A stretch of DNA of 64,000 nt, taken from Halanaerobium saccharolyticum subsp. saccharolyticum DSM 6643. Lineage in GTDB: Bacteria > Bacillota > Halanaerobiia > Halanaerobiales > Halanaerobiaceae. Of the stretch, positions 1-64,000 are shown one piece after another (the stretch's first letter is position 1; the number at the start of each line of letters is the position of its first letter). The stretch covers positions 62,001 through 126,000 of the forward strand of contig NZ_CAUI01000005.1 in assembly GCF_000350165.1 (NCBI RefSeq), written 5' to 3'. The position numbers and the translations under genes were made by a program. Under the pieces are notes generated by a model. It was given only the letters and a program-made list of their open reading frames with translations. It did no database searches and had not been told where the DNA came from.

Positions 1-64
1 AATCTGCAATTAAAAATAATTAAGAAAGAAACTGAATTTTTATTCAGATAGCTAATCAAAAGTT

Positions 65-105
65 AACTCCCTTCTATTATTTTAAGCAATAGGAGGGAGT
101 TTTAA
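65..105 (+). terminator. Intrinsic terminator of the gene upstream of the window
   Basis: A 14-base stem (65-78 with 89-102) has one G-T wobble, a 10-base loop and a short T run after it. It lies before the guaA promoter, so it ends transcription arriving from outside the window. Confidence 0.85.
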
Positions 106-144
106 TATTAGATTAAATTTATAATTTTATTAATTGTATAAACC

Positions 145-174
145 TTGACAACTACAGTATTTACACTGTATACT
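145..174 (+). promoter_or_regulatory. guaA promoter
   Basis: TTGACA at 145-150 and TATACT at 169-174 are 18 bases apart, a near-consensus sigma-A promoter. It sits about 30 bases before the guaA start codon. No purine riboswitch-like element is visible between promoter and gene, because the leader is too short. Confidence 0.8.
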
Positions 175-203
175 TTAGTAAATAAAAGCGGAAGGGGAAT
201 TAG

Positions 204-1742
204 ATGGATTACGATAAGATACTTATTCTTGATTTTGGAGGTCAGTATAGTCAACTGATTGCCAGAAGAGTGAGAGAATTTAATGTTTATTCTATAATTA
301 GAGGGCACGACATTGAACTAGAAGAAATCAAAAAAATTGATCCAGCAGCTATAATTTTTTCAGGAGGTCCAGACAGTGTAACTGGTCCGGGGGCCCCAGG
401 TGTTGATCAGGGAGTTTTTGAATTAGGAATTCCTATTTTAGGTATTTGCTATGGAATGCAGTTAATGGCTCAGTTACTTGAAGCTGGTCATGTAGAAAAG
501 GCAGAGCATGGTGAGTATGGGAAAGCAAATTTAGAATTATTTACCCAAAAGAAATTATTTAAAGAAATAGATAATCATTCACAAGTTTGGATGAGTCATG
601 GTGATCATGTTAAAAAAGTTCCAGCAGGATTTGAAGTGATTGCCAGAACTGAATTAACTGCAGCAGCAGCAATGGCTGATTTTGAAAGAGATTTTTATGG
701 AGTTCAGTTTCATCCAGAGGTAAACCATACTATTCAAGGAAAAACAATTCTACATAACTTTTTGTTTAGAATTGTAAATGTTAAGGCTAATTGGAATATG
801 GCAGATTATATCAATGAAGAAGTTGAAAGGATTAGAAAACAGGTAGGTAAAGGTAAAGTTATCTGTGGACTTTCTGGAGGAGTTGATTCTGCTGTTGCTT
901 CAGCTATTGTTCATAAGGCAATAGGAGACCAATTAACCTGTATTTTTGTTGATCATGGTCTTTTGCGAAAGGGAGAGGCTGAACAGGTTAAAAGAACTTT
1001 TGGAGAAGAATTTAATATTCCGTTGATTTATGTTGATGCCAAAAAAAGATTTTTAGACAGATTAACTGGGATTACAGAACCTGAAGAGAAAAGAAAAATA
1101 ATCGGTGACGAATTTATTCAAGTTTTTGATGAAGAAGCGGAAAAATTGGAAGATGTTCGCTATTTAGTTCAGGGAACTATTTATTCTGATGTAATAGAAA
1201 GTGGTGGAACTGATAAAGCAGCAACAATCAAAAGTCACCATAATGTTGGAGGTCTGCCTGAAGAGATGAATTTAGAACTTGTAGAGCCACTGCATTTTTT
1301 ATTTAAAGATGAGGTTAGGAAAATTGGTGAAGTTCTAGGTTTACCTGAAGAAATTGTTTGGAGACAGCCTTTTCCCGGTCCAGGTCTAGCCATTCGAATT
1401 ATTGGCGATGTAGATTGGGATAAATTAGAAATCTTGCGAAATGCAGATGCAATTGTTCAAGAAGAAATAAAAGATGCTGGTCTTTATAGAGATATCTGGC
1501 AGTCTTTTGCAGTTTTACCTGACTTGCGAAGTGTAGGTGTTATGGGTGACGAAAGGACATATGGATATCCAATTATTTTGAGAGCAGTAAATAGTGATGA
1601 TGCAATGACTGCTGATTGGGCTCGTCTTCCATATGAAGTTATGCAGTCAATTTCTAATAGAATTGTTAATCAGGTTAAAGAAGTAAACAGAGTTGTCTAT
1701 GATATTACATCAAAACCTCCTGGAACAATAGAATGGGAGTAA
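204..1742 (+). CDS. guaA: GMP synthase (glutamine-hydrolysing)
   Basis: This enzyme makes GMP from XMP, ATP and glutamine, the last step of guanine nucleotide synthesis in the cytoplasm. The 512 residues are the usual length. The N-terminal class I glutaminase domain has the nucleophile C82 (GICYGMQ) and H170/E172 (QFHPE). The ATP-pyrophosphatase P-loop SGGVDS is at 224-229, and the C-terminal dimerisation domain ends in the typical PPGTIEWE. The ATG follows a GGAAGGGG-type ribosome site. It has its own promoter and shares direction with yerC, which follows 23 bases later. Confidence 0.98.
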
Positions 1743-1765
1743 TTCTTAGAAAAGAGGTGTAAACT

Positions 1766-2062
1766 TTGTCCCGAAATATAAAAGATAAATTTACTGAGCA
1801 ATTATTTGAAGCTATTTTAATGCTTGAAGACAAAGAAGAATGTTATAACTTTTTTCAAGATATAGCTACTATAGGAGAAATTAAAGCTTTAGGGCAACGG
1901 CTTGAAGTAGCTAGAATGCTTAAAGAGGGTTATACATATGATCATATTGTAGATGAAACAGGAGTTAGCACTGCAACTATCAGTAGGGTTAAACGTTCAT
2001 TAGAATATGGAGAAGATGGCTATAATTTAATTCTAAGTCGCTTTAATCAAAATAAAGATTAA
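1766..2062 (+). CDS. yerC: TrpR-like YerC/YecD family regulator
   Basis: This is a 98-residue helical DNA-binding protein of the YerC/YecD family, which is related to the Trp repressor. The middle holds the TrpR-type helix-turn-helix (residues about 45-78), including EIKALGQRLEVARML and the recognition part ETGVSTATISRVKRSL. The gene starts with TTG at 1766, chosen because AGAGGTG lies 7 bases before it. It follows guaA closely and probably shares its transcript. The family target is not well defined, so I assign no regulon. A hairpin at 2168-2203 may end the transcript. Confidence 0.88.
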   Translation: MSRNIKDKFTEQLFEAILMLEDKEECYNFFQDIATIGEIKALGQRLEVARMLKEGYTYDHIVDETGVSTATISRVKRSLEYGEDGYNLILSRFNQNKD

Positions 2063-2167
2063 AAGATTCGGATTAAGAGTAATATTTGAAATTTGAAATA
2101 TTTCTGAAAATATGATAATCTTAAGCCAAGGAAAATTATGTATTAAAAAATATATTATTTATAGACA

Positions 2168-2206
2168 AAAAAGTGTCTACTTTTTTCTAAAGTAGCACTT
2201 TTTCTG
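2168..2206 (+). terminator. Stem-loop between yerC and the opuC-type operon: terminator or attenuator
   Basis: A stem of about 15 pairs (2168-2184 with 2188-2203, one bulged base) is followed by a T-rich end. It would terminate the guaA-yerC transcript. Only about 20 bases separate it from the next start codon, leaving no room for a promoter, so transporter mRNA must pass through it. Confidence 0.7.
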
Positions 2207-2224
2207 TTGTTAGGGGGGGTTTAA

Positions 2225-3340
2225 TTGATTAGATTAGAAAATTTATCAAAAATTTATTCTACAGCGGAAGAAGAAGCAGTTTCAGATTTAAATTTAGAAG
2301 TTAAAGAAGGGGAAATTTGTGTTTTTGTAGGTCCTTCTGGTTGTGGTAAGACAACTACTCTAAAAATGATAAATAGATTAATTGAACCATCTTCCGGAAA
2401 AATTTATATTAATCAAAAAGATGCTTTTTCCTTGAAAAAAAGTGAATTAAGAAGAGAAATTGGATATGTAATTCAGGAAATAGGACTTTTTCCTCATTTA
2501 ACAGTTAAAGAAAATGTTGCTACTGTACCAAAATTATTAAAATGGGAACAGGAAAAAATTGATAAAAGGGTAAAAGAATTAATAAAAGTAATCGGATTAG
2601 ATCCTGATAATCATTTGCACAAATATCCACATGAACTTTCAGGTGGACAGCAGCAGCGAGTTGGCGTAGCTAGGGCAATGGCAGCAGATCCACCAATTAT
2701 GCTGATGGATGAACCATTTGGGGCAGTTGATCCAATTACTAGAGCAGATTTGCAGAATGAATTTTTAAGACTGCAGAAAAAAATTAACAAGACTATTTGT
2801 TTTGTTACCCACGATATTGATGAAGCAATCAAGATGGGAGACAAAATTGCGATAATGAATCAGGGCGAATTGATTCAATATGATACCCCAAAAAACATTT
2901 TATTTAACCCGAAAAATGAATTTGTTGAAGATTTTATTGGTTCTGATAGAGGTTTAAAGGTTTTAAATCTTTTAAAAGCAAAAAAGGTAATGAAAAAAGA
3001 ATTTTTTAAAGTAGATAGAGCTGAAAGTTATGAACAGGTAATCAATAAATTAGAAGAATCAAAGCAAAAATATATTCTTGTAACAGCTGATAAAAGAAAG
3101 CTGATGGGTTATGTTAATCTAAAAAGGCTTAAAGAAAATGAAGAAGCTAACTGGGAAAAACATATAAAAATGACACCAGTGATAGAAGAAGATGCATCTT
3201 TAAAAGATGTTTTAAATAAAATGATAGAAAATGATGTAACTTTAATTCCTGTAGTCGACAGTGATAATAACCTTAAAGCAACAATAACGATGGAGATTAT
3301 TCAAAATTATATTAGCGATGAATATAATCAAGAAGACTAA
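2225..3340 (+). CDS. opuCA: Glycine betaine/choline-type ABC transporter ATPase with CBS pair
   Basis: This is the ATPase subunit of an osmolyte importer of the OpuC/OsmV type. It has Walker A GPSGCGKT at 36-43, the signature LSGGQQQRVGVARAMA and Walker B PIMLMDEPFGAVD. The last 120 residues form a CBS-domain pair, as in OpuCA and OpuAA, where it senses ionic strength or nucleotides. The start is TTG at 2225 behind an unusual ribosome site with seven consecutive G residues (2213-2219). The operon order is ATPase, permease, permease, binding protein. Betaine, choline or carnitine are the likely substrates by family; sequence alone does not decide. Confidence 0.92.
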   Translation: MIRLENLSKIYSTAEEEAVSDLNLEVKEGEICVFVGPSGCGKTTTLKMINRLIEPSSGKIYINQKDAFSLKKSELRREIGYVIQEIGLFPHLTVKENVATVPKLLKWEQEKIDKRVKELIKVIGLDPDNHLHKYPHELSGGQQQRVGVARAMAADPPIMLMDEPFGAVDPITRADLQNEFLRLQKKINKTICFVTHDIDEAIKMGDKIAIMNQGELIQYDTPKNILFNPKNEFVEDFIGSDRGLKVLNLLKAKKVMKKEFFKVDRAESYEQVINKLEESKQKYILVTADKRKLMGYVNLKRLKENEEANWEKHIKMTPVIEEDASLKDVLNKMIENDVTLIPVVDSDNNLKATITMEIIQNYISDEYNQED

Positions 3341-3352
3341 AGGAGGATTAAG

Positions 3353-4018
3353 ATGGCTGTAATTGAATATTTTCTTGAAAACTCGAATAAAATTTTAGAA
3401 TATACATTAGCACATCTTTATTTGATTTCAATTTCAATTACACTTTCCTTGATTCTCTGGGTAAGTGTGGGAATTATAATTAGAAATAGAGAAAAAACAG
3501 CAAAGTCTTTATTGGGCTTTGGCAGCTTGATTATGTCAGTTCCCAGTGTCTCACTTTATGGTATATTAATGACATTACCTGCTTTTGGTCTTAATATGAG
3601 AAGCGCAGTATTTGCCCTGGTTTTATATTCAATGATTCCTATTGTTAGAAATGTTTATACTTCTTTAAATGAAGTTGATTCAGCTATTTTGGAATCAGCA
3701 AGAGGTATGGGGATGACAGAAAAACAGATTCTTTGGAAGGTGCAGCTGCCGATGGCGATGCCTGTTATTATTGCAGGGATAAGAGTTGCACTTGTAATGA
3801 TGGTTGGAATTGCAACTCTGGCAGTTTTTATAGGTCAGCGTAATTTAGGACAGCTTATCTATCAGGGGATTGTTAGAACTAAAACAGAAATGATAGTTAG
3901 TGGTGCTGTTTTAATTTCATTAATTTCAATTATTGTTGATATTATGATGGAGATTTTAAAAAGAATTTTAGTCTCACCTGGTTTATTAAAAGCAGAATCA
4001 GCCGGGGAGGGAAAATAA
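3353..4018 (+). CDS. opuCB: OpuC-type ABC transporter permease 1
   Basis: This inner-membrane permease of 221 residues has about five or six hydrophobic segments. It carries the BPD-transport cytoplasmic loop around residues 115-140 (ESARGMGMTEKQILWKVQLP), where the ATPase docks. It sits 12 bases after the ATPase gene behind AGGAGG. It ends with the TAA directly adjoining the ATG of the second permease, so translation is probably coupled. It resembles OpuCB/OsmW-class permeases and should form a heterodimer with the next gene product. Confidence 0.9.
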   Translation: MAVIEYFLENSNKILEYTLAHLYLISISITLSLILWVSVGIIIRNREKTAKSLLGFGSLIMSVPSVSLYGILMTLPAFGLNMRSAVFALVLYSMIPIVRNVYTSLNEVDSAILESARGMGMTEKQILWKVQLPMAMPVIIAGIRVALVMMVGIATLAVFIGQRNLGQLIYQGIVRTKTEMIVSGAVLISLISIIVDIMMEILKRILVSPGLLKAESAGEGK

Positions 4019-4645
4019 ATGTGGAATGAAATATGGCAAATTTTTCTAAATGAAGGTATTGCTTTAATGATTGAACATTTACAATTGGTTGGATTGGCAG
4101 TATCAGCTGCGATTATAATTGCCCTTCCATCTGGTATATTACTAAGTCGGGATATCATGAAAGATTATACTGGGAAAATAATTTCAGTGTTTAATGTTGC
4201 TCAGGGATTACCCAGTCTGGCAATAATTGCTCTTTTTCTGCCGCTTTTGGGTATTGGTTTTATTCCAGCTGTAACTGCTCTGACTATTTATGCCTTACTG
4301 CCAATTGTTCGGAATACTATAGCAGGAATAAATAATGTAGAAGATGAAATAATAGAGGCTGCTCGAGGAATGGGTATGAATTCCTTTCAGGTTTTGTATA
4401 AGGTAGAATTACCTCTTGCTCTGCCAATTATTATTGCTGGTATACAGACAGCTTCTGTTGTAACTGTAGGTACGGCAGTGATTTCAAATTTAATAGGAGC
4501 TGGTGGCTTAGGCCAATTAATTTTTACAGGCTTGGTTAGATTTGATACTCGGAAAATTTTACTTGGTTCTATTTTATCTGCAATAATTGCTATAATAATT
4601 GATCGTTTATTTGATCTTTTGGAGAAAATGTTGCAGAATAATTAA
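4019..4645 (+). CDS. opuCD: OpuC-type ABC transporter permease 2
   Basis: This is the second integral permease subunit, 208 residues long. Its EAARGMGMNSFQVLYKVELP loop is the ATPase-coupling motif and matches the loop of its neighbour, so the two are paralogues. The ATG directly abuts the stop codon of permease 1, with GGGGAGGG inside the end of that gene as ribosome site. In Bacillus the binding protein lies between the permeases. Here it follows both. Confidence 0.9.
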   Translation: MWNEIWQIFLNEGIALMIEHLQLVGLAVSAAIIIALPSGILLSRDIMKDYTGKIISVFNVAQGLPSLAIIALFLPLLGIGFIPAVTALTIYALLPIVRNTIAGINNVEDEIIEAARGMGMNSFQVLYKVELPLALPIIIAGIQTASVVTVGTAVISNLIGAGGLGQLIFTGLVRFDTRKILLGSILSAIIAIIIDRLFDLLEKMLQNN

Positions 4646-4706
4646 TTTAGATAGGAAAGTTAAATTTTATCTGAGTTAAATTATAATAATTAGAAAGGGT
4701 GAAAAT

Positions 4707-5687
4707 ATGTTAAAGAAGAAAAAGTTTGTATTTTCTTTATTGGTAATTTCTTTAGTTTTTACTCTATTCTTAACTGGCTGTGGACAAGATGAGGCTCAAA
4801 ATGCGAATACAACTGCTGAAACAGAAAAAGCAGAAGAAGTAGAAGGTATCAGATTGGCAACAACTATTGATTTTTTTGAAAGAGACGATGGTCTTAGTGG
4901 TTTAGAAAAAGCATATGGTTTTGAATTTAATGATAGTAATGTAAATACAATGCAGCCTGGACTTGGCTATGAAGCTTTAGATTCAAATAAGGTTGATGTA
5001 GCAATTGGTTTTGCTACAGACGGAAGAATTGCTTCTATGAATCTCAGAATCTTAGAAGACGATAAAGGTTTTTTCCCAGTTTATAATCCAGCCCCAACTA
5101 TAAGAGGAGAAATTTTAGAAAGCTATCCCGAACTAAAAAGTTTAATTAATGAATTACCACCGCTGCTTGGTCAGGAAAAACAAATAGAATTAAATAAAAG
5201 AGTGGCTGTGGAAGAAGAATCACCAGCAAAAGTTGCTGAAGACTTTCTAAAAGAAAATGATCTTTTAGCTGAAGAAGCAGAAGAAAAAGAAGGACCTACA
5301 ATTGCAGTTGCTTCCAAACCCTGGACGGAACAGTTGATTTTAGGACATATGACTATCAAGCTTTTAGAAAGTCATGGGTATCCTGTTGAAGACAGAACCA
5401 GTCTTGGTGAAACAGCAGTTTTAAGACCTGCTATTGAATCTGGTGAAATTGATATGTACTGGGAGTATACAGGAACCACTTTAATGACAACTATGGGTTA
5501 TGAAGAAGAAATTATTGAATCAGAAGAGGCTTATCAGACTGTAAAAGAATGGGATGCAGAAAATAATAATATTATCTGGCTTGATTATGCAGAAGCAAAT
5601 AACACTTTTTGTCTGTTGATGAAAGAGAATAAAGCAGAAGAAATGGGTATTGAAAAAATTAGTGATCTAGAAGAACACATTAAATAA
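4707..5687 (+). CDS. opuCC: Betaine-type substrate-binding lipoprotein with circularly permuted domains
   Basis: This is the extracytoplasmic binding protein of the osmolyte importer, 326 residues. A lipoprotein signal ends in the lipobox LTGC (C25), then a short acidic linker follows. Residues 47-186 correspond to what is normally the C-terminal half of OpuCC/OsmF proteins (FFERDDG, YGFEF, ATDGRIA, DDKGFFPVYNPAP, ending AEDFLKENDLL). Residues 197-326 correspond to the normal N-terminal half (SKPWTEQLILGHM, RPAIESGEIDMYWEYTGT, ending ISDLEEHIK). All parts are present once, so this is a permutation and not a truncation or fusion. It probably still binds a quaternary-amine solute. A terminator follows. 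Confidence 0.9.
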   Translation: MLKKKKFVFSLLVISLVFTLFLTGCGQDEAQNANTTAETEKAEEVEGIRLATTIDFFERDDGLSGLEKAYGFEFNDSNVNTMQPGLGYEALDSNKVDVAIGFATDGRIASMNLRILEDDKGFFPVYNPAPTIRGEILESYPELKSLINELPPLLGQEKQIELNKRVAVEEESPAKVAEDFLKENDLLAEEAEEKEGPTIAVASKPWTEQLILGHMTIKLLESHGYPVEDRTSLGETAVLRPAIESGEIDMYWEYTGTTLMTTMGYEEEIIESEEAYQTVKEWDAENNNIIWLDYAEANNTFCLLMKENKAEEMGIEKISDLEEHIK

Positions 5688-5706
5688 AAAAATGATTGAA
5701 TTTTAG

Positions 5707-5752
5707 CCTCAGAACAGTTTTGAGAAATTGCTACTGTTTCTGGGGTTTTTTA
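5707..5752 (+). terminator. Terminator of the opuC-type operon
   Basis: An imperfect 12-pair stem (5707-5718 with 5733-5745) is followed by GGGGTTTTTT. It closes the four-gene transporter operon. Confidence 0.8.
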
Positions 5753-5855
5753 GAGGGAAAATAGATTTTATATTGAATACATATAATTGAGTTGTTTTAT
5801 AAAAAATTAATTTATCTTATAATTCAGCTTAACACAAAAAACAAGGAGGAAAACA

Positions 5856-7112
5856 ATGAAAAAGACACTACTATTTTTACTAACTATCACAATCATTTTT
5901 TTAACAACTCTAACTACATCTGCAGCATTAGATGCTGAAGCAATTGGTATGGGTGATAATTTTTCAACTATGACAGGAGAGGCTGCTTATTATTCTAACC
6001 CGGCTGGACTTGCATTAAGAAAAAACAATTTTGCTGTAAAAACGAATTTTGGACTTTCAGTTTGGAATAATGTTTTTGAGAACAGTGAATTTTCCGAAGA
6101 TGAAATTGAAAGTAAATTAACAGGAGAAGATTTAATTTTAGCCGGAAGAACAGCCTTTGGAACTCAGATCTATTATAAAAACTTTGCTCTGGCTATTAAT
6201 GGTCGTGGTGAAGGAATACTGGAAACAGATAGTGATGCAGCAGAGATTTTAACTGGAGATACTCCGGAAATTAGTTTAGATGCTTTAAGAGATAAAGGAT
6301 CAGTAACAGTTGACTTTGGTGAAACTACAGGTGGAGCTGCAGCAACTGCTGATGTATCTTTAAGTTATGCCCGTGAGATCTTTAATCAGTGGTCAGAGGA
6401 TTCAGCCAAAGTAGAAGGACTTTATTTTGGTGCTACATATCATTATTTAGAAGGTGAGATTTATAAATTTTCTGGTGATGGAGAAATTACTGCTGAGTTT
6501 AAGGAAAATTCAGGAGATTCATACGTAAAATATAGTGCTTCAGACGCAAAGTTTTATGAAAAACATTCTGAAGATGGAGAGGCCAGTGGTGATGTTTTTG
6601 ATTTTGGTTTAGCACTTAAAACAGCAGGAAATTATACATTTGCCTTCAGTGCAATGAATATTGGAGAATTATCTGCTGATAGTTCTGTTATTGATGGTAC
6701 AGAATATACAGTAACCACTAAAGATAAAACTGATGATACTTTAACAGAAAATGAGTTAGTTGGAGAAGCTGGAAATATAACTTATAAACTACCTCGGGTC
6801 TACAGGCTGGGTATGAAAAAAGAGTTCAGCCCGAATACTGTATTTTATGCAGACTACTCCCGTGTAAGTTATGATGGGGGTCAGGATGATAATATTTATG
6901 CCATTGGTAGTGAATTTAGAAAAACTAAATTTATTCCTCTGCGTCTGGGAGTTAATTATTCATCCTTAAGAGAAGATGTTGAACTGGCAGCTGGAATGGG
7001 GATTAATATCAGCAATAATTTTAAAATTAATTTAGGTATCTCTGATTTACTTGCATTAAGTGATAAAGCTAAAAGTGTTAAGTTTGGTATTTCAACATTA
7101 ATTAGCTTTTAA
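5856..7112 (+). CDS. Probable outer-membrane beta-barrel protein (PorV/UPF0164-like)
   Basis: The protein has 418 residues with a clear Sec signal peptide (MKK, hydrophobic core, cleavage near TSA-AL). The mature N-terminus, with AIGMGDNFSTM and AAYYSNPAGLAL, resembles PorV/FadL/UPF0164-type outer-membrane proteins, in which a GxGxA-type start precedes SNPAGLA. The rest alternates polar and hydrophobic residues like beta strands. The chain ends in Phe (KFGISTLISF), the usual barrel-insertion signal. The gene stands alone, with AAGGAGG before the ATG and a terminator after the stop. No transport substrate can be named. Family assignment is moderate; the secreted barrel nature is fairly clear. 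Confidence 0.75.
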   Translation: MKKTLLFLLTITIIFLTTLTTSAALDAEAIGMGDNFSTMTGEAAYYSNPAGLALRKNNFAVKTNFGLSVWNNVFENSEFSEDEIESKLTGEDLILAGRTAFGTQIYYKNFALAINGRGEGILETDSDAAEILTGDTPEISLDALRDKGSVTVDFGETTGGAAATADVSLSYAREIFNQWSEDSAKVEGLYFGATYHYLEGEIYKFSGDGEITAEFKENSGDSYVKYSASDAKFYEKHSEDGEASGDVFDFGLALKTAGNYTFAFSAMNIGELSADSSVIDGTEYTVTTKDKTDDTLTENELVGEAGNITYKLPRVYRLGMKKEFSPNTVFYADYSRVSYDGGQDDNIYAIGSEFRKTKFIPLRLGVNYSSLREDVELAAGMGINISNNFKINLGISDLLALSDKAKSVKFGISTLISF

Positions 7113-7163
7113 TTTAAAGACAAATCCGACTAAGATTAAAAAATAAACAAGTGATTTTAATTA

Positions 7164-7191
7164 ACCGGTCCCTGTGGCCGGTCTTTTTTTG
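7164..7191 (+). terminator. Terminator after the outer-membrane-type gene
   Basis: ACCGG and CCGGT pair across a 9-base loop (7164-7182), followed by TCTTTTTTT. This is a GC-rich stem in an AT-rich region. Confidence 0.85.
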
Positions 7192-7251
7192 GAAAAAATA
7201 AAATTAAAAGAAGGATTTTAGGATCTGGTCTAGAAACTATAACATTGGTTT

Positions 7252-7273
7252 GTCTAAAAAATAATATTTAGAC
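7252..7273. repeat. Inverted repeat upstream of the FAD dehydrogenase gene
   Basis: GTCTAAA at 7252-7258 and TTTAGAC at 7267-7273 are perfect complements across 8 bases, about 30 bases before the start codon. It could be an operator or a weak leader hairpin. No clear promoter elements let me choose. Confidence 0.4.
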
Positions 7274-7305
7274 TTTATTTTAAAAACCTGGAGGTTTAAA
7301 AATTA

Positions 7306-8706
7306 ATGAGCAAAAAAGATTATGATGTGATTATCATTGGCGCTGGACCGACTGGAATATTTACTGCAATGGAATTTGTCAAAAAAGAAGCAGAATTAGA
7401 TATTCTAATTTTGGAAAAAGGTACTGATTTAGAAAGAAGAGTCTGTCCAATGAAAGAGAATCCAGGCATGGGATGTGTTAATTGTCCAAGCTGTGCAATA
7501 GTATCAGGTTGGGGTGGAGCTGGAGCCTATAGTGATGGAAAACTTTCACTTTCCCCTGATATTGGTGGAAATCTGGAAAATTATATAGGTAGACAGCAGT
7601 TAATTGATAATATTTCTTATGCGGATGATATTTATATGGAATTTGGTGCTCCAGACCGAATATTTGGAGTTGCCGAAGATAAACAGGATGAAATCAGAAA
7701 AAAAGCTGTTAAAGCTGAATTAAAATTTATTCCTGCTAGTTTAAGACACTTAGGAACGGGATATAGTCAAGTTGTTTTACAGAACATGCAGGATTTTTTA
7801 GAAGAAAAGGGAGTAGAAATTAGATTTGGAGTAAATGTTAAAAAGTTTATAGTAGAAGATGATAAAATTGAAGCAGTAAAAACCGCTGCTGGAGATAAAA
7901 TAACAGCTAATTATGTAATGGCTGCAGCCGGTAGAGAAAATGCAGAATGGTTAACAAACGAAGCTAAAAAATTAGATATAGAAACAGCAATAAATCCAGT
8001 TGATATTGGTGTTAGAGTTGAGTGCCCGGCAGCTATAACAGAATATATGACTGATAATTTATATGAATCAAAGTTAATTTACCATACACCTACTTTTGAT
8101 GATAAGGTTAGAACATTTTGTATGTCTCCATATGGAGAGGTCGTTAGTGAAAATAATCAGGGGTTGATCACTGTAAATGGTCATAGTCACTCTGATATTA
8201 AAACACATAACACAAATTTTGCACTTTTAGTGAGTAAGACATTTACCGAACCATTTCATGAACCGATTACCTATGGTAAAGATATTGCTAAACTAGCTAA
8301 TTTATTAGCTGGAGGAGTCTTAGTTCAAAGATTAGGTGATTTACTTGATGGAAGAAGGACTACTGAAGAAAGACTTGAAAGATCTGTTACAGAGCCAACT
8401 TTAAAAGATGCAACTCCTGGAGATTTATCATTAGTTTTACCTCATAGACACCTAACAGGAATTATTGAAATGTTAAAAGCATTAGACAAAATAACTCCTG
8501 GCATTTATGGGCGTGATACTTTACTTTATGGTGTGGAAGTTAAATTTTATTCATCTAGACTGAATATTGATGACAATTTAGAATCTAAAGTAGAAAATTT
8601 ATTTTTTGGAGGCGATGGAGCAGGTATAACAAGAGGATTAATGCAGGCTTCGGTTTCAGGAATAGTTATTGCACGTTCAATAATGGAAAAGTTAAATAGT
8701 AAATAA
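7306..8706 (+). CDS. FAD-dependent dehydrogenase, COG2509 family
   Basis: This is a cytosolic flavoprotein of 466 residues. The N-terminal Rossmann dinucleotide-binding motif is IIIGAGPTGIF (residues 9-19), ending in the acidic ILEKG strand. A cysteine-containing segment (CPMKENPGMGCVNCPSC) and GWGGAGAYSDGKLS are hallmarks of the uncharacterised COG2509 dehydrogenases. The C-terminal FFGGDGAGITRGLMQAS is the second FAD-contact motif. The substrate is unknown for the family. The gene is monocistronic, with AACCTGGAGG before the ATG and a terminator after. Confidence 0.85.
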   Translation: MSKKDYDVIIIGAGPTGIFTAMEFVKKEAELDILILEKGTDLERRVCPMKENPGMGCVNCPSCAIVSGWGGAGAYSDGKLSLSPDIGGNLENYIGRQQLIDNISYADDIYMEFGAPDRIFGVAEDKQDEIRKKAVKAELKFIPASLRHLGTGYSQVVLQNMQDFLEEKGVEIRFGVNVKKFIVEDDKIEAVKTAAGDKITANYVMAAAGRENAEWLTNEAKKLDIETAINPVDIGVRVECPAAITEYMTDNLYESKLIYHTPTFDDKVRTFCMSPYGEVVSENNQGLITVNGHSHSDIKTHNTNFALLVSKTFTEPFHEPITYGKDIAKLANLLAGGVLVQRLGDLLDGRRTTEERLERSVTEPTLKDATPGDLSLVLPHRHLTGIIEMLKALDKITPGIYGRDTLLYGVEVKFYSSRLNIDDNLESKVENLFFGGDGAGITRGLMQASVSGIVIARSIMEKLNSK

Positions 8707-8715
8707 CTAATAAAA

Positions 8716-8768
8716 GCAGTAAAACTAGACTATTTTAAATAGTTAATAGTTTTACTGCCTTTTTTTGT
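8716..8768 (+). terminator. Terminator after the COG2509 gene
   Basis: A perfect 12-base stem (8716-8727 with 8747-8758) is followed by C and seven or more T residues. Confidence 0.92.
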
Positions 8769-8820
8769 GAAATGGTCTGACTGTGGGGGAAATTTTTTAT
8801 TGAAATTGTTAAATTTTAAC

Positions 8821-8849
8821 TTGATATTTATTCTCAATAAATATACAAT
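8821..8849 (+). promoter_or_regulatory. Peroxiredoxin promoter with embedded palindromic operator
   Basis: TTGATA (8821-8826) and TACAAT (8844-8849) are 17 bases apart. A perfect palindrome, ATATTTATT-CTC-AATAAATAT (8824-8844), fills the whole spacer and touches both boxes, so a bound protein would block RNA polymerase. The sequence is not a textbook PerR or Fur box. Confidence 0.65.
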
Positions 8850-8901
8850 TAAAAACAAGTTAATAGCTCAAGTTTAATATATTTTAGAGGGGGTATCTTA
8901 A

Positions 8902-9363
8902 ATGAAATTAAATGTAGGAGATAGAATTCCAAATTTAAAATTAAGAGACCATAATGAAGAAGAAGTTACTTTAGATGATTTTGATGGTAAAAATGTATTA
9001 TTATCATTTCATCCTTTAGCCTGGACAAGTGTTTGTCGTGATCAGATGCAGGCTCTAGAAGCAAATTATGAAGAATTCGAAAAAAATGACACAGTTCCTC
9101 TTGGAATTAGTGTTGATCCAATTCCTTCTAAGCGAGCATGGGCAGAAAAGATGGGCTTAGAAAATTTAAGACTTTTATCTGATTTTTGGCCTCATGGAAT
9201 TTTCGCTTCAAAATTGGGGATTTTTATAGAAGATAAAGGAATTTCAGGTCGAGTAAACATCTTAGTGGATGATCAGGGTGAGGTTCTTTGGATCAAAGAA
9301 TATGACATTCCAGAATTACCAGATATGGATGAAGTATTAGATGCTGTAAAAAATAACTCTTAA
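8902..9363 (+). CDS. 1-Cys peroxiredoxin (AhpC/TSA family)
   Basis: This thioredoxin-fold peroxidase reduces H2O2 or organic peroxides. The 153 residues include the peroxidatic site PLAWTSVC with C45. No other cysteine occurs, so a resolving thiol must come from another protein or a low-molecular thiol. The usual Pro/Thr of PxxxTxxC is kept as P38, T42 and C45. AGAGGGGG precedes the ATG at 8902. It has its own promoter, overlapped by a palindrome, which suggests redox or metal control. The physiological electron donor is not shown by the context. Confidence 0.92.
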   Translation: MKLNVGDRIPNLKLRDHNEEEVTLDDFDGKNVLLSFHPLAWTSVCRDQMQALEANYEEFEKNDTVPLGISVDPIPSKRAWAEKMGLENLRLLSDFWPHGIFASKLGIFIEDKGISGRVNILVDDQGEVLWIKEYDIPELPDMDEVLDAVKNNS

Positions 9364-9458
9364 GTTTTATTTTAAATAATAAAGATAGATAGAAATTACT
9401 GTTATTCAGTAAATAGAGTAAGAAGTTCACAACTAATTTATTCTAAAAATTAAATTTT

Positions 9459-9510
9459 AAGAGCAAGTAAATTCCCTGTTTGCTATAAGCAGGGTTTTTT
9501 GCTTGCTCTT
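9459..9510 (+). terminator. Nested terminator stem-loops after the peroxiredoxin gene
   Basis: An inner hairpin, CCCTG/CAGGG (9474-9494), is followed by TTTTTT. An outer 9-base stem, AAGAGCAAG (9459-9467) with CTTGCTCTT (9502-9510), encloses both. The inner part is a normal terminator; the outer arm overlaps the -35 region of the next promoter. Confidence 0.75.
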
Positions 9511-9528
9511 TGTTATTTATGTTATAAT
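9499..9528 (+). promoter_or_regulatory. Promoter of the DUF456 gene
   Basis: TTGCTT (9499-9504) and TATAAT (9523-9528) are 18 bases apart. The -35 box lies in the descending arm of the preceding stem-loop. Confidence 0.5.
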
Positions 9529-9624
9529 TAAATTTAGCTTGATAAAGACTAAAATAAAATTATAATGTATAAATCAAAATTGTTAGAAATTAAACTATAA
9601 ATTATACAATAAGGAGTGGAAAAA

Positions 9625-10104
9625 TTGGATATATTTTTAATAATTATGGTTCTGATTTTATTTGCAGTGGAGATTGCTGCAATATTTTTACCAGTTTTAC
9701 CTGACTCTGTTTTTTTCTGGGCAGCTGTTATTTTATTTAGAGTAATTAAAACAGGAATAAGTTATTCTCCATATTTTTGGACTGGAGCAATTTTAATAAC
9801 AGTGCTTATATTTTTCGCAGATTATCTAGCAAATGCTTATTTCATTAAAAAACGTGGTGGAAGTAACAGAACTATATTTGCAGCTGTTTTTGGCATGCTG
9901 TTTGGAACAATATTTCTAGGTCCTTTAGGATTTATAATTGCGCCATTTATATTAATTTTTGTTACAGAATATTGGCAGAGTAGAAATAAAGAAAATTCAT
10001 TTAAACTTGCATTAGGAAGTATTTTTGCATTTTTAACTAGTACAGCTGTTAGATTAAGTATGCAGATTTTTTTAATGATCTGGTTTTTTATTGAAATATA
10101 TTAA
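9625..10104 (+). CDS. DUF456 family membrane protein
   Basis: This small integral membrane protein of about 159 residues has four or five hydrophobic segments. Its repeated Gly-rich helices (GMLFGTIFLGPLGFIIAPF) typify DUF456. I take TTG at 9625 as start because AAGGAG (9611-9616) lies 8 bases before it. A GTG at 9616 would sit inside that ribosome site. The family function is unknown. The gene has its own promoter and lies apart from its neighbours. Confidence 0.82.
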   Translation: MDIFLIIMVLILFAVEIAAIFLPVLPDSVFFWAAVILFRVIKTGISYSPYFWTGAILITVLIFFADYLANAYFIKKRGGSNRTIFAAVFGMLFGTIFLGPLGFIIAPFILIFVTEYWQSRNKENSFKLALGSIFAFLTSTAVRLSMQIFLMIWFFIEIY

Positions 10105-10200
10105 ATCTTAAATTGCAATATCAAATTGAGATATAAGCAAAAAAATAATGATTCAACTTAACATGATATTTATATAAATAGTTAAAGGAGGAGGCTGACA

Positions 10201-12183
10201 GTGTATAAAATTTATAGTGGAAGCACAGGCAGTGGTAAAAGCTCAAAATTAAAAGCTGACTATCAGAAATTAGCTTCTGAAATTGGCAGTGAAAAAATAT
10301 TATTATTTTTAAATTCTGCTCGTTCTGTCAGTCAATTTAGAGAAGAAATTAATTTGAAAATGATTGGCAACTTAAATGTTTATACTTATTTTGGTTTTGT
10401 AAATCAACAGCTGAATAAACATTGGCCAGCTGTAGAAAGAAAATATAGTGGGGAAAATCAAGTCATTGAGCCAACTTTTATGAACATAGAGACTTCTCAT
10501 TTTTTGATGAGCAATTATGTTGCAAAATATAGAAAAGATAAAGCTTATTTTCGCAATATTAAAGCCAGGCCAGTTCAAATTGCGGTACAGCTAATTGATA
10601 ATTTAAATCTAGCTGCTTTTAATATGCTTGATTTTGAAGAGTTACAGCGGCGATTACTGAGCTGGACTCAAAATGATGATCAAAGAAAAGAATATGCTGA
10701 ACAATCAATAGAAATCATGAAGACCTTTAGAAATTTTTCTCTAAACTATAGACTGTTTGATTATTCAGCTGCAATAACTTTATTTAATAAATTTTTGCTG
10801 GCAGATACAGAATATCTAAATGATTTAAATAATAAATATCAATATCTATTAGTAGATGACTTAGAAAAAGTTGTTCCTGCTGGACAAAACTTAATAAAAA
10901 CTTTAACTAAATTTAATTTGCAGGGAATTTTCACTTTTAATGAAAGTGGTGGTTTTAACAGATTTTTTGGTGGTAACCCTGCCTCAGCAAAAAAGAAATT
11001 TTTTAATTCAGAAGCAGAAATAATTAAATTAGAAAAAAGTTATACAGCTGCAAAATCAAGTAGTAAATTGGCAGCAGAAATAAAAGAAGTAGTAAAAGAA
11101 AGAAGATCAAATTTAGTGCAGTCAAAACTTTTGTTAGAAGAAATAGATAATGAATTAAGAGGAGAGATGTTGATTAATGTTGGCAAAAAAATTATTTCTC
11201 TGCTTAAAAAAGGGGTTAAGGCTGATGAGATAGCTATTATTTCTCCTAAAATTGATAAAGTATTAAGTTTTAGTTTAGAACAGATTTTAGAGAAAAATGG
11301 TTATCAATTAAGTAATTTTAACCGTTCTAAACGTTTAATAGACATTCCTTTTGCTAGGGCTCTTTTGATTTTATATTTGTTTCATTGTGGAAGGACAAAT
11401 ATTGTTGGAGTTTCCTCATTACAGCAGGCTCTTTCTCTGCTTTTGGAACTAGATCCTTTACGCTCTTATATACTAGCAGAAGAAATTGCAGCTTCTGGAA
11501 TGAAATTTATTGATCTTGATCAATCTAATCTAAGAGAGAAGATCAATTTTCAGTCTGCAGAGAAATATGATTATTTAAAAGAATGGCTGCATGATAAAAA
11601 AGAAGAAGAGAAATTAGAAATAGAAGATTTTTTTCAATTAGTTTTTAGTGAACTATTGGCACCTTTAAATCCTTCTCAAGAGGATATTTTTGCCTGTAGA
11701 CAGATGATTGAATCAGTTGCTCGTTTTCATCAAGCAGTAGAAAACTTTCATCACGAAAAAGAGGATTTAAGTGAACGGTATATAAATATGATTTATGAAG
11801 GAACTTTAGCTGCCGAAACACTCTTTAAAGGTCAAGAAAAAGAAAAGGGTGTTATACTGGCTTCCCCTTATAAATTTTTGTTTTCTCCAGAACTAAGTGG
11901 TGTTGATTATTTATTTTTACTTGATATTTCAAGTAGTGATTGGATGCAGAGTATTGCAAAAGAATTAGTTAATCCCTATATTTATACTGAACAATGGCAG
12001 CAGAGTAAAGTATGGGATGATCTGGTTGATCAGCAAATTCGACTAAATCAGCTTAGCGATTTTTTGATAAGTCTAATTTATAAAGTGAAAAAAGGTATAT
12101 ATATAGCAGATAGTTTTTTAAACAGCAGTGGTAGAGAGCAGGAAGGACCACTTTATCGCTGGTTTGATGTGAGAGGAGAGTAA
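10201..12183 (+). CDS. AddB-like protein of a three-gene helicase-nuclease module
   Basis: This 660-residue protein has the layout of AddB: a UvrD-like fold with Walker A GSTGSGKSS (7-15) and a Walker B-like LLVDD (216-220), but no recognisable later helicase motifs, so it is probably not an active helicase. It lacks the C-terminal nuclease and Fe-S cysteines of true AddB. Those features sit in the third gene of the set. It starts with GTG after AGGAGGAGG. The next gene begins 2 bases after the stop, so the proteins likely form one complex for processing DNA ends. Similarity to AddB is remote. Confidence 0.65.
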   Translation: MYKIYSGSTGSGKSSKLKADYQKLASEIGSEKILLFLNSARSVSQFREEINLKMIGNLNVYTYFGFVNQQLNKHWPAVERKYSGENQVIEPTFMNIETSHFLMSNYVAKYRKDKAYFRNIKARPVQIAVQLIDNLNLAAFNMLDFEELQRRLLSWTQNDDQRKEYAEQSIEIMKTFRNFSLNYRLFDYSAAITLFNKFLLADTEYLNDLNNKYQYLLVDDLEKVVPAGQNLIKTLTKFNLQGIFTFNESGGFNRFFGGNPASAKKKFFNSEAEIIKLEKSYTAAKSSSKLAAEIKEVVKERRSNLVQSKLLLEEIDNELRGEMLINVGKKIISLLKKGVKADEIAIISPKIDKVLSFSLEQILEKNGYQLSNFNRSKRLIDIPFARALLILYLFHCGRTNIVGVSSLQQALSLLLELDPLRSYILAEEIAASGMKFIDLDQSNLREKINFQSAEKYDYLKEWLHDKKEEEKLEIEDFFQLVFSELLAPLNPSQEDIFACRQMIESVARFHQAVENFHHEKEDLSERYINMIYEGTLAAETLFKGQEKEKGVILASPYKFLFSPELSGVDYLFLLDISSSDWMQSIAKELVNPYIYTEQWQQSKVWDDLVDQQIRLNQLSDFLISLIYKVKKGIYIADSFLNSSGREQEGPLYRWFDVRGE

Positions 12184-12185
12184 TA

Positions 12186-14387
12186 ATGGATTTTAAACCG
12201 AGGCCTGGGCAGAAAGAGGTATTAGAATATCAAAATGGACAGCTTGCTGTTCCAGCTGTTCCAGGGGCAGGTAAGACAACAGTTCTTGCTCATCTGGCAG
12301 CAGAATTAATTGACACAAAATTAAAGAATGATCAAAAAATATTAATTGTAACATATATGAATTCAGCTGTAGCAAATTTTCGCAAAAGAATTGGAGATTT
12401 TTTAGCAGCAAAAGGACTGCCAAGAAGTCGAGGCTACAGTGTTAAAACGCTTCATTCACTTGCTTTAGGAATTATTAAAGAAAAACCTGAAGCAAGACTA
12501 ATAAATCAAGAGTTTGAATTAATTGAATCAGGCAAACGTTATCGTTGGATTAAAGATCTATGTCGTAAATGGGCAGGAGAAAATAATGAACTATTAAAGC
12601 AATTTTTTAATTTAGAAAAAAATAGTTATAGATTTGATAAATACTTAAAAAAATGGGAAGAAGAAGACTTTCCAGCTTTTGTGGCCTCAATGATTTCATA
12701 TTTTAAACTTAAGCTGCTTGAGGGAGAAGAATTAAAAAATATGGTTAAATACTCAAATCTTAAATCTGCAAATATTTTGACTCCAGCAGCAGAGATATTT
12801 TCGGAATATGAATTTAGAATGGCTCAGGCAGGACTTTTAGATTTTGATGACCTGGTTCAGCAGAGCTTGAAACTCCTAAAGGAAGATAATGAATTTGCTG
12901 AACGAATTGCTGCTCAGTATGCATATGTGTTTGAAGATGAAGCTCAAGATTCAAATCAAGCCCAGGAGGAAATGCTTTATCTGCTTGCTGGAGAAGAAAA
13001 TAATTTGGTTAGAGTTGGAGACAGTAATCAGGCAATTACAGGTACATTTACTCTTTCAGATCCAGATATTTTTCGAAGCTACTGTAAAAAAGAGGGAGTT
13101 AGGGTTGAAACTATGGCAGTTTCGAGCCGCAGCAGTCAAGATATTATTGATCTAGCAAATTATCTTGTTGACTGGAGTCAAGAAGAGTTTTCTGATAGAG
13201 AGATAGATCCTCTAGAAGCTAAGTATATAAAAGCAGCTGCTGTTGATGATCCAGCACCTAACCCTCAGCCTAAAGATTATAGAATAGGAAGTAAAGCTTT
13301 TAAAGATTGGAAAACAGAAAAAAAATTTATAGCAAAACAGGCATTACGGAAAGCAGAAGAAAACAATAAAGAAACAACAGCTGTATTAATGCCAACAGGC
13401 TGGCAGCTGGAAGAAATAGCAAGAGAAATTAATAAGTTGGGCGGGGAATTTCAAATTGCTGGCAGCAGTTCTAAGGATGTTTTTTTAACAGAGTTAGAGG
13501 TTATTTTAAAATTTTTGACTTCTCCAGCTGCATCTGATAATTTAAAACTAGTTTTTATTGAAATTTTTGGAAAAGAAAAACCAGAACTAAATCAAATACT
13601 AGAAGAAATTTTAGAAGATAATCAGAATCATGAAATTATTTTCCCCTTATCAGGTTTGAATAGAGATAACTTTGACTTAGAATTTAGAAAAAGAGAAATT
13701 TTTGAAGAATTTTTTAAAAGTTTAACACAAATTCAGGGTTGGCTTGAAGCTTCGATGGAATTACCTCCTGATGAACTTGTTTTATTTTTGGCAGAAAGAA
13801 TCGGTCTTACAGGGAAAAAACTTGCTCTGGCCCAAAACTTAGCTTTAGAGTTTGGTAGACTTTTAAACGAAAACCCAGCCTGGAGATTAGATCAATTAAC
13901 TGCAGAACTTCCAGAAATAAGAGACCGAATTAAACAGTTTGCTGAAACATTAACTGAAATGGAGGGGTTTGAGTCTAAGCCTGATCAGGTGACTCTATCT
14001 ACTCTTCATAAAGCTAAAGGTATGGAATGGGATACCGTTTTTATTGGTAGTTTAACTTCAAGTCATTTTCAACATGATAATGATGACTATTTTATGGGAG
14101 AAAAATTTTATTTAAATGAAGAAATAAAAAATCCTAAAGCCTCAGCGAGAGCGGAATTAGAATATATTTTAAATGAGAAAAAAGAGAGAAATGCTGATTA
14201 TAAAGCTAGACAAAAATTGATAGCTGAAAGAGTGCGTCTTCTTTATGTTGGAATTACTCGTGCGCGGCGAAATCTTTTTTTAAGTACTCATAAAAAACAT
14301 GGTAAGTGGGAAAAAGATCCTGCGTTTATTTTTAGTTCTTTAAAAAAATTTATTGATGAAAAAAAGAGCAGCAGTCGAAAGGAGTAA
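12186..14387 (+). CDS. UvrD/Rep-family DNA helicase of the three-gene module
   Basis: This is a superfamily 1A 3'-5' DNA helicase of 733 residues. Motif I is VPGAGKTT (25-32), motif II EDEAQD (about 249-254), motif III GDSNQAI, motif V TLHKAKGMEWDTVF and motif VI LLYVGITRARRNL (about 684). The N-terminal PRPGQKEVL acts as the Q motif. Compared with PcrA elsewhere in this window it is more divergent, notably VPAVPGAGKTT in place of the usual GAGSGKT, and VGDSNQAITG. It has no C-terminal nuclease domain, unlike AddA. It lies 2 bases after the AddB-like gene and 5 bases before the nuclease-like gene. Confidence 0.88.
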   Translation: MDFKPRPGQKEVLEYQNGQLAVPAVPGAGKTTVLAHLAAELIDTKLKNDQKILIVTYMNSAVANFRKRIGDFLAAKGLPRSRGYSVKTLHSLALGIIKEKPEARLINQEFELIESGKRYRWIKDLCRKWAGENNELLKQFFNLEKNSYRFDKYLKKWEEEDFPAFVASMISYFKLKLLEGEELKNMVKYSNLKSANILTPAAEIFSEYEFRMAQAGLLDFDDLVQQSLKLLKEDNEFAERIAAQYAYVFEDEAQDSNQAQEEMLYLLAGEENNLVRVGDSNQAITGTFTLSDPDIFRSYCKKEGVRVETMAVSSRSSQDIIDLANYLVDWSQEEFSDREIDPLEAKYIKAAAVDDPAPNPQPKDYRIGSKAFKDWKTEKKFIAKQALRKAEENNKETTAVLMPTGWQLEEIAREINKLGGEFQIAGSSSKDVFLTELEVILKFLTSPAASDNLKLVFIEIFGKEKPELNQILEEILEDNQNHEIIFPLSGLNRDNFDLEFRKREIFEEFFKSLTQIQGWLEASMELPPDELVLFLAERIGLTGKKLALAQNLALEFGRLLNENPAWRLDQLTAELPEIRDRIKQFAETLTEMEGFESKPDQVTLSTLHKAKGMEWDTVFIGSLTSSHFQHDNDDYFMGEKFYLNEEIKNPKASARAELEYILNEKKERNADYKARQKLIAERVRLLYVGITRARRNLFLSTHKKHGKWEKDPAFIFSSLKKFIDEKKSSSRKE

Positions 14388-14392
14388 AATAA

Positions 14393-15190
14393 ATGTCTTT
14401 TAAAACTTTAAACGATTTATATTTTTCTCAGTCTGCTCTTTCTATTTTCAAAAACTGCCGCCGGCGTTTTAGATATCGATATCTAGACGGATTGTATTGG
14501 CCAGCTGAATGGGGAATGAACGAAGAAGTTAAAAATGATTTAAGACAGGGAAGGCAATTCCATCTTTTAGCAGAAAGATATTATAGCAAAACTATGGGAG
14601 AAACAGTTTTGAGTTCTAAGCAGCCTTTACAGTCCTGGATAAATAGATTGAAATCTTTTGCCAGAGCTGAAAATGTTGTTTCAGCAGAACAAGAGCTTCG
14701 TTATCAAAAGGATAACTTAAAATTGTTAGCTAAATATGATCTTTTAAAATATAATAAATCTTTAAAAAAATTTATTATTTTTTATTGGAAAACAGATAAA
14801 AAAAGTTTATATGAAAAAGATATTGAAAATTCTATGCAAAGTCGTTTTTATTTGTATCTATTATTTGAAACTGGCTATGACTATTTTGCTGCTGAATATG
14901 AGCTTGAAAATATGCCAGAACTTATCTACTGGAATCCACGCTATCCAAAGCAGAAAATAAGGATAGAATATAATATTGATGAATTTAAGAAAGATAAAAG
15001 TTATTTTGAAAAATTAATTAACCAAATCTTAAAAGAAGATAAATTTCCATTAACAGAGGAATTAAACAAATGTCAATTTTGCGAATATAGACCAATCTGT
15101 AGGGGTAAAAAAACAGAGAAAAAGGAAATAATAGAAGATGATTTGGATTTAAATCTTGACTGGGAAGCAGTCGAAGAAATAGAATTTTAA
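14393..15190 (+). CDS. RecB-like PD-(D/E)XK protein with Fe-S cysteines and altered active site
   Basis: This protein of 265 residues belongs to the RecB/AddB/Cas4 nuclease superfamily. Cysteines C22 and C227-X2-C-X5-C236 match the four-cysteine [4Fe-4S] staple of AddB and Cas4. The nuclease core has H57 (GRQFHLLAERYY), D116 (AKYDLLKY) and K133 in the FYWKT motif. The usual motif is DxK, but the position of the catalytic Asp is Tyr131. The D116-to-131 distance fits RecB. The protein may thus be catalytically dead, or use a nearby acid such as D135. It completes the AddAB-like cassette. Confidence 0.75.
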   Translation: MSFKTLNDLYFSQSALSIFKNCRRRFRYRYLDGLYWPAEWGMNEEVKNDLRQGRQFHLLAERYYSKTMGETVLSSKQPLQSWINRLKSFARAENVVSAEQELRYQKDNLKLLAKYDLLKYNKSLKKFIIFYWKTDKKSLYEKDIENSMQSRFYLYLLFETGYDYFAAEYELENMPELIYWNPRYPKQKIRIEYNIDEFKKDKSYFEKLINQILKEDKFPLTEELNKCQFCEYRPICRGKKTEKKEIIEDDLDLNLDWEAVEEIEF

Positions 15191-15253
15191 TTATTTTTTA
15201 AAAATAATATTAAATTATTATAAATAAATTTAGAAAATGGGGTGAGTTTATAG

Positions 15254-15273
15254 AATAAACTTAAAAGTTTATT
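15254..15273. repeat. Perfect palindrome before an unknown membrane-protein gene
   Basis: AATAAACTT and AAGTTTATT pair across AA. The palindrome lies between a GGGGTGAG sequence (15238-15245) and the ATG at 15283. Confidence 0.5.
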
Positions 15274-15282
15274 CATAAATTT

Positions 15283-15861
15283 ATGTTTGAAGAGCAAGAC
15301 GATTATCAGCTGCGCTATATTTATCATACTAATCACCATAATAATGCTTATTTAATTGAGCTTAATTTAGATAAATACAACGATCTTTTTAATAGCTGGG
15401 ATGGTTCTGAGCTTGACCGTAAAGAACTTGATCCTGAGCTAAGTCAATTTTTAGAAAGAGCAAGCTATGAGCTGCCGATAAAAGAAAAGGTAGAACTTTG
15501 TTTTTATTTACCTGAAGGTAAGAAAAATAAAAAAATGGAAGCAGACTCTAAAGCAACAATTAAAAACAATTTTAGGATGAATCTATTTTTTATTAATCAA
15601 AACTTAAAAAATAATAATAAAAAGATAGCTACTTATATTTTAATGGGTATTTTATTTTTGCTTACAGCTTATTTAATCCCTGAGAGCAAAGATTTGTCAC
15701 TTCTTATTTCATTATTGATGGAAGGCTTATTTGTAGGGGGCTGGGTCTTTTTATGGGAGGCTTTTTCGATTTTCTTTTTTGGTAGTCGGGAACTTAAAGA
15801 TAAGAAAAAAAGATATTTTCGATATCTAGAATCAGAAATATTTTTTAAATATACAGATTGA
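15283..15861 (+). CDS. Conserved-looking membrane protein of unknown function
   Basis: The protein has 192 residues. The soluble N-terminal part (1-110) contains a rather conserved-looking segment, LNLDKYNDLFNSWD, followed by KELDPELSQFLE. Two hydrophobic helices (about 120-138 and 143-165) with GLFVGGWVFLWEAFS follow, then a basic cytoplasmic tail. Proteins of this layout occur as uncharacterised genes in other bacteria, from memory. The ATG at 15283 has no ribosome site directly before it; an in-frame stop at 15262 rules out an earlier start except ATT. It lies between the nuclease module and recJ, which ends up 10 bases downstream. Confidence 0.7.
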   Translation: MFEEQDDYQLRYIYHTNHHNNAYLIELNLDKYNDLFNSWDGSELDRKELDPELSQFLERASYELPIKEKVELCFYLPEGKKNKKMEADSKATIKNNFRMNLFFINQNLKNNNKKIATYILMGILFLLTAYLIPESKDLSLLISLLMEGLFVGGWVFLWEAFSIFFFGSRELKDKKKRYFRYLESEIFFKYTD

Positions 15862-15871
15862 GAGGTTAAAT

Positions 15872-18166
15872 ATGAAAATAAATAAAGCTGAAGAATTTGA
15901 GCCAAATAAAGAATTAGTTGAATATTTAGGAAGCAAAGAAATTGCTTGTTTGGCTGAAAAAAGAGGTTTGAAATCTATAGAAAAATTGATAAGCTTTATT
16001 GAACCAGAAAGATATTCGCCTTTAAATTTAAAAGATTTTCCAAAAATAACAGCGATTGTAGATTTTATTTTAGAACACATTGAAAAAGAAAGTAATATTT
16101 TAATCTATGGAGACTATGATGTAGATGGGATTAGTTCTACCTCGATTTTAGTTGGAGCACTTCGTTGTTTGAGTAATAATATTAGTTATCATATTCCTGA
16201 TCGTTTTAAAGAAGGTTATGGTCTTAATAAAGAGGTATTAGCTTCATATCAGGATGAAATCGACCTAGTTATCAGTTGTGACTGTGGTATCAGTAATTTT
16301 GATGAAGTTAAGTTTGCAAAAGAATTGGGAATGGATTTTGTGGTGACTGATCATCATGACTTACCGGAACAATTACCACCGGCAGACTATGTAATTTCTC
16401 CTAGGCTATTGCCAGAAGATCATCAGGGGTATTGGTTACCTGGAGCTGGGATGGCTTATTTTTTAATAAAGGCAGTCTTTGAAAAAGCAGGGAAAAAAGG
16501 AGAAGAAAAAAAATATCTAGATCTATTATTGCTGGCAATAATAGCTGATGTAGTTCCTTTAAAAGGAGAAAATCGTTATTTATTTAAAACAGGCTTAACA
16601 AAATTAAAAAATACAGATCGAATAGGTTTAAAAGCTCTTTATAATGAGCTTGATATTAACCCACTGGAAATTAATGAAAAAACACTGGGTTTTCAAATAG
16701 GTCCTTTGTTAAATTCTGCTGGTAGAATTGATAGTGCAGAAAAAGGATTGAAGTTACTTTTGGCAGAGGATAAAAGTACAGCTGCCGGTCTGGCAGCAGA
16801 ATTAAATCAAATTAATCAGCATCGAAAAGAAATTAGTCAAAAAATATATTTAGAGATAGAAAAAAAAATTAATCCCCAGCAGAGAAAAGCAGTGATTAGT
16901 TATGATTCTGATTGGCATCAGGGAGTAATTGGAATTGCTGCAGGAAGAATAACTGAGAATTTTCAGGTCCCAGCAGTTTTGATGACTTCTAATCAACAGA
17001 GTGGACTAATAACAGGTTCAGCTCGTTCAATTGCTGGAATAAATATTAACAACATAATTTCTGAGTGTTCTGATCTTTTAGAAAAAAACGGTGGTCATGC
17101 TGCTGCAGCAGGATTTTCATTAAAAAAAGACAGGTTGGAAAAATTCAAATTAAGACTGCAGAGATTAATCGACCAGGAACTGGCTAAAATTGATTCTGAA
17201 CTGGAAATTAAAACTGATTTAAATTTAAAACTAAGTGAGATTACGCAAGATTTTTATCAGAAACTGAGGCTTTTCGCCCCTTTTGGTGAGGCAAATCCTG
17301 AACCCTTATTTTATCTGGAAAGTGATATTTTAAGCAGCCGTAAAATTTCTGCTGGTAGACACCAGCGACTTATTTTAGGTAACCAAAACAATAAAATAAC
17401 TGCTCTTTGGTGGTGGGCTGGGGAAATTGAAAATCATTATACTCAGAAAATAGCCTGTAAACTAACAGAAAATATTTATCGAGGCAACAAAAGTTTGCAG
17501 CTTGAAATTAAAGCTTTAGAGCCAAAAAAAAATTCAGATCAAGATTTTAAAATAAATGAAGAAACTAAAAATAAAATTAAAGTAGTTGATTGGAGAAATA
17601 AAGATTTAAGCAAAATTAAAACTGGGGTTAAGAATACAGTTTATTTCGCTGAGGGATTAAAAGAATATGATTTTTATCCACTTATAAATCGTAATTATTG
17701 TAGAGAAGCAAAAAATATAGTTTTGATCACAATTCCACATTCTATCTCAGTTTTAAAAGAAATTATAATTTTAACTGGTGCTGAAAAAATAATTTTAATA
17801 AATTCTAAAACTGAAACTAAAAAATTAAAAGAATTTTTAAATAATTTTTTGTCTTTAGTTAAATATAGTCTTCAAGAAAAAAATGGTATTTTCAATTTAG
17901 AGCAGGCAGCTATAGCTCTTGAGACAGCTAAGATCACAATAAAAAGAGCTTTGGAGTTTTTAAGAGCAGAAGCTATGATCAGTTATGAATATTTATCATA
18001 TCAGGAGCTTATAATTACAAAAGGGGGAGAAAAAGACGCAGGAAAATCTAATTTAAGCAGAAAAAATTTGGAAAAACTTTTAAAAGAAAGCTCTGCTTTC
18101 AGAAGGTTTATCAAAAATACTGAAATAACAAAAATAGAAAAATTGATTAATAGAAAGCTCAATTAG
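15872..18166 (+). CDS. recJ: Single-stranded-DNA-specific exonuclease RecJ
   Basis: This 5'-3' exonuclease acts on single-stranded DNA in recombination and mismatch or base repair. DHH-family motifs are present: YGDYDVDGISSTSIL (motif I, about residues 78-92), SCDCGIS (II), VVTDHHDLP (III), and the DHHA1 motif GGHAAAAGFS. An OB-fold follows (FAPFGEANPEP start). The extra C-terminal region after about residue 560 makes 764 residues, like the long Bacillus RecJ. GAGAGG precedes the ATG. It sits next to the AddAB-like genes, extending a DNA-repair neighbourhood. Confidence 0.96.
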   Translation: MKINKAEEFEPNKELVEYLGSKEIACLAEKRGLKSIEKLISFIEPERYSPLNLKDFPKITAIVDFILEHIEKESNILIYGDYDVDGISSTSILVGALRCLSNNISYHIPDRFKEGYGLNKEVLASYQDEIDLVISCDCGISNFDEVKFAKELGMDFVVTDHHDLPEQLPPADYVISPRLLPEDHQGYWLPGAGMAYFLIKAVFEKAGKKGEEKKYLDLLLLAIIADVVPLKGENRYLFKTGLTKLKNTDRIGLKALYNELDINPLEINEKTLGFQIGPLLNSAGRIDSAEKGLKLLLAEDKSTAAGLAAELNQINQHRKEISQKIYLEIEKKINPQQRKAVISYDSDWHQGVIGIAAGRITENFQVPAVLMTSNQQSGLITGSARSIAGININNIISECSDLLEKNGGHAAAAGFSLKKDRLEKFKLRLQRLIDQELAKIDSELEIKTDLNLKLSEITQDFYQKLRLFAPFGEANPEPLFYLESDILSSRKISAGRHQRLILGNQNNKITALWWWAGEIENHYTQKIACKLTENIYRGNKSLQLEIKALEPKKNSDQDFKINEETKNKIKVVDWRNKDLSKIKTGVKNTVYFAEGLKEYDFYPLINRNYCREAKNIVLITIPHSISVLKEIIILTGAEKIILINSKTETKKLKEFLNNFLSLVKYSLQEKNGIFNLEQAAIALETAKITIKRALEFLRAEAMISYEYLSYQELIITKGGEKDAGKSNLSRKNLEKLLKESSAFRRFIKNTEITKIEKLINRKLN

Positions 18167-18233
18167 AAAGAGCTGTATTTGATTAAAATTAAAGATTTCT
18201 TGACAATAAGCTTTTGATAAAAGGAGTAGGCAA

Positions 18234-18932
18234 ATGAAAATAAAAAATCTAAAGTTTTTAAAAGGTGCAAAAAAAGCAAAAGGGTTGACAGTTATTGTAG
18301 ATGTTTTTAGAGCTTATACAACAGCAGCTTATCTTTTTGATAGGCAAGCAGATAAAATTTTTATAGTCAGTAAAATTGAAACAGCTAAAAAATTAAAAAA
18401 AGTATTAGATGACCCTGTTTTAATTGGTGAAAGAAAAGGAATAAAGATAGCTGATTTTGATTATAACAATTCTCCTTATTTCATTTCCCAGCATGATTTT
18501 TCTGGCAAAGAAATTGTTTTAAGCACAAGTGCAGGCACTAAAGGTATAATTAAAGCTGCTGAGGCTGATGAAATTATTACAGGCAGTTTTGTTAATATAG
18601 CTGCTGCTGCAAGATATATAAAAAATAAAAATCCAGATATAATTTCAATTGTAGCAATGGGTAATAATGGGATAACAGAAGCAGATGAAGATGATTTATA
18701 TGTCCAAGAATTAAATAAATTATTAGAAGACAAAGAAATTTTAAGTCAAAATGAAATCAAAAATAGATTAAGAACACCAGCTGGAGATAGATTTTTTGTG
18801 GAATCAACCCAAACACAAATGCCTAAGGAAGATTTTGAGTACTGTTTAAAAATAAACAAATTTAATTTTGTTATTAAAGCTGAAAAAAGAGCTGAAGATA
18901 TTTATCAGTTAAAAAAAGAAGAGGTGAGTTAA
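18234..18932 (+). CDS. comB: ComB-like 2-phosphosulfolactate phosphatase family protein
   Basis: This protein of 232 residues belongs to the ComB family. Family motifs are VIVDVFRAYTTAAYL (20-34), the GERKGIKIADFDYNNSP segment and LSTSAGTKG. ComB in methanogens dephosphorylates 2-phosphosulfolactate in coenzyme M synthesis. Bacterial members mostly lack that pathway and their substrate is unknown. No other coenzyme M genes are in the window, so the name marks only family membership. AAAGGAG precedes the ATG. The next gene begins directly after the stop codon. Confidence 0.85.
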   Translation: MKIKNLKFLKGAKKAKGLTVIVDVFRAYTTAAYLFDRQADKIFIVSKIETAKKLKKVLDDPVLIGERKGIKIADFDYNNSPYFISQHDFSGKEIVLSTSAGTKGIIKAAEADEIITGSFVNIAAAARYIKNKNPDIISIVAMGNNGITEADEDDLYVQELNKLLEDKEILSQNEIKNRLRTPAGDRFFVESTQTQMPKEDFEYCLKINKFNFVIKAEKRAEDIYQLKKEEVS

Positions 18933-19217
18933 ATGCAAAAATTTTTAATTGTTTTAGTTGTCATTTTCGTCATTTTACTTTCTGCAGCTGTGACAAATCC
19001 TTCTCGAGAAGAATTTATAAACTGGGGAGTTGTAGAGATAAGGTCTCAAGCTGAAAATGATATTGAAAGAATTTTTGGAGGAGCAGTTGCTGCTCCGATG
19101 TTGGAATTACAAACAGAGTTGGATGATTATGTCTTTTTCACAATTTTTACTTTAGAAAAATCAGATAGCGAGGTAAAATATTTAGGAATATTTAACAGTT
19201 TTTTTGCTCTTGATTAA
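18933..19217 (+). CDS. Small secreted or anchored protein, DUF4359-like
   Basis: The protein has 94 residues. An N-terminal hydrophobic segment (4-20) could be a signal anchor or peptide, followed by TNPSREEF, which is the hallmark of DUF4359-type proteins (TNPs followed by a tyrosine or phenylalanine helix). The ATG adjoins the stop codon of comB with GAGGTGAG as ribosome site, so the genes are co-translated. The function of the family is unknown. Confidence 0.65.
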   Translation: MQKFLIVLVVIFVILLSAAVTNPSREEFINWGVVEIRSQAENDIERIFGGAVAAPMLELQTELDDYVFFTIFTLEKSDSEVKYLGIFNSFFALD

Positions 19218-19317
19218 AAATAATTTGACTTTAGAACTCAGTTTAATAAAATAATATATGGATAATTAAATAAGTTAATTTTATTTTAGCTATAATTCAG
19301 TTGGAGGAGATTATATA

Positions 19318-20256
19318 ATGGATGATTATTTAATTCGGGCAATCACAACTAATAAAGAAATTAGAGCTTTGGCAGTTAAATCTACGAACGTTGTCAGAGA
19401 AGCACAGGAGAGGCATCAAACTACCCCTGTTGCTACTGCAGCTTTAGGACGTGTCATTACGGGGGCGCTATTGACAGGCTCATTAGTTAAATCAGGTGAT
19501 GAGATTGTTCTAAAAATCGAAGGTACAGGTCCTGCCGGGAAAATTGTTGCAGATGCAAATCAAGAAGGAGAGGTAAGAGGATATATACAGAATCCTAAGC
19601 TTGATTTATATCAAACTGATTCTGGCAAACTTGATGTAGCAAAGGCTGTTGGAGCTGGTGAACTTTCACTGACAAAAATCATGAGAATGAAAGAGCCGTA
19701 TAAAGGCAGTGTACCATTAGTTTCTGGAGAAATAGGTGAAGATTTAACTTATTATTTTACTGCTTCAGAACAGGTTCCTTCTGCAGTTGGACTAGGAGTT
19801 TTAGTAGATACTGATCTTAGTGTTAAAGCTGCTGGCGGTTTTATTATTCAGTTATTACCAGATGCTGCTGAAGAAACAATAGAAATGTTGGAAAAAAATT
19901 TAGAAAATATAACATCAGTCAGTAAAATGATTGAAGGTGGAATGACTCCTGAAGAATTATTAACTGAGCTGCTGGGGGATATGGATTATAGAATAATGGC
20001 CCGCAAAGATGTTAAATTTAAATGCCGCTGCAGCAGAGAACGGAGTTTTGAATTAATAGCTGGTTTGGGTAAAGATGAAATAGAAGAAACTTTAGCTGAG
20101 CAGGGCGAAATAGAAGTACGCTGTCATTTCTGTAATAGCACTTATAATTTTAAAAAAGAAGAAGTCGAAGAGCTTATAAAAGAATTGGAAGCAAAAGAAA
20201 AGGAAATTCCTGAAGTCGATACTGATCAAATAATAATTGAAGAAAAAGATAATTAA
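19318..20256 (+). CDS. hslO: Hsp33 redox-regulated chaperone
   Basis: This cytosolic holdase is activated by oxidation. The 312 residues match the family with a C-terminal extension. The N-terminus DYLIRAIT is typical. The zinc-binding redox switch has CRC in KFKCRCSRE and CHFC in VRCHFCNST near residues 238-270, forming the CxC...CxxC set. The last 30 residues are highly acidic. GGAGGAG precedes the ATG at 19318. It converges with hflX across a shared bidirectional terminator. With the peroxiredoxin it points to protection from oxidative stress in an anaerobe. Confidence 0.97.
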   Translation: MDDYLIRAITTNKEIRALAVKSTNVVREAQERHQTTPVATAALGRVITGALLTGSLVKSGDEIVLKIEGTGPAGKIVADANQEGEVRGYIQNPKLDLYQTDSGKLDVAKAVGAGELSLTKIMRMKEPYKGSVPLVSGEIGEDLTYYFTASEQVPSAVGLGVLVDTDLSVKAAGGFIIQLLPDAAEETIEMLEKNLENITSVSKMIEGGMTPEELLTELLGDMDYRIMARKDVKFKCRCSRERSFELIAGLGKDEIEETLAEQGEIEVRCHFCNSTYNFKKEEVEELIKELEAKEKEIPEVDTDQIIIEEKDN

Positions 20257-20265
20257 AAAGAAAAA

Positions 20266-20297
20266 AGCAGAGAGCTATCACTCTCTGCTGTATTTTT
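20266..20297. terminator. Bidirectional terminator between hslO and hflX
   Basis: AGCAGAGAG (20266-20274) pairs with CTCTCTGCT (20281-20289) across a 6-base loop. A T run follows on the plus strand, and the preceding A run gives a U tract on the minus strand. It overlaps the last codons of hflX. Confidence 0.88.
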
Positions 20298-21504
20298 TTA
20301 GCTTTGCTGCTGTAGTTTTAGGTAGTAAAGCTTTTAAATATATATTGTTTTTTTGATATTTTTCTTCATAAACTTTTGCGTTATTATGAATTTTTTCTAC
20401 CCATCCAGCTTCAGAATAAGGAAGATCTAATTCTACTTCGATCATTTCCTTACTAATAAGTTCGTTCAATTTTTCAATTACAGAATTAAGGTTAATTCCT
20501 TTTAAGGCAGAAATAAAAAGTGCATTCGGATATATTATTTTTAAATCATCAAGCTTTGATTTTTCTAATAAATCAATTTTATTAAAAACTTTTATAATTT
20601 TGCAATTCGCATCCTTTAGGTCTCTAATTTCATTATTTACAACTTCCATATTCTTTTCCATTTCTGAGTTTGAAGCATCAATTAGATGAAGTATTATATC
20701 AGCATTTTCAACTTCTTCTAAAGTAGTTCTAAAAGAAGCCACCAATTGATGTGGGAGTTTATTTATAAAACCAACTGTATCACTTAGAATAATATTTTGA
20801 CCAACAGGTAGTTCCAACTGCCTCATAGTAGAATCTAAAGTAGCAAATAATTTATCAGCAGTATAGCTGTTTGTTCCAGCCAGCTTATTCATTAAAGTTG
20901 ATTTACCAGCATTAGTATAGCCGATAAGTGCTGCAAGAGGATCTTTACGGTTACTTCGTTGGACTTCTCGACTGGCCTTAATTTCTTTTAAATCTTCTTT
21001 GAGACGATGAATTTTCTTTTCAATACGACGCCGATCAACTTCAAGTTTACTTTCACCTGGACCTCTTGTTCCAATTCCTCCAGCAAGTCTTGACATCTCT
21101 ATGCCTCTTCCCTGAAGTCTTGGCAGACGATATTCTAATTGAGCCAGTTCCACCTGTATTTTGCTTTCGCGACTGTGTGCATGTCTGGCAAAGATATCTA
21201 ATATAACTTGAGCTCGATCAATTACTTTAATTTCAATTTCATCTTCTAAATTACGCTGCTGCACAGGTGATAATTCATTATCAAAAACTATCAAGTTTGC
21301 CCCAATAGTTTCTGCAGCTTCTTTAATTTCTCTTACTTTACCACTACCAATATAATAAGCGGGATCAATTTTGCGATCATGATAAGTCATTTTTAAAATA
21401 CATTCTGCACCAGCAGTTTCTACAAGAAGTTCTAATTCATTTAATTCTCCTTCATTTAGACCCACAAGAACTGCCTTTTCTTGCATGGATTGAATCTGGT
21501 ACAT
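20278..21504 (-). CDS. hflX: GTPase HflX
   Basis: This ribosome-associated GTPase splits or rescues stalled ribosomes under stress. The N-terminal HflX domain has DRAQVILDIFARHA and the Gly-rich RLAGGIGTRGPGESKLE. The G domain carries GYTNAGKST (G1), DTVGF (G3) and NKIDLL (G4). The length of 408 is usual. ATG at 21504 is the first in-frame ATG but lacks a ribosome site. AGGAG lies at 21549-21553 (complement), 8 bases before an in-frame ATT at 21540, which would add 12 residues. The start is therefore uncertain. A promoter with TATAAT is seen further upstream. Confidence 0.95.
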   Translation of the reverse strand: MYQIQSMQEKAVLVGLNEGELNELELLVETAGAECILKMTYHDRKIDPAYYIGSGKVREIKEAAETIGANLIVFDNELSPVQQRNLEDEIEIKVIDRAQVILDIFARHAHSRESKIQVELAQLEYRLPRLQGRGIEMSRLAGGIGTRGPGESKLEVDRRRIEKKIHRLKEDLKEIKASREVQRSNRKDPLAALIGYTNAGKSTLMNKLAGTNSYTADKLFATLDSTMRQLELPVGQNIILSDTVGFINKLPHQLVASFRTTLEEVENADIILHLIDASNSEMEKNMEVVNNEIRDLKDANCKIIKVFNKIDLLEKSKLDDLKIIYPNALFISALKGINLNSVIEKLNELISKEMIEVELDLPYSEAGWVEKIHNNAKVYEEKYQKNNIYLKALLPKTTAAKLKKYSRE

Positions 21505-21608
21505 ATTATTATCTTCATTTATTTCAAATTTATTATTAATATTATCATCTCCTATTTTACAAGTTTTAAAAGCAATAATTTTTGATATATACCTATCTTT
21601 CTAGTTCT

Positions 21609-21636
21609 ATTATAACATTTTTTAAAAAAATCTAAA
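21609..21636 (-). promoter_or_regulatory. hflX promoter (minus strand)
   Basis: On the minus strand TTTAGA and TATAAT (complement of 21609-21614) are about 16 bases apart. The -10 box is perfect and the -35 box weak. Confidence 0.5.
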
Positions 21637-21689
21637 AATATTAGTCTAAATCTTTGATAAAAAGCAAGAATTAATAAGATATAATATAG

Positions 21690-22010
21690 TAAAAGAGAGC
21701 TAATCTAATTTAAAGACTAATAATAATGTGAAACTAAACACTTTTGTGTTTGATAGTTATAGTACCATGTTATTCTATAAGTGTCAGTGAGTTAATGAGT
21801 TAAAAAACGAGAGAAGAACTATTTATTATTTTAATAATCAATAAATCGATTATATTTTTTACCAGACTTTGTTATAATCTTCACAATTAGTCCAGCAGGA
21901 GAATAATTAAGATTAAAGTTGGTAGTAATTTATAAGAGATTTATAATAAATTTGCCCAAATGCTAAAATATACTCTATGCAAAAGATGCTCTCCCCAGAG
22001 CATCTTTTTG
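21690..22010 (+). ncRNA. Candidate small RNA ending in an orphan terminator
   Basis: The stretch between hflX and the hydrogenase operon (21541-22116) holds no credible gene, yet it contains a very strong terminator at 21985-22009. TATAAT boxes at 21680 and 21873 could start transcripts of about 320 or 125 bases. Local hairpins occur at 21732-21758 and 21763-21780. I cannot match it to a known RNA family such as 6S RNA. It could also be an untranslated relic or a leader. Confidence 0.35.
21985..22009 (+). terminator. Strong orphan terminator upstream of the hydrogenase operon
   Basis: GATGCTCT (21985-21992) and AGAGCATC (21997-22004) pair perfectly around CCCC, with TTTTT after. The flanking GCAAAA and TTTTTGC extend the stem to about 14 pairs. 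No plus-strand gene lies before it for more than 1.7 kb. Confidence 0.9.
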
Positions 22011-22116
22011 CGCAGCAGAATATCGTAAAAAGTAAATATTTTTTTAAGATTGAAAAAATTAAGTAATTTTAACTTATTTAATTTTAAAATTTGTTTAAAA
22101 ATTAGGAGGAATAATT

Positions 22117-22365
22117 GTGGATGAAATAATAATTTGTGTTGGCAGCAGCTGTCATCTTAAAGGGGCAGAAAAAGTAATAGAAATTTTCAAAGAAGAGAAA
22201 GCAAAAAATAACTTAGATAATATTAAAATTTCGGGTAGTTTTTGTCAGGGAAACTGTACTGAAGGTGTTAATATAGAAATAAATGGACAAAAAATAGAGG
22301 CAGTTAATGAGGAGAATGCAGGAAAAATTTTTAAAAAGCATCTATTGTCTGATCAAAATGAATGA
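22117..22365 (+). CDS. Thioredoxin-like [2Fe-2S] ferredoxin (NuoE-type)
   Basis: This small electron-transfer protein of 82 residues resembles the [2Fe-2S] domain of NuoE or HydC subunits. The four ligands are C7, C12, C43 and C47 (CVGSSC and CQGNC). It starts with GTG after AGGAGG. Its end overlaps the start of the hydrogenase gene (ATGAATGA), so translation is coupled. It is the first gene of a five-gene operon and probably passes electrons to or from the hydrogenase modules. Confidence 0.88.
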   Translation: MDEIIICVGSSCHLKGAEKVIEIFKEEKAKNNLDNIKISGSFCQGNCTEGVNIEINGQKIEAVNEENAGKIFKKHLLSDQNE

Positions 22366-24091
22366 AACTTTAATTGTTCAGCCTGCAAGTTGTAAGGACT
22401 GTCATAAGTGTCTGCGCGAATGTCCGGTAGCAGCAATTGGATTTAAAGATAATCAGGCATTTATAATTGAAGAAAAGTGCATCTATTGTGGCAATTGCAT
22501 AAAAACTTGTCCTCAGGGAGCAAAAAGTGCCTTATTTGAAGAGGACAAATTGGAAGCTTTTTTAGAATCAGATAGCTATTTAATAGCTTCGTTAGCACCT
22601 TCATTTGCTGCTGCTTTTCCAGAGGTTGCCCCTGGTCAAATAATTAAAGCCTTAAAATTAATTGGTTTTGATTACATTGCTGAAACAGCAGAAGCTGCAG
22701 CTAGAGTTGTAAAAGAATTTACAAAGAGAAGAAGCAAAATGGATAGTTCACTTATAACATCCTGCTGTCCAGCGGTTGTAAATTTAATTGAAAAACATTA
22801 TCCTGAATTATTGCCTCAGCTAGCCCCTGTTCTTTCGCCAATGATGCTGCAGTCATCAGAATTAAAAAATAAGTTTGATAGAGCAAGAGTTGTTTTTATT
22901 GGGCCCTGTTTGGCAAAAATAGAGGAAAGCAAAAATGAAAAAAGAAGAAATTATAGACCAGATATTGTTATTAATTTTGAGCATTTACGGATGTTGTTAG
23001 AAAAAAAAGGAGTTGTGATTTCTGAGCTAGACTTAGCGGAAGTTGATCTTTCAGCTTCAGAATTAACTGCAGACTATGCTCTTTCCGGAGGAGCTGTAAA
23101 AGCTGCAGATTTGCTGCAGGCTGATCCAGGTTGTGGAAATAAAGCTCTGCATCTAAGCGGTCTGGATAACATAATCAATTTTTTAGAAGATTTTAAAAAA
23201 GACAAAGATAAAATAAAAGTAGAACTTGTAGAACTGCTTGCCTGTTCTGGAGGTTGCATTAATGGTCCTGCTATTAATAACGAGTTAAGTATTCCATTAA
23301 AAGAATTAGAAGTACATAATTATTTATCAGCTAAAAAAAGAACTAATGTTAAAAAAGAGAAATTGAATAACGAAATATCAATCAGACGAAAACATCAGAA
23401 CAAGAAAATGAATCTGCCAAAGGTGCCAGAGGCAGAAATTAGAAAAATATTAGCCTCGATTGCAAAAGAAAATAAGGAAGATGAAAAAGACTGTGGTGGT
23501 TGTGGTTATTCAAGTTGTCGAGAAAAGGCTGCAGCAGTTTATTACGGATTTGCGGAAAAGAAAATGTGTATACCCTACATGAAAGCAAGAGCTGAATCTC
23601 TTTCTCAAATTATTGTTGAATCATCACATAATGCGATAATAGTAGTCAATGATCAGATGGATATCCAAAAATTTAATCCAGTAGCTAAAGAATTATTTAC
23701 CCAAAAGAGTAGAAAGATAGAAGGAATGAAATTAGATAAATTTATTGACAGCAGTAATTTCAAAAAAGCCTGGAATCTTAATCAAAGGTTTATCCACCAA
23801 AAGTGTTCATATAAAAATAAAAGTATTATAGTTGATCAGACTATATTTGCTTTAAAAGAGCACAGGGTGATAGTTGGTATTTTAACTGATATTAGTGAAC
23901 AAGAAAAACAGAGAGAAAAAATGCAAAAAATGAAAGAAGTAGCAGTTGAAAAAACAAATGCTGTTGTTAATAAGCAGATGCAAATAGTGCAAGAAATAGC
24001 AGGTCTTTTGGGCGAGACAACTGTAGAAACTAAAGCAGCTTTAACAGAACTTGCCGACCTTCTACAAACAGGTGATGACAGATGGAATTAG
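22358..24091 (+). CDS. [FeFe]-hydrogenase-type protein with PAS domain (sensory or Hfs type)
   Basis: The 577 residues begin with two ferredoxin-like [4Fe-4S] motifs (CKDCHKCLREC at 12-22; CIYCGNCIKTC at 41-51). The H-cluster domain follows, with TSCCPA (134-139), GPCLAK (182-187) and ACSGGC (295-300), so all four H-cluster cysteines are kept. A further four-cysteine Fe-S domain (C379, C382, C387, C404) precedes a PAS domain (about 415-515) and a helical tail. I start at ATG 22358, where the ferredoxin fold begins; ATG 22307 is in frame and has GAGG before it. Such proteins are called sensory HydS, or belong to hfs-type operons. Confidence 0.88.
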   Translation: MNETLIVQPASCKDCHKCLRECPVAAIGFKDNQAFIIEEKCIYCGNCIKTCPQGAKSALFEEDKLEAFLESDSYLIASLAPSFAAAFPEVAPGQIIKALKLIGFDYIAETAEAAARVVKEFTKRRSKMDSSLITSCCPAVVNLIEKHYPELLPQLAPVLSPMMLQSSELKNKFDRARVVFIGPCLAKIEESKNEKRRNYRPDIVINFEHLRMLLEKKGVVISELDLAEVDLSASELTADYALSGGAVKAADLLQADPGCGNKALHLSGLDNIINFLEDFKKDKDKIKVELVELLACSGGCINGPAINNELSIPLKELEVHNYLSAKKRTNVKKEKLNNEISIRRKHQNKKMNLPKVPEAEIRKILASIAKENKEDEKDCGGCGYSSCREKAAAVYYGFAEKKMCIPYMKARAESLSQIIVESSHNAIIVVNDQMDIQKFNPVAKELFTQKSRKIEGMKLDKFIDSSNFKKAWNLNQRFIHQKCSYKNKSIIVDQTIFALKEHRVIVGILTDISEQEKQREKMQKMKEVAVEKTNAVVNKQMQIVQEIAGLLGETTVETKAALTELADLLQTGDDRWN

Positions 24092-25236
24092 TTTTTGAAG
24101 AGTTTTATAGATCTATACCAAAGTTTGGCGAAGAGGTGTGTGGAGATAATGTAGAAATTATAAAAAAAGAAAACAAAACTATTGTTGTTTTATCTGATGG
24201 TCTTGGAAGCGGTATTAAAGCTAACATTCTCTCGACTTTGACTTCTAAAATTGCTTCAGGTCTGCTTGAAAAGGAATTACCGTTAAAAGAAATACTTTCA
24301 ACTATTTTGGGAACACTCCCGGTGTGTGAACTTAGAGGAATTGCTTATTCAACACTGGCTTTTTTAATAATTGATCAAAATCAGCAACTCCGCTTAATAG
24401 AAATAGATAGTCCTGCCGCCTTTTTGTTTAGAAATGATAAGGTTGAAAAATTAGATTATCAGGAGTTTGAACTGGAAGGAAAAAAAATAAGAGAGTCTAA
24501 CTTTAAATTTCAACGTCAGGACCAGCTTTTTTTGGCCAGCGATGGAGTTACACATGCTGGAATTGGAGGTTTATTAAATTTTGGACTGGGTTGGGATGGT
24601 GTTGCAAGAGAAATTGAAAGAACAGTTAAGAAGAATCCAAAAGACTTAAAATACAGCATCAATAAACTGGTTAAGATTTTTAATACATTTTATGATAATC
24701 ATGCTGGTGATGATTTCACTATTATTGGAATGAAATATAGAAAAAAAAGAAAACTAAATATCTGGAGTGGTCCACCTTTAAAAAAGGAAGATGACAGCCT
24801 TTTAGCACAGAAAATTAATTCAGCAGAAGGTAAAAAAATTATTAGTGGAGGCACAACAGCTCAGATAGCAGCGCGTGAGTTAAATAAGAAATTAGAGCCT
24901 GGTCTTAAATATTATGATAAAGATATCCCTCCAACCAGCAAAATGGAAGGGTTTGATCTACTAACAGAAGGTTTACTAACTTTAAATAAGGTTCTTTCTT
25001 TGCTAAAAAAATATAAACCAGGCCAAATTCCAGTTGAAGGAAAAGATGGAGCTTCTAGATTCACACGTCTTTTATTAGAAAGTGATAGTGTTAATTTTTT
25101 TGTAGGCAGGGCTGTTAATGAATCACATCAGAGTTTGAATCTCCCAATTAATTTAGGTATTAGGAGTCAGATAATAAGTCGAATTTCTGAGCAGTTAAGG
25201 AGAATAAAAAAAGAAGTTAAAATTGAATGGTTTTAA
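24082..25236 (+). CDS. SpoIIE-family serine phosphatase of the hydrogenase operon
   Basis: This PP2C/SpoIIE-type protein phosphatase has 384 residues. The metal-binding motifs LSDGLGSGIKA (about 36-46), ASDGVTHAG and GDDFTII are intact, so it should be active. A further region follows the phosphatase domain (about 225-384). Its gene overlaps the end of the PAS-hydrogenase gene by 10 bases. Phosphatases of this kind sit beside sensory [FeFe] hydrogenases in clostridia and likely carry out the signalling output of that sensor. The phosphoprotein target is not apparent in the window. Confidence 0.88.
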   Translation: MELVFEEFYRSIPKFGEEVCGDNVEIIKKENKTIVVLSDGLGSGIKANILSTLTSKIASGLLEKELPLKEILSTILGTLPVCELRGIAYSTLAFLIIDQNQQLRLIEIDSPAAFLFRNDKVEKLDYQEFELEGKKIRESNFKFQRQDQLFLASDGVTHAGIGGLLNFGLGWDGVAREIERTVKKNPKDLKYSINKLVKIFNTFYDNHAGDDFTIIGMKYRKKRKLNIWSGPPLKKEDDSLLAQKINSAEGKKIISGGTTAQIAARELNKKLEPGLKYYDKDIPPTSKMEGFDLLTEGLLTLNKVLSLLKKYKPGQIPVEGKDGASRFTRLLLESDSVNFFVGRAVNESHQSLNLPINLGIRSQIISRISEQLRRIKKEVKIEWF

Positions 25237-25255
25237 AATAAAGGAGGTGGATTAG

Positions 25256-25495
25256 ATGTCCCAAAATATTCTGAAAATATGTATAGGAACCCCCTGTCAT
25301 TTAATGGGAGCTGCAGATTTAATGGAATCAGTAGAAGAGCTCGATAAAAGTTTGAGAGATAAAATTGAATTAAAAACAAGCCACTGTATTGATAATTGCT
25401 GTGACAAGGCTCCAGTTGCTGAATTCAATGGCAAAATTTATCAGGATTTAAACCCAGAAAAACTATATAAGATTATAAGTGATAATATAAGATAG
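25256..25495 (+). CDS. Second thioredoxin-like [2Fe-2S] ferredoxin
   Basis: The protein has 79 residues. It shares the fold and cysteine pattern of the first gene in the operon: CIGTPC (C9, C14) and CIDNC (C44, C48), with an extra C49. It begins with ATG after AAGGAGGTGG and lies 19 bases after the phosphatase gene and 11 before the next hydrogenase gene. The two small ferredoxins are probably dedicated partners of the two hydrogenase-type proteins, one each. Confidence 0.87.
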   Translation: MSQNILKICIGTPCHLMGAADLMESVEELDKSLRDKIELKTSHCIDNCCDKAPVAEFNGKIYQDLNPEKLYKIISDNIR

Positions 25496-25506
25496 GAGAT
25501 GTTAAA

Positions 25507-26928
25507 ATGAGCATAAATACTATTTCTGAGGTTGTTAAATTAAAAAGGAGACTATATGTTGAGTTATTGAGACTCGTTCAAGCCGGAAATTTAATAGAAG
25601 GAATATCTAATTTATCAAAAACAATGATTACTAAAGATTCTCCTCGTTACAGATGCTGTGAATTTAAAGAGAGAGCAATTTTTGATCAAAGAATAAAAGC
25701 GGTGTTGGGCTTTAATATTGCCGAAAATAAGGAGAAAACTCTAAAAGAATTGGCATCTTCACTGCCCAGTCAGGTGGAAAATAGAAAAGTAGTTGAAGTA
25801 ATTGAGACAGCTTGTGATAGCTGTCCGATTGACAAATATATTGTTACAGATGCCTGCAGAAATTGTGTTGCCCATAAGTGTGTTAATGCTTGTCCTGTAA
25901 ATGCTATAGTGATTATCCAAAATAAAGCCTATATTGATCAAGGTAAATGTATAGAATGTGGGAAATGTGCTTCTGCCTGCTCTTATAATGCTATTTTAGA
26001 AAACCAGCGTCCCTGCACTAGAGCCTGTGAACTTGATGCTATTAGTTCTGATTCAAATAGACAGGCAAAAATTGATAGAGATAAATGTGTTAGCTGTGGC
26101 AGCTGTATATTAGCCTGTCCTTTTGGTGCGATAACTGAAACAAGTGATTTAGTAAAAGTTGCACTTGAATTATATTTAAATAAGACTAAATTAGCTGTTA
26201 TGCTGGCTCCATCATTTGTTGGACAATTTGGCTATCATCAAAGTGCAGCTAAAATCAAATATGCATTAAAAAAAATTGGCTTTGCTAAGATAATAGAGGT
26301 TGCTGCCGGCGCAGAAATAACAGCTGCTGCAGAAAGTGAAGAGTTAGAAGAAAAAATTGAAGCCGGTGAAACTCTACTTTCTTCTTGCTGTCCAGCTTTT
26401 AAATCAATGGTCGAAAATGAGTTTGAACAAATTTCTGATTTGATTTCTGCTACTGATTCCCCGATGGCTGTTACAGCTAAAAGAATTAAAAAAGAAGATA
26501 ATGAACTGAAAACAATTTTTATTGGACCCTGTATAGCAAAAAAAGAAGAAGCTTTAGAAGATGAAAATGTTGACTATGTTCTAACATTTGAAGAGTTAGT
26601 TGCTTTATTTACTGCTTATAATATTAATTTAGCCGAATTAAAGAAAGAAGAAAAAATGAATGATGCTGGAAATTTAGGACGACAATTTGCTTTTGCTGGT
26701 GGTCTGAAAAAGTCTATTAGAAAACTTTTAGATTCTGATTATGAAAGTAAACAGGTAGATGGCCTGGCAGAATTGAAAAAGGAACTTTATTTAATTAAAG
26801 CGGGGAAAAACAATTATAGTTTTTTGGAAGGGATGGCCTGTGTTGGTGGTTGTATTGGTGGTCCTGCTACTATGATTAATCGGAATAAAGCAAAAAAAAT
26901 AGTACAAGAATTTGCCGATGATGAATAG
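25507..26928 (+). CDS. [FeFe]-hydrogenase large-subunit-type protein
   Basis: The protein has 473 residues. A long N-terminal region with CDSC and further cysteine motifs leads into ferredoxin-like clusters (C117-C129, CIECGKCASAC at 148-158, CVSCGSCILAC at 194-204). The H-cluster domain has SSCCPAF (292-298), GPCIAKKEE (340-348) and ACVGGCIGG (444-452). It lacks a PAS domain, unlike its paralogue, and so may be the catalytic partner. The five-gene set resembles the hfs operon known from Thermoanaerobacterium saccharolyticum, where it is important for H2 formation. The assignment as catalytic is inference. Confidence 0.88.
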   Translation: MSINTISEVVKLKRRLYVELLRLVQAGNLIEGISNLSKTMITKDSPRYRCCEFKERAIFDQRIKAVLGFNIAENKEKTLKELASSLPSQVENRKVVEVIETACDSCPIDKYIVTDACRNCVAHKCVNACPVNAIVIIQNKAYIDQGKCIECGKCASACSYNAILENQRPCTRACELDAISSDSNRQAKIDRDKCVSCGSCILACPFGAITETSDLVKVALELYLNKTKLAVMLAPSFVGQFGYHQSAAKIKYALKKIGFAKIIEVAAGAEITAAAESEELEEKIEAGETLLSSCCPAFKSMVENEFEQISDLISATDSPMAVTAKRIKKEDNELKTIFIGPCIAKKEEALEDENVDYVLTFEELVALFTAYNINLAELKKEEKMNDAGNLGRQFAFAGGLKKSIRKLLDSDYESKQVDGLAELKKELYLIKAGKNNYSFLEGMACVGGCIGGPATMINRNKAKKIVQEFADDE

Positions 26929-26942
26929 TTTTGATCATTATG

Positions 26943-26971
26943 TTGACACATTTTATAATTTATAATAAAAT
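26943..26971 (+). promoter_or_regulatory. Promoter of the Fur-controlled ABC importer
   Basis: TTGACA (26943-26948) and TAAAAT (26966-26971) are 17 bases apart. The Fur box lies directly after the -10 box. Confidence 0.7.
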
Positions 26972-26974
26972 TAG

Positions 26975-26993
26975 ATTGAGAATCATTTTCAAT
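26975..26993. promoter_or_regulatory. Fur box
   Basis: ATTGAGAATCATTTTCAAT is a 9-1-9 inverted repeat with 8 of 9 matching pairs. It fits the classical Fur consensus built from TGATAAT/ATTATCA half-sites. It covers the transcription start, the ideal place for iron-dependent repression. Confidence 0.8.
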
Positions 26994-27004
26994 TTTTATA
27001 TTTA

Positions 27005-27034
27005 ACTTAGTGATAAATTTCGATATCACTAAGT
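27005..27034. repeat. Perfect 11-base inverted repeat in the ABC importer leader
   Basis: ACTTAGTGATA (27005-27015) and TATCACTAAGT (27024-27034) are perfect complements around 8 bases. No T run follows, so it is not a terminator. It may be a second operator or a leader hairpin. Confidence 0.6.
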
Positions 27035-27057
27035 ATATTATACGAGGAGGAAAATAA

Positions 27058-27858
27058 TTGCTCTATCAGGCAGAAAGTTTAAATAAACAATTTGGCAGTG
27101 AGCAAATTCTAAAAGATATTTCTTTTGAACTGGAAAAAGGAGAAATAATCACTTTTCTTGGCCCCAGCGGCTGCGGTAAATCAACACTGCTTAGAATTTT
27201 GGCTGGTTTAGAAAATTATGATAGTGGTAAAATTATTAATAATGCTTCTCATACTGCCTTTATTTTTCAGGAAGATAGACTGCTGCCTTGGTTGAATTTA
27301 AAAGATAATATAGAGCTGGTTTTAAAAGATCATCTTAATAAGCAAAAGCAAGTCGAAGAAAAAACAGCAGATGTTTTGGGAGCTGTTAATCTAGCTAAAT
27401 ATCATCATTATCTACCTAGGGAATTAAGTGGTGGGATGAAACAGAGAGCTGCAATAGCTAGAGCATTGGCGATTGAACCGGAACTACTTTTAATGGATGA
27501 ACCTTTTGCTAATTTAGATTTTCCGCTTCGTTTAGATTTAATTAAACTTTTAAGTAGGATTTTTGCTAAAAAAAAATTGGGTGGAGTTTTTGTAACTCAT
27601 GATAGCAGAGAAGCAGTTTTATTAGGGGATAAAATTATGATTATGCAGGATAATCCGGGTCGAATTGAAAGTTCTATTGAAATTACTATACCTAAAGAAG
27701 ATAGATATTTAGAATCAGATGAAATTAGTCAGTATAATAAACTTTTAAATCATTATCTCTGCCGAAATATGGGAAAAGAACATATGCATCAGAGTTGTAG
27801 ATTACTTGATAATATAAATTTCAGCTGTGAATCTATAATTTTTAATAAAGAACAATAA
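27058..27858 (+). CDS. Tau/Ssu/NMT1-type ABC transporter ATPase
   Basis: This cytosolic ATPase of a nitrate/sulfonate/taurine-like importer has 266 residues. Walker A is GPSGCGKST (38-46), the signature LSGGMKQRAAIARALA, Walker B LLLMDEPFANLD. The Q-loop FIFQEDRLLPWLNL is typical of the SsuB/TauB family. The start is TTG at 27058 behind GAGGAGG. The C-terminal tail (about residues 238-262) is unusual, with several His and Cys (CRNMGKEHMHQSC). It is the first gene of a three-gene operon behind a Fur box. The substrate is unknown. Confidence 0.9.
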   Translation: MLYQAESLNKQFGSEQILKDISFELEKGEIITFLGPSGCGKSTLLRILAGLENYDSGKIINNASHTAFIFQEDRLLPWLNLKDNIELVLKDHLNKQKQVEEKTADVLGAVNLAKYHHYLPRELSGGMKQRAAIARALAIEPELLLMDEPFANLDFPLRLDLIKLLSRIFAKKKLGGVFVTHDSREAVLLGDKIMIMQDNPGRIESSIEITIPKEDRYLESDEISQYNKLLNHYLCRNMGKEHMHQSCRLLDNINFSCESIIFNKEQ

Positions 27859-27894
27859 TTTTGTAGATAATTATCAATTTGGGGGCTGTACAAA

Positions 27895-28854
27895 ATGGGT
27901 TATCAGATTATAAAGAAAAGATGTTATTTTATTTTAACCATTATTTTATTTTTATTATTTGGGGCTGTTAGCGGAACATTAGCAGCAGATAATGTTCGTT
28001 TTAGTGTTTCGGCTAGTCCATCATCCTTACCTGTATTTTATATGCAGGATAATGCTGATTCTATTAATTTAGATGTATCTATCCATCGCAGCCGTAATAT
28101 AGCAATTTCCAGGCTTATACAGGGTGAGGTTGAGGCAGCTCTTTTATCTACCAATGAGGCTGCTAAACTTTATAATCGTGAGATAGATGTTCAGATTTTA
28201 GGAATTCACAATTGGGGTCTTTTTTATCTTTTAAGCACTAAAAAAGAAATTAAAAGCTGGAATGATTTAAGGGGAAAGAAAATTTATGTACCTGACAAAG
28301 GTGGGCCATTGGACATAGTTTTTCAAGAGCTGGCTGCTAAAAAAAGTATAAACTTTAAAACTGAGCTTAAGATAAAAAGAGGAAAAATGCGTGAAGTTGC
28401 TCAACTGATGATTAATAACATGGCTGAGACAGCAGTTGTTAGAGAGCCTTTTGTTTCTCAGATACTCTTAAATAACAAAAATAGTAGAATAGTTTTTGAT
28501 CTGCAGCAGGAATGGGAAAAAGAGTATAATTTTAGAATTGCTCAAGCTGCTTTAGTAGTCCGCAAAGATTTTGCAGAAAACAATAAAGAATTGATAAAAG
28601 AACTTGAAGCACAATATAAAAATTCAGTGGAAAAGCTTGAAAATAATAAAAATTTGGCAGCTGAGCTGGGGCAAAAATATTTTGAAATACAGCCAGAGGT
28701 CACATTAAAAGCTTACCCGTCTTTAAATTTGGAATATCAAAATATTGCTGAAGTTAAAAATGAAGTTATCTCATATTTAGAAATTTTAAAATCTTATAGT
28801 AAAGAGACAATAGGTGGGAGATTACCTGATGAAGAATTCTACTTCAGCTATTAA
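27895..28854 (+). CDS. ABC transporter substrate-binding protein, NMT1/SsuA-like
   Basis: This exported binding protein of 319 residues has a hydrophobic signal peptide (residues 9-31, ending GTLAA) and no lipobox. The body has the type II binding-protein pattern of the NMT1/SsuA group: SASPSSLPVFYMQ, a variable lobe, WNDLRGKKIYVPDKGGPLD, and AVVREPFVSQIL. The ligand cannot be told from the sequence. The Fur box upstream suggests an iron-linked substrate or an organic sulfur compound under iron control. Its stop lies inside the permease start region (26-base overlap). Confidence 0.82.
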   Translation: MGYQIIKKRCYFILTIILFLLFGAVSGTLAADNVRFSVSASPSSLPVFYMQDNADSINLDVSIHRSRNIAISRLIQGEVEAALLSTNEAAKLYNREIDVQILGIHNWGLFYLLSTKKEIKSWNDLRGKKIYVPDKGGPLDIVFQELAAKKSINFKTELKIKRGKMREVAQLMINNMAETAVVREPFVSQILLNNKNSRIVFDLQQEWEKEYNFRIAQAALVVRKDFAENNKELIKELEAQYKNSVEKLENNKNLAAELGQKYFEIQPEVTLKAYPSLNLEYQNIAEVKNEVISYLEILKSYSKETIGGRLPDEEFYFSY

Positions 28855-29605
28855 AAAAACCAAAGAAAAAAATCAGAACAATAAAAAGAATTCATTTTAT
28901 TATACTTTAATTAGTATTTTATTAATTGCTATAGTTTGGAAAATAATTTCATTAAATTATAAACCAATCATTTTACCGGCACCAGAAAAAGCATTTTATA
29001 CTGTTTATGAGATGATGCAGACTAAGTCATTTTGGATCAGTTTGGGATATTCATTTTTTAGAGTTTTTAGTGGTTATTTACTGGCAATGGTTATTGGAAC
29101 AATAGTTGGTGTTGTTATAGGCCTAAATAAAAAAGCTGATAAGCTTTTGAGGCCTGCAGTTTCTATGCTGCAGACAGTACCTAATATTTCTTGGATTCTA
29201 CTTGCAATTATTTGGTTTGGACTTAATTCCAAAATAGTTATCTTTACTATTTTTATTTCTTTAGTACCGATTTTTGTAATTAACAGTGCTGAAGGTATAG
29301 AAAATACATCAGAAGAATATCTTGAAATGGCAGCTGTTTATCGATTAAAACCTTTAACAATCTTTTTTAAAATTTATATTTATTCTATCAAACCATATCT
29401 TCGTTCGGCTGCGGTTATTACCAGTGAGAGAGCCTGGAAAATTGGTGCAATGGCTGAATTGCTAAGTCTTGACACAGGGATTGGAGCTGGACTTTACTGG
29501 GCACGTAATAATCTACAGACAGAAAGAATTTTTGCCTGGACCATTGTTTTGATTTTAATGGGTTTTTTAAGTTCTAAACTACTTAAATTTTTGCTTAAAA
29601 ATTGA
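28829..29605 (+). CDS. ABC transporter permease, Tau/Ssu-type
   Basis: This integral membrane permease has about 258 residues and six hydrophobic segments. The LPAPEKAF motif near the N-terminus, GVVIGLNKKADKLLRP and the ATPase-coupling loop EEYLEMAAVYRLKPL mark the SsuC/TauC family. I choose ATG 28829 because AGGTGGGAG (28812-28820) is 8 bases before it; the GTG at 28814 would be inside that site. It overlaps the binding-protein gene by 26 bases. A terminator follows. Confidence 0.88.
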   Translation: MKNSTSAIKKTKEKNQNNKKNSFYYTLISILLIAIVWKIISLNYKPIILPAPEKAFYTVYEMMQTKSFWISLGYSFFRVFSGYLLAMVIGTIVGVVIGLNKKADKLLRPAVSMLQTVPNISWILLAIIWFGLNSKIVIFTIFISLVPIFVINSAEGIENTSEEYLEMAAVYRLKPLTIFFKIYIYSIKPYLRSAAVITSERAWKIGAMAELLSLDTGIGAGLYWARNNLQTERIFAWTIVLILMGFLSSKLLKFLLKN

Positions 29606-29633
29606 TAAAAACTTATAAATGTATTATAATTGA

Positions 29634-29657
29634 AATGCCGGGATACCGGCATTTTTC
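29634..29657 (+). terminator. Terminator of the Fur-controlled ABC operon
   Basis: AATGCCGG (29634-29641) and CCGGCATT (29646-29653) pair around GATA, with TTTT after. Confidence 0.9.
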
Positions 29658-29720
29658 TGTTAAATATGCAGGAAATTATTAACCTAAGCTAGAATATAGA
29701 GAGTTAGTGGAGTGGTTTAA

Positions 29721-30158
29721 ATGAAAGTTTATCCTAATGGTGGAGTTTACATCTTAAAAATAAAATTAGAAAAAGCAAAAAGCATTGAAATTGGTGCGCT
29801 GGGGCAAAATGACTTTGCAGCAGGATATTATTTTTATGCCGGTACTGCTCAACGTAATCTTGAAGCAAGAATAAAGCGGCATTACAGCAGTGAAAAAAAA
29901 TTACATTGGCATATAGATTATTTGTTAACTCAGGCAGAACTAGAAAGTGATTTTGTATTTGAGCTGCCAAGTGAGGGAGAGTGTTTTTTAGCACAAACTT
30001 TAAAAGATAATGGAGGTAGTATGCCGATCGCTGGTTTTGGAGCCAGTGATTGCAGCTGCAGCAGTCATCTAATTTACTTTTCTTTGTCAAGGGGAAAGAC
30101 TGTTGTCGAAGAATTATTAAATAATAAAGATTTAGCAGCAGAATTTGATAGTTTTTAA
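29721..30158 (+). CDS. DUF123 GIY-YIG-like nuclease domain protein
   Basis: The protein has 145 residues and belongs to the DUF123 family, a GIY-YIG-type domain otherwise found fused to endonuclease III in some archaea. It has GVYILKI near the start (the GIY equivalent), AGYYFYAGTAQRNLEARIKRHY (the YIG and arginine region, from residue 34) and WHIDYLL. A Cys/His-rich tail, GFGASDCSCSSHLIYF, is typical. The biochemical role is unknown. GTGGTTTAA before the ATG gives only a weak ribosome site. Confidence 0.88.
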   Translation: MKVYPNGGVYILKIKLEKAKSIEIGALGQNDFAAGYYFYAGTAQRNLEARIKRHYSSEKKLHWHIDYLLTQAELESDFVFELPSEGECFLAQTLKDNGGSMPIAGFGASDCSCSSHLIYFSLSRGKTVVEELLNNKDLAAEFDSF

Positions 30159-30215
30159 AGAATAATAATTTGATTATAATTAAATACGAAGTTAATAAAA
30201 TAAGGAAGTGATAGA

Positions 30216-32363
30216 GTGGAAGATAGTGAAATATTGAAAAATCTTAATCAGGCTCAAAAAAAAGCAGTTGAGCATTATAAAGGTCCAGAACTAGTTCTTG
30301 CAGGAGCTGGCAGTGGAAAAACAAGGGTATTGACCAGAAGAATAGGATATCTGATTAATCATTATGAAGTGTCTCCATATAATATTTTAGCTGTAACTTT
30401 TACTAACAAAGCAGCAAATGAGATGAAAGAAAGAGTAAAAGATATGGTGGGAGGAGTAAATCGCAGCCTCTGGGTTAGCACTTTCCACTCTTTTTGTGTG
30501 CGTATTCTGCGCCGAGAAGCAGAAAAATTGGGTTATAATAAAAACTTTGTTATTTTTGATAGTATTGATCAAAGAAAACTGGTAAAAGAAGTTTTAAAAT
30601 CGAAAAATCTTGATCCCAAAAAAACAAAACCAAGATCAGTTTTAAATAAAATATCAAGTGCTAAAAATGAATTAAAAACACCAGAACAGATGAGTTCACT
30701 TTCAGGCAGCTTTTTTGATAAAACTGCTGCTGATATTTATGAAGAATATCAGAAAAGACTAAAAGAAAATAATGCCATGGATTTTGATGATTTAATCCAG
30801 CAGACTGTAAGACTTTTTGAAGAATTTCCAATGGTTTTGGAACACTATCAGGAGCGTTTTAAGTATATTTTGGTAGATGAGTATCAGGATGTAAACCATG
30901 CTCAGTATCAGCTGGTAAATTTACTGGCTGAAAGATACCGTAATGTATGTGTTGTAGGTGATCCGGACCAGGGGATTTATGGATTTAGAGGGGCAGATAT
31001 TCGCAATATCTTAAACTTTGAGGATGATTACCCTGATGTTAAAACTATTCGTTTGGAACAAAATTACCGCTCTAAAGGTAATATTTTAAAAGCGGCCCAG
31101 GCAGTAATTAAAAATAATTCTTCTCGTAAAGAAAAAGAACTTTGGACAGATCAAGGTGAGGGTCCTAAACTTGAGCTTTACGAAGCAAAAGATGAGAAAG
31201 AAGAGGCTGACTTTATTTGCCGTACAGCAAAAGAGCTGACAGAAAAAGAAGATCTTACATTTGATGATCTGGCTGTTTTGTATAGAACTAATTCCCAGTC
31301 ACGTGCTTTTGAAGATATGCTGATGAAGTACGGTATACCATATCAGATAGTTGGTGGAGTTCGCTTTTATGAACGAATGGAAATCAAGGATATTATGGCC
31401 TATTTGAGACTAATTTATAATCCAGCTGATGATATAAGCTTTTTAAGAATAATTAATCGGCCTAAACGCGGTATTGGTGCTGGTACTTTAGGCAAAGTTC
31501 AAGATTTTGCAGAAGCAGAAGGATTAAATTTATATGAGGCAGCTTTAAAGTCTAAAGCCAATCCAGCTTTGAGTGGGACTTATGCTAAAAGAGTACTTCA
31601 TTTTACAGAAATTATCGAAGAATTAAGAGCAGAACAGGATCAAATTGCTCTGGCAAGGTTAACAGAAAAGCTTTTAGATAAAAGTGGTTATCGACATAAT
31701 CTAGAAGAAGAAAAAACTTCTGAAGCTGAAAGCAGATTAGAAAATATAGAAGAATTATTTTCTGTAATCAATGAATATATGAAAAGCAGTGAGAATAATA
31801 CTCTGGCAGGTTTTTTAGAAGAGGTTACTCTAATGGCAGATATTGATTCGATGGATGAAGAACAGAGTGTTTTAACATTGATGACAATTCATTCTGCTAA
31901 GGGCCTAGAATTTCCGGTAGTTTTTTTAGTCGGGATGGAAGATGGTATCTTCCCTCATTCCAACTCAATGTTTGAACAAAAAGGCATGGAAGAAGAAAGA
32001 CGTCTCTGCTATGTTGGAATGACAAGGGCTGAAGAAAGATTATATTTAAGCAGGGCTCAGGTCAGACTGCGTTTTGGAGAAAGAAAAATGAACCCTCCTT
32101 CTCAGTTTATAGATGAAATACCGGTAGAACTTTTGGCTGGAGCAGCAGATACGCGTTCTGATATGGCAAAAGAAGAATCTATGATTAATGATGATAATTC
32201 TGGAACTGACTATGCTATAGGTCAAAAAATTGTTCATCCCCGCTGGGGAATAGGAATTGTTCTTTCAATTAGAGGGGATAATAATCCAGAACTAAAAATT
32301 GCATTTGAAGAAGGTAAAACTAGAAATTTATTAGCAGAATTTGCTCCAATTCAGAAAGTATAG
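30216..32363 (+). CDS. pcrA: ATP-dependent DNA helicase PcrA/UvrD
   Basis: This is an essential-type superfamily 1 3'-5' helicase for repair and rolling-circle or conflict resolution. The 715 residues have motif I GAGSGKTRVLTRR, motif II VDEYQDVN, motif III GDPDQGIYGFRGA, motif IV QNYRS, motif V MTIHSAKGLEFPVVFLVGME and motif VI RLCYVGMTRAEERL. The C-terminal tail ends with a Tudor-like RNA polymerase-binding segment (GQKIVHPRWGIGIVLSI). It starts with GTG 30216 after AAGGAAGTG and lies 12 bases before ligA, a common gene order in Firmicutes. Confidence 0.97.
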   Translation: MEDSEILKNLNQAQKKAVEHYKGPELVLAGAGSGKTRVLTRRIGYLINHYEVSPYNILAVTFTNKAANEMKERVKDMVGGVNRSLWVSTFHSFCVRILRREAEKLGYNKNFVIFDSIDQRKLVKEVLKSKNLDPKKTKPRSVLNKISSAKNELKTPEQMSSLSGSFFDKTAADIYEEYQKRLKENNAMDFDDLIQQTVRLFEEFPMVLEHYQERFKYILVDEYQDVNHAQYQLVNLLAERYRNVCVVGDPDQGIYGFRGADIRNILNFEDDYPDVKTIRLEQNYRSKGNILKAAQAVIKNNSSRKEKELWTDQGEGPKLELYEAKDEKEEADFICRTAKELTEKEDLTFDDLAVLYRTNSQSRAFEDMLMKYGIPYQIVGGVRFYERMEIKDIMAYLRLIYNPADDISFLRIINRPKRGIGAGTLGKVQDFAEAEGLNLYEAALKSKANPALSGTYAKRVLHFTEIIEELRAEQDQIALARLTEKLLDKSGYRHNLEEEKTSEAESRLENIEELFSVINEYMKSSENNTLAGFLEEVTLMADIDSMDEEQSVLTLMTIHSAKGLEFPVVFLVGMEDGIFPHSNSMFEQKGMEEERRLCYVGMTRAEERLYLSRAQVRLRFGERKMNPPSQFIDEIPVELLAGAADTRSDMAKEESMINDDNSGTDYAIGQKIVHPRWGIGIVLSIRGDNNPELKIAFEEGKTRNLLAEFAPIQKV

Positions 32364-34379
<2,016 letters not shown>

Positions 34380-34406
34380 TTATCCTAAAGTGAGGAGGAA
34401 ATTTAA

Positions 34407-34694
34407 ATGATTGATAAAAAAGATGTAGAGTATGCAGCAGATCTAGCAAAGCTTAAACTTGATGAAGATGAAAAAGAAAAATATACAGAGCAAATTGGAG
34501 ATATTTTAAATTATGTCGATAAGTTAAGTGAACTGGATACAGATGATGTAGTACCGACCGCATATACCGTACCGATGAAAAATGTATTGCGTAAAGATGA
34601 GGTCAAAGAATCACTACCTAGAGAAAAATCTCTGGCAAATGCGCCAGATGAAAAAGACGGACAGTTTAGAGCACCCAAAATCATGTCAGATTAA
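34407..34694 (+). CDS. gatC: Glutamyl/aspartyl-tRNA amidotransferase subunit C
   Basis: This small subunit of 95 residues stabilises the GatA-GatB complex, which converts Glu-tRNA(Gln) or Asp-tRNA(Asn) to Gln- or Asn-tRNA. The typical start VEYAADLAKLKL and the end LANAPDEKDGQFRAPKI, with the ILNYVDKLSELDTDDV helix, identify it. GAGGAGG precedes the ATG. It is the first of three adjoining gat genes. Confidence 0.97.
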   Translation: MIDKKDVEYAADLAKLKLDEDEKEKYTEQIGDILNYVDKLSELDTDDVVPTAYTVPMKNVLRKDEVKESLPREKSLANAPDEKDGQFRAPKIMSD

Positions 34695-34719
34695 GCAGCT
34701 AAGGAGGTAAGATAATCAG

Positions 34720-36162
34720 ATGAATATTTATGATCTAACAATTCACGAATTAAAAGCAAAAATTGCTGCGGGAGAATTGACTCCAGCAGAAATAAAAGAG
34801 GCATATAAGGATAGAATAAATCAAGTAGAAAATAAAGTAAAGTCCTATATTACTGTAACTGATAAGTTGGCAGATGAACAACTTAAAGAATATGAAAATA
34901 AAAAAGAAGAGATCTTGGCTGGGATTCCAATTGCAGTCAAAGATAATATGTCAACAGATGGAATTAAAACCAGTTGTGGCTCGAAAATGTTGGAAAATTA
35001 TAACCCACCATATGATGCAACAGTTGTTGAAAAATTAAATGAAGCTGGGGCAGTTATTATGGGTAAAACTAATATGGACGAGTTTGCTATGGGATCTTCC
35101 ACAGAAAACTCAGCCTTTTTTAATACTCATAATCCCTGGAATTTAAATCATGCGCCCGGTGGCTCGAGTGGAGGTTCAGCAGCAGCAGTTGCTGCAGGAG
35201 AGTGTGCAGCAGCATTAGGGTCTGATACAGGTGGGTCAATTAGACAGCCTGCATCTTACTGTGGTGTAGTTGGTTTAAAGCCTACCTACGGCATGGTTTC
35301 CCGCTATGGACTGGTTGCTTTTGCTTCTTCTTTAGATCAGATTGGTCCAATTACCAAAGATGTTGAAGATAGCGCAATTTTGATGAATGTAATTGCCGGT
35401 CATGATCCAAAGGATTCAACTTCTATAAAAGGAAAAAAAGAAGATTATACTGACTATCTGAAAGAAGATGTTAGCGGTATGAAAATTGGTATTCCGGAAG
35501 AGTATTTCAATTTAGATTTTGATCAGGAAGTTAAAGATAGTGTAATGGCAGCTGTCGATAAGCTTAAGGAGGCAGGAGCTGAAGTAGAGACAGTACATAT
35601 GACAGATGCGTCCTATGCACTGGCAGCTTATTATGTAATTGCACCAGCAGAGGCAAGTTCTAATTTAGCCCGTTATGATGGGGTTCGTTATGGATTACGC
35701 AGTGAACAGGCAGCTGATGTCAGTGAGATGTTTACTAATACCCGTCATGAAGGCTTTGGAGATGAGGTTAAAAGAAGAATTATGATTGGAACTTATGCTT
35801 TAAGTTCTGGTTATTATGATGCTTATTATCTTAAAGCTCAAAAGGTAAGAACCTTAATTAAAAATGATTTTGATCGTATCTTCAACGATTATGATTTAAT
35901 TATTACACCAACTGCTCCAACTACAGCAATGGAACTTAATTCTAAAAAGGATCCTTTGGAAATGTATTATTCTGATATTTTCACAGTGCCAATAAATATT
36001 GCTGGTGTACCTGCAATGTCTATTCCCTGTGGTTTTGATAGTAATCAGATGCCAATTGGTCTGCAGTTAATTGGACCTCATTTTGGTGAAGGAAAAATTA
36101 TTCAAGCAGCCTATACTTTAGAAAAATTATTAAATATCAAAGATAAGAAAGCAGAATTATAA
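34720..36162 (+). CDS. gatA: Glutamyl/aspartyl-tRNA amidotransferase subunit A
   Basis: This amidase subunit of 480 residues releases ammonia from glutamine for the transamidation reaction. The amidase-signature catalytic triad is visible: Lys in AVKDN (near 77), and the two Ser in [14 protein letters not shown] and [12 protein letters not shown]. The GSSTENSAF region of GatA is also present. The size is standard. It starts after TAAGGAGGT, 25 bases after gatC, and is followed by gatB. Confidence 0.98.
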
Positions 36163-36183
36163 ATTATTGAGAGAGGTGAAAAA

Positions 36184-37629
36184 ATGTCCACTAAATATGA
36201 AACAGTCATTGGACTTGAAGTCCATGTACAGTTAGACACAGATTCGAAAATCTTTTGTGGCTGCAGTACAGAATTTGGTAAAGAGCCAAATGAAAATACA
36301 TGTCCGGTCTGTCTTGGATTACCAGGAACACTTCCGGTTTTAAATAAAAAAGTAGTTGATTATGCAATTATGGCTGGGCTAGCTCTAAATTGTGAGATAG
36401 CAGAATACTCTAAGTTTGATCGTAAAAATTATTTCTATCCTGACTTACCTAAAGCCTATCAGATTTCTCAGTTTGATCTGCCTGTTGCAGAACATGGAAA
36501 TATTGAAATTGAAACTGAGGCGGGGCTCTTTAATATAGGAGTAACTAGAGTTCACTTAGAGGAAGATGCAGGCAAATTGATCCATGAGGGAAGTATTGAT
36601 AATTCAAAAGGTAGTTTAGTAGATTATAATAGAACTGGAGTACCTTTGATTGAGATTGTTAGTGAACCGGATATGAGAACTCCAGCTCAGGCAAAAGCTT
36701 ATTTAACTGAGCTAAAAATGATTATGGAGTATCTTGATGTTTCTGACTGTAACATGGAAGAGGGTTCACTGCGCTGTGATGCCAATGTTTCACTACGTCC
36801 GGTAGGACAAAAAGAGTTTGGTACCAGAGCAGAGCTTAAAAATATGAACTCCTTTAGTGCTGTAGAAAAAGGTTTAGAATATGAAGTTAAAAGACAGCGC
36901 GAAATCCTCGAAGAAGGAGGAAAAGTTGTTCAGGAGACAAGAACCTGGGATGAATCTTTAAATAAAACAATTTCTATGCGGGGTAAAGAAGCAGCTCATG
37001 ATTATCGCTATTTCCCTGAGCCAGATTTAGTTCCTTTAGAAATTGATGAAGCCTGGAAAGAAGAAATCAGACAGCAGATTCCAGAACTTCCTCGTGAAAA
37101 ATATAAGCGTTTTATAGCTGAATTAGGACTGCCAGAATATGACGCTGGTGTTTTAACGGGTGATAAAGATCTTGCTGTTTTCTTTGAAGAAGTACTGAAA
37201 GATTACGATGACCCTAAAAACTTGAGTAACTGGATGATGGGAGAATTTTTAAGGTTATTAAATGAAAATAGTCAGTCTCCATTTGAAACTGGGGTAAGCC
37301 CGATTAATTTAGCGAAAATGCTAAAAATGATAGATGAAGATATTATTAGTGGTAAGATTGCTAAAGAAGTCTTTGAAAAAATGTACAAAAGCGGTAATGA
37401 TCCGGAAACTATTGTTGAAGAGGAAGGCTTAAAACAGATTAGTGATCAGGATGAGCTGGAAAATATCGTTGATGGCATTATTGAGGATAATCCAGATGCA
37501 GTTGAAGATGTTAAGAATGGTAAAGATAGAGCAATCGGATTTTTAGTAGGTCAGGTAATGAAAGAAACAAGAGGTAAAGCAAACCCTGGTCTGGTAAATC
37601 AAATGCTTAGAAACAAATTAATGGATTAA
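36184..37629 (+). CDS. gatB: Glutamyl/aspartyl-tRNA amidotransferase subunit B
   Basis: This is the tRNA-binding and kinase-like subunit of GatCAB, 481 residues. Signatures include [20 protein letters not shown] at the N-terminus, the zinc-binding CGC and CPVC cysteines ([19 protein letters not shown]), and [12 protein letters not shown]. The C-terminal YqeY-like domain ends [22 protein letters not shown] precedes the ATG. A hairpin lies about 47 bases after the stop. Confidence 0.98.
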
Positions 37630-37675
37630 AAAAATTAAATAGAATTAAATCAAAAAGAATTAACTTAATTATTAG

Positions 37676-37708
37676 CTGGCTTCCAGCTATTTAAAATCTG
37701 GAAGCCAG
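37676..37708. repeat. Perfect 11-base hairpin after gatB without a T run
   Basis: CTGGCTTCCAG (37676-37686) and CTGGAAGCCAG (37698-37708) pair exactly. Neither strand has a proper U tract next to it, so it may be an RNA-stabilising 3' hairpin or a degenerate terminator. Confidence 0.55.
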
Positions 37709-37756
37709 TAAAAATTAAAGCTGAATTAATAGTAATTATTTTGAAGGGTGATTTTT

Positions 37757-38371
37757 TTGAATATTAAAAATATAAAAGAAAAAATAAAAAATAGAATACC
37801 TGGACCAACACGAATTCAGCATTATTTTTCAGTTTTAGTTCCTTTGATAGAAATTAATGGAGAAACACATTTAATTTATGAACTAAGATCGCAAAATCTA
37901 AAATCACAACCGGGAGAAATTTCTTTTCCAGGCGGAAGGGTAGAAAGAGGTGAAGAATTTTCGCAGGCAGCAGTCAGAGAATGTAGTGAGGAACTTTTAA
38001 TTCCAGAATCAAAAATTGAGTTAATTGGCGAAACTGATTATTTGATAACTCCCTTTAATTTTTTGATTTATGCCTTTGTTGGAGAAATTAAAGTTGATAC
38101 AATTAAAGAAATAAAGGTTAATAACTATGAGGTTGAAGAAATTTTTACAGTTCCTCTCGAATTTTTTCTTGAGCATGAAGCTGAAAAATATGCGGCTGTT
38201 TTAAAAAGCGAATTTGATCAAGATTTTCCCTATCATCTTTTACCACAGGGGGAAAAATATAATCCACGTCAGGGAGATTATCAAATCTATTTTTATCGTT
38301 ACCAGAATCGAGTTATTTGGGGGATTACAGCAGAAATAACTAAATCTTTTATTGATATTTTAAAACATTGA
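37757..38371 (+). CDS. Nudix hydrolase, CoA pyrophosphatase-like
   Basis: This cytosolic Nudix hydrolase has about 204 residues. The Nudix box runs GGRVERGEEFSQAAVRECSE and on to EL (G-x5-E-x7-R-E-x2-E-E), with the last Gly replaced by Leu. The preceding QPGEISFPGG is the NuCoA motif of CoA pyrophosphatases (NudL/YeaB group). I start at TTG 37757, 6 bases after AAGGGTG; a GTG at 37748 lies within that site. Probable action is cleavage of CoA or oxidised CoA into phosphopantetheine and ADP derivatives. Confidence 0.88.
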   Translation: MNIKNIKEKIKNRIPGPTRIQHYFSVLVPLIEINGETHLIYELRSQNLKSQPGEISFPGGRVERGEEFSQAAVRECSEELLIPESKIELIGETDYLITPFNFLIYAFVGEIKVDTIKEIKVNNYEVEEIFTVPLEFFLEHEAEKYAAVLKSEFDQDFPYHLLPQGEKYNPRQGDYQIYFYRYQNRVIWGITAEITKSFIDILKH

Positions 38372-38469
38372 CTTGTTTTTTCATTTGTATAAATAAGGTG
38401 TTTTGTCTTCAATATTATAAATAATCAGGGAGTAATTAATATAATTAGAGGCAAAGGGGTTGAATAATT

Positions 38470-38982
38470 ATGAATCAATTAATTTTTGCAGCCAGCTGGT
38501 CACCATATCTTATTGGAACCCTAATAGGTATTTTAAGTTGGGTTTCTTTTATAGTTTCTAAGAAACCTTTAGGTACTTCTACTTCCTATGCTCGGGCTTC
38601 AGCTAGATTGGGATCTATTTGTTGTGGAGATGCTGTTTTGGATTGGAAATATTATCAAAAATATAAACCTGAACTTGAATGGCAGTCGATGTTGGTGATA
38701 GGTATTGTAATTGGTAGTTTTATTTCAGCTATTATTTCTGGAGAATTTAATCTAACTTTTATACCGGCAACTGAATTTGAGTCAATCTTAAACCAGAATG
38801 TACTGGGGAGGATATTTTCTGCTTTTACTGGTGGAATTTTGTTGGGGTTTGGGGCTCGCTTAGCAGGTGGATGTACCAGCGGTCATGGTATAAGTGGAGC
38901 CTTTCAACTTAGTATTGCCAGCTGGATAAGTTTGATTTCGTTTTTCGTTGGTGGCGCTGCAGCTGCATTTTTAATTCTTTAA
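38470..38982 (+). CDS. YeeE/YedE sulfur-transport family protein (first half)
   Basis: This membrane protein of 170 residues has about four or five hydrophobic helices. The GARLAGGCTSGHGISG motif near the C-terminus carries the conserved Cys of thiosulfate transporter TsuA/YeeE, and RLGSICCGDAV has two more Cys. It is the N-terminal half-transporter. The other half is the next gene, 19 bases on. Together they probably import thiosulfate or another sulfane-sulfur species. The four following genes support a sulfur-handling role. Confidence 0.88.
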   Translation: MNQLIFAASWSPYLIGTLIGILSWVSFIVSKKPLGTSTSYARASARLGSICCGDAVLDWKYYQKYKPELEWQSMLVIGIVIGSFISAIISGEFNLTFIPATEFESILNQNVLGRIFSAFTGGILLGFGARLAGGCTSGHGISGAFQLSIASWISLISFFVGGAAAAFLIL

Positions 38983-39001
38983 TTAGGGCAGGTGAATATA
39001 A

Positions 39002-39538
39002 ATGGAAAGCAAAACTAGATTACTGAAAGGTCTGGGTACAGGAATTATTTTTGGTTTTTTACTCCAGCGTGGTGGAGTGACAGATTATAATGTATTGGTT
39101 GGCCAGCTCCTTTTAGAAGATTTTACTGTTGCTAAGATTATTTTGACAGCTATAGTTGTTGGAATGGTCGGTGTTCATTTTTTAAGTGATAGAGATATTA
39201 TTAAATTGAAGCCAAAATCTGGTTCTCTGAAGCGTACGCTTTCAGGAGGACTAATTTTTGGAGTTGGATTTGCTTTACTTGGTTATTGTCCTGGTACTAT
39301 TGCTGGAGCAATTGGCCAGGGAAGCATAGATGCTCTTATTCCAGGACTGCTTGGAATTTTCACAGGTTCATTTTTATTTGCTGCTTTTTATGAGAAATTT
39401 AGTAATTCAATAGATAAAGATAAATTTAAGGTTGATACACTGCCTGAACTTTTTAAGGTTAATCACTGGAAAGTCATTATTCCTTTATCTACTGTGATAA
39501 TTATTTTTTTAGTCTGGCTCGAAGTTATAGGTTTTTAA
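39002..39538 (+). CDS. YeeE/YedE family protein (second half, DUF6691-like)
   Basis: This membrane protein of 178 residues has about five hydrophobic helices. GIIFGFLLQRGGVTDYNVLVGQ and GYCPGTIAGAIGQGS are the motifs of the second half of split YeeE/YedE transporters, with the conserved Cys in GYCPGT. GGCAGGTG precedes the ATG. The stop is directly followed by the SLC13-like gene (one base between). Splitting into two genes is usual for this group and is not a frameshift. Confidence 0.88.
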   Translation: MESKTRLLKGLGTGIIFGFLLQRGGVTDYNVLVGQLLLEDFTVAKIILTAIVVGMVGVHFLSDRDIIKLKPKSGSLKRTLSGGLIFGVGFALLGYCPGTIAGAIGQGSIDALIPGLLGIFTGSFLFAAFYEKFSNSIDKDKFKVDTLPELFKVNHWKVIIPLSTVIIIFLVWLEVIGF

Positions 39539-39539
39539 G

Positions 39540-41333
39540 ATGGATTTTGAAATAGCTTTAACTCTAATAATTCTGGCAGCTACAATAATATTATTTATAA
39601 CTGAGACTTTTCGGGTAGATATAATTGCGATAATGGTGATGTTAACTTTAGGTTGGACAGGACTCATTAGCCCTGCAGAGGCTTTTTCAGGTCTTTCTAG
39701 TAATGCCGTGATAGCTATAATTGCAATTATGATCATAGGTTATGGGATGGAACAGTCTGGAGTGATGCAGAAGATAACTAAACCGCTGCTTGCTGTTTCT
39801 GGAAAAAACGAGAAGAGGTTAACAGTAATTCTCTCTCTTGCCTCCGGGGCTTTATCTGGATTAATGCAGAATATTGGTGTAATAGCATTATTTTTGCCTG
39901 TTGTCAGGAAAATGACTAGAAAGTTAAATTTATCTTTAAGAAAAGTTTTGATGCCGGTCGGTTTTGCAGTTATTCTTGGGGGAAATCTAACTATGGTTGG
40001 AGCGGGCAATTTAATTATTCTTAATGATCTTTTACTTCAGCAGGGTTCAGAACCTTTTAATTTATTTGCTGTATTTCCGATTGGGATTGTGGTTTTATTA
40101 TTTGGAATTACTTATTTTTATATCTTTGGAGGTCTTCTGCTGCCTAAAGCTGAAAAAAAGGAAGAAAATTTTTTGGAAAGACAGCAGAAATTGATTGCAA
40201 ATTGGGATCTCTCAACTAAAGCTCATAATTATATAATATCTGAAAAATCTATGCTTTTAAATAAGACTCTCGAAGAGTCAAAATTATGGGCAGATTATAA
40301 TCTTTATCTGCTTGCTTTAAAAGAAAATAATGATATCTCATATGCCCCCTGGCGCTTTACCAGATTTGCTGCTGGTCAGGAACTGATTATTATGGGAGAA
40401 GAAGCTGATTTGCATAATTTTGCGGAAGATTATAATTTAATTTCAAAAGAAGAATGCGAGCACTGTTTAAATCATCGTGAGCTGGAAGATACAGCTTTTG
40501 CTGAGCTTATGATACCGCCTCGTTCTGAGTTGACAGGGAAATCGATTAGAGATATTGCAGTTAGAAAAAATTATTTTGTTAATCCTATCTACTTAATTCG
40601 GGGAAAAAAAGAAATCGGAGATGATTTTTCTGATTTAACTTTAAGACCAGGAGATACATTGGTTGTCTATGGTCCAAATCAGAATATAAGGAATTTGAAA
40701 AAAGAAAATGAACTTATTTTATTGACTGCTCTGCCAAACAAGGATTCTGAAGCTAACAAACCTTTTTTGGCAATTGGATCATTCCTACTTTCAATTTTAT
40801 TAATAATTTTAGGTTTTAATTTAGGCTTAGCTTTTTTTACGGGAGCAGTTCTTATAATTTTATCTGGAATTGTAAAACCTAATGAAATTTATCAAGCAGT
40901 TGATTGGAAAACAGTTTTTTTGCTGACAGGTTTAATTCCTTTGGGAATAGCTATGGAGAATACCGGTGCTGCTAGTTATTTAGCTAATTTGATGATTATG
41001 CCGCTCAAAAATGGCCCAGTCTTTTTAATACTTTTAGCTGTTGCTCTGCTGGCCAGTATTTTTACATTATTTATGTCAAATGTTGCTGCTACAGTTGTGC
41101 TGGTCCCGTTGGTAATGATAATTGGAAATCAAATGGGAATTTCTCCCAGAGGACTTGCTCTATTGGCTGCCGTTTCGGCTTCTAATTCATTTATATTACC
41201 AACTCATCAGGTTAATGCCTTTTTTATGTCGGCAGGCGATTATAAGAGTAGTGATTATCTGAAAGCTGGAAGCTTTTTGTCATTTATTTATATTTTTATT
41301 GCAAGTTTGATTATTTATTTATTTTACATTTAA
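39540..41333 (+). CDS. SLC13/ArsB-type anion permease with TrkA-C domains
   Basis: This is an inner-membrane permease of 597 residues. Two bundles of hydrophobic helices (1-200 and 400-597) flank a soluble middle with two TrkA-C-like segments (about 215-300, and 317-395 including GDTLVVYGPNQN). Repeated NIGVIALFLPVV and MSNVAATVVLVPLVM match the paired hairpins of the CitT/SLC13/ArsB group. Family members carry sulfate, dicarboxylates or other anions. Here the context suggests a sulfur oxyanion such as sulfite or sulfate export or import. It follows the YeeE genes with one base between. Confidence 0.85.
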   Translation: MDFEIALTLIILAATIILFITETFRVDIIAIMVMLTLGWTGLISPAEAFSGLSSNAVIAIIAIMIIGYGMEQSGVMQKITKPLLAVSGKNEKRLTVILSLASGALSGLMQNIGVIALFLPVVRKMTRKLNLSLRKVLMPVGFAVILGGNLTMVGAGNLIILNDLLLQQGSEPFNLFAVFPIGIVVLLFGITYFYIFGGLLLPKAEKKEENFLERQQKLIANWDLSTKAHNYIISEKSMLLNKTLEESKLWADYNLYLLALKENNDISYAPWRFTRFAAGQELIIMGEEADLHNFAEDYNLISKEECEHCLNHRELEDTAFAELMIPPRSELTGKSIRDIAVRKNYFVNPIYLIRGKKEIGDDFSDLTLRPGDTLVVYGPNQNIRNLKKENELILLTALPNKDSEANKPFLAIGSFLLSILLIILGFNLGLAFFTGAVLIILSGIVKPNEIYQAVDWKTVFLLTGLIPLGIAMENTGAASYLANLMIMPLKNGPVFLILLAVALLASIFTLFMSNVAATVVLVPLVMIIGNQMGISPRGLALLAAVSASNSFILPTHQVNAFFMSAGDYKSSDYLKAGSFLSFIYIFIASLIIYLFYI

Positions 41334-41361
41334 AAAATTAACACAATAGGAGTGGTAATTT

Positions 41362-42729
41362 ATGTTATTTGAAAAAATTAAGTCACCAGGGCTTGCCCAT
41401 ATTTCTTATTTGATTGGTGATAAAAATCAAGCTGTTGTTATTGATCCAAGAAGAGATATTGATATTTATTTAGAAAAAGCTGTTGAAGCTGGCTATAAAA
41501 TCACTAAAATTTTTGAAACCCACCGTAATGAGGATTATCTTATTGGCTCAACTGAATTGAAAGCCAAGACTGGAGCTGAAATCTGGCATGCAGATCAGAA
41601 ACTTGCTTATCAATATGGAAATCCGGTTCAGGATGGTCAGAAATTTAAAGTAGGAAGTTTGAAGTTAGAAGCTATGCATACTCCAGGTCATACTCCTGGC
41701 TCAATGAGTTATGTACTTTATGGTTATGAAGGGGATCCCTGGATGGTGTTTACTGGAGATGCTCTTTTTGCAGGTGATGTAGGTAGAATTGATTTTTTGG
41801 GTGAGGAAAATTTGAAAAAAACAGGAAGCTGGTTGTATGATTCTATTTTTAATAAAATACTTCCCTTAGGTGATGAGGTTATTCTTTGTCCTGCTCATGG
41901 AGCTGGATCAGTTTGTGCCTCAGCTATTGCTGAAAGGGAAATGACAACTGTTGGGATAGAAAGAAAATTGAATCCTAAACTTCAGGTTGATAACAAGGAA
42001 GAATTTATCGAGTTAGTTGGTAAAATGCTTGAATATCCACCCTATTTTGAAAATATGGAAGAATCAAATTTAACTGGGCGAGAGCTTTTAGCTAATCATC
42101 AAAAACCAGCTGCTCTTTCAGCTGCTGAATTTGCTGAAGCTATGGATAATGAAGATACTTTTATTATAGATGTTAGAATGGAAGTTAGCTATGCATCAGC
42201 TCATGTTCCTGGATCAATTTCTATTCCACTTCAGAATCTACCGAGTTTTGTTGGTTGGTTTATTCCAACAGGAGCAAAAATTTTACTGGTTACAGAAGGT
42301 GAATATCCAGAAAAAGCTATTCGAGATTTATATAGGACTGGTTATGACAATATACTTGGTTATTTAGGTGGTGGGATAATCAACTGGCATATGGCTGGTA
42401 AAAAAAGTGAGTCTGTTAAGACAGTTACTGTTGATAAACTATGTAACTTACTAGATACTGAGTCTGGGAAGCACTTTATTCTGGATATTCGATCAGAAGA
42501 TGAACTTGAAGAAGAAGGTGAAATTCAGGATGCAGAGAATATTCATCTAACTCAGCTGCCTGAACACTATGACCAGTTACCTGAAGATAAACCTATTTAT
42601 ATATTCTGTGGCAGTGGTTTAAGATCTATGACTGCAGCAAGCTTATTAAAAAATGAAGGTTTTATTAATCAAAAAGTAGTATTAGGTGGGTTAATTGCCT
42701 GGAATTCAACTACTTGTCCAATTGTTTAG
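41362..42729 (+). CDS. Metallo-beta-lactamase/rhodanese fusion, persulfide dioxygenase-like
   Basis: The protein has 455 residues. The MBL domain (1-205) resembles ETHE1-type persulfide dioxygenases, but the metal motif THxHxDH reads ETHRNEDY, with H54, N56, D58 and Y59, so two His are lost. H110, D133 and H179 remain. The first rhodanese domain (about 255-350) lacks the active Cys. The second (about 355-455) keeps it as C416 in FCGSGLRS. The neighbours suggest a role in sulfane-sulfur transfer or detoxification. Loss of the dioxygenase site fits an anaerobe. Confidence 0.85.
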   Translation: MLFEKIKSPGLAHISYLIGDKNQAVVIDPRRDIDIYLEKAVEAGYKITKIFETHRNEDYLIGSTELKAKTGAEIWHADQKLAYQYGNPVQDGQKFKVGSLKLEAMHTPGHTPGSMSYVLYGYEGDPWMVFTGDALFAGDVGRIDFLGEENLKKTGSWLYDSIFNKILPLGDEVILCPAHGAGSVCASAIAEREMTTVGIERKLNPKLQVDNKEEFIELVGKMLEYPPYFENMEESNLTGRELLANHQKPAALSAAEFAEAMDNEDTFIIDVRMEVSYASAHVPGSISIPLQNLPSFVGWFIPTGAKILLVTEGEYPEKAIRDLYRTGYDNILGYLGGGIINWHMAGKKSESVKTVTVDKLCNLLDTESGKHFILDIRSEDELEEEGEIQDAENIHLTQLPEHYDQLPEDKPIYIFCGSGLRSMTAASLLKNEGFINQKVVLGGLIAWNSTTCPIV

Positions 42730-42756
42730 TAATTAAAAAAATAATACGTAAAAATT

Positions 42757-42780
42757 AAGTGGCCCCTTGGGGCCACTTTT
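42757..42780 (+). terminator. Terminator of the sulfur operon
   Basis: AAGTGGCC (42757-42764) and GGCCACTT (42771-42778) pair, extended by CC/GG in the loop, with TT after and AT-rich sequence beyond. Confidence 0.88.
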
Positions 42781-42835
42781 AATATTACTTTTTGCAAATG
42801 CTGAAGTATATTTGTTAAAAGTTTCTTAAATTAAC

Positions 42836-42864
42836 TTGACTTTTTTTAAACTATATCGTATTAT
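42836..42864 (+). promoter_or_regulatory. Promoter of the ArsR-type regulator
   Basis: TTGACT (42836-42841) and TATTAT (42859-42864) are 17 bases apart, before the arsR-like gene. Confidence 0.65.
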
Positions 42865-42897
42865 TTAGATAAAGCTTAATAAATGGAGGTAAGGCGA

Positions 42898-43227
42898 ATG
42901 CCTTTTTTTACAAATGATAATGCCGAAGAGGTTTTAGAAGATAATTTAAAAATGTTAGAAGAAGAAGCTGACTTACTTAAGGCTCTGGCTCATCCAATTC
43001 GTTTAGCAATTGTTAAGGGGCTGATGAAAGAGGAAGGATGTAATGTTTCTGAAATGCAGAAATGTTTAAATATTCCTCAGTCAACACTTTCTCAACATCT
43101 TGCTAAACTAAGAGAATCAGAGATTTTAAGTAGTGAACGTAATGGTTTGGAAAGAAATTATTATGTAATTGATGAGCAGGCAAAAAAAATTATTAAAGTA
43201 CTAAGCAATTTAAAACTAGGATTATAA
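42898..43227 (+). CDS. ArsR-family transcriptional repressor, possible sulfur sensor
   Basis: This winged-helix repressor of 109 residues has the ArsR core KALAHPIRLAIVKGL and the recognition region IPQSTLSQHLAKLRES. C48 (EEGCNV) and C56 (QKCLN) are the only cysteines and flank the start of the DNA-binding helices. Related BigR/SqrR repressors sense persulfide through two cysteines. I start at ATG 42898, 8 bases after GGAGG; an earlier ATG at 42883 lies just upstream of the site. Position after the sulfur operon suggests control of it, but the cysteine positions are not proven homologous. Confidence 0.85.
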   Translation: MPFFTNDNAEEVLEDNLKMLEEEADLLKALAHPIRLAIVKGLMKEEGCNVSEMQKCLNIPQSTLSQHLAKLRESEILSSERNGLERNYYVIDEQAKKIIKVLSNLKLGL

Positions 43228-43240
43228 TCTTAAATTATAG

Positions 43241-43266
43241 GGGGACCCATTTGGGTTCCTTTAAAT
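43241..43266. terminator. Hairpin between convergent arsR-type and MATE genes
   Basis: GGGGACCC pairs with GGGTTCCT (43241-43260, with G-T pairs) around ATTT. T-rich sequence follows on the plus strand, so it mainly serves the arsR-type gene. Confidence 0.6.
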
Positions 43267-43271
43267 TTTAT

Positions 43272-44639
43272 TTAATAACTTTTTTTTTCCATTTCGTTAT
43301 AAATTCTTTTAAATTTAAATCTCAACCAGATAGAAGCAGGTATAATACTAACAGCTTCTGAAATAGGAAAAGCAAACCAAAGGTATTCTAAACCAAACCA
43401 TTGACCTAATAAATACATAACAGGGAGCAGCACAATTATTTGTCTTAAAAAAGAAAAGAATAAGCTTGGGAATCCATTACCCAGAGCCTGAAAAGTTGTG
43501 GAAATAATTATTGCTGGCCCTATTATAGGAAAAGCAATACTAATTTTTTTAAGTGTATTAGTTCCAATGCGAAGCAGCTCCGGATCGTTATTAAACATTT
43601 TGATGAGTAATTCAGGTACACTTTGAAAAATAATAAAACCTGTAGTTGTAAATATAACAGCAACTAAAAGAGCAGATTTAAAAGTCTTTTTCATTCTGTT
43701 TGGATTATTATGGCCATAATTATAACCAATGATCGGCATAAAGCCTTGATTAAGACCAAATACTGGCATAAAAACAAAAGACTGTAATCTGAAATAGATA
43801 CCAGCAGCGGCAATTGCTGTACTGCCAAAGCCAGCAAGTATTTTATTCATTCCTCCCAGCATAAAACTGGCTAAAAACTGCATAACCATAGCGGGAAAGC
43901 CTACAACATAAATATCTTTTATTATCTGAAAGTTGAAAGAAAAATCTTTTAAAGAAATTTTCAATTCATTTTTCTTACTAAACAGAAGTATATGAATTAA
44001 GAATGCACCACTTATTATTCTTGCTGCAACTGTAGCAATTGCCGCCCCAGCTACTCCCATTTCAGGAAAAATCCAAAGACCATAAATTAAAAAAGGGTCT
44101 AAAATAATGTTAAGAATTGAGCCAATTAACATTGCTACCATAGGAGTGAAAGTGTTACCCTCACCTCGAAGTATATTATTACTGATCATAGGAAAGAACA
44201 TAGCAATAGAACCCATAAGTATAATTTTTATATATTCACTTCCCATTTTAATTAAATTAATTTCATTAGTAAATAATTGCAATATTTGATCTGAAAAGAA
44301 AAAACCAAAAGCAGCAACTATAATTCCATAAAATAAAGAAAGCATAATACTATGTTCTGCTGCATTAACAGCAGCATGTTTATTATTTTCTCCTAATCTT
44401 CTTGAGATTAATGAACTGGCACCTACTCCTGTTCCGACTCCAATGCCGATTAGAATAATTTGAATTGGGAAAGCTAAAGAAAGAGCAGAAAGAGCATCAG
44501 TACTAATTCTGCCGACATAAACACTGTCAACTACGTTGTATAAAGCTTGAATTGCCATTGCTATAATTGATGGTATAGAGAGCCTCATTAATAGGGGAAT
44601 TATCGGCTCTGTACCAAGTTTTTGAGAATTGCTTTGCAT
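43272..44639 (-). CDS. MATE-family multidrug/toxin efflux transporter
   Basis: This integral membrane antiporter has about 455 residues and twelve hydrophobic helices. The N-terminal region LMRLSIPSIIAMAIQALYNVVDSVYVG is the first MATE helix, and the second half has FPAMVMQFLASFML and the GLNQGFMPIIGYNYG motif. I take ATG 44639 as start because GGAGG lies 7 bases before it; an ORF extension to 44735 includes that ribosome site. It is second in a two-gene minus-strand operon after an AEC transporter, 20 bases away. Substrate unknown. Confidence 0.93.
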   Translation of the reverse strand: MQSNSQKLGTEPIIPLLMRLSIPSIIAMAIQALYNVVDSVYVGRISTDALSALSLAFPIQIILIGIGVGTGVGASSLISRRLGENNKHAAVNAAEHSIMLSLFYGIIVAAFGFFFSDQILQLFTNEINLIKMGSEYIKIILMGSIAMFFPMISNNILRGEGNTFTPMVAMLIGSILNIILDPFLIYGLWIFPEMGVAGAAIATVAARIISGAFLIHILLFSKKNELKISLKDFSFNFQIIKDIYVVGFPAMVMQFLASFMLGGMNKILAGFGSTAIAAAGIYFRLQSFVFMPVFGLNQGFMPIIGYNYGHNNPNRMKKTFKSALLVAVIFTTTGFIIFQSVPELLIKMFNNDPELLRIGTNTLKKISIAFPIIGPAIIISTTFQALGNGFPSLFFSFLRQIIVLLPVMYLLGQWFGLEYLWFAFPISEAVSIIPASIWLRFKFKRIYNEMEKKSY

Positions 44640-44659
44640 TTTACTTCCTCCATTGATTA

Positions 44660-45589
44660 TTATTTTAAATATGTGGTTAAATAAGAAATTAAAGGGATAC
44701 TGAAGCCAGCCATTAGAGTAGATAAAAATAGGCATTCAGCTGCAAAAATATAATTACCCTCATATCTTTCTGCAAAAATAACTCCATTGGCAGCAGCAGG
44801 CATTGCTATCTGTAAAATTAAAATAGTTCTTATCGGATCAGAAATATTGAAATAATTTAAAATTATAAGAGCAGCAGCAGGAATTATTAATAACTTTAAA
44901 GTTGAGTAAGCAATAATATTTAAATCTTTGAAAATACCCCAGATCTTAATTTGTGCCAGGCCACTGCCAATAACCAGCATCGAAAGTGGAAAAGTAGCCT
45001 CTGCAAGCATATTTACAGCATTCATGATTAAATTCGGAAGTTTGAGACCTGTGAGCATTAAAAATAAACCAATAATAATTGCAATCACACCATTATTAAA
45101 AATATCTCTTAAATTAATTTTCTTCGATTCATTCCCTCTTAAAAAAAGGTTGGCGCCATAGGTCCATAAAAAAATATTAAAGACAACAACTCCGATCGAG
45201 CCGAAGAAAATCCCATTTTCTGGGAAGATAACATCTATCACTGGTAGTCCCATATAACCAACATTGCCAAAAATTAAGAAAAATTTTAAAACAATTTTTT
45301 TATCTCTGGAAATAGAAAAAGATTTAGAAATAATTGAAGCAAGTAGTATTAAAATCAAATAAAAAGCAATCCAGTATAGAAATAAATCGGTAAAATTATC
45401 TAGCATTTTAGCAGTAATATCAATCTGGAGTGAAGAAATTAACATTGCAGGAATGATTAAATCCAAAAGTAGTTTAGATATTGCACCAGTTTCTTTCTTG
45501 TCAAGATGCTTGCTGCGTCTGAGAAAATAACCAACAGCAATGAGTAGGAATAATGATATGATTTGAGTTATTACAACCTGAAAATTCAA
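44660..45589 (-). CDS. AEC-family transporter (auxin efflux carrier-like)
   Basis: This membrane protein of 309 residues has about ten hydrophobic helices in two five-helix bundles. FGNVGYMGLPVI with its conserved Asn-Pro-like crossing, and AMPAAANGVIFAERY near the C-terminus, are hallmarks of the AEC family. The start is TTG at 45589 with AGGGGG 7 bases before it. Bacterial members move malate, malonate or other organic anions. It is the first gene of the minus-strand operon with the MATE transporter. Confidence 0.9.
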   Translation of the reverse strand: MNFQVVITQIISLFLLIAVGYFLRRSKHLDKKETGAISKLLLDLIIPAMLISSLQIDITAKMLDNFTDLFLYWIAFYLILILLASIISKSFSISRDKKIVLKFFLIFGNVGYMGLPVIDVIFPENGIFFGSIGVVVFNIFLWTYGANLFLRGNESKKINLRDIFNNGVIAIIIGLFLMLTGLKLPNLIMNAVNMLAEATFPLSMLVIGSGLAQIKIWGIFKDLNIIAYSTLKLLIIPAAALIILNYFNISDPIRTILILQIAMPAAANGVIFAERYEGNYIFAAECLFLSTLMAGFSIPLISYLTTYLK

Positions 45590-45734
45590 AGAACTGCCCC
45601 CTATTATAGTATTCTAAACTTAAGAAACTAATCAAAGCAAATAATTAATTTTCAACCAGAGTTAAATTTATTTCTAATTGATAAATATTCTATCAAATAA
45701 TTTTACCATAGAAGTATTAACCTGTAAAGCTGGC

Positions 45735-45764
45735 TTGATAAGCAGGAAGTTTTTGTGATAAACT
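45735..45764 (+). promoter_or_regulatory. Possible rlmD promoter
   Basis: TTGATA (45735-45740) and TAAACT (45759-45764) are 18 bases apart. The surrounding GTAAAG (45724-45729) and CTTTAC (45763-45768) form an inverted repeat. Confidence 0.4.
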
Positions 45765-45812
45765 TTACACGTATGAGATATTAATAATAATTATTATAAA
45801 GGAGTGCAAATT

Positions 45813-47168
45813 TTGAAAAAAGGTGAGATTAAAATTTTTAAAATCGATGATTTAGCTCACGGGGGAGATGGAGTGGCCAGAGCTGAAAATGGCATGGCTG
45901 TGTTTATTTCTCTGACCTTGCCTGGGGATCTGGTTAAAGCAAAAATAACTAAAATAAAAAAAGACTATGCTTTTGCTAAATTAATAAAAGTAATTGAAGC
46001 TGGATCAGGGAGAATTGAAGCCCCTTGTCCTGTATATAATGAATGTGGAGGCTGTCAGCTGCAGCATATTGATTATCAAAAAGAGTTGGAATTTAAACAT
46101 AATAATATAAAACAGCTAATTAATAGGATAGCAGGTATTGAAAAATTTGAATTAAAGGATGTGCTGGCAGCAGATGATGATTTTCGCTATCGTAATAAGG
46201 CTCAATTCCCCTTAAAGTTAGACGAAAATGATCAAATTACTGCTGGTTTTTATAAAAGAGGAAGTCATGATATAGTTCCAAATCATGACTGTTTGATTCA
46301 GCATCCCTTAATTAATAGAATTTTAAGAGTAACTTTAGAAGAATTAAATAAATTTCAATTGAGTGTATATAATGAAAATAATCTTCGAGGTTTATTGAGG
46401 CATCTAGTTATTAGAGTAGGAACCTGCACTAATCAAGGACTGCTTGTTATGGTAACTAATGGGGACGATTTTATTGATAAGAACTTAATTGCAAAAACTT
46501 TAATGCGTAAAATACCTGAGTTAAAAGGAGTAGTTCAAAATATAAATAATGAGGACACAAATGTGATTTTTGGTAAAGAAGATATACTTTTAGCAGGTGA
46601 GAATAAAATTACAGAATATATTGGGCAGACTGCTTATCTGATTTCTGCTAGATCATTTTTTCAGGTAAATACTATGCAGGCTAAAAAATTATATGATACT
46701 GCAGCAAAATATCTTGGTAATGATCGCAGCGCCAAAGTGATTGATGCTTTTTCTGGTACAGGAAGCATTGCCCTTTATCTGGCAGATAAGGCCGAAAAAA
46801 TATATGCAGTGGAATCTTTGGAATCGGCTGTAAAAGATGCTGAAAAAAATGCTAAATTAAATAATATTAATAATGTGGAATTCAAAGAAGGTTTGGTTGA
46901 AGAAGAACTTTCAGAACTGCTGGAAAAAGAAGAAATCGATAGCATAATATTTGATCCACCCCGTAAAGGCTTGGACGAAAAAACAGTTGATTTATTATTA
47001 GCAAGTTCCATTAAAAAAATAATATATATATCCTGCAACCCAGCTACCCAGGCAAGAGATTTGAAAAAATTAAAGGAAAAATATAATTTAGTCAAAATTC
47101 AACCTGTAGATTTATTTCCTCAAACTTATCATATAGAATCTGTAGCCTTATTAGAATTGAATAATTAA
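45813..47168 (+). CDS. rlmD: 23S rRNA (uracil-C5)-methyltransferase, RlmD/RumA family
   Basis: This SAM-dependent enzyme makes m5U in 23S rRNA. The 451 residues have an N-terminal TRAM domain (IDDLAHGGDGVAR), the [4Fe-4S] motif CPVYNECGGCQLQH, the SAM site DAFSGTGSIALYLA, DPPRKG, and the catalytic Cys in ISCNPATQARDL. I start at TTG 45813, 8 bases after AAGGAG; the GTG at 45804 overlaps that site. It might target U747, U1939 or both, as Gram-positive relatives do. It stands alone between operons. Confidence 0.94.
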   Translation: MKKGEIKIFKIDDLAHGGDGVARAENGMAVFISLTLPGDLVKAKITKIKKDYAFAKLIKVIEAGSGRIEAPCPVYNECGGCQLQHIDYQKELEFKHNNIKQLINRIAGIEKFELKDVLAADDDFRYRNKAQFPLKLDENDQITAGFYKRGSHDIVPNHDCLIQHPLINRILRVTLEELNKFQLSVYNENNLRGLLRHLVIRVGTCTNQGLLVMVTNGDDFIDKNLIAKTLMRKIPELKGVVQNINNEDTNVIFGKEDILLAGENKITEYIGQTAYLISARSFFQVNTMQAKKLYDTAAKYLGNDRSAKVIDAFSGTGSIALYLADKAEKIYAVESLESAVKDAEKNAKLNNINNVEFKEGLVEEELSELLEKEEIDSIIFDPPRKGLDEKTVDLLLASSIKKIIYISCNPATQARDLKKLKEKYNLVKIQPVDLFPQTYHIESVALLELNN

Positions 47169-47218
47169 ATTTAAATGATAGTTTTTGTTTTTATCTAAAA
47201 GAGCTGTAAATTAATAAC

Positions 47219-47248
47219 TTGCTAAAGTACTTTAATTTATGATATATT
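47219..47248 (+). promoter_or_regulatory. Promoter of the small membrane protein gene
   Basis: TTGCTA (47219-47224) and TATATT (47243-47248) are 18 bases apart. Confidence 0.4.
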
Positions 47249-47308
47249 ATTATAAAGTTGGATTTATTTTTTAAAGAATAAAGTTACTCCACATTTGGAG
47301 GTTATATT

Positions 47309-47581
47309 ATGAATTTATTTTTATTGATTATCTTTGTCTTGGTTGGTATTGCAGGACTATTTTATAATGTTGATTCTGGAGTGTTTATTGGCTTAGGATT
47401 AATTCCGTGGCAAATATTAAAAATTAAACTAAAGCGTAAGTTTGTATTAACCGCTATTATTCTTAGTTCTGCTGCAGGTCTTGGATATTTTGTTTATTAT
47501 TCAAAGTGGTTAATTGCTGTCTTATTTATTTTCATTCAGCTTTATAATTATTGGGGTTATTTAAATATAGTAAATGAATAG
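47309..47581 (+). CDS. Small membrane protein of unknown function
   Basis: The protein has 90 residues with three hydrophobic segments (about 2-28, 44-60, 62-82). A basic stretch, KIKLKRKF, lies between the first two. No domain is recognised. TTTGGAGG precedes the ATG. It lies 43 bases before the fmdB-type gene, with which it is probably co-transcribed. Confidence 0.65.
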   Translation: MNLFLLIIFVLVGIAGLFYNVDSGVFIGLGLIPWQILKIKLKRKFVLTAIILSSAAGLGYFVYYSKWLIAVLFIFIQLYNYWGYLNIVNE

Positions 47582-47624
47582 TTAAGCATAAAATTTTAAA
47601 ATTATATATGAAGGAGGAAGAAAA

Positions 47625-47840
47625 ATGCCGACATATTTATATGAGTGTGAAAATTGTGGTAGATTCGAAGAATTTCAAAATATTAAAGATGAGGCCTTAG
47701 AAAATTGTCCCCAATGTGGTGGAGAAGTAAAAAGAATTATTGGCGCTCCTGGGGTTATTTTTAAGGGGTCAAATTTTTATGTAAATCAAGATAATAGTTC
47801 TACTAAGGACAAAAAAACTAACAGTGAAAAAGTTTCCTAA
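47625..47840 (+). CDS. FmdB-family zinc ribbon protein
   Basis: This small putative regulator of 71 residues belongs to the FmdB/CxxC-CxxC-SSSS family. The start MPTYLYECENCG and CPQCGGEVKRIIG supply two CxxC knuckles for one zinc. GVIFKGSNFYVNQD follows, and the tail is Ser/Lys-rich. AAGGAGG precedes the ATG. Two terminators in a row follow the gene. Function of the family is unclear. Confidence 0.9.
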   Translation: MPTYLYECENCGRFEEFQNIKDEALENCPQCGGEVKRIIGAPGVIFKGSNFYVNQDNSSTKDKKTNSEKVS

Positions 47841-47850
47841 ATATCTTTTT

Positions 47851-47881
47851 AATGTACTAAAAATATAACAGTACATTTTTA
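47851..47881 (+). terminator. First terminator after the fmdB-type gene
   Basis: AATGTACT (47851-47858) and AGTACATT (47870-47877) pair exactly and are followed by TTT. Confidence 0.82.
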
Positions 47882-47900
47882 TTGAAGAAAATTATTTTAT

Positions 47901-47930
47901 AAGCCGGCCTTAGTGCCGGTTTTAATTTTT
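47901..47930 (+). terminator. Second terminator after the fmdB-type gene
   Basis: AAGCCGGC (47901-47908) pairs with GCCGGTTTT (47915-47923), followed by AATTTTT. It backs up the first. Confidence 0.78.
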
Positions 47931-47958
47931 ATCTGTTAATAATGAAAGAGGGAAAAAA

Positions 47959-49101
47959 ATGACAATTGTAGCTGCAAAAAAATGTTATAGTTATCAGGCC
48001 GATGAATTAGCAGAAAAGTTAGACTTTTTACTGGCAGAACTTGGAGGTTTAGATAATTTTATTAAAGCTGGAGATAAGGTTTTATTTAAAACCAATCTTT
48101 TAATGGGAAAGGCTCCAGAGGCAGCCGTGACTACTAATCCAGAGTTCATCAGAGCTCTTGCTAAAAAGGTTAAAGAACTAGGGGCAGAGGTAATTATAGC
48201 TGACAGCCCTGGCGGACCTTTCAATGATAAATTGCTAAAAAGGGCTTATCAAAAATCTGGACTTTATGAAATGGCAGCTGAAGAAAATATAAAATTAAAT
48301 TATAATACTGATTCAAAAAGGCAGGAATACAAAGAAGGTAAGATTAATAAATCTTTTCAGCTGGCATCTTATTTAGAAGAAGCTGATTTAGTTATTAATT
48401 TACCTAAATTAAAGACTCATGGTTTAACAATGTATACTGGTGGAGTTAAAAATCTTTTTGGATGTATTCCAGGAGTTTTAAAAGCAGAGTATCATTTAAG
48501 AATGCAGTCAGTTTATGATTTTTCTCGAATGTTGAATGATCTGGCAGCTCTTGTTGCACCAGAATTAACAATTATGGATGCAGTTGTTGGTATGGAAGGA
48601 GAAGGACCTTCAAATGGAAAACCGAGAGAATTCAATTATTTGTTTGCTTCTACCTCTCCTTATTATTTAGATCTTGCAGCTGTTAGACTTCTGGGAATTA
48701 AGCCTGAGGAAAAAGTCCCATCAATAAAAGCTGCACTAGAAGATAATATTATAAAGAAAGAACAATTGAAAGTTAGAGGGAATAAAGTAACACCACTAAA
48801 TGAGGTTGAAATTCCAAAGATTGAAAAGGAAAACAACTTACTTGATGGAAGAATGCCAGAGTTCATGTCAGATATATTAGAAAAATTATTGCGGCCTAAA
48901 CCGGTTTTTAAAGAAGATAATTGTGTTGGCTGTAGAACCTGTGCTGAAAATTGTCCCCCTGATGCCATAAACATGATTGATAATTTCCCGGAAGTAAATT
49001 TAGATGAATGCATTCGATGCTTTTGCTGTCAGGAGCTATGTCCTTATGATGCAGTAGATATCAAATATCCACTGCTTGCTAAATTGTTTTTTTCAAATTA
49101 A
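47959..49101 (+). CDS. DUF362 protein with C-terminal double [4Fe-4S] ferredoxin
   Basis: The protein has 380 residues. The DUF362 domain (1-305) has VLFKTNLL, DSPGGPFND and NLPKLKTHGLTMYTGGVKN, which resemble a metal- or substrate-binding fold. The C-terminal part (about 315-365) has two ferredoxin motifs, CVGCRTCAENC and CIRCFCCQELC, for two [4Fe-4S] clusters. The family is common in anaerobes and its reaction is unknown. AAAGAGG precedes the ATG. The phosphodiesterase gene follows 17 bases later, so they probably form an operon. Confidence 0.88.
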   Translation: MTIVAAKKCYSYQADELAEKLDFLLAELGGLDNFIKAGDKVLFKTNLLMGKAPEAAVTTNPEFIRALAKKVKELGAEVIIADSPGGPFNDKLLKRAYQKSGLYEMAAEENIKLNYNTDSKRQEYKEGKINKSFQLASYLEEADLVINLPKLKTHGLTMYTGGVKNLFGCIPGVLKAEYHLRMQSVYDFSRMLNDLAALVAPELTIMDAVVGMEGEGPSNGKPREFNYLFASTSPYYLDLAAVRLLGIKPEEKVPSIKAALEDNIIKKEQLKVRGNKVTPLNEVEIPKIEKENNLLDGRMPEFMSDILEKLLRPKPVFKEDNCVGCRTCAENCPPDAINMIDNFPEVNLDECIRCFCCQELCPYDAVDIKYPLLAKLFFSN

Positions 49102-49118
49102 TGGAGGTTTAAGATATA

Positions 49119-49613
49119 ATGAAGATTGGAGTAATTTCAGATACACATCTGCCTAATGCAGGTGCTGGTTTTCCAGAAATTTTGATTGAGAAATTAAAAA
49201 AAGTTGATTTAATTATTCATGCAGGAGATCATTGTGAGGAAAGATATTTAGATAAATTAAAATCAATTGCAGAAGTTAAAACAGTTGCTGGTAACAGAGA
49301 TAGTCATCAGTTGAAAAGAAAATTAAAAGATAAAATAACTTTTGAAGCAGCTGGCAAAAAAATTTCTGTGATTCACGGACATCAGTTTAGAGGCAAAAAT
49401 ATACTCCAGGGTTTAAATTATACTTTTAATGATAGCGATATTATTGTTTTTGGGCATACGCATCGCCCATTTAATGAGCGATTTAGTGATAAATTATTTT
49501 TTAATTCAGGCTCACCAACTGATAAACGCCTGGAAAAAAACTATACATTTGGTATAATAGAGATTGAAGAAGAAATTAAAGCTGAAATTAAAATTTTGAA
49601 GGAGGAATCTTAA
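49119..49613 (+). CDS. YfcE/MJ0936-type metallophosphoesterase
   Basis: This small phosphodiesterase of 164 residues has the two-metal calcineurin-like fold. Motifs are DTHLP (9-13), IIHAGDHCEE, AGNRD, VIHGHQ and FGHTHRP, all intact. The YfcE family hydrolyses various phosphodiesters in vitro and its natural substrate is unclear. Its stop codon overlaps the ATG of ylbF (TAATG), so translation is coupled. Confidence 0.93.
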   Translation: MKIGVISDTHLPNAGAGFPEILIEKLKKVDLIIHAGDHCEERYLDKLKSIAEVKTVAGNRDSHQLKRKLKDKITFEAAGKKISVIHGHQFRGKNILQGLNYTFNDSDIIVFGHTHRPFNERFSDKLFFNSGSPTDKRLEKNYTFGIIEIEEEIKAEIKILKEES

Positions 49614-49987
49614 TGTCAGTAGAAGCTACAGCACAAAGGTTGAAGAAAAAGTTGGAAAACTCGGATGAATATCAAAATTATTTAGAATTGCGAAAAAAGG
49701 TAATGGCAAAAGAAGGTTCTAAAAAAATGCTGCTTGATTATCAAAATTTAATGATGGAAATGCAGACCAAGCGAATGTCCGGAGAAGAATTAAGTGAAGA
49801 AGATAAAGAAAGACTGCAAAATCTGCAGAATTTTATTGAAATTAACAATAATGTTAAAAAATATTTAGAAGCGGAATATAATGTGAGCAAAATGATAAAT
49901 GATGTTCAAAAAACAATATTTTCTGACATAGAAGTCGGTATTCCAGAAGAAGAACTAAAAAATGAAGAAAATGAATCTGAAGAATAA
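49613..49987 (+). CDS. ylbF: YlbF/YmcA-family protein
   Basis: The protein has 124 residues and is highly helical and charged. It matches the YlbF/YmcA family, which in Bacillus controls RNA maturation with RNase Y and Fe-S-bearing partners. The pattern is an N-terminal helix AQRLKKKLENSDEY, then helical pairs with EMQTKRMSGEELSEED and a coil. AAGGAGG is within the end of the previous gene. Which of the paralogues this is cannot be fixed from the sequence. It ends at a bidirectional terminator. Confidence 0.85.
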   Translation: MSVEATAQRLKKKLENSDEYQNYLELRKKVMAKEGSKKMLLDYQNLMMEMQTKRMSGEELSEEDKERLQNLQNFIEINNNVKKYLEAEYNVSKMINDVQKTIFSDIEVGIPEEELKNEENESEE

Positions 49988-50015
49988 TCAAAATCAGATT
50001 TTTAGATTATTTAAT

Positions 50016-50046
50016 AAAAAAGCATCCCCTTTTGAGGATGCTTTTA
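50016..50046. terminator. Bidirectional terminator between ylbF and the NifU-like gene
   Basis: AAAAGCATCC pairs with GGATGCTTTT (50017-50045) around a 9-base loop. T/A runs on both sides give a U tract on either strand. Confidence 0.9.
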
Positions 50047-50092
50047 AAATCTTTTCTTTATTTAAATGTTGAAAATATTGATTTATTAAAAA

Positions 50093-50314
50093 TTAAACTT
50101 CCTGTACTTCTTCAACACCGTCAACATTTTCTTTTAGTGTTCTTTCAATACCATTTTTTATGGTCATGGTTGACATTGGGCAACCACTACAGGCACCTAA
50201 AAGCTTAACTTTAACAATACCATCTTCAGTTACTTCAACTAATTCAACATCTCCACCATCAGCTTGTAGACTGGGTCTAATTTTATCGATATATTTTTGT
50301 ACTTCTTCTTTCAT
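50093..50314 (-). CDS. NifU C-terminal-like Fe-S scaffold protein
   Basis: The protein has 73 residues and equals the NifU C-terminal (Nfu) domain. [16 protein letters not shown] and [19 protein letters not shown] are diagnostic, with the CSGC pair binding a bridging cluster. It carries Fe-S clusters to apoproteins, which fits the many Fe-S proteins encoded here. The ATG is at 50314 with AGGAGG upstream on the minus strand. It converges with ylbF and is divergent from dnaE. Confidence 0.96.
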
Positions 50315-50399
50315 AACTGCACCTCCTAAATTAACATTTGATTATATTATACAAAAAAACTCAAGATTTTACAAGCATAAATTTAAAGGAATGATTTAA

Positions 50400-53300
50400 A
50401 TGTCTAATTTTGTTCATCTCCATAATCATACTGCTTTTAGCCTTTTAGATGGGGCAATAAGAGTTGATTCATTAATAAGAAAAAGCAAAGAGTATGATAT
50501 GCCAGCTGTCGCAATAACTGATCATGGAGTACTCTATGGAATGATTGATTTTTATAGAAAAGCTAAAAAAGAAAACATTAAACCTATTATAGGAGTAGAA
50601 CTTTATTTAAGTCCCGGGAGTCGTTTTGAAAAAAATAGAAAAAGATATCATTTGGTACTGCTGGCCAAGAATAAAAAAGGATATCATAATTTAATTCAGC
50701 TGGTATCAAAAGCATGGCTGGAAGGATTTTATTATAAACCGCGAGTTGATAAAGAATTACTGGCAGAGTATAGTGATGGCTTAATTTGTCTTTCTGCTTG
50801 TGTTCAAGGTGAAATCCCACAACTTTTAATTAAGGGCAATTATGATCTTGCTAAAAAAGCAGTTTCTGATTATCATGCTATTTTTGGTAAAGAAAATTTC
50901 TTTTTAGAGCTGCAAAACCATAACTTACAGAAGGAAAAAGAAGCTGCTCAAGGATTATTGAAAATAAGTCGAGAAGAGAACATTCCAACAGTTGTTACAA
51001 ATGATTGTCACTATTTAAATAAAGAAGATGCAGAATTACAGGATATTTTATTAGCTTTACAAACAGGAACTACTATTGCTGATGAGAATCGGATGACTTT
51101 TACAGGTGAAGAATTTTATTATAAATCACCGGAAGAAATGTCAAAACTTTTTCCTGATTTAGATTCTGCTTATCAAAATACTATTAAAATTGCGGATAGA
51201 GTCGAAGTTGATCTAGATTTTAATCATTTTTATCTTCCTGATTACCCTGATTTAGGTGAAGAAAAAAGCCCTGAAGATTTATTGAAAAAATTATGTCTTA
51301 AAGGTCTTAAAGTAAAGGGGATGAAATCAAATCAAGAAGCAATTGATAGACTAAAATATGAGCTAGAAATTATTTTTAAGATGGGTTATGCTGCCTATTT
51401 TTTAATTGTTTATGATTTTGTTAAATATGCGGAGGATAATGGAATAATGGTTGGCCCAGGTAGAGGTTCGGCTGCGGGGAGTTTAGTAGCTTATCTTTTA
51501 AATATCACAAAAGTTAATCCCTTAAAATATGGTCTTATCTTCGAACGTTTTTTGAATCCAGAGCGAGTAACAATGCCTGATATTGATATAGATTTTGATG
51601 AAAATAGAGATCAAATTATTGAATATGTTAAAAAAAGATATGGAACTGAAAGAGTAGCACAAATTGGAACTTTTGGAACTATGGCAGCAAGGGCTGCAGT
51701 TAGAGATGTGGGGCGAGCACTTGCTATTCCTTATGGAAAAGTTGATAAAGTAGCAAAGTTAATTTCTTCTCGTAAAGGAATTGAACAATCCTTAAAAGAT
51801 CAGAAGAAGCTGCAGGAACTTTATCATAATGATGGAGAAATTAAAGAGTTAATTGATTATGCTAGAGGAGTTGAAGGTCTGCCCCGACACATTTCAACTC
51901 ATGCAGCCGGTGTTATAATTGGCGCTGAGCCTTTGGCCCAAATTGTGCCTTTGCAGAAGCAGGATGAAAGTGTAATTACTCAGCTGCCGATGGGAGATTT
52001 GGAAGCGCTAGGCCTTTTAAAAATGGATTTTTTAGGTTTAAGAAATTTAACAGTAATTAAAAATACTTTACAATTAATTGAAGAGCATCGTGGCAAGAAA
52101 ATTGATATTGACAATATCCCGCTTGATGATAGTGAAGTATATAAGTTTTTGGGTACTGGTAAAACAGCCGGAGTCTTCCAAATGGAATCTTATTTATTTC
52201 AATCCTTAAATAAAAAAATGCAGCCTGATTGTTTTAATGATTTAATTGCTATGCTAGCTCTGGGAAGACCGGGACCATTAGGTAGTAATATTGTGGATGA
52301 TTTTATCGCTATTAGACATGGTGAAAAAGAAGCAGAATATTTACATCCGAAATTAAAACCTATTTTAAAAGAAACTTTTGGGATGATTTTATATCAAGAG
52401 CAGGTTATGGAGATTGCAAGTACGGTGGCTGGATACAGTATGGGCGAAGCTGATCTTTTGCGGCGGGGAATGGGCAAGAAAAAATTAAAGTTGGTTGCAT
52501 CCGAAAGAGAAAAGTTTGTAAATGGGGCAGTCGAGCGTGGTCTAAAAGAAGAAACTGCTCAGGAAATTTTTGATCAGATGGAATATTTTGCGGGCTATGG
52601 CTTTAATAAATCACATTCTACTGCTTATGCCTTTTTGGCTTATCAAACTGCTTATTTGAAATATCATTATCCAGCTGATTTTATGTCTGCTTTATTTTCG
52701 TCTGTTATGGGAAACCAGGATAAAATTGCTGATTATATTAAAGCTTCACGAGAAATTAACTTAGAAATTTTGGCACCAAATATTAATAAGAGCTATCATA
52801 ATTTCACAGCTGAAGCTGATAATAAAATTCGGTATGGACTAAAAGCAATCAAAAATGTAGGCTCTTCTGCTATTGAAGCAATAGTAAAAGCAAGAAAAGA
52901 TGAAGAATTTTCTTCTTTAATTGATTTTTTGAAAAGAGTCGATATCTCTACAATCAATATTCAAAGTTTGGAAGCATTTATTAAAGCAGGCGCCTTTGAT
53001 GAAATTGCTGAAAGTAGGGCATCAATGCTTTTAAATTATGAAGAGCTTTATAACAAATATAATAATTTATCTAAAAATAGGGCTCAAGGACAACAGTCAT
53101 TTGCAGAATTATTTAATGATGAGAATCAATTTATGGAAGAAGATCTCAATTATACCGAAGTAGAAGAATTGAAAACCGAAACTATTCTTGAGCAGGAAAA
53201 AGAATTTTTAGGGATTTACCTTTCTGCTCATCCTTTAGATCAGTACAAAGAAAAATTGAAAGATTTAAAAGCTTATACTATTGAGAGAGCACTTAATATT

Positions 53301-53756
53301 TCAGAAGAAAAAAAAGTATTGGTTGCTGCTTATTTGATAAATTATAAAGAGCATATAACAAAGCGTAATAATAAAATGGCTTTTTTAACTGTAAGTGATC
53401 AACAAGAAAAAATAGAAGTCATAGTTTTTTCTGATTTATTTAGAAAGATAAACTTTGATCTGCTTGAAAATCGAGCACTTTTAGTTTATGGCAAAAAAAG
53501 TGAAGGACAGATTATTGCTAAAAAAATTATATCGCTTAAAGATGATTTGCTTCTCATAGATATTTCTGAGTTTTCACAAAAAAGAATGATTAAATTAAAG
53601 AAATACTTATTAAAAAAAGAAGGTGATGTATCTGTTCTCTTGAAAAGAAATAATAGGCTGATAATTACAGCTGATAAATATAATATAGATAGCAGTCAGC
53701 AGACAAAGGATGAGTTAGCAAAAGCTCTGAAAAAATCAAAATACCAATATATTTAA
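50400..53756 (+). CDS. dnaE: DNA polymerase III alpha subunit DnaE
   Basis: This is a C-family DNA polymerase of 1118 residues. The N-terminal PHP domain has HLHNHTAFSLLDGA and ITDHGVLYG. The polymerase core has GPGRGSAAGSLVAYLL and the catalytic PDIDIDFDENRD (near 395-406), plus DFLGLRNL. A tandem HhH region and an OB-fold (MAFLTVSDQQEKIEVIVF) close it. No 3'-5' exonuclease is inserted, so this is DnaE and not PolC. AAGGAATG precedes the ATG. The following genes have their own promoter. Confidence 0.97.
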   Translation: MSNFVHLHNHTAFSLLDGAIRVDSLIRKSKEYDMPAVAITDHGVLYGMIDFYRKAKKENIKPIIGVELYLSPGSRFEKNRKRYHLVLLAKNKKGYHNLIQLVSKAWLEGFYYKPRVDKELLAEYSDGLICLSACVQGEIPQLLIKGNYDLAKKAVSDYHAIFGKENFFLELQNHNLQKEKEAAQGLLKISREENIPTVVTNDCHYLNKEDAELQDILLALQTGTTIADENRMTFTGEEFYYKSPEEMSKLFPDLDSAYQNTIKIADRVEVDLDFNHFYLPDYPDLGEEKSPEDLLKKLCLKGLKVKGMKSNQEAIDRLKYELEIIFKMGYAAYFLIVYDFVKYAEDNGIMVGPGRGSAAGSLVAYLLNITKVNPLKYGLIFERFLNPERVTMPDIDIDFDENRDQIIEYVKKRYGTERVAQIGTFGTMAARAAVRDVGRALAIPYGKVDKVAKLISSRKGIEQSLKDQKKLQELYHNDGEIKELIDYARGVEGLPRHISTHAAGVIIGAEPLAQIVPLQKQDESVITQLPMGDLEALGLLKMDFLGLRNLTVIKNTLQLIEEHRGKKIDIDNIPLDDSEVYKFLGTGKTAGVFQMESYLFQSLNKKMQPDCFNDLIAMLALGRPGPLGSNIVDDFIAIRHGEKEAEYLHPKLKPILKETFGMILYQEQVMEIASTVAGYSMGEADLLRRGMGKKKLKLVASEREKFVNGAVERGLKEETAQEIFDQMEYFAGYGFNKSHSTAYAFLAYQTAYLKYHYPADFMSALFSSVMGNQDKIADYIKASREINLEILAPNINKSYHNFTAEADNKIRYGLKAIKNVGSSAIEAIVKARKDEEFSSLIDFLKRVDISTINIQSLEAFIKAGAFDEIAESRASMLLNYEELYNKYNNLSKNRAQGQQSFAELFNDENQFMEEDLNYTEVEELKTETILEQEKEFLGIYLSAHPLDQYKEKLKDLKAYTIERALNISEEKKVLVAAYLINYKEHITKRNNKMAFLTVSDQQEKIEVIVFSDLFRKINFDLLENRALLVYGKKSEGQIIAKKIISLKDDLLLIDISEFSQKRMIKLKKYLLKKEGDVSVLLKRNNRLIITADKYNIDSSQQTKDELAKALKKSKYQYI

Positions 53757-53839
53757 TAAATATTCGTTATACTTTTTTGACTTATGTTCATTAATCTGAG
53801 AAAAAAATCGCAATCTTTTAATATATTATGACAAATTTC

Positions 53840-53869
53840 TTGACAATGCTTTTTGGCTTATTATATTAT
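53840..53869 (+). promoter_or_regulatory. mtrB promoter
   Basis: TTGACA (53840-53845) is followed by TATATT (53862-53867, 16-base spacer) or TATTAT (53864-53869, 18). The start of RNA falls near 53875, after the GTG at 53873, so that GTG cannot be the start codon. Confidence 0.8.
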
Positions 53870-53893
53870 TAAGTGGATAAAGGAGGAAAAACC

Positions 53894-54112
53894 ATGGATG
53901 TTAATGCTGATTATATTTTAATTAAAGCTTTAGAAGATGGAGTTACAATTATTGGTTTAACAAGAGGTAAAGATACAAAATTTAATCATACAGAGAAATT
54001 GGATAAAGGAGAAATTCTGGCTGCTCAGTTTACTGAAAATGTTTCTGCAATGAAAATTAGAGGCAATGCAGAAATAATGAGCAAACACGGTAAGGTTAAT
54101 TCTGAAGGGTAA
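53894..54112 (+). CDS. mtrB: Trp RNA-binding attenuation protein (TRAP)
   Basis: This protein of 72 residues forms the eleven-membered ring that binds tryptophan and then (G/U)AG repeats in trp mRNA. The pattern DYILIKALEDGVTIIGLTRG, then DTKFNHTEKLDKGE and SAMKIRGNAEI is nearly that of Bacillus MtrB. The RNA-contact Lys/Arg (EKLDKGE and KIRG) and the Thr/Gly ligands for Trp are kept. ATG 53894 follows AAGGAGG by 6 bases. No trp gene or TRAP-binding leader was seen in the window, so it must act in trans on a distant target. Confidence 0.95.
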   Translation: MDVNADYILIKALEDGVTIIGLTRGKDTKFNHTEKLDKGEILAAQFTENVSAMKIRGNAEIMSKHGKVNSEG

Positions 54113-54170
54113 ATAATAGCTTTGTTTTCTAGAATATTTTAATATTCTGGAAATTGAAAGGAGCTTTTAA

Positions 54171-54347
54171 ATGTGGCAGGTTGTATATATAGCCTCTTCC
54201 AAAGAAGAGGTTGATAATATTTCAAAATTCATGGAAAAAGAAGGCTTCATGCTTCAAATTGATGATGCGGGTTCTGGGAGTTATCAGATTAAAGTACCAG
54301 CTATTGAGGCAGAAGAAGCTTACTCCTGTTTACATGAAAATTTTTAA
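54171..54347 (+). CDS. Small conserved-type protein, 58 residues, before pfkA
   Basis: This short gene is easy to overlook. The product begins MWQVVYIASSKEEVDNISKF, then has a Gly/Ser turn and ends YSCLHENF. Small proteins of this layout, with VVYIA at the start and an acidic helix at the end, occur before pfkA in clostridia, sometimes mislabelled as glutamate decarboxylase. I recall this family from memory. AAAGGAG precedes the ATG by 7 bases. The stop codon lies in the first copy of a 13-base tandem repeat. Confidence 0.8.
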   Translation: MWQVVYIASSKEEVDNISKFMEKEGFMLQIDDAGSGSYQIKVPAIEAEEAYSCLHENF

Positions 54348-54364
54348 CATGAATTTTTAACATG
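54339..54364. repeat. Perfect 13-base tandem duplication between the small gene and pfkA
   Basis: AATTTTTAACATG occurs twice with no gap (54339-54351 and 54352-54364). The first copy holds the stop codon of the small gene; the second ends at the pfkA ribosome site. Confidence 0.9.
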
Positions 54365-54377
54365 GAGGTTTTTAAGT

Positions 54378-55376
54378 GTGAAAAAGATAGCAGTGCTTAC
54401 AAGTGGAGGCGATGCTCCAGGTATGAATCCAGCTATTAGGTCTGTAGTTCGAACAGCAATTTATAAAGATCTGGAAGTAGTTGGAATCAGACATGGATAT
54501 AAAGGCCTGATAGAAAAAGATTTTTTCGATATGAATAGAGGTTCAGTTGCTGATATTGTTCAGCGAGGCGGGACAATTTTATTATCTGCCCGCTGTGAAG
54601 AATTTAAAACTGAAGCGGGAAGAAAAAAAGCTTATGCCAATATGAAAGAAGAAGGAATTGAAGCTTTAGTTGTTATTGGTGGAGATGGTTCTTTGCGTGG
54701 AGTACAAAAAATTAATGCAGAAAGTGATATTAAAGCTGTAGGTATACCAGGAACCATTGATAATGATTTATCATGTACTGATTATACTATTGGTGTTGAT
54801 ACAGCGATGAATACAATTTTAGATGCGATTAATAAGATTAGAGATACTGCAACATCTCATGAAAGAACTTTTGTAATTGAATGTATGGGACGTGACTCTG
54901 GTTATTTAGCTTTAATGACTGGTCTTGCTGGTGGTGCAGAATATATTTTAGTTCCTGAAATCGACTTCACCCCACAAGAAGTTTGTGATAAAATTACTCA
55001 AGGTTTTAATCGCGGTAAATTACACAGTTTGATTTTAATAGCAGAAGGGGTAGAAGCTCCATTTGCTGATTTAAATAAATATCATGGCAGTCCCGGTATG
55101 GCTATGGGAGATTTGATTAGAGAAAGGACTGGGATGGAAACTAGAGTTACAATTTTAGGCCATCTGCAGCGAGGAGGTAGCCCAACAGCTACAGATAGAA
55201 TAGTTGCCAGTAGAATGGGAGCTAAGGCTGTTGAATTGTTATTAGAAGGAAAACGTGATAAAATGGTCAATTACAGAGACAATTCCATTGGTGTTTGTGA
55301 AATTAAAGATGCAATTAAAAAGACTGAAACAATCAATATGGATATTTATAATTTAGCAAACATTTTATCAATGTAA
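54378..55376 (+). CDS. pfkA: 6-phosphofructokinase
   Basis: This enzyme phosphorylates fructose 6-phosphate, the committing step of glycolysis. The 332 residues contain VLTSGGDAPGMNPAIR, IGGDGSLRG (ATP), GIPGTIDNDLSCTDYTIGVDT (catalytic Asp near 129) and LGHLQRGGSPTATDR. The Gly at the GGDG position indicates ATP use rather than pyrophosphate. The GTG at 54378 follows GGAGG by 9 bases. pyk follows 21 bases later, giving a standard glycolytic pair. Confidence 0.97.
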   Translation: MKKIAVLTSGGDAPGMNPAIRSVVRTAIYKDLEVVGIRHGYKGLIEKDFFDMNRGSVADIVQRGGTILLSARCEEFKTEAGRKKAYANMKEEGIEALVVIGGDGSLRGVQKINAESDIKAVGIPGTIDNDLSCTDYTIGVDTAMNTILDAINKIRDTATSHERTFVIECMGRDSGYLALMTGLAGGAEYILVPEIDFTPQEVCDKITQGFNRGKLHSLILIAEGVEAPFADLNKYHGSPGMAMGDLIRERTGMETRVTILGHLQRGGSPTATDRIVASRMGAKAVELLLEGKRDKMVNYRDNSIGVCEIKDAIKKTETINMDIYNLANILSM

Positions 55377-55397
55377 ACAAATAATTGGGAGGTTAAT

Positions 55398-57152
55398 ATG
55401 AGAAAAACGAAGATAGTATGTACATTAGGACCAGCAACGAATGATAAGGATACAATTAAAAGAGTAGTTGAAGCAGGAATGAATGTTGCCAGAATGAATT
55501 TTTCTCACGGTAATCATGAAGAACATAAGCAAAGATTTGATCTGGTAAAAGAAGTAGAAAAAGAAACCGGCAAAACTGTTGGTTTAATGCTTGATACAAA
55601 AGGGCCTGAAATTAGAACTGGAGAAATGAAAGGTGACAAGATCCAGTTAGAAGCAGATACTGAAATTGTAGTTTCAAAAAAAGATGTTGAAGGTACTCCC
55701 GAAAAAATTTCTGTATCCTATAAAGACTTAGCAAAGGATATGGAAGTTGGAAATAAAATTTTAATTGATGATGGTTTAATTGAACTTGAAGTAATTGAAA
55801 TTGATAATGAGGATGTAGTATGTAAAGTAGTTAATGGTGGAGAACTTGGATCTCGCAAAGGTGTTAACTTACCCGGTGTTAAGGTTAGTTTACCTGCATT
55901 GACTGAAAAGGATATTTCTGATATTCGTTTTGGTGTAGAGCAGGGAGTTCACTTTATAGCTGCATCGTTTGTTCGTAAAGCTAATGACGTTATTGAAATC
56001 CGTAAAATTTTAGAAGAAAAGGGAAATGAAGATATTTTCATTATTGCTAAAATAGAAAATCAAGAAGGTGTAGAAAATCTTGATTCTATTTTAGAGGTTG
56101 CTGATGGAATTATGGTTGCCCGTGGTGATCTTGGAGTGGAAATCCCTGCAGAAAAAGTACCAATTGTGCAGAAAATGATGATTAAAAAATGTAATGAGGC
56201 TTCTAAACCTGTAATTACTGCAACTCAGATGCTTGATTCTATGATCAGAAATCCTCGTCCAACCAGAGCTGAGGCTTCTGATGTTGCTAATGCTATTTAT
56301 GATGGAACAGATGCAACAATGTTATCTGGAGAGTCAGCTGCTGGTAAGTATCCAATAGAATCTGTACAAACTATGGCTCAGATTGCAACAGAAGTTGAAA
56401 ATTCTGATAGCTATAAAGATAAATTTGCTGGCAAATATGAATTTGCAGCTGAGTCTGTAACATGTGCTATTTCACTTGCAACATGTCAAACTGCTGAAGA
56501 GCTTAGCGCAGAAGCTATAATTACTTCTACAGGTTCCGGTTTAACAGCCCGAACAGTTTCCAAATATAGACCACAAACACCTATCATTGGTGTAACACCA
56601 AATAAAAGAGTACTGCATCAGTTATCTATGACCTGGGGTGTGACTCCTTTATTAGTAGCTAGAAGCAGTACAACTGACGAAATGATGGATAATGCTATTA
56701 AAACTTCTTTAGAATATGACTTAATTAAAGAAGGAGATTTAGTAACTATTACAGCTGGAGCTCCAGTTGGTATTTCTGGTACAACTAACTTAATTAAAGT
56801 AGATGTTGTTGGTAAACCAATTGCAGATGGTCAGGGAATTGGTAAGAGTATAGCAATTGGAAAAGCTAAATTAGTTAAAACTGCAGAAGAAGCGATCGAA
56901 AAGATTGAAGAAGGAGATATTATGATTGCTCCAATGACAGATAGAGACTTTATACCTGCAATGAAGAAAGCAGCAGCAGTTGTAACCTTCAGTGGAGGGC
57001 TAACTTCTCATCCTGCCATAGTTGGACTCAACTTTGGTATTCCTGTAGTAGTTAATACAGGTGATATTAGTGATGAATTTAAAGATGGAGAAATTATCAC
57101 TGTAGATGGTGTTAGAGGATTAGTTTATAGAGGACAAGCAAATCTAAAATAA
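55398..57152 (+). CDS. pyk: Pyruvate kinase with C-terminal phosphohistidine domain
   Basis: The enzyme makes pyruvate and ATP from PEP. The 584 residues have TKGPEIRTG, the catalytic Lys region IAKIENQEG and MVARGDLGVEIP. The C-terminal 110 residues form a PEP-utiliser mobile domain with the phosphorylatable His in GGLTSHPAIVG, as in Geobacillus and other long Firmicute PykA enzymes. GGGAGG precedes the ATG. A strong terminator ends the mtrB-small-pfkA-pyk unit. Confidence 0.97.
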   Translation: MRKTKIVCTLGPATNDKDTIKRVVEAGMNVARMNFSHGNHEEHKQRFDLVKEVEKETGKTVGLMLDTKGPEIRTGEMKGDKIQLEADTEIVVSKKDVEGTPEKISVSYKDLAKDMEVGNKILIDDGLIELEVIEIDNEDVVCKVVNGGELGSRKGVNLPGVKVSLPALTEKDISDIRFGVEQGVHFIAASFVRKANDVIEIRKILEEKGNEDIFIIAKIENQEGVENLDSILEVADGIMVARGDLGVEIPAEKVPIVQKMMIKKCNEASKPVITATQMLDSMIRNPRPTRAEASDVANAIYDGTDATMLSGESAAGKYPIESVQTMAQIATEVENSDSYKDKFAGKYEFAAESVTCAISLATCQTAEELSAEAIITSTGSGLTARTVSKYRPQTPIIGVTPNKRVLHQLSMTWGVTPLLVARSSTTDEMMDNAIKTSLEYDLIKEGDLVTITAGAPVGISGTTNLIKVDVVGKPIADGQGIGKSIAIGKAKLVKTAEEAIEKIEEGDIMIAPMTDRDFIPAMKKAAAVVTFSGGLTSHPAIVGLNFGIPVVVNTGDISDEFKDGEIITVDGVRGLVYRGQANLK

Positions 57153-57166
57153 AATATATTAATATA

Positions 57167-57209
57167 ACATAATTTTGAGGGCTTAACTGCCCTCTTAATT
57201 ATGTTTTTA
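57167..57209 (+). terminator. Terminator of the pfkA-pyk operon
   Basis: CATAATTTTGAGGGC pairs with GCCCTCTTAATTATG (57168-57203, two mismatches) around a short loop, followed by TTTTTAT. Confidence 0.9.
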
Positions 57210-57260
57210 TTTGATCATATAAAATTTTAAATATTTTTATATATTTTTTTCTATTAACGC

Positions 57261-57289
57261 TTTACAATAATAAAGTAATAAAGTATAAT
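57261..57289 (+). promoter_or_regulatory. Promoter of the amino-acid ABC operon
   Basis: TTTACA (57261-57266) and TATAAT (57284-57289) are 17 bases apart. Confidence 0.78.
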
Positions 57290-57318
57290 AAAAGAAAATA
57301 TACTTAGGAGGAAAAAAA

Positions 57319-58113
57319 GTGAGAAAAAATTTATTAAATATTTTTGTTGTTGTTTTATTAGCATTATTATTAATTGGTGGTAATGTAATGGCCGAAGATT
57401 CTTTAGCTGAAATTAAGGAAAAAGGAAAAATAGTCGTAGGTCTAGATGATAGTTTTCCACCAATGGGTTTTAGAGATGAAAGTGGAGAAATTGTTGGTTT
57501 TGATATAGATTTAGCTAAAGAAGCAGCAAAAAGAATGGGTGTTGAAGTAGAATTTAAAGCTGTTGATTGGGATGGTGTTATTTTAAGTCTTAAAAATGGG
57601 ATGATTGATGTAATCTGGAATGGTCTAACAATTACCCCAGAGAGAGAAGAGAGTATTGATTTTTCTAGGCCATATTTAGAAAACTCTCAAAGTATTGTAG
57701 TACAGGCAGATAGTGATATTGAAACAAAATCAGATTTAGCTGGTAAAGTTGTTGGAATTCAGCTGGGAAGTAGTGCAGTTAGTGCTGTAGAATCTGAGCC
57801 AGAAGTTTTAGAAACTTTTGAAGAGTTACGTCAGTTCTCTAATAATACTGAAGCTTTAATGGATTTACAAACAGGAAGAGTTCAGGCGGTTGTTTTAGAT
57901 GTAATTGTTGGCCGTTATTATATAAGTCAGCGTCCAGGCCAGTTTAAAGTTCTTGAAGATGATTTTGGTGGAGAGAAATATGGTGTAGGTGTTCGTGATG
58001 GTGCCGATTCATTTAGAAAGGCTCTTAACTCTGCTTTAGAAGAAATGATTGCAGATGGAACAGCTGCTGAAATTTCTGAAAAATGGTTTGGAGAAGATAT
58101 TGTACTTAAGTAG
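57319..58113 (+). CDS. Polar amino-acid ABC transporter substrate-binding protein
   Basis: This exported binding protein of 264 residues has a signal peptide (about 1-25, cleavage near VMA-ED) and no lipobox. The family 3 binding pattern is KIVVGLDDSFPPMGFRDESG, VGFDIDLAKEAAKRMG, NGLTITPEREESIDFSRPYL and KWFGEDI at the end. The Asp/Arg contacts for the amino-acid backbone appear kept. GTG 57319 follows AGGAGG. It is first of a three-gene operon. Glutamine, cystine or a similar amino acid is likely; the exact one cannot be told. Confidence 0.92.
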   Translation: MRKNLLNIFVVVLLALLLIGGNVMAEDSLAEIKEKGKIVVGLDDSFPPMGFRDESGEIVGFDIDLAKEAAKRMGVEVEFKAVDWDGVILSLKNGMIDVIWNGLTITPEREESIDFSRPYLENSQSIVVQADSDIETKSDLAGKVVGIQLGSSAVSAVESEPEVLETFEELRQFSNNTEALMDLQTGRVQAVVLDVIVGRYYISQRPGQFKVLEDDFGGEKYGVGVRDGADSFRKALNSALEEMIADGTAAEISEKWFGEDIVLK

Positions 58114-58124
58114 GAGGCATTTAT

Positions 58125-58769
58125 TTGTTTGATTATATATTAAACGTATCAGGATATATACTGGAAGGTAGTTTAATTACCTTCCAGCTTTATTTGGTCA
58201 CAGCAATCTTTTCGGTAATCTTAGGTGTATTTGGGGCACTGGGTAAAATCTCTAAAATTCCACTTTTAGAATCAATTTTATCTTTTTATACCTGGGTTTT
58301 TAGAGGAACTCCTCTTTTATTACAGCTCTTTTTTGCTTATTATGGTCTGCCAGTTTTGGGTATTACTTTAAATCCTTTTCCAGCTGCAGCCCTGACTTTT
58401 ATTGTAAATTATGGTGCCTATTTCACTGAAATTTTTAGAGGTGGAATAGAATCTATAGATGACGGTCAGTATGAAGCTGCAAAAGTATTAGGTATGAATT
58501 ACAAACAAACTATGAGTAGGATTGTTATTCCCCAAACTGTAAAAAGAGTTTTGCCAGCAACCAGTAATGAAGCAATTAATCTTGTTAAAGATAGTGCTCT
58601 AGTAGCTGTGATTGGCCTTGGTGACTTACTGAGGGCTGCTAAGGTAGCTGTAACAAGAGATTTTTCTATTATACCTTTTATAATAGCTGCGGTTTTCTAT
58701 TTAATAATTAGTTCAGTTATTGTTACAGTTTTCCGCAAATTAGAAGAAAAATATTCTGTTTACGAATAG
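58125..58769 (+). CDS. Polar amino-acid ABC transporter permease
   Basis: This permease of 214 residues has about five hydrophobic helices. The HisM/GlnP-type features are VFRGTPLLLQLFFAYYGL, the coupling loop YEAAKVLGMNYKQTMSRIVIPQ and NLVKDSALVAVIGLGDL. The start is TTG at 58125 after AGGAGG. It lies 11 bases after the binding-protein gene, and its stop is directly before the ATPase ribosome site. It probably works as a homodimer. Confidence 0.93.
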   Translation: MFDYILNVSGYILEGSLITFQLYLVTAIFSVILGVFGALGKISKIPLLESILSFYTWVFRGTPLLLQLFFAYYGLPVLGITLNPFPAAALTFIVNYGAYFTEIFRGGIESIDDGQYEAAKVLGMNYKQTMSRIVIPQTVKRVLPATSNEAINLVKDSALVAVIGLGDLLRAAKVAVTRDFSIIPFIIAAVFYLIISSVIVTVFRKLEEKYSVYE

Positions 58770-58778
58770 GTGATAATT

Positions 58779-59507
58779 TTGGAAATGATAAAGGCAAAAA
58801 ATATTTATAAAAATTTTGGCGAATTAGAGGTGCTTAAAGATGTTTCTTTTGAAGTTCAGCAGGGAGAGGTAATTTCTATTATCGGACCTTCTGGCTCAGG
58901 TAAAAGTACTCTTTTGAGATCGCTAATTGGTTTAGAAGAAATAAATTCGGGAGAATTATTTATAGAGGGAATTTCAGTATTAAAATCTGGCAAAAAAGCT
59001 TATGAAAAAATGGGTATGGTTTTTCAAGGTTTTAATCTTTTTCCTCACAAAACAGTTATGGGTAATCTAATTGAAGCACCAATAGTTGTTAAAGGTGAGA
59101 AAAAGAAAAAAGTTAAAAACAGGGCTGAAAAGCTATTAAAAAAAGTTGGACTTTATGATAAAAAAGATGCTTATCCAGCTCAATTATCAGGTGGTCAAAA
59201 ACAAAGAGTTGCAATTGCACGAGCGCTGGCAATGGAACCTGATATTATGTTGTTTGATGAGCCTACTTCTTCCCTGGATCCAGAACTAGTTGGTGAAGTT
59301 TTAACAGTTATTAGGGATTTAGCAGATGAAAATATCACAATGCTGATTGTAACTCATGAAATGGGCTTTGCCAGGGATGTTTCTGATCGGGTTATTTTTA
59401 TGGATCACGGCAGGATTATAAGTGATACAGTTCCTGAAAAAATATTTGTTAATCCTGAATCAGAAAGAATACAAAACTTTTTAACAAAAATATTAAGTCA
59501 AAACTAA
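58779..59507 (+). CDS. Polar amino-acid ABC transporter ATPase
   Basis: This ATPase of about 242 residues matches the GlnQ/HisP group. Walker A is GPSGSGKST, the Q-loop MVFQGFNLFPHKTVMGN, the signature LSGGQKQRVAIARALAMEP and Walker B IMLFDEPTSSLDPE. I take TTG 58779 as start since AGGTGA (58768-58773) lies 5 bases before it; ATG 58785 and GTG 58770 are alternatives. The operon ends at a terminator overlapping its stop codon. Confidence 0.93.
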   Translation: MEMIKAKNIYKNFGELEVLKDVSFEVQQGEVISIIGPSGSGKSTLLRSLIGLEEINSGELFIEGISVLKSGKKAYEKMGMVFQGFNLFPHKTVMGNLIEAPIVVKGEKKKKVKNRAEKLLKKVGLYDKKDAYPAQLSGGQKQRVAIARALAMEPDIMLFDEPTSSLDPELVGEVLTVIRDLADENITMLIVTHEMGFARDVSDRVIFMDHGRIISDTVPEKIFVNPESERIQNFLTKILSQN

Positions 59508-59530
59508 AGCTCCCATTTGGGAGCTTTTTC
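59506..59530 (+). terminator. Terminator of the amino-acid ABC operon
   Basis: AAAGCTCCC (59506-59514) and GGGAGCTTT (59519-59527) pair perfectly around ATTT, followed by TT. It overlaps the stop codon. Confidence 0.92.
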
Positions 59531-59539
59531 ATTTCTGAT

Positions 59540-59568
59540 TTGCTTTTAAGGTCAATGACTGTTAAAAT
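59540..59568 (+). promoter_or_regulatory. Promoter of the PHP phosphoesterase gene
   Basis: TTGCTT (59540-59545) and TAAAAT (59563-59568) are 17 bases apart. Confidence 0.5.
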
Positions 59569-59643
59569 GTTTACAGATAATAACAGCAGTTTAATATAAC
59601 ATTTACTTGGAGTTTTGAGTAATATAAGGAGGAGAAATTAATA

Positions 59644-60396
59644 GTGTTTAAAATAAATACTGATTTACATACTCATACTGTAGCAAGTGGTCATGCTTAT
59701 TCTACAGTTGATGAGATGGCAAGAGGTGCCTTTAATAAGGGGATGAAATTAATAGCAATTACTGATCATGGCCCCAAATTACCAGGAGGGCCTAATGTAT
59801 ATCATTTCGGTAATTTAGCAATTGTTCCTGATGAATTATATGGTGTTAGAATTGTTAAAGGTGTTGAAGCAAATATTTTAAAAAATGGTAATTTAGATTT
59901 AACAGATGAAGAACTTGGTTATTTAGAATTTGTTGCAGCAGGAATTCATCGCTTAACAGGGCATAATTTAAATAATAAAGCAGAATATACTAAAGCAACA
60001 ATTGAAGCAATGAAAAATCCACAGCTTGACATGATAACTCATCCAGTTCAAAGAGAATACCCTGTTGATTTAGAAAAAGTTGCTGAGGCAGCAGCTGAAA
60101 ACAATGTAATTTTAGAGTTGAATGCCAGTTCTTATAACCCGAACAAATATAAAACTAGAGGTATTAAATCTGAATCACTGAAATTATTAAAATTAGCCCA
60201 AAAATATGGTTTTAAGATTGCTATAAATAGTGATGCTCATTTTTATGATAAAATTGGAGAATATTCAACACTTAATTTCATTTTTGAAAGTGAATATTTT
60301 GATAGTGAGCTGATAATTAACAGTACGGTAGAAAATATAACTAATTATTTAGATGAAAGACAAAGAAGATTAAATAAATTGAAGAAAACAGTTTAG
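59644..60396 (+). CDS. PHP-domain phosphoesterase, YcdX-like
   Basis: This enzyme of 250 residues has the PHP trinuclear metal fold of the YcdX/PolX-type phosphatases. Motifs include DLHTHTVASGHAYST, AITDHGP, GVEANIL, HRLTGH, MITHPVQ and INSDAHF, giving the full set of His/Asp ligands. The substrate is unknown. The GTG at 59644 follows AAGGAGG. The radical SAM gene follows 10 bases later, so they are co-transcribed. Confidence 0.92.
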   Translation: MFKINTDLHTHTVASGHAYSTVDEMARGAFNKGMKLIAITDHGPKLPGGPNVYHFGNLAIVPDELYGVRIVKGVEANILKNGNLDLTDEELGYLEFVAAGIHRLTGHNLNNKAEYTKATIEAMKNPQLDMITHPVQREYPVDLEKVAEAAAENNVILELNASSYNPNKYKTRGIKSESLKLLKLAQKYGFKIAINSDAHFYDKIGEYSTLNFIFESEYFDSELIINSTVENITNYLDERQRRLNKLKKTV

Positions 60397-60406
60397 AGGT
60401 GTAAAA

Positions 60407-61375
60407 ATGGGAGAACCATATTATAAATATTCACAGTTTTTAAAAGATAAATATGGTAAGAAAACATATAAATTACCGGTTAATTTACCTACAACCTGTC
60501 CCAATAGAGATGGAAACCTTGCAAAAGCGGGCTGCCATTTTTGTGGTGAGGAAGGTGCTGACTTTGAGATGTTACCCGATGAGATGTCAGTTACAAATCA
60601 ACTTTTAGAAAATAAAGAGTATATAGGGGAACGATATGGGGTAGATCAATTCATTGCTTATTTTCAGAATTACACAAATACCTATTTAGAACTTAATAAA
60701 TTGAAAAATTATATAAAAGAAGCTGCAAAAGTTGAAGGAATAAAATCAGTTTATTTTTCTACCAGACCCGATTCAATAAGTGATCAATATATTTCTACTT
60801 TGAAAAATATTTTACAGGAAATTTCTTCAGAAATAGAGTTGGCCTTCGAATTTGGATTACAAACAGTAAATTATAAGACTTTAAAAAATGTGAACAGGCA
60901 GCATGGTTTAGCAGAATTTATTGATGCTGTTTTAAGGGCAAAAAGATTTGAAGTTGAAGTGGGAGCACATTTAATTTTGAATTTGCCAGGTGATACAAGA
61001 GAAGATGTAATTGAGGGAGCAAGAATTTTGTCAGCTCTGGAAGTAGACCATGTTAAATTACATGCTCTATACATTAGAGAAAATTCAGTTTTTGCAAAAA
61101 AGTATAAAGCTGGGGAACTTGAAATTTGTTCACTTGCTGAATATATAGAAAGGGTAATTTTATTTTTAGAAAATTTATCACCTGATATTGCTGTGCAGCG
61201 TTTAATTGGTAGAGCTCCTGGTGAAGAATCAATTTTTGTTAATTGGGACACTCCCTGGTGGAAAATTCATGACATGATTATTAAGGAAATGAAAAAAAGA
61301 AACACTTATCAAGGGAGATTATTTAATTATTTAAATGGGAAAGCCCTGTCTAAATTTCAAACTAATAATAATTAA
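60407..61375 (+). CDS. TIGR01212 family radical SAM protein (YhcC-like)
   Basis: This radical SAM protein has 322 residues. The cluster motif is C-X14-C-X2-C as in the family (CPNRDGNLAKAGCHFC near residues 30-46), with KLPVNLPTTCPNRDG before it. YFSTRPDSIS and EFGLQTVNYKTLKNVNRQHG are further family marks. The C-terminal INWDTPWWKIHD is consistent. It is linked to RNA or sulfur chemistry in some organisms but has no firm role. AGAGGTG precedes the ATG. Confidence 0.9.
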   Translation: MGEPYYKYSQFLKDKYGKKTYKLPVNLPTTCPNRDGNLAKAGCHFCGEEGADFEMLPDEMSVTNQLLENKEYIGERYGVDQFIAYFQNYTNTYLELNKLKNYIKEAAKVEGIKSVYFSTRPDSISDQYISTLKNILQEISSEIELAFEFGLQTVNYKTLKNVNRQHGLAEFIDAVLRAKRFEVEVGAHLILNLPGDTREDVIEGARILSALEVDHVKLHALYIRENSVFAKKYKAGELEICSLAEYIERVILFLENLSPDIAVQRLIGRAPGEESIFVNWDTPWWKIHDMIIKEMKKRNTYQGRLFNYLNGKALSKFQTNNN

Positions 61376-61479
61376 GTTTGGGGAAATAAAACTTGAATTC
61401 TGGAAATAAAAGTATTATAATAAAAGTTAATCAAATAATTAATATGAAGTCAAAAGTAGATTAGTAGAGGAGTGATAAG

Positions 61480-62115
61480 ATGACTTCAGTCCTAAAAAAA
61501 GTAATTAATAATTTCAGTAGTGGAATTTATGATTTTAAAAATAGATATAAATTACCTGAAGAATATCATAATTCTCAGGAATTAAAAATAATGCATATTA
61601 GTGATACACCAGAATCTATCTATTCTCATATTTATAAAATGTTGAGCTATAGTCGTCCAGATGTAATTATTCATACTGGAGATTTGGTAGATAACTTAAA
61701 ACTTGAAGATGCTGGTAAGGAATTAATACCACTTTATCAGAAGAAATCAGCTGAATTTATAAGGAATCTTGAAAAATTGACTAATGCAAGAATAATATAT
61801 GTTCCTGGAAATCATGATGATGTTAATATTATTAAAGCAAACATTAATAGAAGCGAGATCATGCCAGAAGGAAGTATTATTGAATTAGATGGAGTTAAAA
61901 TAGGAATTGCTCATTATCCAGAAAAACTTCCTCTAAATTCAGAAATTAATCTTTTTGGTCATAATCATCAAAAAGAATTTGCTAGTGATAATAAATTTTT
62001 AAATGGGATTTCAAATATCAACTATCTATTACTTCCATCTAAAGAAGATTACAAAGTTAAGTATCCCTGGATTGTTGATCAGGGTAGACAGTATAAATCT
62101 TTTAATATGATTTAA
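61480..62115 (+). CDS. Calcineurin-like metallophosphoesterase
   Basis: The protein has 211 residues. The motifs run HISDTPES (near 39-46, with a shortened first loop), IIHTGDLVDN, VPGNHDD, IGIAHYP and LFGHNHQKE. These supply the metal ligands of the phosphoesterase family, although the usual first DxH is DT, so one His may be missing. The ligand geometry may be partly altered. The substrate is unknown. GTAGAGGAG precedes the ATG. Confidence 0.85.
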   Translation: MTSVLKKVINNFSSGIYDFKNRYKLPEEYHNSQELKIMHISDTPESIYSHIYKMLSYSRPDVIIHTGDLVDNLKLEDAGKELIPLYQKKSAEFIRNLEKLTNARIIYVPGNHDDVNIIKANINRSEIMPEGSIIELDGVKIGIAHYPEKLPLNSEINLFGHNHQKEFASDNKFLNGISNINYLLLPSKEDYKVKYPWIVDQGRQYKSFNMI

Positions 62116-62134
62116 ATAACAAGTAATTTTTATC

Positions 62135-62166
62135 AGCCAGGTTTGCTAAAATCTGGCTAATTTCTT
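62135..62166 (+). terminator. Terminator after the metallophosphoesterase gene
   Basis: AGCCAG (62135-62140) and CTGGCT (62153-62158) pair around 12 bases, with a T-rich tail interrupted by AA and C. Confidence 0.6.
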
Positions 62167-62218
62167 TTGGTTAAGTTTTAAGAAATTTTAAAATATTTGA
62201 ATTTATGGGAGTGGTTTA

Positions 62219-63229
62219 ATGAATTTTGTGCGTAGTGGTCCCAGATATTTATTTTTTAAAGTAAAATCACCAGAATTATTTTGGCAAAAACTTTCTCAAA
62301 AAACAGAACTAAAAAAATTGGATTTTCAAACTGCCATTAAACTTGCAGAAGAAGAATCGGTAATTATTTTTTTAAGTGATTACCAAAAAGAAAGTTTTAA
62401 AGTGAAAGATTCTGATTTGATTTTATATCTTCCCATGAATGCTACTACTTTAATGACAATGATTTTGAACCAGCAAGATCTAAGTCAGTCAGTTGATAAG
62501 GTTACTGCTGGACCGGGACAGTTGGTTATGAGAATACCTAAGCCAGGCAAAAAAGTAATCGACGAAATTATAGATAATTATCAGGCTGAAGAAATGTCAA
62601 TTTTAGAAGGCATTGATAAAGGTAGTGCTGATAGTACAATTATTTCTTTTACAGATCAACCAATTAAATCTAGATTGAAGTCTTTAAAAAAAGTGCAAGA
62701 TAATATTTTAATTAAAAAAAATACTACTTTAGTTTTTGAAGAATTAAGGCGTGATGCTATAAGATATATTACTCATGGCTTGGAAAATCAACAGTGGTCT
62801 GAACTTAAAATAAATATTTTTGATTCAGATGAATTATATGAATTAAAATATAATCGCTTGATTACTATTTTATCAGACTTAGAAGCTGGAATTATACTTG
62901 GTGAATCATGGACTAAAGATCATGCATTTGCTTTATTTTCAATTACTGCTTATCAGGTTAAGCTATTTACTTTTTTAGACCCGCTTGAAATAAAAAAAAT
63001 ATTGTTTGCATTTGAATATAATAGTGAAGGTGAAAGAATTGTTGATTATGATCTTTTTAATAAAAGCAATAAAATTAGTTGGTCTGAAATTTTAAATGAT
63101 AATAAATATCATGATCGCAAAGCATTAGCTTTTAAATATAGAGAAAAAATAATGAAAGAATTATCTGAAGCTGCAAAAAATAGATATTTTGCAATCGAAG
63201 AAAAAATTAAAGCTGAGTCTAAAAAATAA
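62219..63229 (+). CDS. Protein of unknown function, 336 residues
   Basis: I recognise no family. The sequence is soluble, with no signal peptide or membrane helix, and mostly mixed charge. The middle has TAGPGQLVMRIPKPGKK, and the C-terminal half contains long helices with ELSEAAKNRYFAIEEKIKAE at the end. No cysteine is seen, which is unusual in this Fe-S-rich region. GGAGTG lies 5 bases before the ATG. The gene is monocistronic, with terminators on both sides. The lack of motifs leaves the function open. Confidence 0.75.
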   Translation: MNFVRSGPRYLFFKVKSPELFWQKLSQKTELKKLDFQTAIKLAEEESVIIFLSDYQKESFKVKDSDLILYLPMNATTLMTMILNQQDLSQSVDKVTAGPGQLVMRIPKPGKKVIDEIIDNYQAEEMSILEGIDKGSADSTIISFTDQPIKSRLKSLKKVQDNILIKKNTTLVFEELRRDAIRYITHGLENQQWSELKINIFDSDELYELKYNRLITILSDLEAGIILGESWTKDHAFALFSITAYQVKLFTFLDPLEIKKILFAFEYNSEGERIVDYDLFNKSNKISWSEILNDNKYHDRKALAFKYREKIMKELSEAAKNRYFAIEEKIKAESKK

Positions 63230-63233
63230 CTTT

Positions 63234-63259
63234 AAAGCCGGATAGTTCCCGGCTTTTTC
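63234..63259 (+). terminator. Terminator after the unknown gene
   Basis: AAAGCCGG (63234-63241) and CCGGCTTT (63249-63256) pair perfectly around 7 bases, with TT and C following. Confidence 0.9.
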
Positions 63260-63325
63260 TTATGAAATAAATAATATTTAACAAAAAATTATATAACTAA
63301 AATCTTTGTTCTAAAAATCACATAT

Positions 63326-63354
63326 TTGCGATATATTGTATTTTGAGTTAAAAT
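63326..63354 (+). promoter_or_regulatory. Promoter of the TIGR01440 gene
   Basis: TTGCGA (63326-63331) and TAAAAT (63349-63354) are 17 bases apart. Confidence 0.5.
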
Positions 63355-63391
63355 AGAAATATATACTTAAGTTTAGGAAGGAGATTTATTA

Positions 63392-63937
63392 ATGCAGACA
63401 GAGAAAATATTAACTGATGTTGAAAAAGCCATCAGAGAACTAATAGATAATGTAAAACCGAAAGCTGGTTCAATTTTCATATTAGGTGGGAGTACAAGTG
63501 AAATTCAGGGTAAAAAAATTGGCTCAGCCACTGATGTAGATTTAGGAGATAAGATTATAAGAAAAATAATGAAAATTTTAAAAGAATACGGGCTTTATCT
63601 TGCTGTACAGGGTTGTGAACACATAAATAGATCTTTAGTTATAGAAAGAGAATGTCAACAGAAATTTTCTTTTAATGAAGTAAATGTAATACCCCATAGA
63701 ACCGCTGGAGGAGCATTTGCTACAGCGGCCTTTAAAGAATTTTCAGAGGCTGTTACTGTGGAAAATATGGAAGCTGATTTAGGAATTGATATAGGTGATG
63801 CTTTAATTGGAATGCATCTTAAAAATATAGCTGTACCAGTTAGATTATCAATTAAAGAAATTGGAGAAGCGCATCTTACTGCTGCAGAAACTAGGTTAAA
63901 ACTTGTAGGTGGAGTTAGAGCAAAATATAGAGATTAA
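63392..63937 (+). CDS. TIGR01440/UPF0340 family protein (YwlG-like)
   Basis: The protein has 181 residues and matches the YwlG family. It has the ILGGSTSEIQGKKIGSATDV loop, the GCEHINRSLVIE segment, EVNVIPHRTAGGAFATAAFK and a final LVGGVRAKYRD. The family has no known activity but occurs next to upp or rpiB in Firmicutes. GGAAGGAG precedes the ATG. A further gene starts about 20 bases downstream. Confidence 0.93.
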   Translation: MQTEKILTDVEKAIRELIDNVKPKAGSIFILGGSTSEIQGKKIGSATDVDLGDKIIRKIMKILKEYGLYLAVQGCEHINRSLVIERECQQKFSFNEVNVIPHRTAGGAFATAAFKEFSEAVTVENMEADLGIDIGDALIGMHLKNIAVPVRLSIKEIGEAHLTAAETRLKLVGGVRAKYRD

Positions 63938-63956
63938 GAAAAGGGAGGCTTTAATT

Positions 63957-64000
63957 TTGAAATATTTGCACCATTGTATTGATAAATTCATTCTTTCACT
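63957..64000 (+). CDS. Start of a further gene, cut by the window end
   Basis: GGGAGG (63943-63948) is 8 bases before TTG 63957, and the frame stays open to the edge (MKYLHHCIDKFILS). Only 14 residues are visible, so no function can be given. Confidence 0.55.
   Translation, partial: MKYLHHCIDKFILS

Follow-up and report, generated by a model that had tools for sequence, protein, structure and literature searches.

A substrate-binding lipoprotein of 326 residues (P0001), encoded at positions 4707–5687 (+ strand) of the window, the whole 64,000-nucleotide stretch of Halanaerobium saccharolyticum DNA that was analysed, carries the two segments of an OsmF/OpuCC-type binding protein in reverse order, as judged from its sequence, its PF04069 and PDB matches, and a structural model. 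With a probability of roughly 0.9, it is a functional, natural circular permutant that serves an OsmF/OpuC-type ABC importer of a quaternary-ammonium solute such as glycine betaine or choline.

All parts of the gene lie on the + strand. It begins with a lipoprotein signal peptide (4707–4781) that ends in the lipobox L-T-G-C25 and is modelled as a helix over residues 3–22. This is followed by an acidic spacer (residues 26–46; 4782–4844) of low pLDDT and, among relatives, variable length; it would be disordered and connect the lipid anchor to the folded part. In canonical OsmF-type proteins, the counterpart of segment A (residues 47–187; 4845–5267) is the C-terminal part, and that of segment B (residues 196–326; 5292–5684) is the N-terminal part. 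Between the two is the linker AEEAEEKE (residues 188–195; 5268–5291), which in sequence and model connects the former C- and N-termini. The initial annotation had placed an acidic linker at residues 187–196; its acidic character stands, while the limits found here enclose eight residues.

Upstream of the gene, three partner genes share its orientation: an ABC transporter ATPase with a CBS domain (2225–3340, + strand; PF00005 and PF00571; listed start TTG), ABC permease A (3353–4018, + strand; PF00528), and ABC permease B (4019–4645, + strand; PF00528). Both these partners and the lipoprotein signal had been described as normal, and the matches agree. By reading, the open reading frames on either side of the operon appear to be unrelated; those that precede the ATPase are guaA-like and, next, one for a TrpR-like regulator. 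A scan for promoters and terminators near the operon gave promoter-like sites at no more than chance level. The order ATPase-permease-permease-binding protein is also found at the Halanaerobium locus L036, which is permuted, and at the canonical locus L041; in the remaining permuted Halanaerobiales, the available locus spans part of the operon only.

Comparison with family models bears out the reversed order that had been proposed from the letters. PF04069, a profile of 257 positions, matches the protein in two stretches, with profile positions 102–257 (segment A) preceding positions 2–113 (segment B), for a total of 193.7 bits against a Pfam gathering cut-off of 21.2. Each half thus matches the opposite end of the profile. 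The NCBIfam OsmF model also matches in two stretches, with residues 198–325 falling on profile positions 4–132. This curated model expects collinear order, and the protein is scored as two partial matches far below the cut-off (189.5 bits for the GlyBetbindOsmF equivalog, with a curated threshold of 400). In many OsmF-type chains of the PDB, phmmer aligned residues 48–194 with the C-terminal part and residues ~195–325 with the N-terminal part, at E values down to 1e-47. No collinear match of the whole protein to PF04069 or to OsmF-type PDB chains was obtained, and both segments are complete and occur once each, as first claimed. When the protein was un-permuted in silico (196–326 followed by 47–190), the result was one collinear Pfam stretch (207.2 bits; residues 3–268 against profile 2–257) and single full-length alignments to most PDB chains. 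Proteins of cluster F-III (OsmF/OpuCC-type) run collinearly from B to A, whereas P0001 runs from A to B. OpuAC chains of the 2B4L type, to which identity is 14–18%, were absent from the phmmer PDB lists at E 0.001.

The same contrast between sequence and chain order is seen in predicted structures. The AlphaFold2 model of P0001, for which full-length permuted proteins were aligned with halves of canonical ones, reached a pLDDT of 90.2 and a pTM of 0.82 with an ordered linker, and the normal two-domain fold is predicted to be intact despite the permutation. Its top five Foldseek matches in the PDB are B. subtilis OpuAC, matched over the whole chain (~295 columns, 14–16% identity). OsmF-type chains cover only ~140–150 columns (up to 40% identity; best 1.1–1.7 Å), and OsmF and EgtU, the protein's own sequence relatives, match it structurally over half only. 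With VIA-align, OpuAC scored Z 17.2–18.6 over 243–249 residues, and the next rows were at approximately Z 10. The nearest canonical relative, L041, which is 64% and 57% identical to P0001 in the two halves, served as a control and was modelled with canonical relatives as the input alignment (pLDDT 85.1). Both OsmF/YehZ (TM 0.91 by target) and other F-III chains match this model over its full length; its top 50 structural matches include no OpuAC of the 2B4L type. In the two models, the secondary-structure order of L041 is a rotated copy of that of P0001. From these matches, P0001 belongs to the OsmF branch by sequence but follows OpuAC in chain order, while L041 retains the OsmF/YehZ topology.

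The position of the cut can be placed by reference to the solved structure of EgtUC, in which domain 1 comprises residues 233–331 and 445–506, and domain 2 comprises residues 341–432 (PMC9732360). Alignment and residue spacing match N339/Y341 of EgtUC to N299/F301 of P0001, and R379/Y443 to R59/Y126. The cut falls at about EgtUC 366/367, ~25 residues into domain 2, where a loop joins the SDLxxxI helix to the following strand. The initial annotation had the new ends exactly at the inter-lobe hinge and the swapped segments as lobes; that reading is rejected on the EgtUC domain limits and the models of P0001 and L041. With a cut inside domain 2, both segments hold parts of both domains. For the same reason, with domain limits set by alignment and residue spacing against EgtUC, domain 1 of P0001 would be made continuous (~128–187, linker, 196–291), domain 2 would be assembled from the two chain ends (302–326 and 47–115), and the lipid anchor would be moved by the permutation from domain 1 to domain 2.

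The aromatic cage and carboxylate-binding residues of EgtUC are likewise known from its solved structure (PMC9732360). By alignment and spacing, they correspond to R59, F102 and Y126 in segment A, and to K204, Y254, T257, N299 and F301 in segment B. The K, Y, T, N, R and Y residues are invariant in all permuted proteins, and positions 301 and 102 are always aromatic; F301 and F102 of P0001 represent Phe in place of Tyr at two cage positions, which counts against the ligand assignment. An aromatic cage with K/T/R carboxylate contacts, encoded beside an ATPase and two permeases, is characteristic of cluster F-III, and the best inference from the cage residues is a quaternary-ammonium ligand. It would bind in the cleft, with opening and closing about the same two hinge strands as in canonical proteins. 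The operons of some relatives adjoin genes of the trimethylamine-methyltransferase (MttB) family. For example, at locus L039 the operon of the permuted transporter is located between two MttB genes (PF06253; 196–1746 and 5523–7073), and the Anaerolineales tandem gene described below also has such a neighbour. These genes fit methylated-amine use in L039 and the Anaerolineales relatives.

Although the initial annotation treated the protein as a single case, the arrangement is recurrent, with at least three origins by trees and AU tests. A survey of ~1,200 genomes and GTDB contigs yielded 17 distinct, sufficiently complete permuted proteins that were used in trees: seven from Halanaerobiales, eight of syntrophomonad or other Clostridia type, and two from a planctomycete group. 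Within the Halanaerobiales, 7 of 38 genomes carry the permuted form in the same A-B order, 7 of 38 the canonical form, and none of the 38 both. No permuted form was found in 198 genomes of the spirochaete phylum at E 1e-60.

Several variations on the arrangement were observed along the way. The G313/G932 genome has two adjacent permuted copies; the two binding-protein genes (L245 and L246, at 1352135 and 1356077 on contig 1 of the single-contig genome G932) are ~4 kb apart, which suggests duplicated transporters. In the single-contig genome G007, the permuted protein L011 reads LGGY where its close relative L009 has the lipobox LGGC, and judging from this motif it may no longer be a lipoprotein. 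The planctomycete-group permutants L042 and L217 are without a lipobox and have an apparent uncleaved N-terminal membrane anchor. At locus L038, a second PF04069-type transporter (6136–9176) adjoins the permuted OsmF-type operon on the opposite strand, and its binding protein matches the profile in one collinear stretch.

Trees were built on sequences put into one segment order. They contain 5–6 changes of state, of which at least 4–5 are forced by well-supported branches. One clade for all permuted proteins is rejected (p-AU 0.0009), as is one clade for the permuted proteins of Bacillota (p-AU 3e-10); the permuted grouping itself was fixed by the sequences, whereas sub-groups had been seen before testing and their p values are somewhat optimistic. 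Three independent origins are established in this way (Halanaerobiales, syntrophomonad/Clostridia, and Planctomycetes), and up to five are possible. The trees also suggested two origins for the planctomycete pair and a separation of L039 from the syntrophomonad clade; both were non-significant (p 0.11 and 0.18, respectively) and are not claimed.

A single ancestral permutation, inherited vertically or by gene transfer and followed by reversions in some lines, would agree with the use of the same cut loop in every permuted protein and with a linker of similar length (7–10 residues) throughout. It is nonetheless improbable, given the AU results, the nesting of every lineage with its own canonical sisters in the full tree and in each half alone, and the equally complex rearrangement that a reversion requires. 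Trees of the separate halves also keep the permuted lineages apart. Residues at the cut follow lineage, not segment order; for instance, WVFATDHEF occurs in the syntrophomonad clade and in its canonical sisters. Still less probable is the joining of halves by recombination between different binding-protein genes: the sharp, modular segment boundaries would suit it, but in separate trees both Halanaerobiales halves fall beside L041, L013, L017 and L160, the same canonical relatives each time. An artefact of assembly or annotation, or a decaying gene, has no result in its favour and is highly improbable, since the same order recurs across phyla and in seven Halanaerobiales genomes, of which two (G007 and G017) are single 2.6 Mb contigs that rule out assembly error, the partner genes are intact, and the gene is under purifying selection (dN/dS of 0.09 and 0.13 by NG86 against the two closest permuted relatives).

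Repeated permutation of one gene, the preferred reading, would start from a duplication within the operon. The first product would be a tandem B-A-B-A fusion, and loss of the first B and the last A would then leave signal-A-linker-B. Permutation by duplication, a mechanism that has been reviewed (PMC3320104), predicts such a fusion. In an Anaerolineales MAG, a gene at 4896–6137 of locus L040 reads signal-B-A-B up to the contig end, and the two B copies are 90% identical in DNA, so that the repeat is no simple assembly echo. Another contig of the same genome (L186) opens partway through an A segment; a stop ends the segment, and an MttB gene follows. Joining the two contig ends would probably give a complete B-A-B-A gene, with two whole binding proteins in one polypeptide, and thus a probable example, from another lineage (Chloroflexota), of the expected duplication intermediate. 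None was seen in the Halanaerobiales themselves, and no further tandem fusions came to light among the matches from 249 other genomes of the Anaerolineales MAG's class, 246 planctomycete-phylum genomes or 198 spirochaete-phylum genomes. Two adjacent canonical OsmF-type binding-protein genes occur in Alteribacter natronophilus (L052, 4425–6390), an arrangement that could be a starting point for fusion and permutation.

Natural circular permutations are mostly known between very distant proteins, and for this reason the how and why of these events are hard to test. Here, several recent permutations at one site can be studied against sisters ~60% identical, in the same operon and with a probable duplicated intermediate. 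Permuted and canonical proteins can be compared directly in pairs for how stable they are, how tightly they hold the ligand, how the hinge moves and how they dock to the same permeases, and they allow a test of whether the anchor shift between domains has a purpose. It seems fairly likely that this one OsmF-type loop is a permutation hot-spot, at which at least three, and perhaps five, independent events re-created the OpuAC topology and for which the Anaerolineales B-A-B-A gene is a living intermediate. If so, these proteins show, in recent and closely matched cases, the step that once separated OpuAC-type from ProX-type proteins, and selection may have favoured permutation for its transfer of the membrane anchor to the other domain.

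The OpuAC-like topology as such has been known since 2008, when CPSARST reported circular permutation among the glycine-betaine binding proteins OpuAC (2B4L), ProX (1R9L) and ProX (1SW1) (PMC2395249). It is therefore not new, and the initial annotation was right that a rearranged order had been described in other betaine-binding domains. For a permuted OsmF/OpuCC-type protein, the openly searchable literature yielded only that paper and, as a general case, TpMglB-2; no report of repeated, recent permutation at one loop inside the OsmF/OpuCC branch was found there. The CPSARST family shows the same kind of permutation but at <24% identity, whereas here it occurs within one subfamily.

Compared with individual systems, P0001 is most like the cluster F-III proteins OsmF/YehZ, OpuCC/OpuBC, A. 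fulgidus ProX and EgtUC: it belongs to their sequence family, with each half up to 40% identical to members of solved structure, and it shares their cage residues, their operon partners, and the fold of each part. It differs from them in segment order, in which domain is discontinuous, and in which domain bears the anchor. B. subtilis OpuAC (2B4L/2B4M) has the same chain order and matches over its full length (Z up to 18.6), but at 14–18% identity it belongs to another sequence branch, one whose cage is built on Trp (PMC9732360). In Treponema pallidum, TpMglB-2 is also a natural circularly permuted lipoprotein of the substrate-binding kind, and it binds glucose (PMC4990184). In contrast to P0001, it is a sugar-binding type I protein of unrelated sequence, in which the moved part is a C-terminal stretch of the N lobe.
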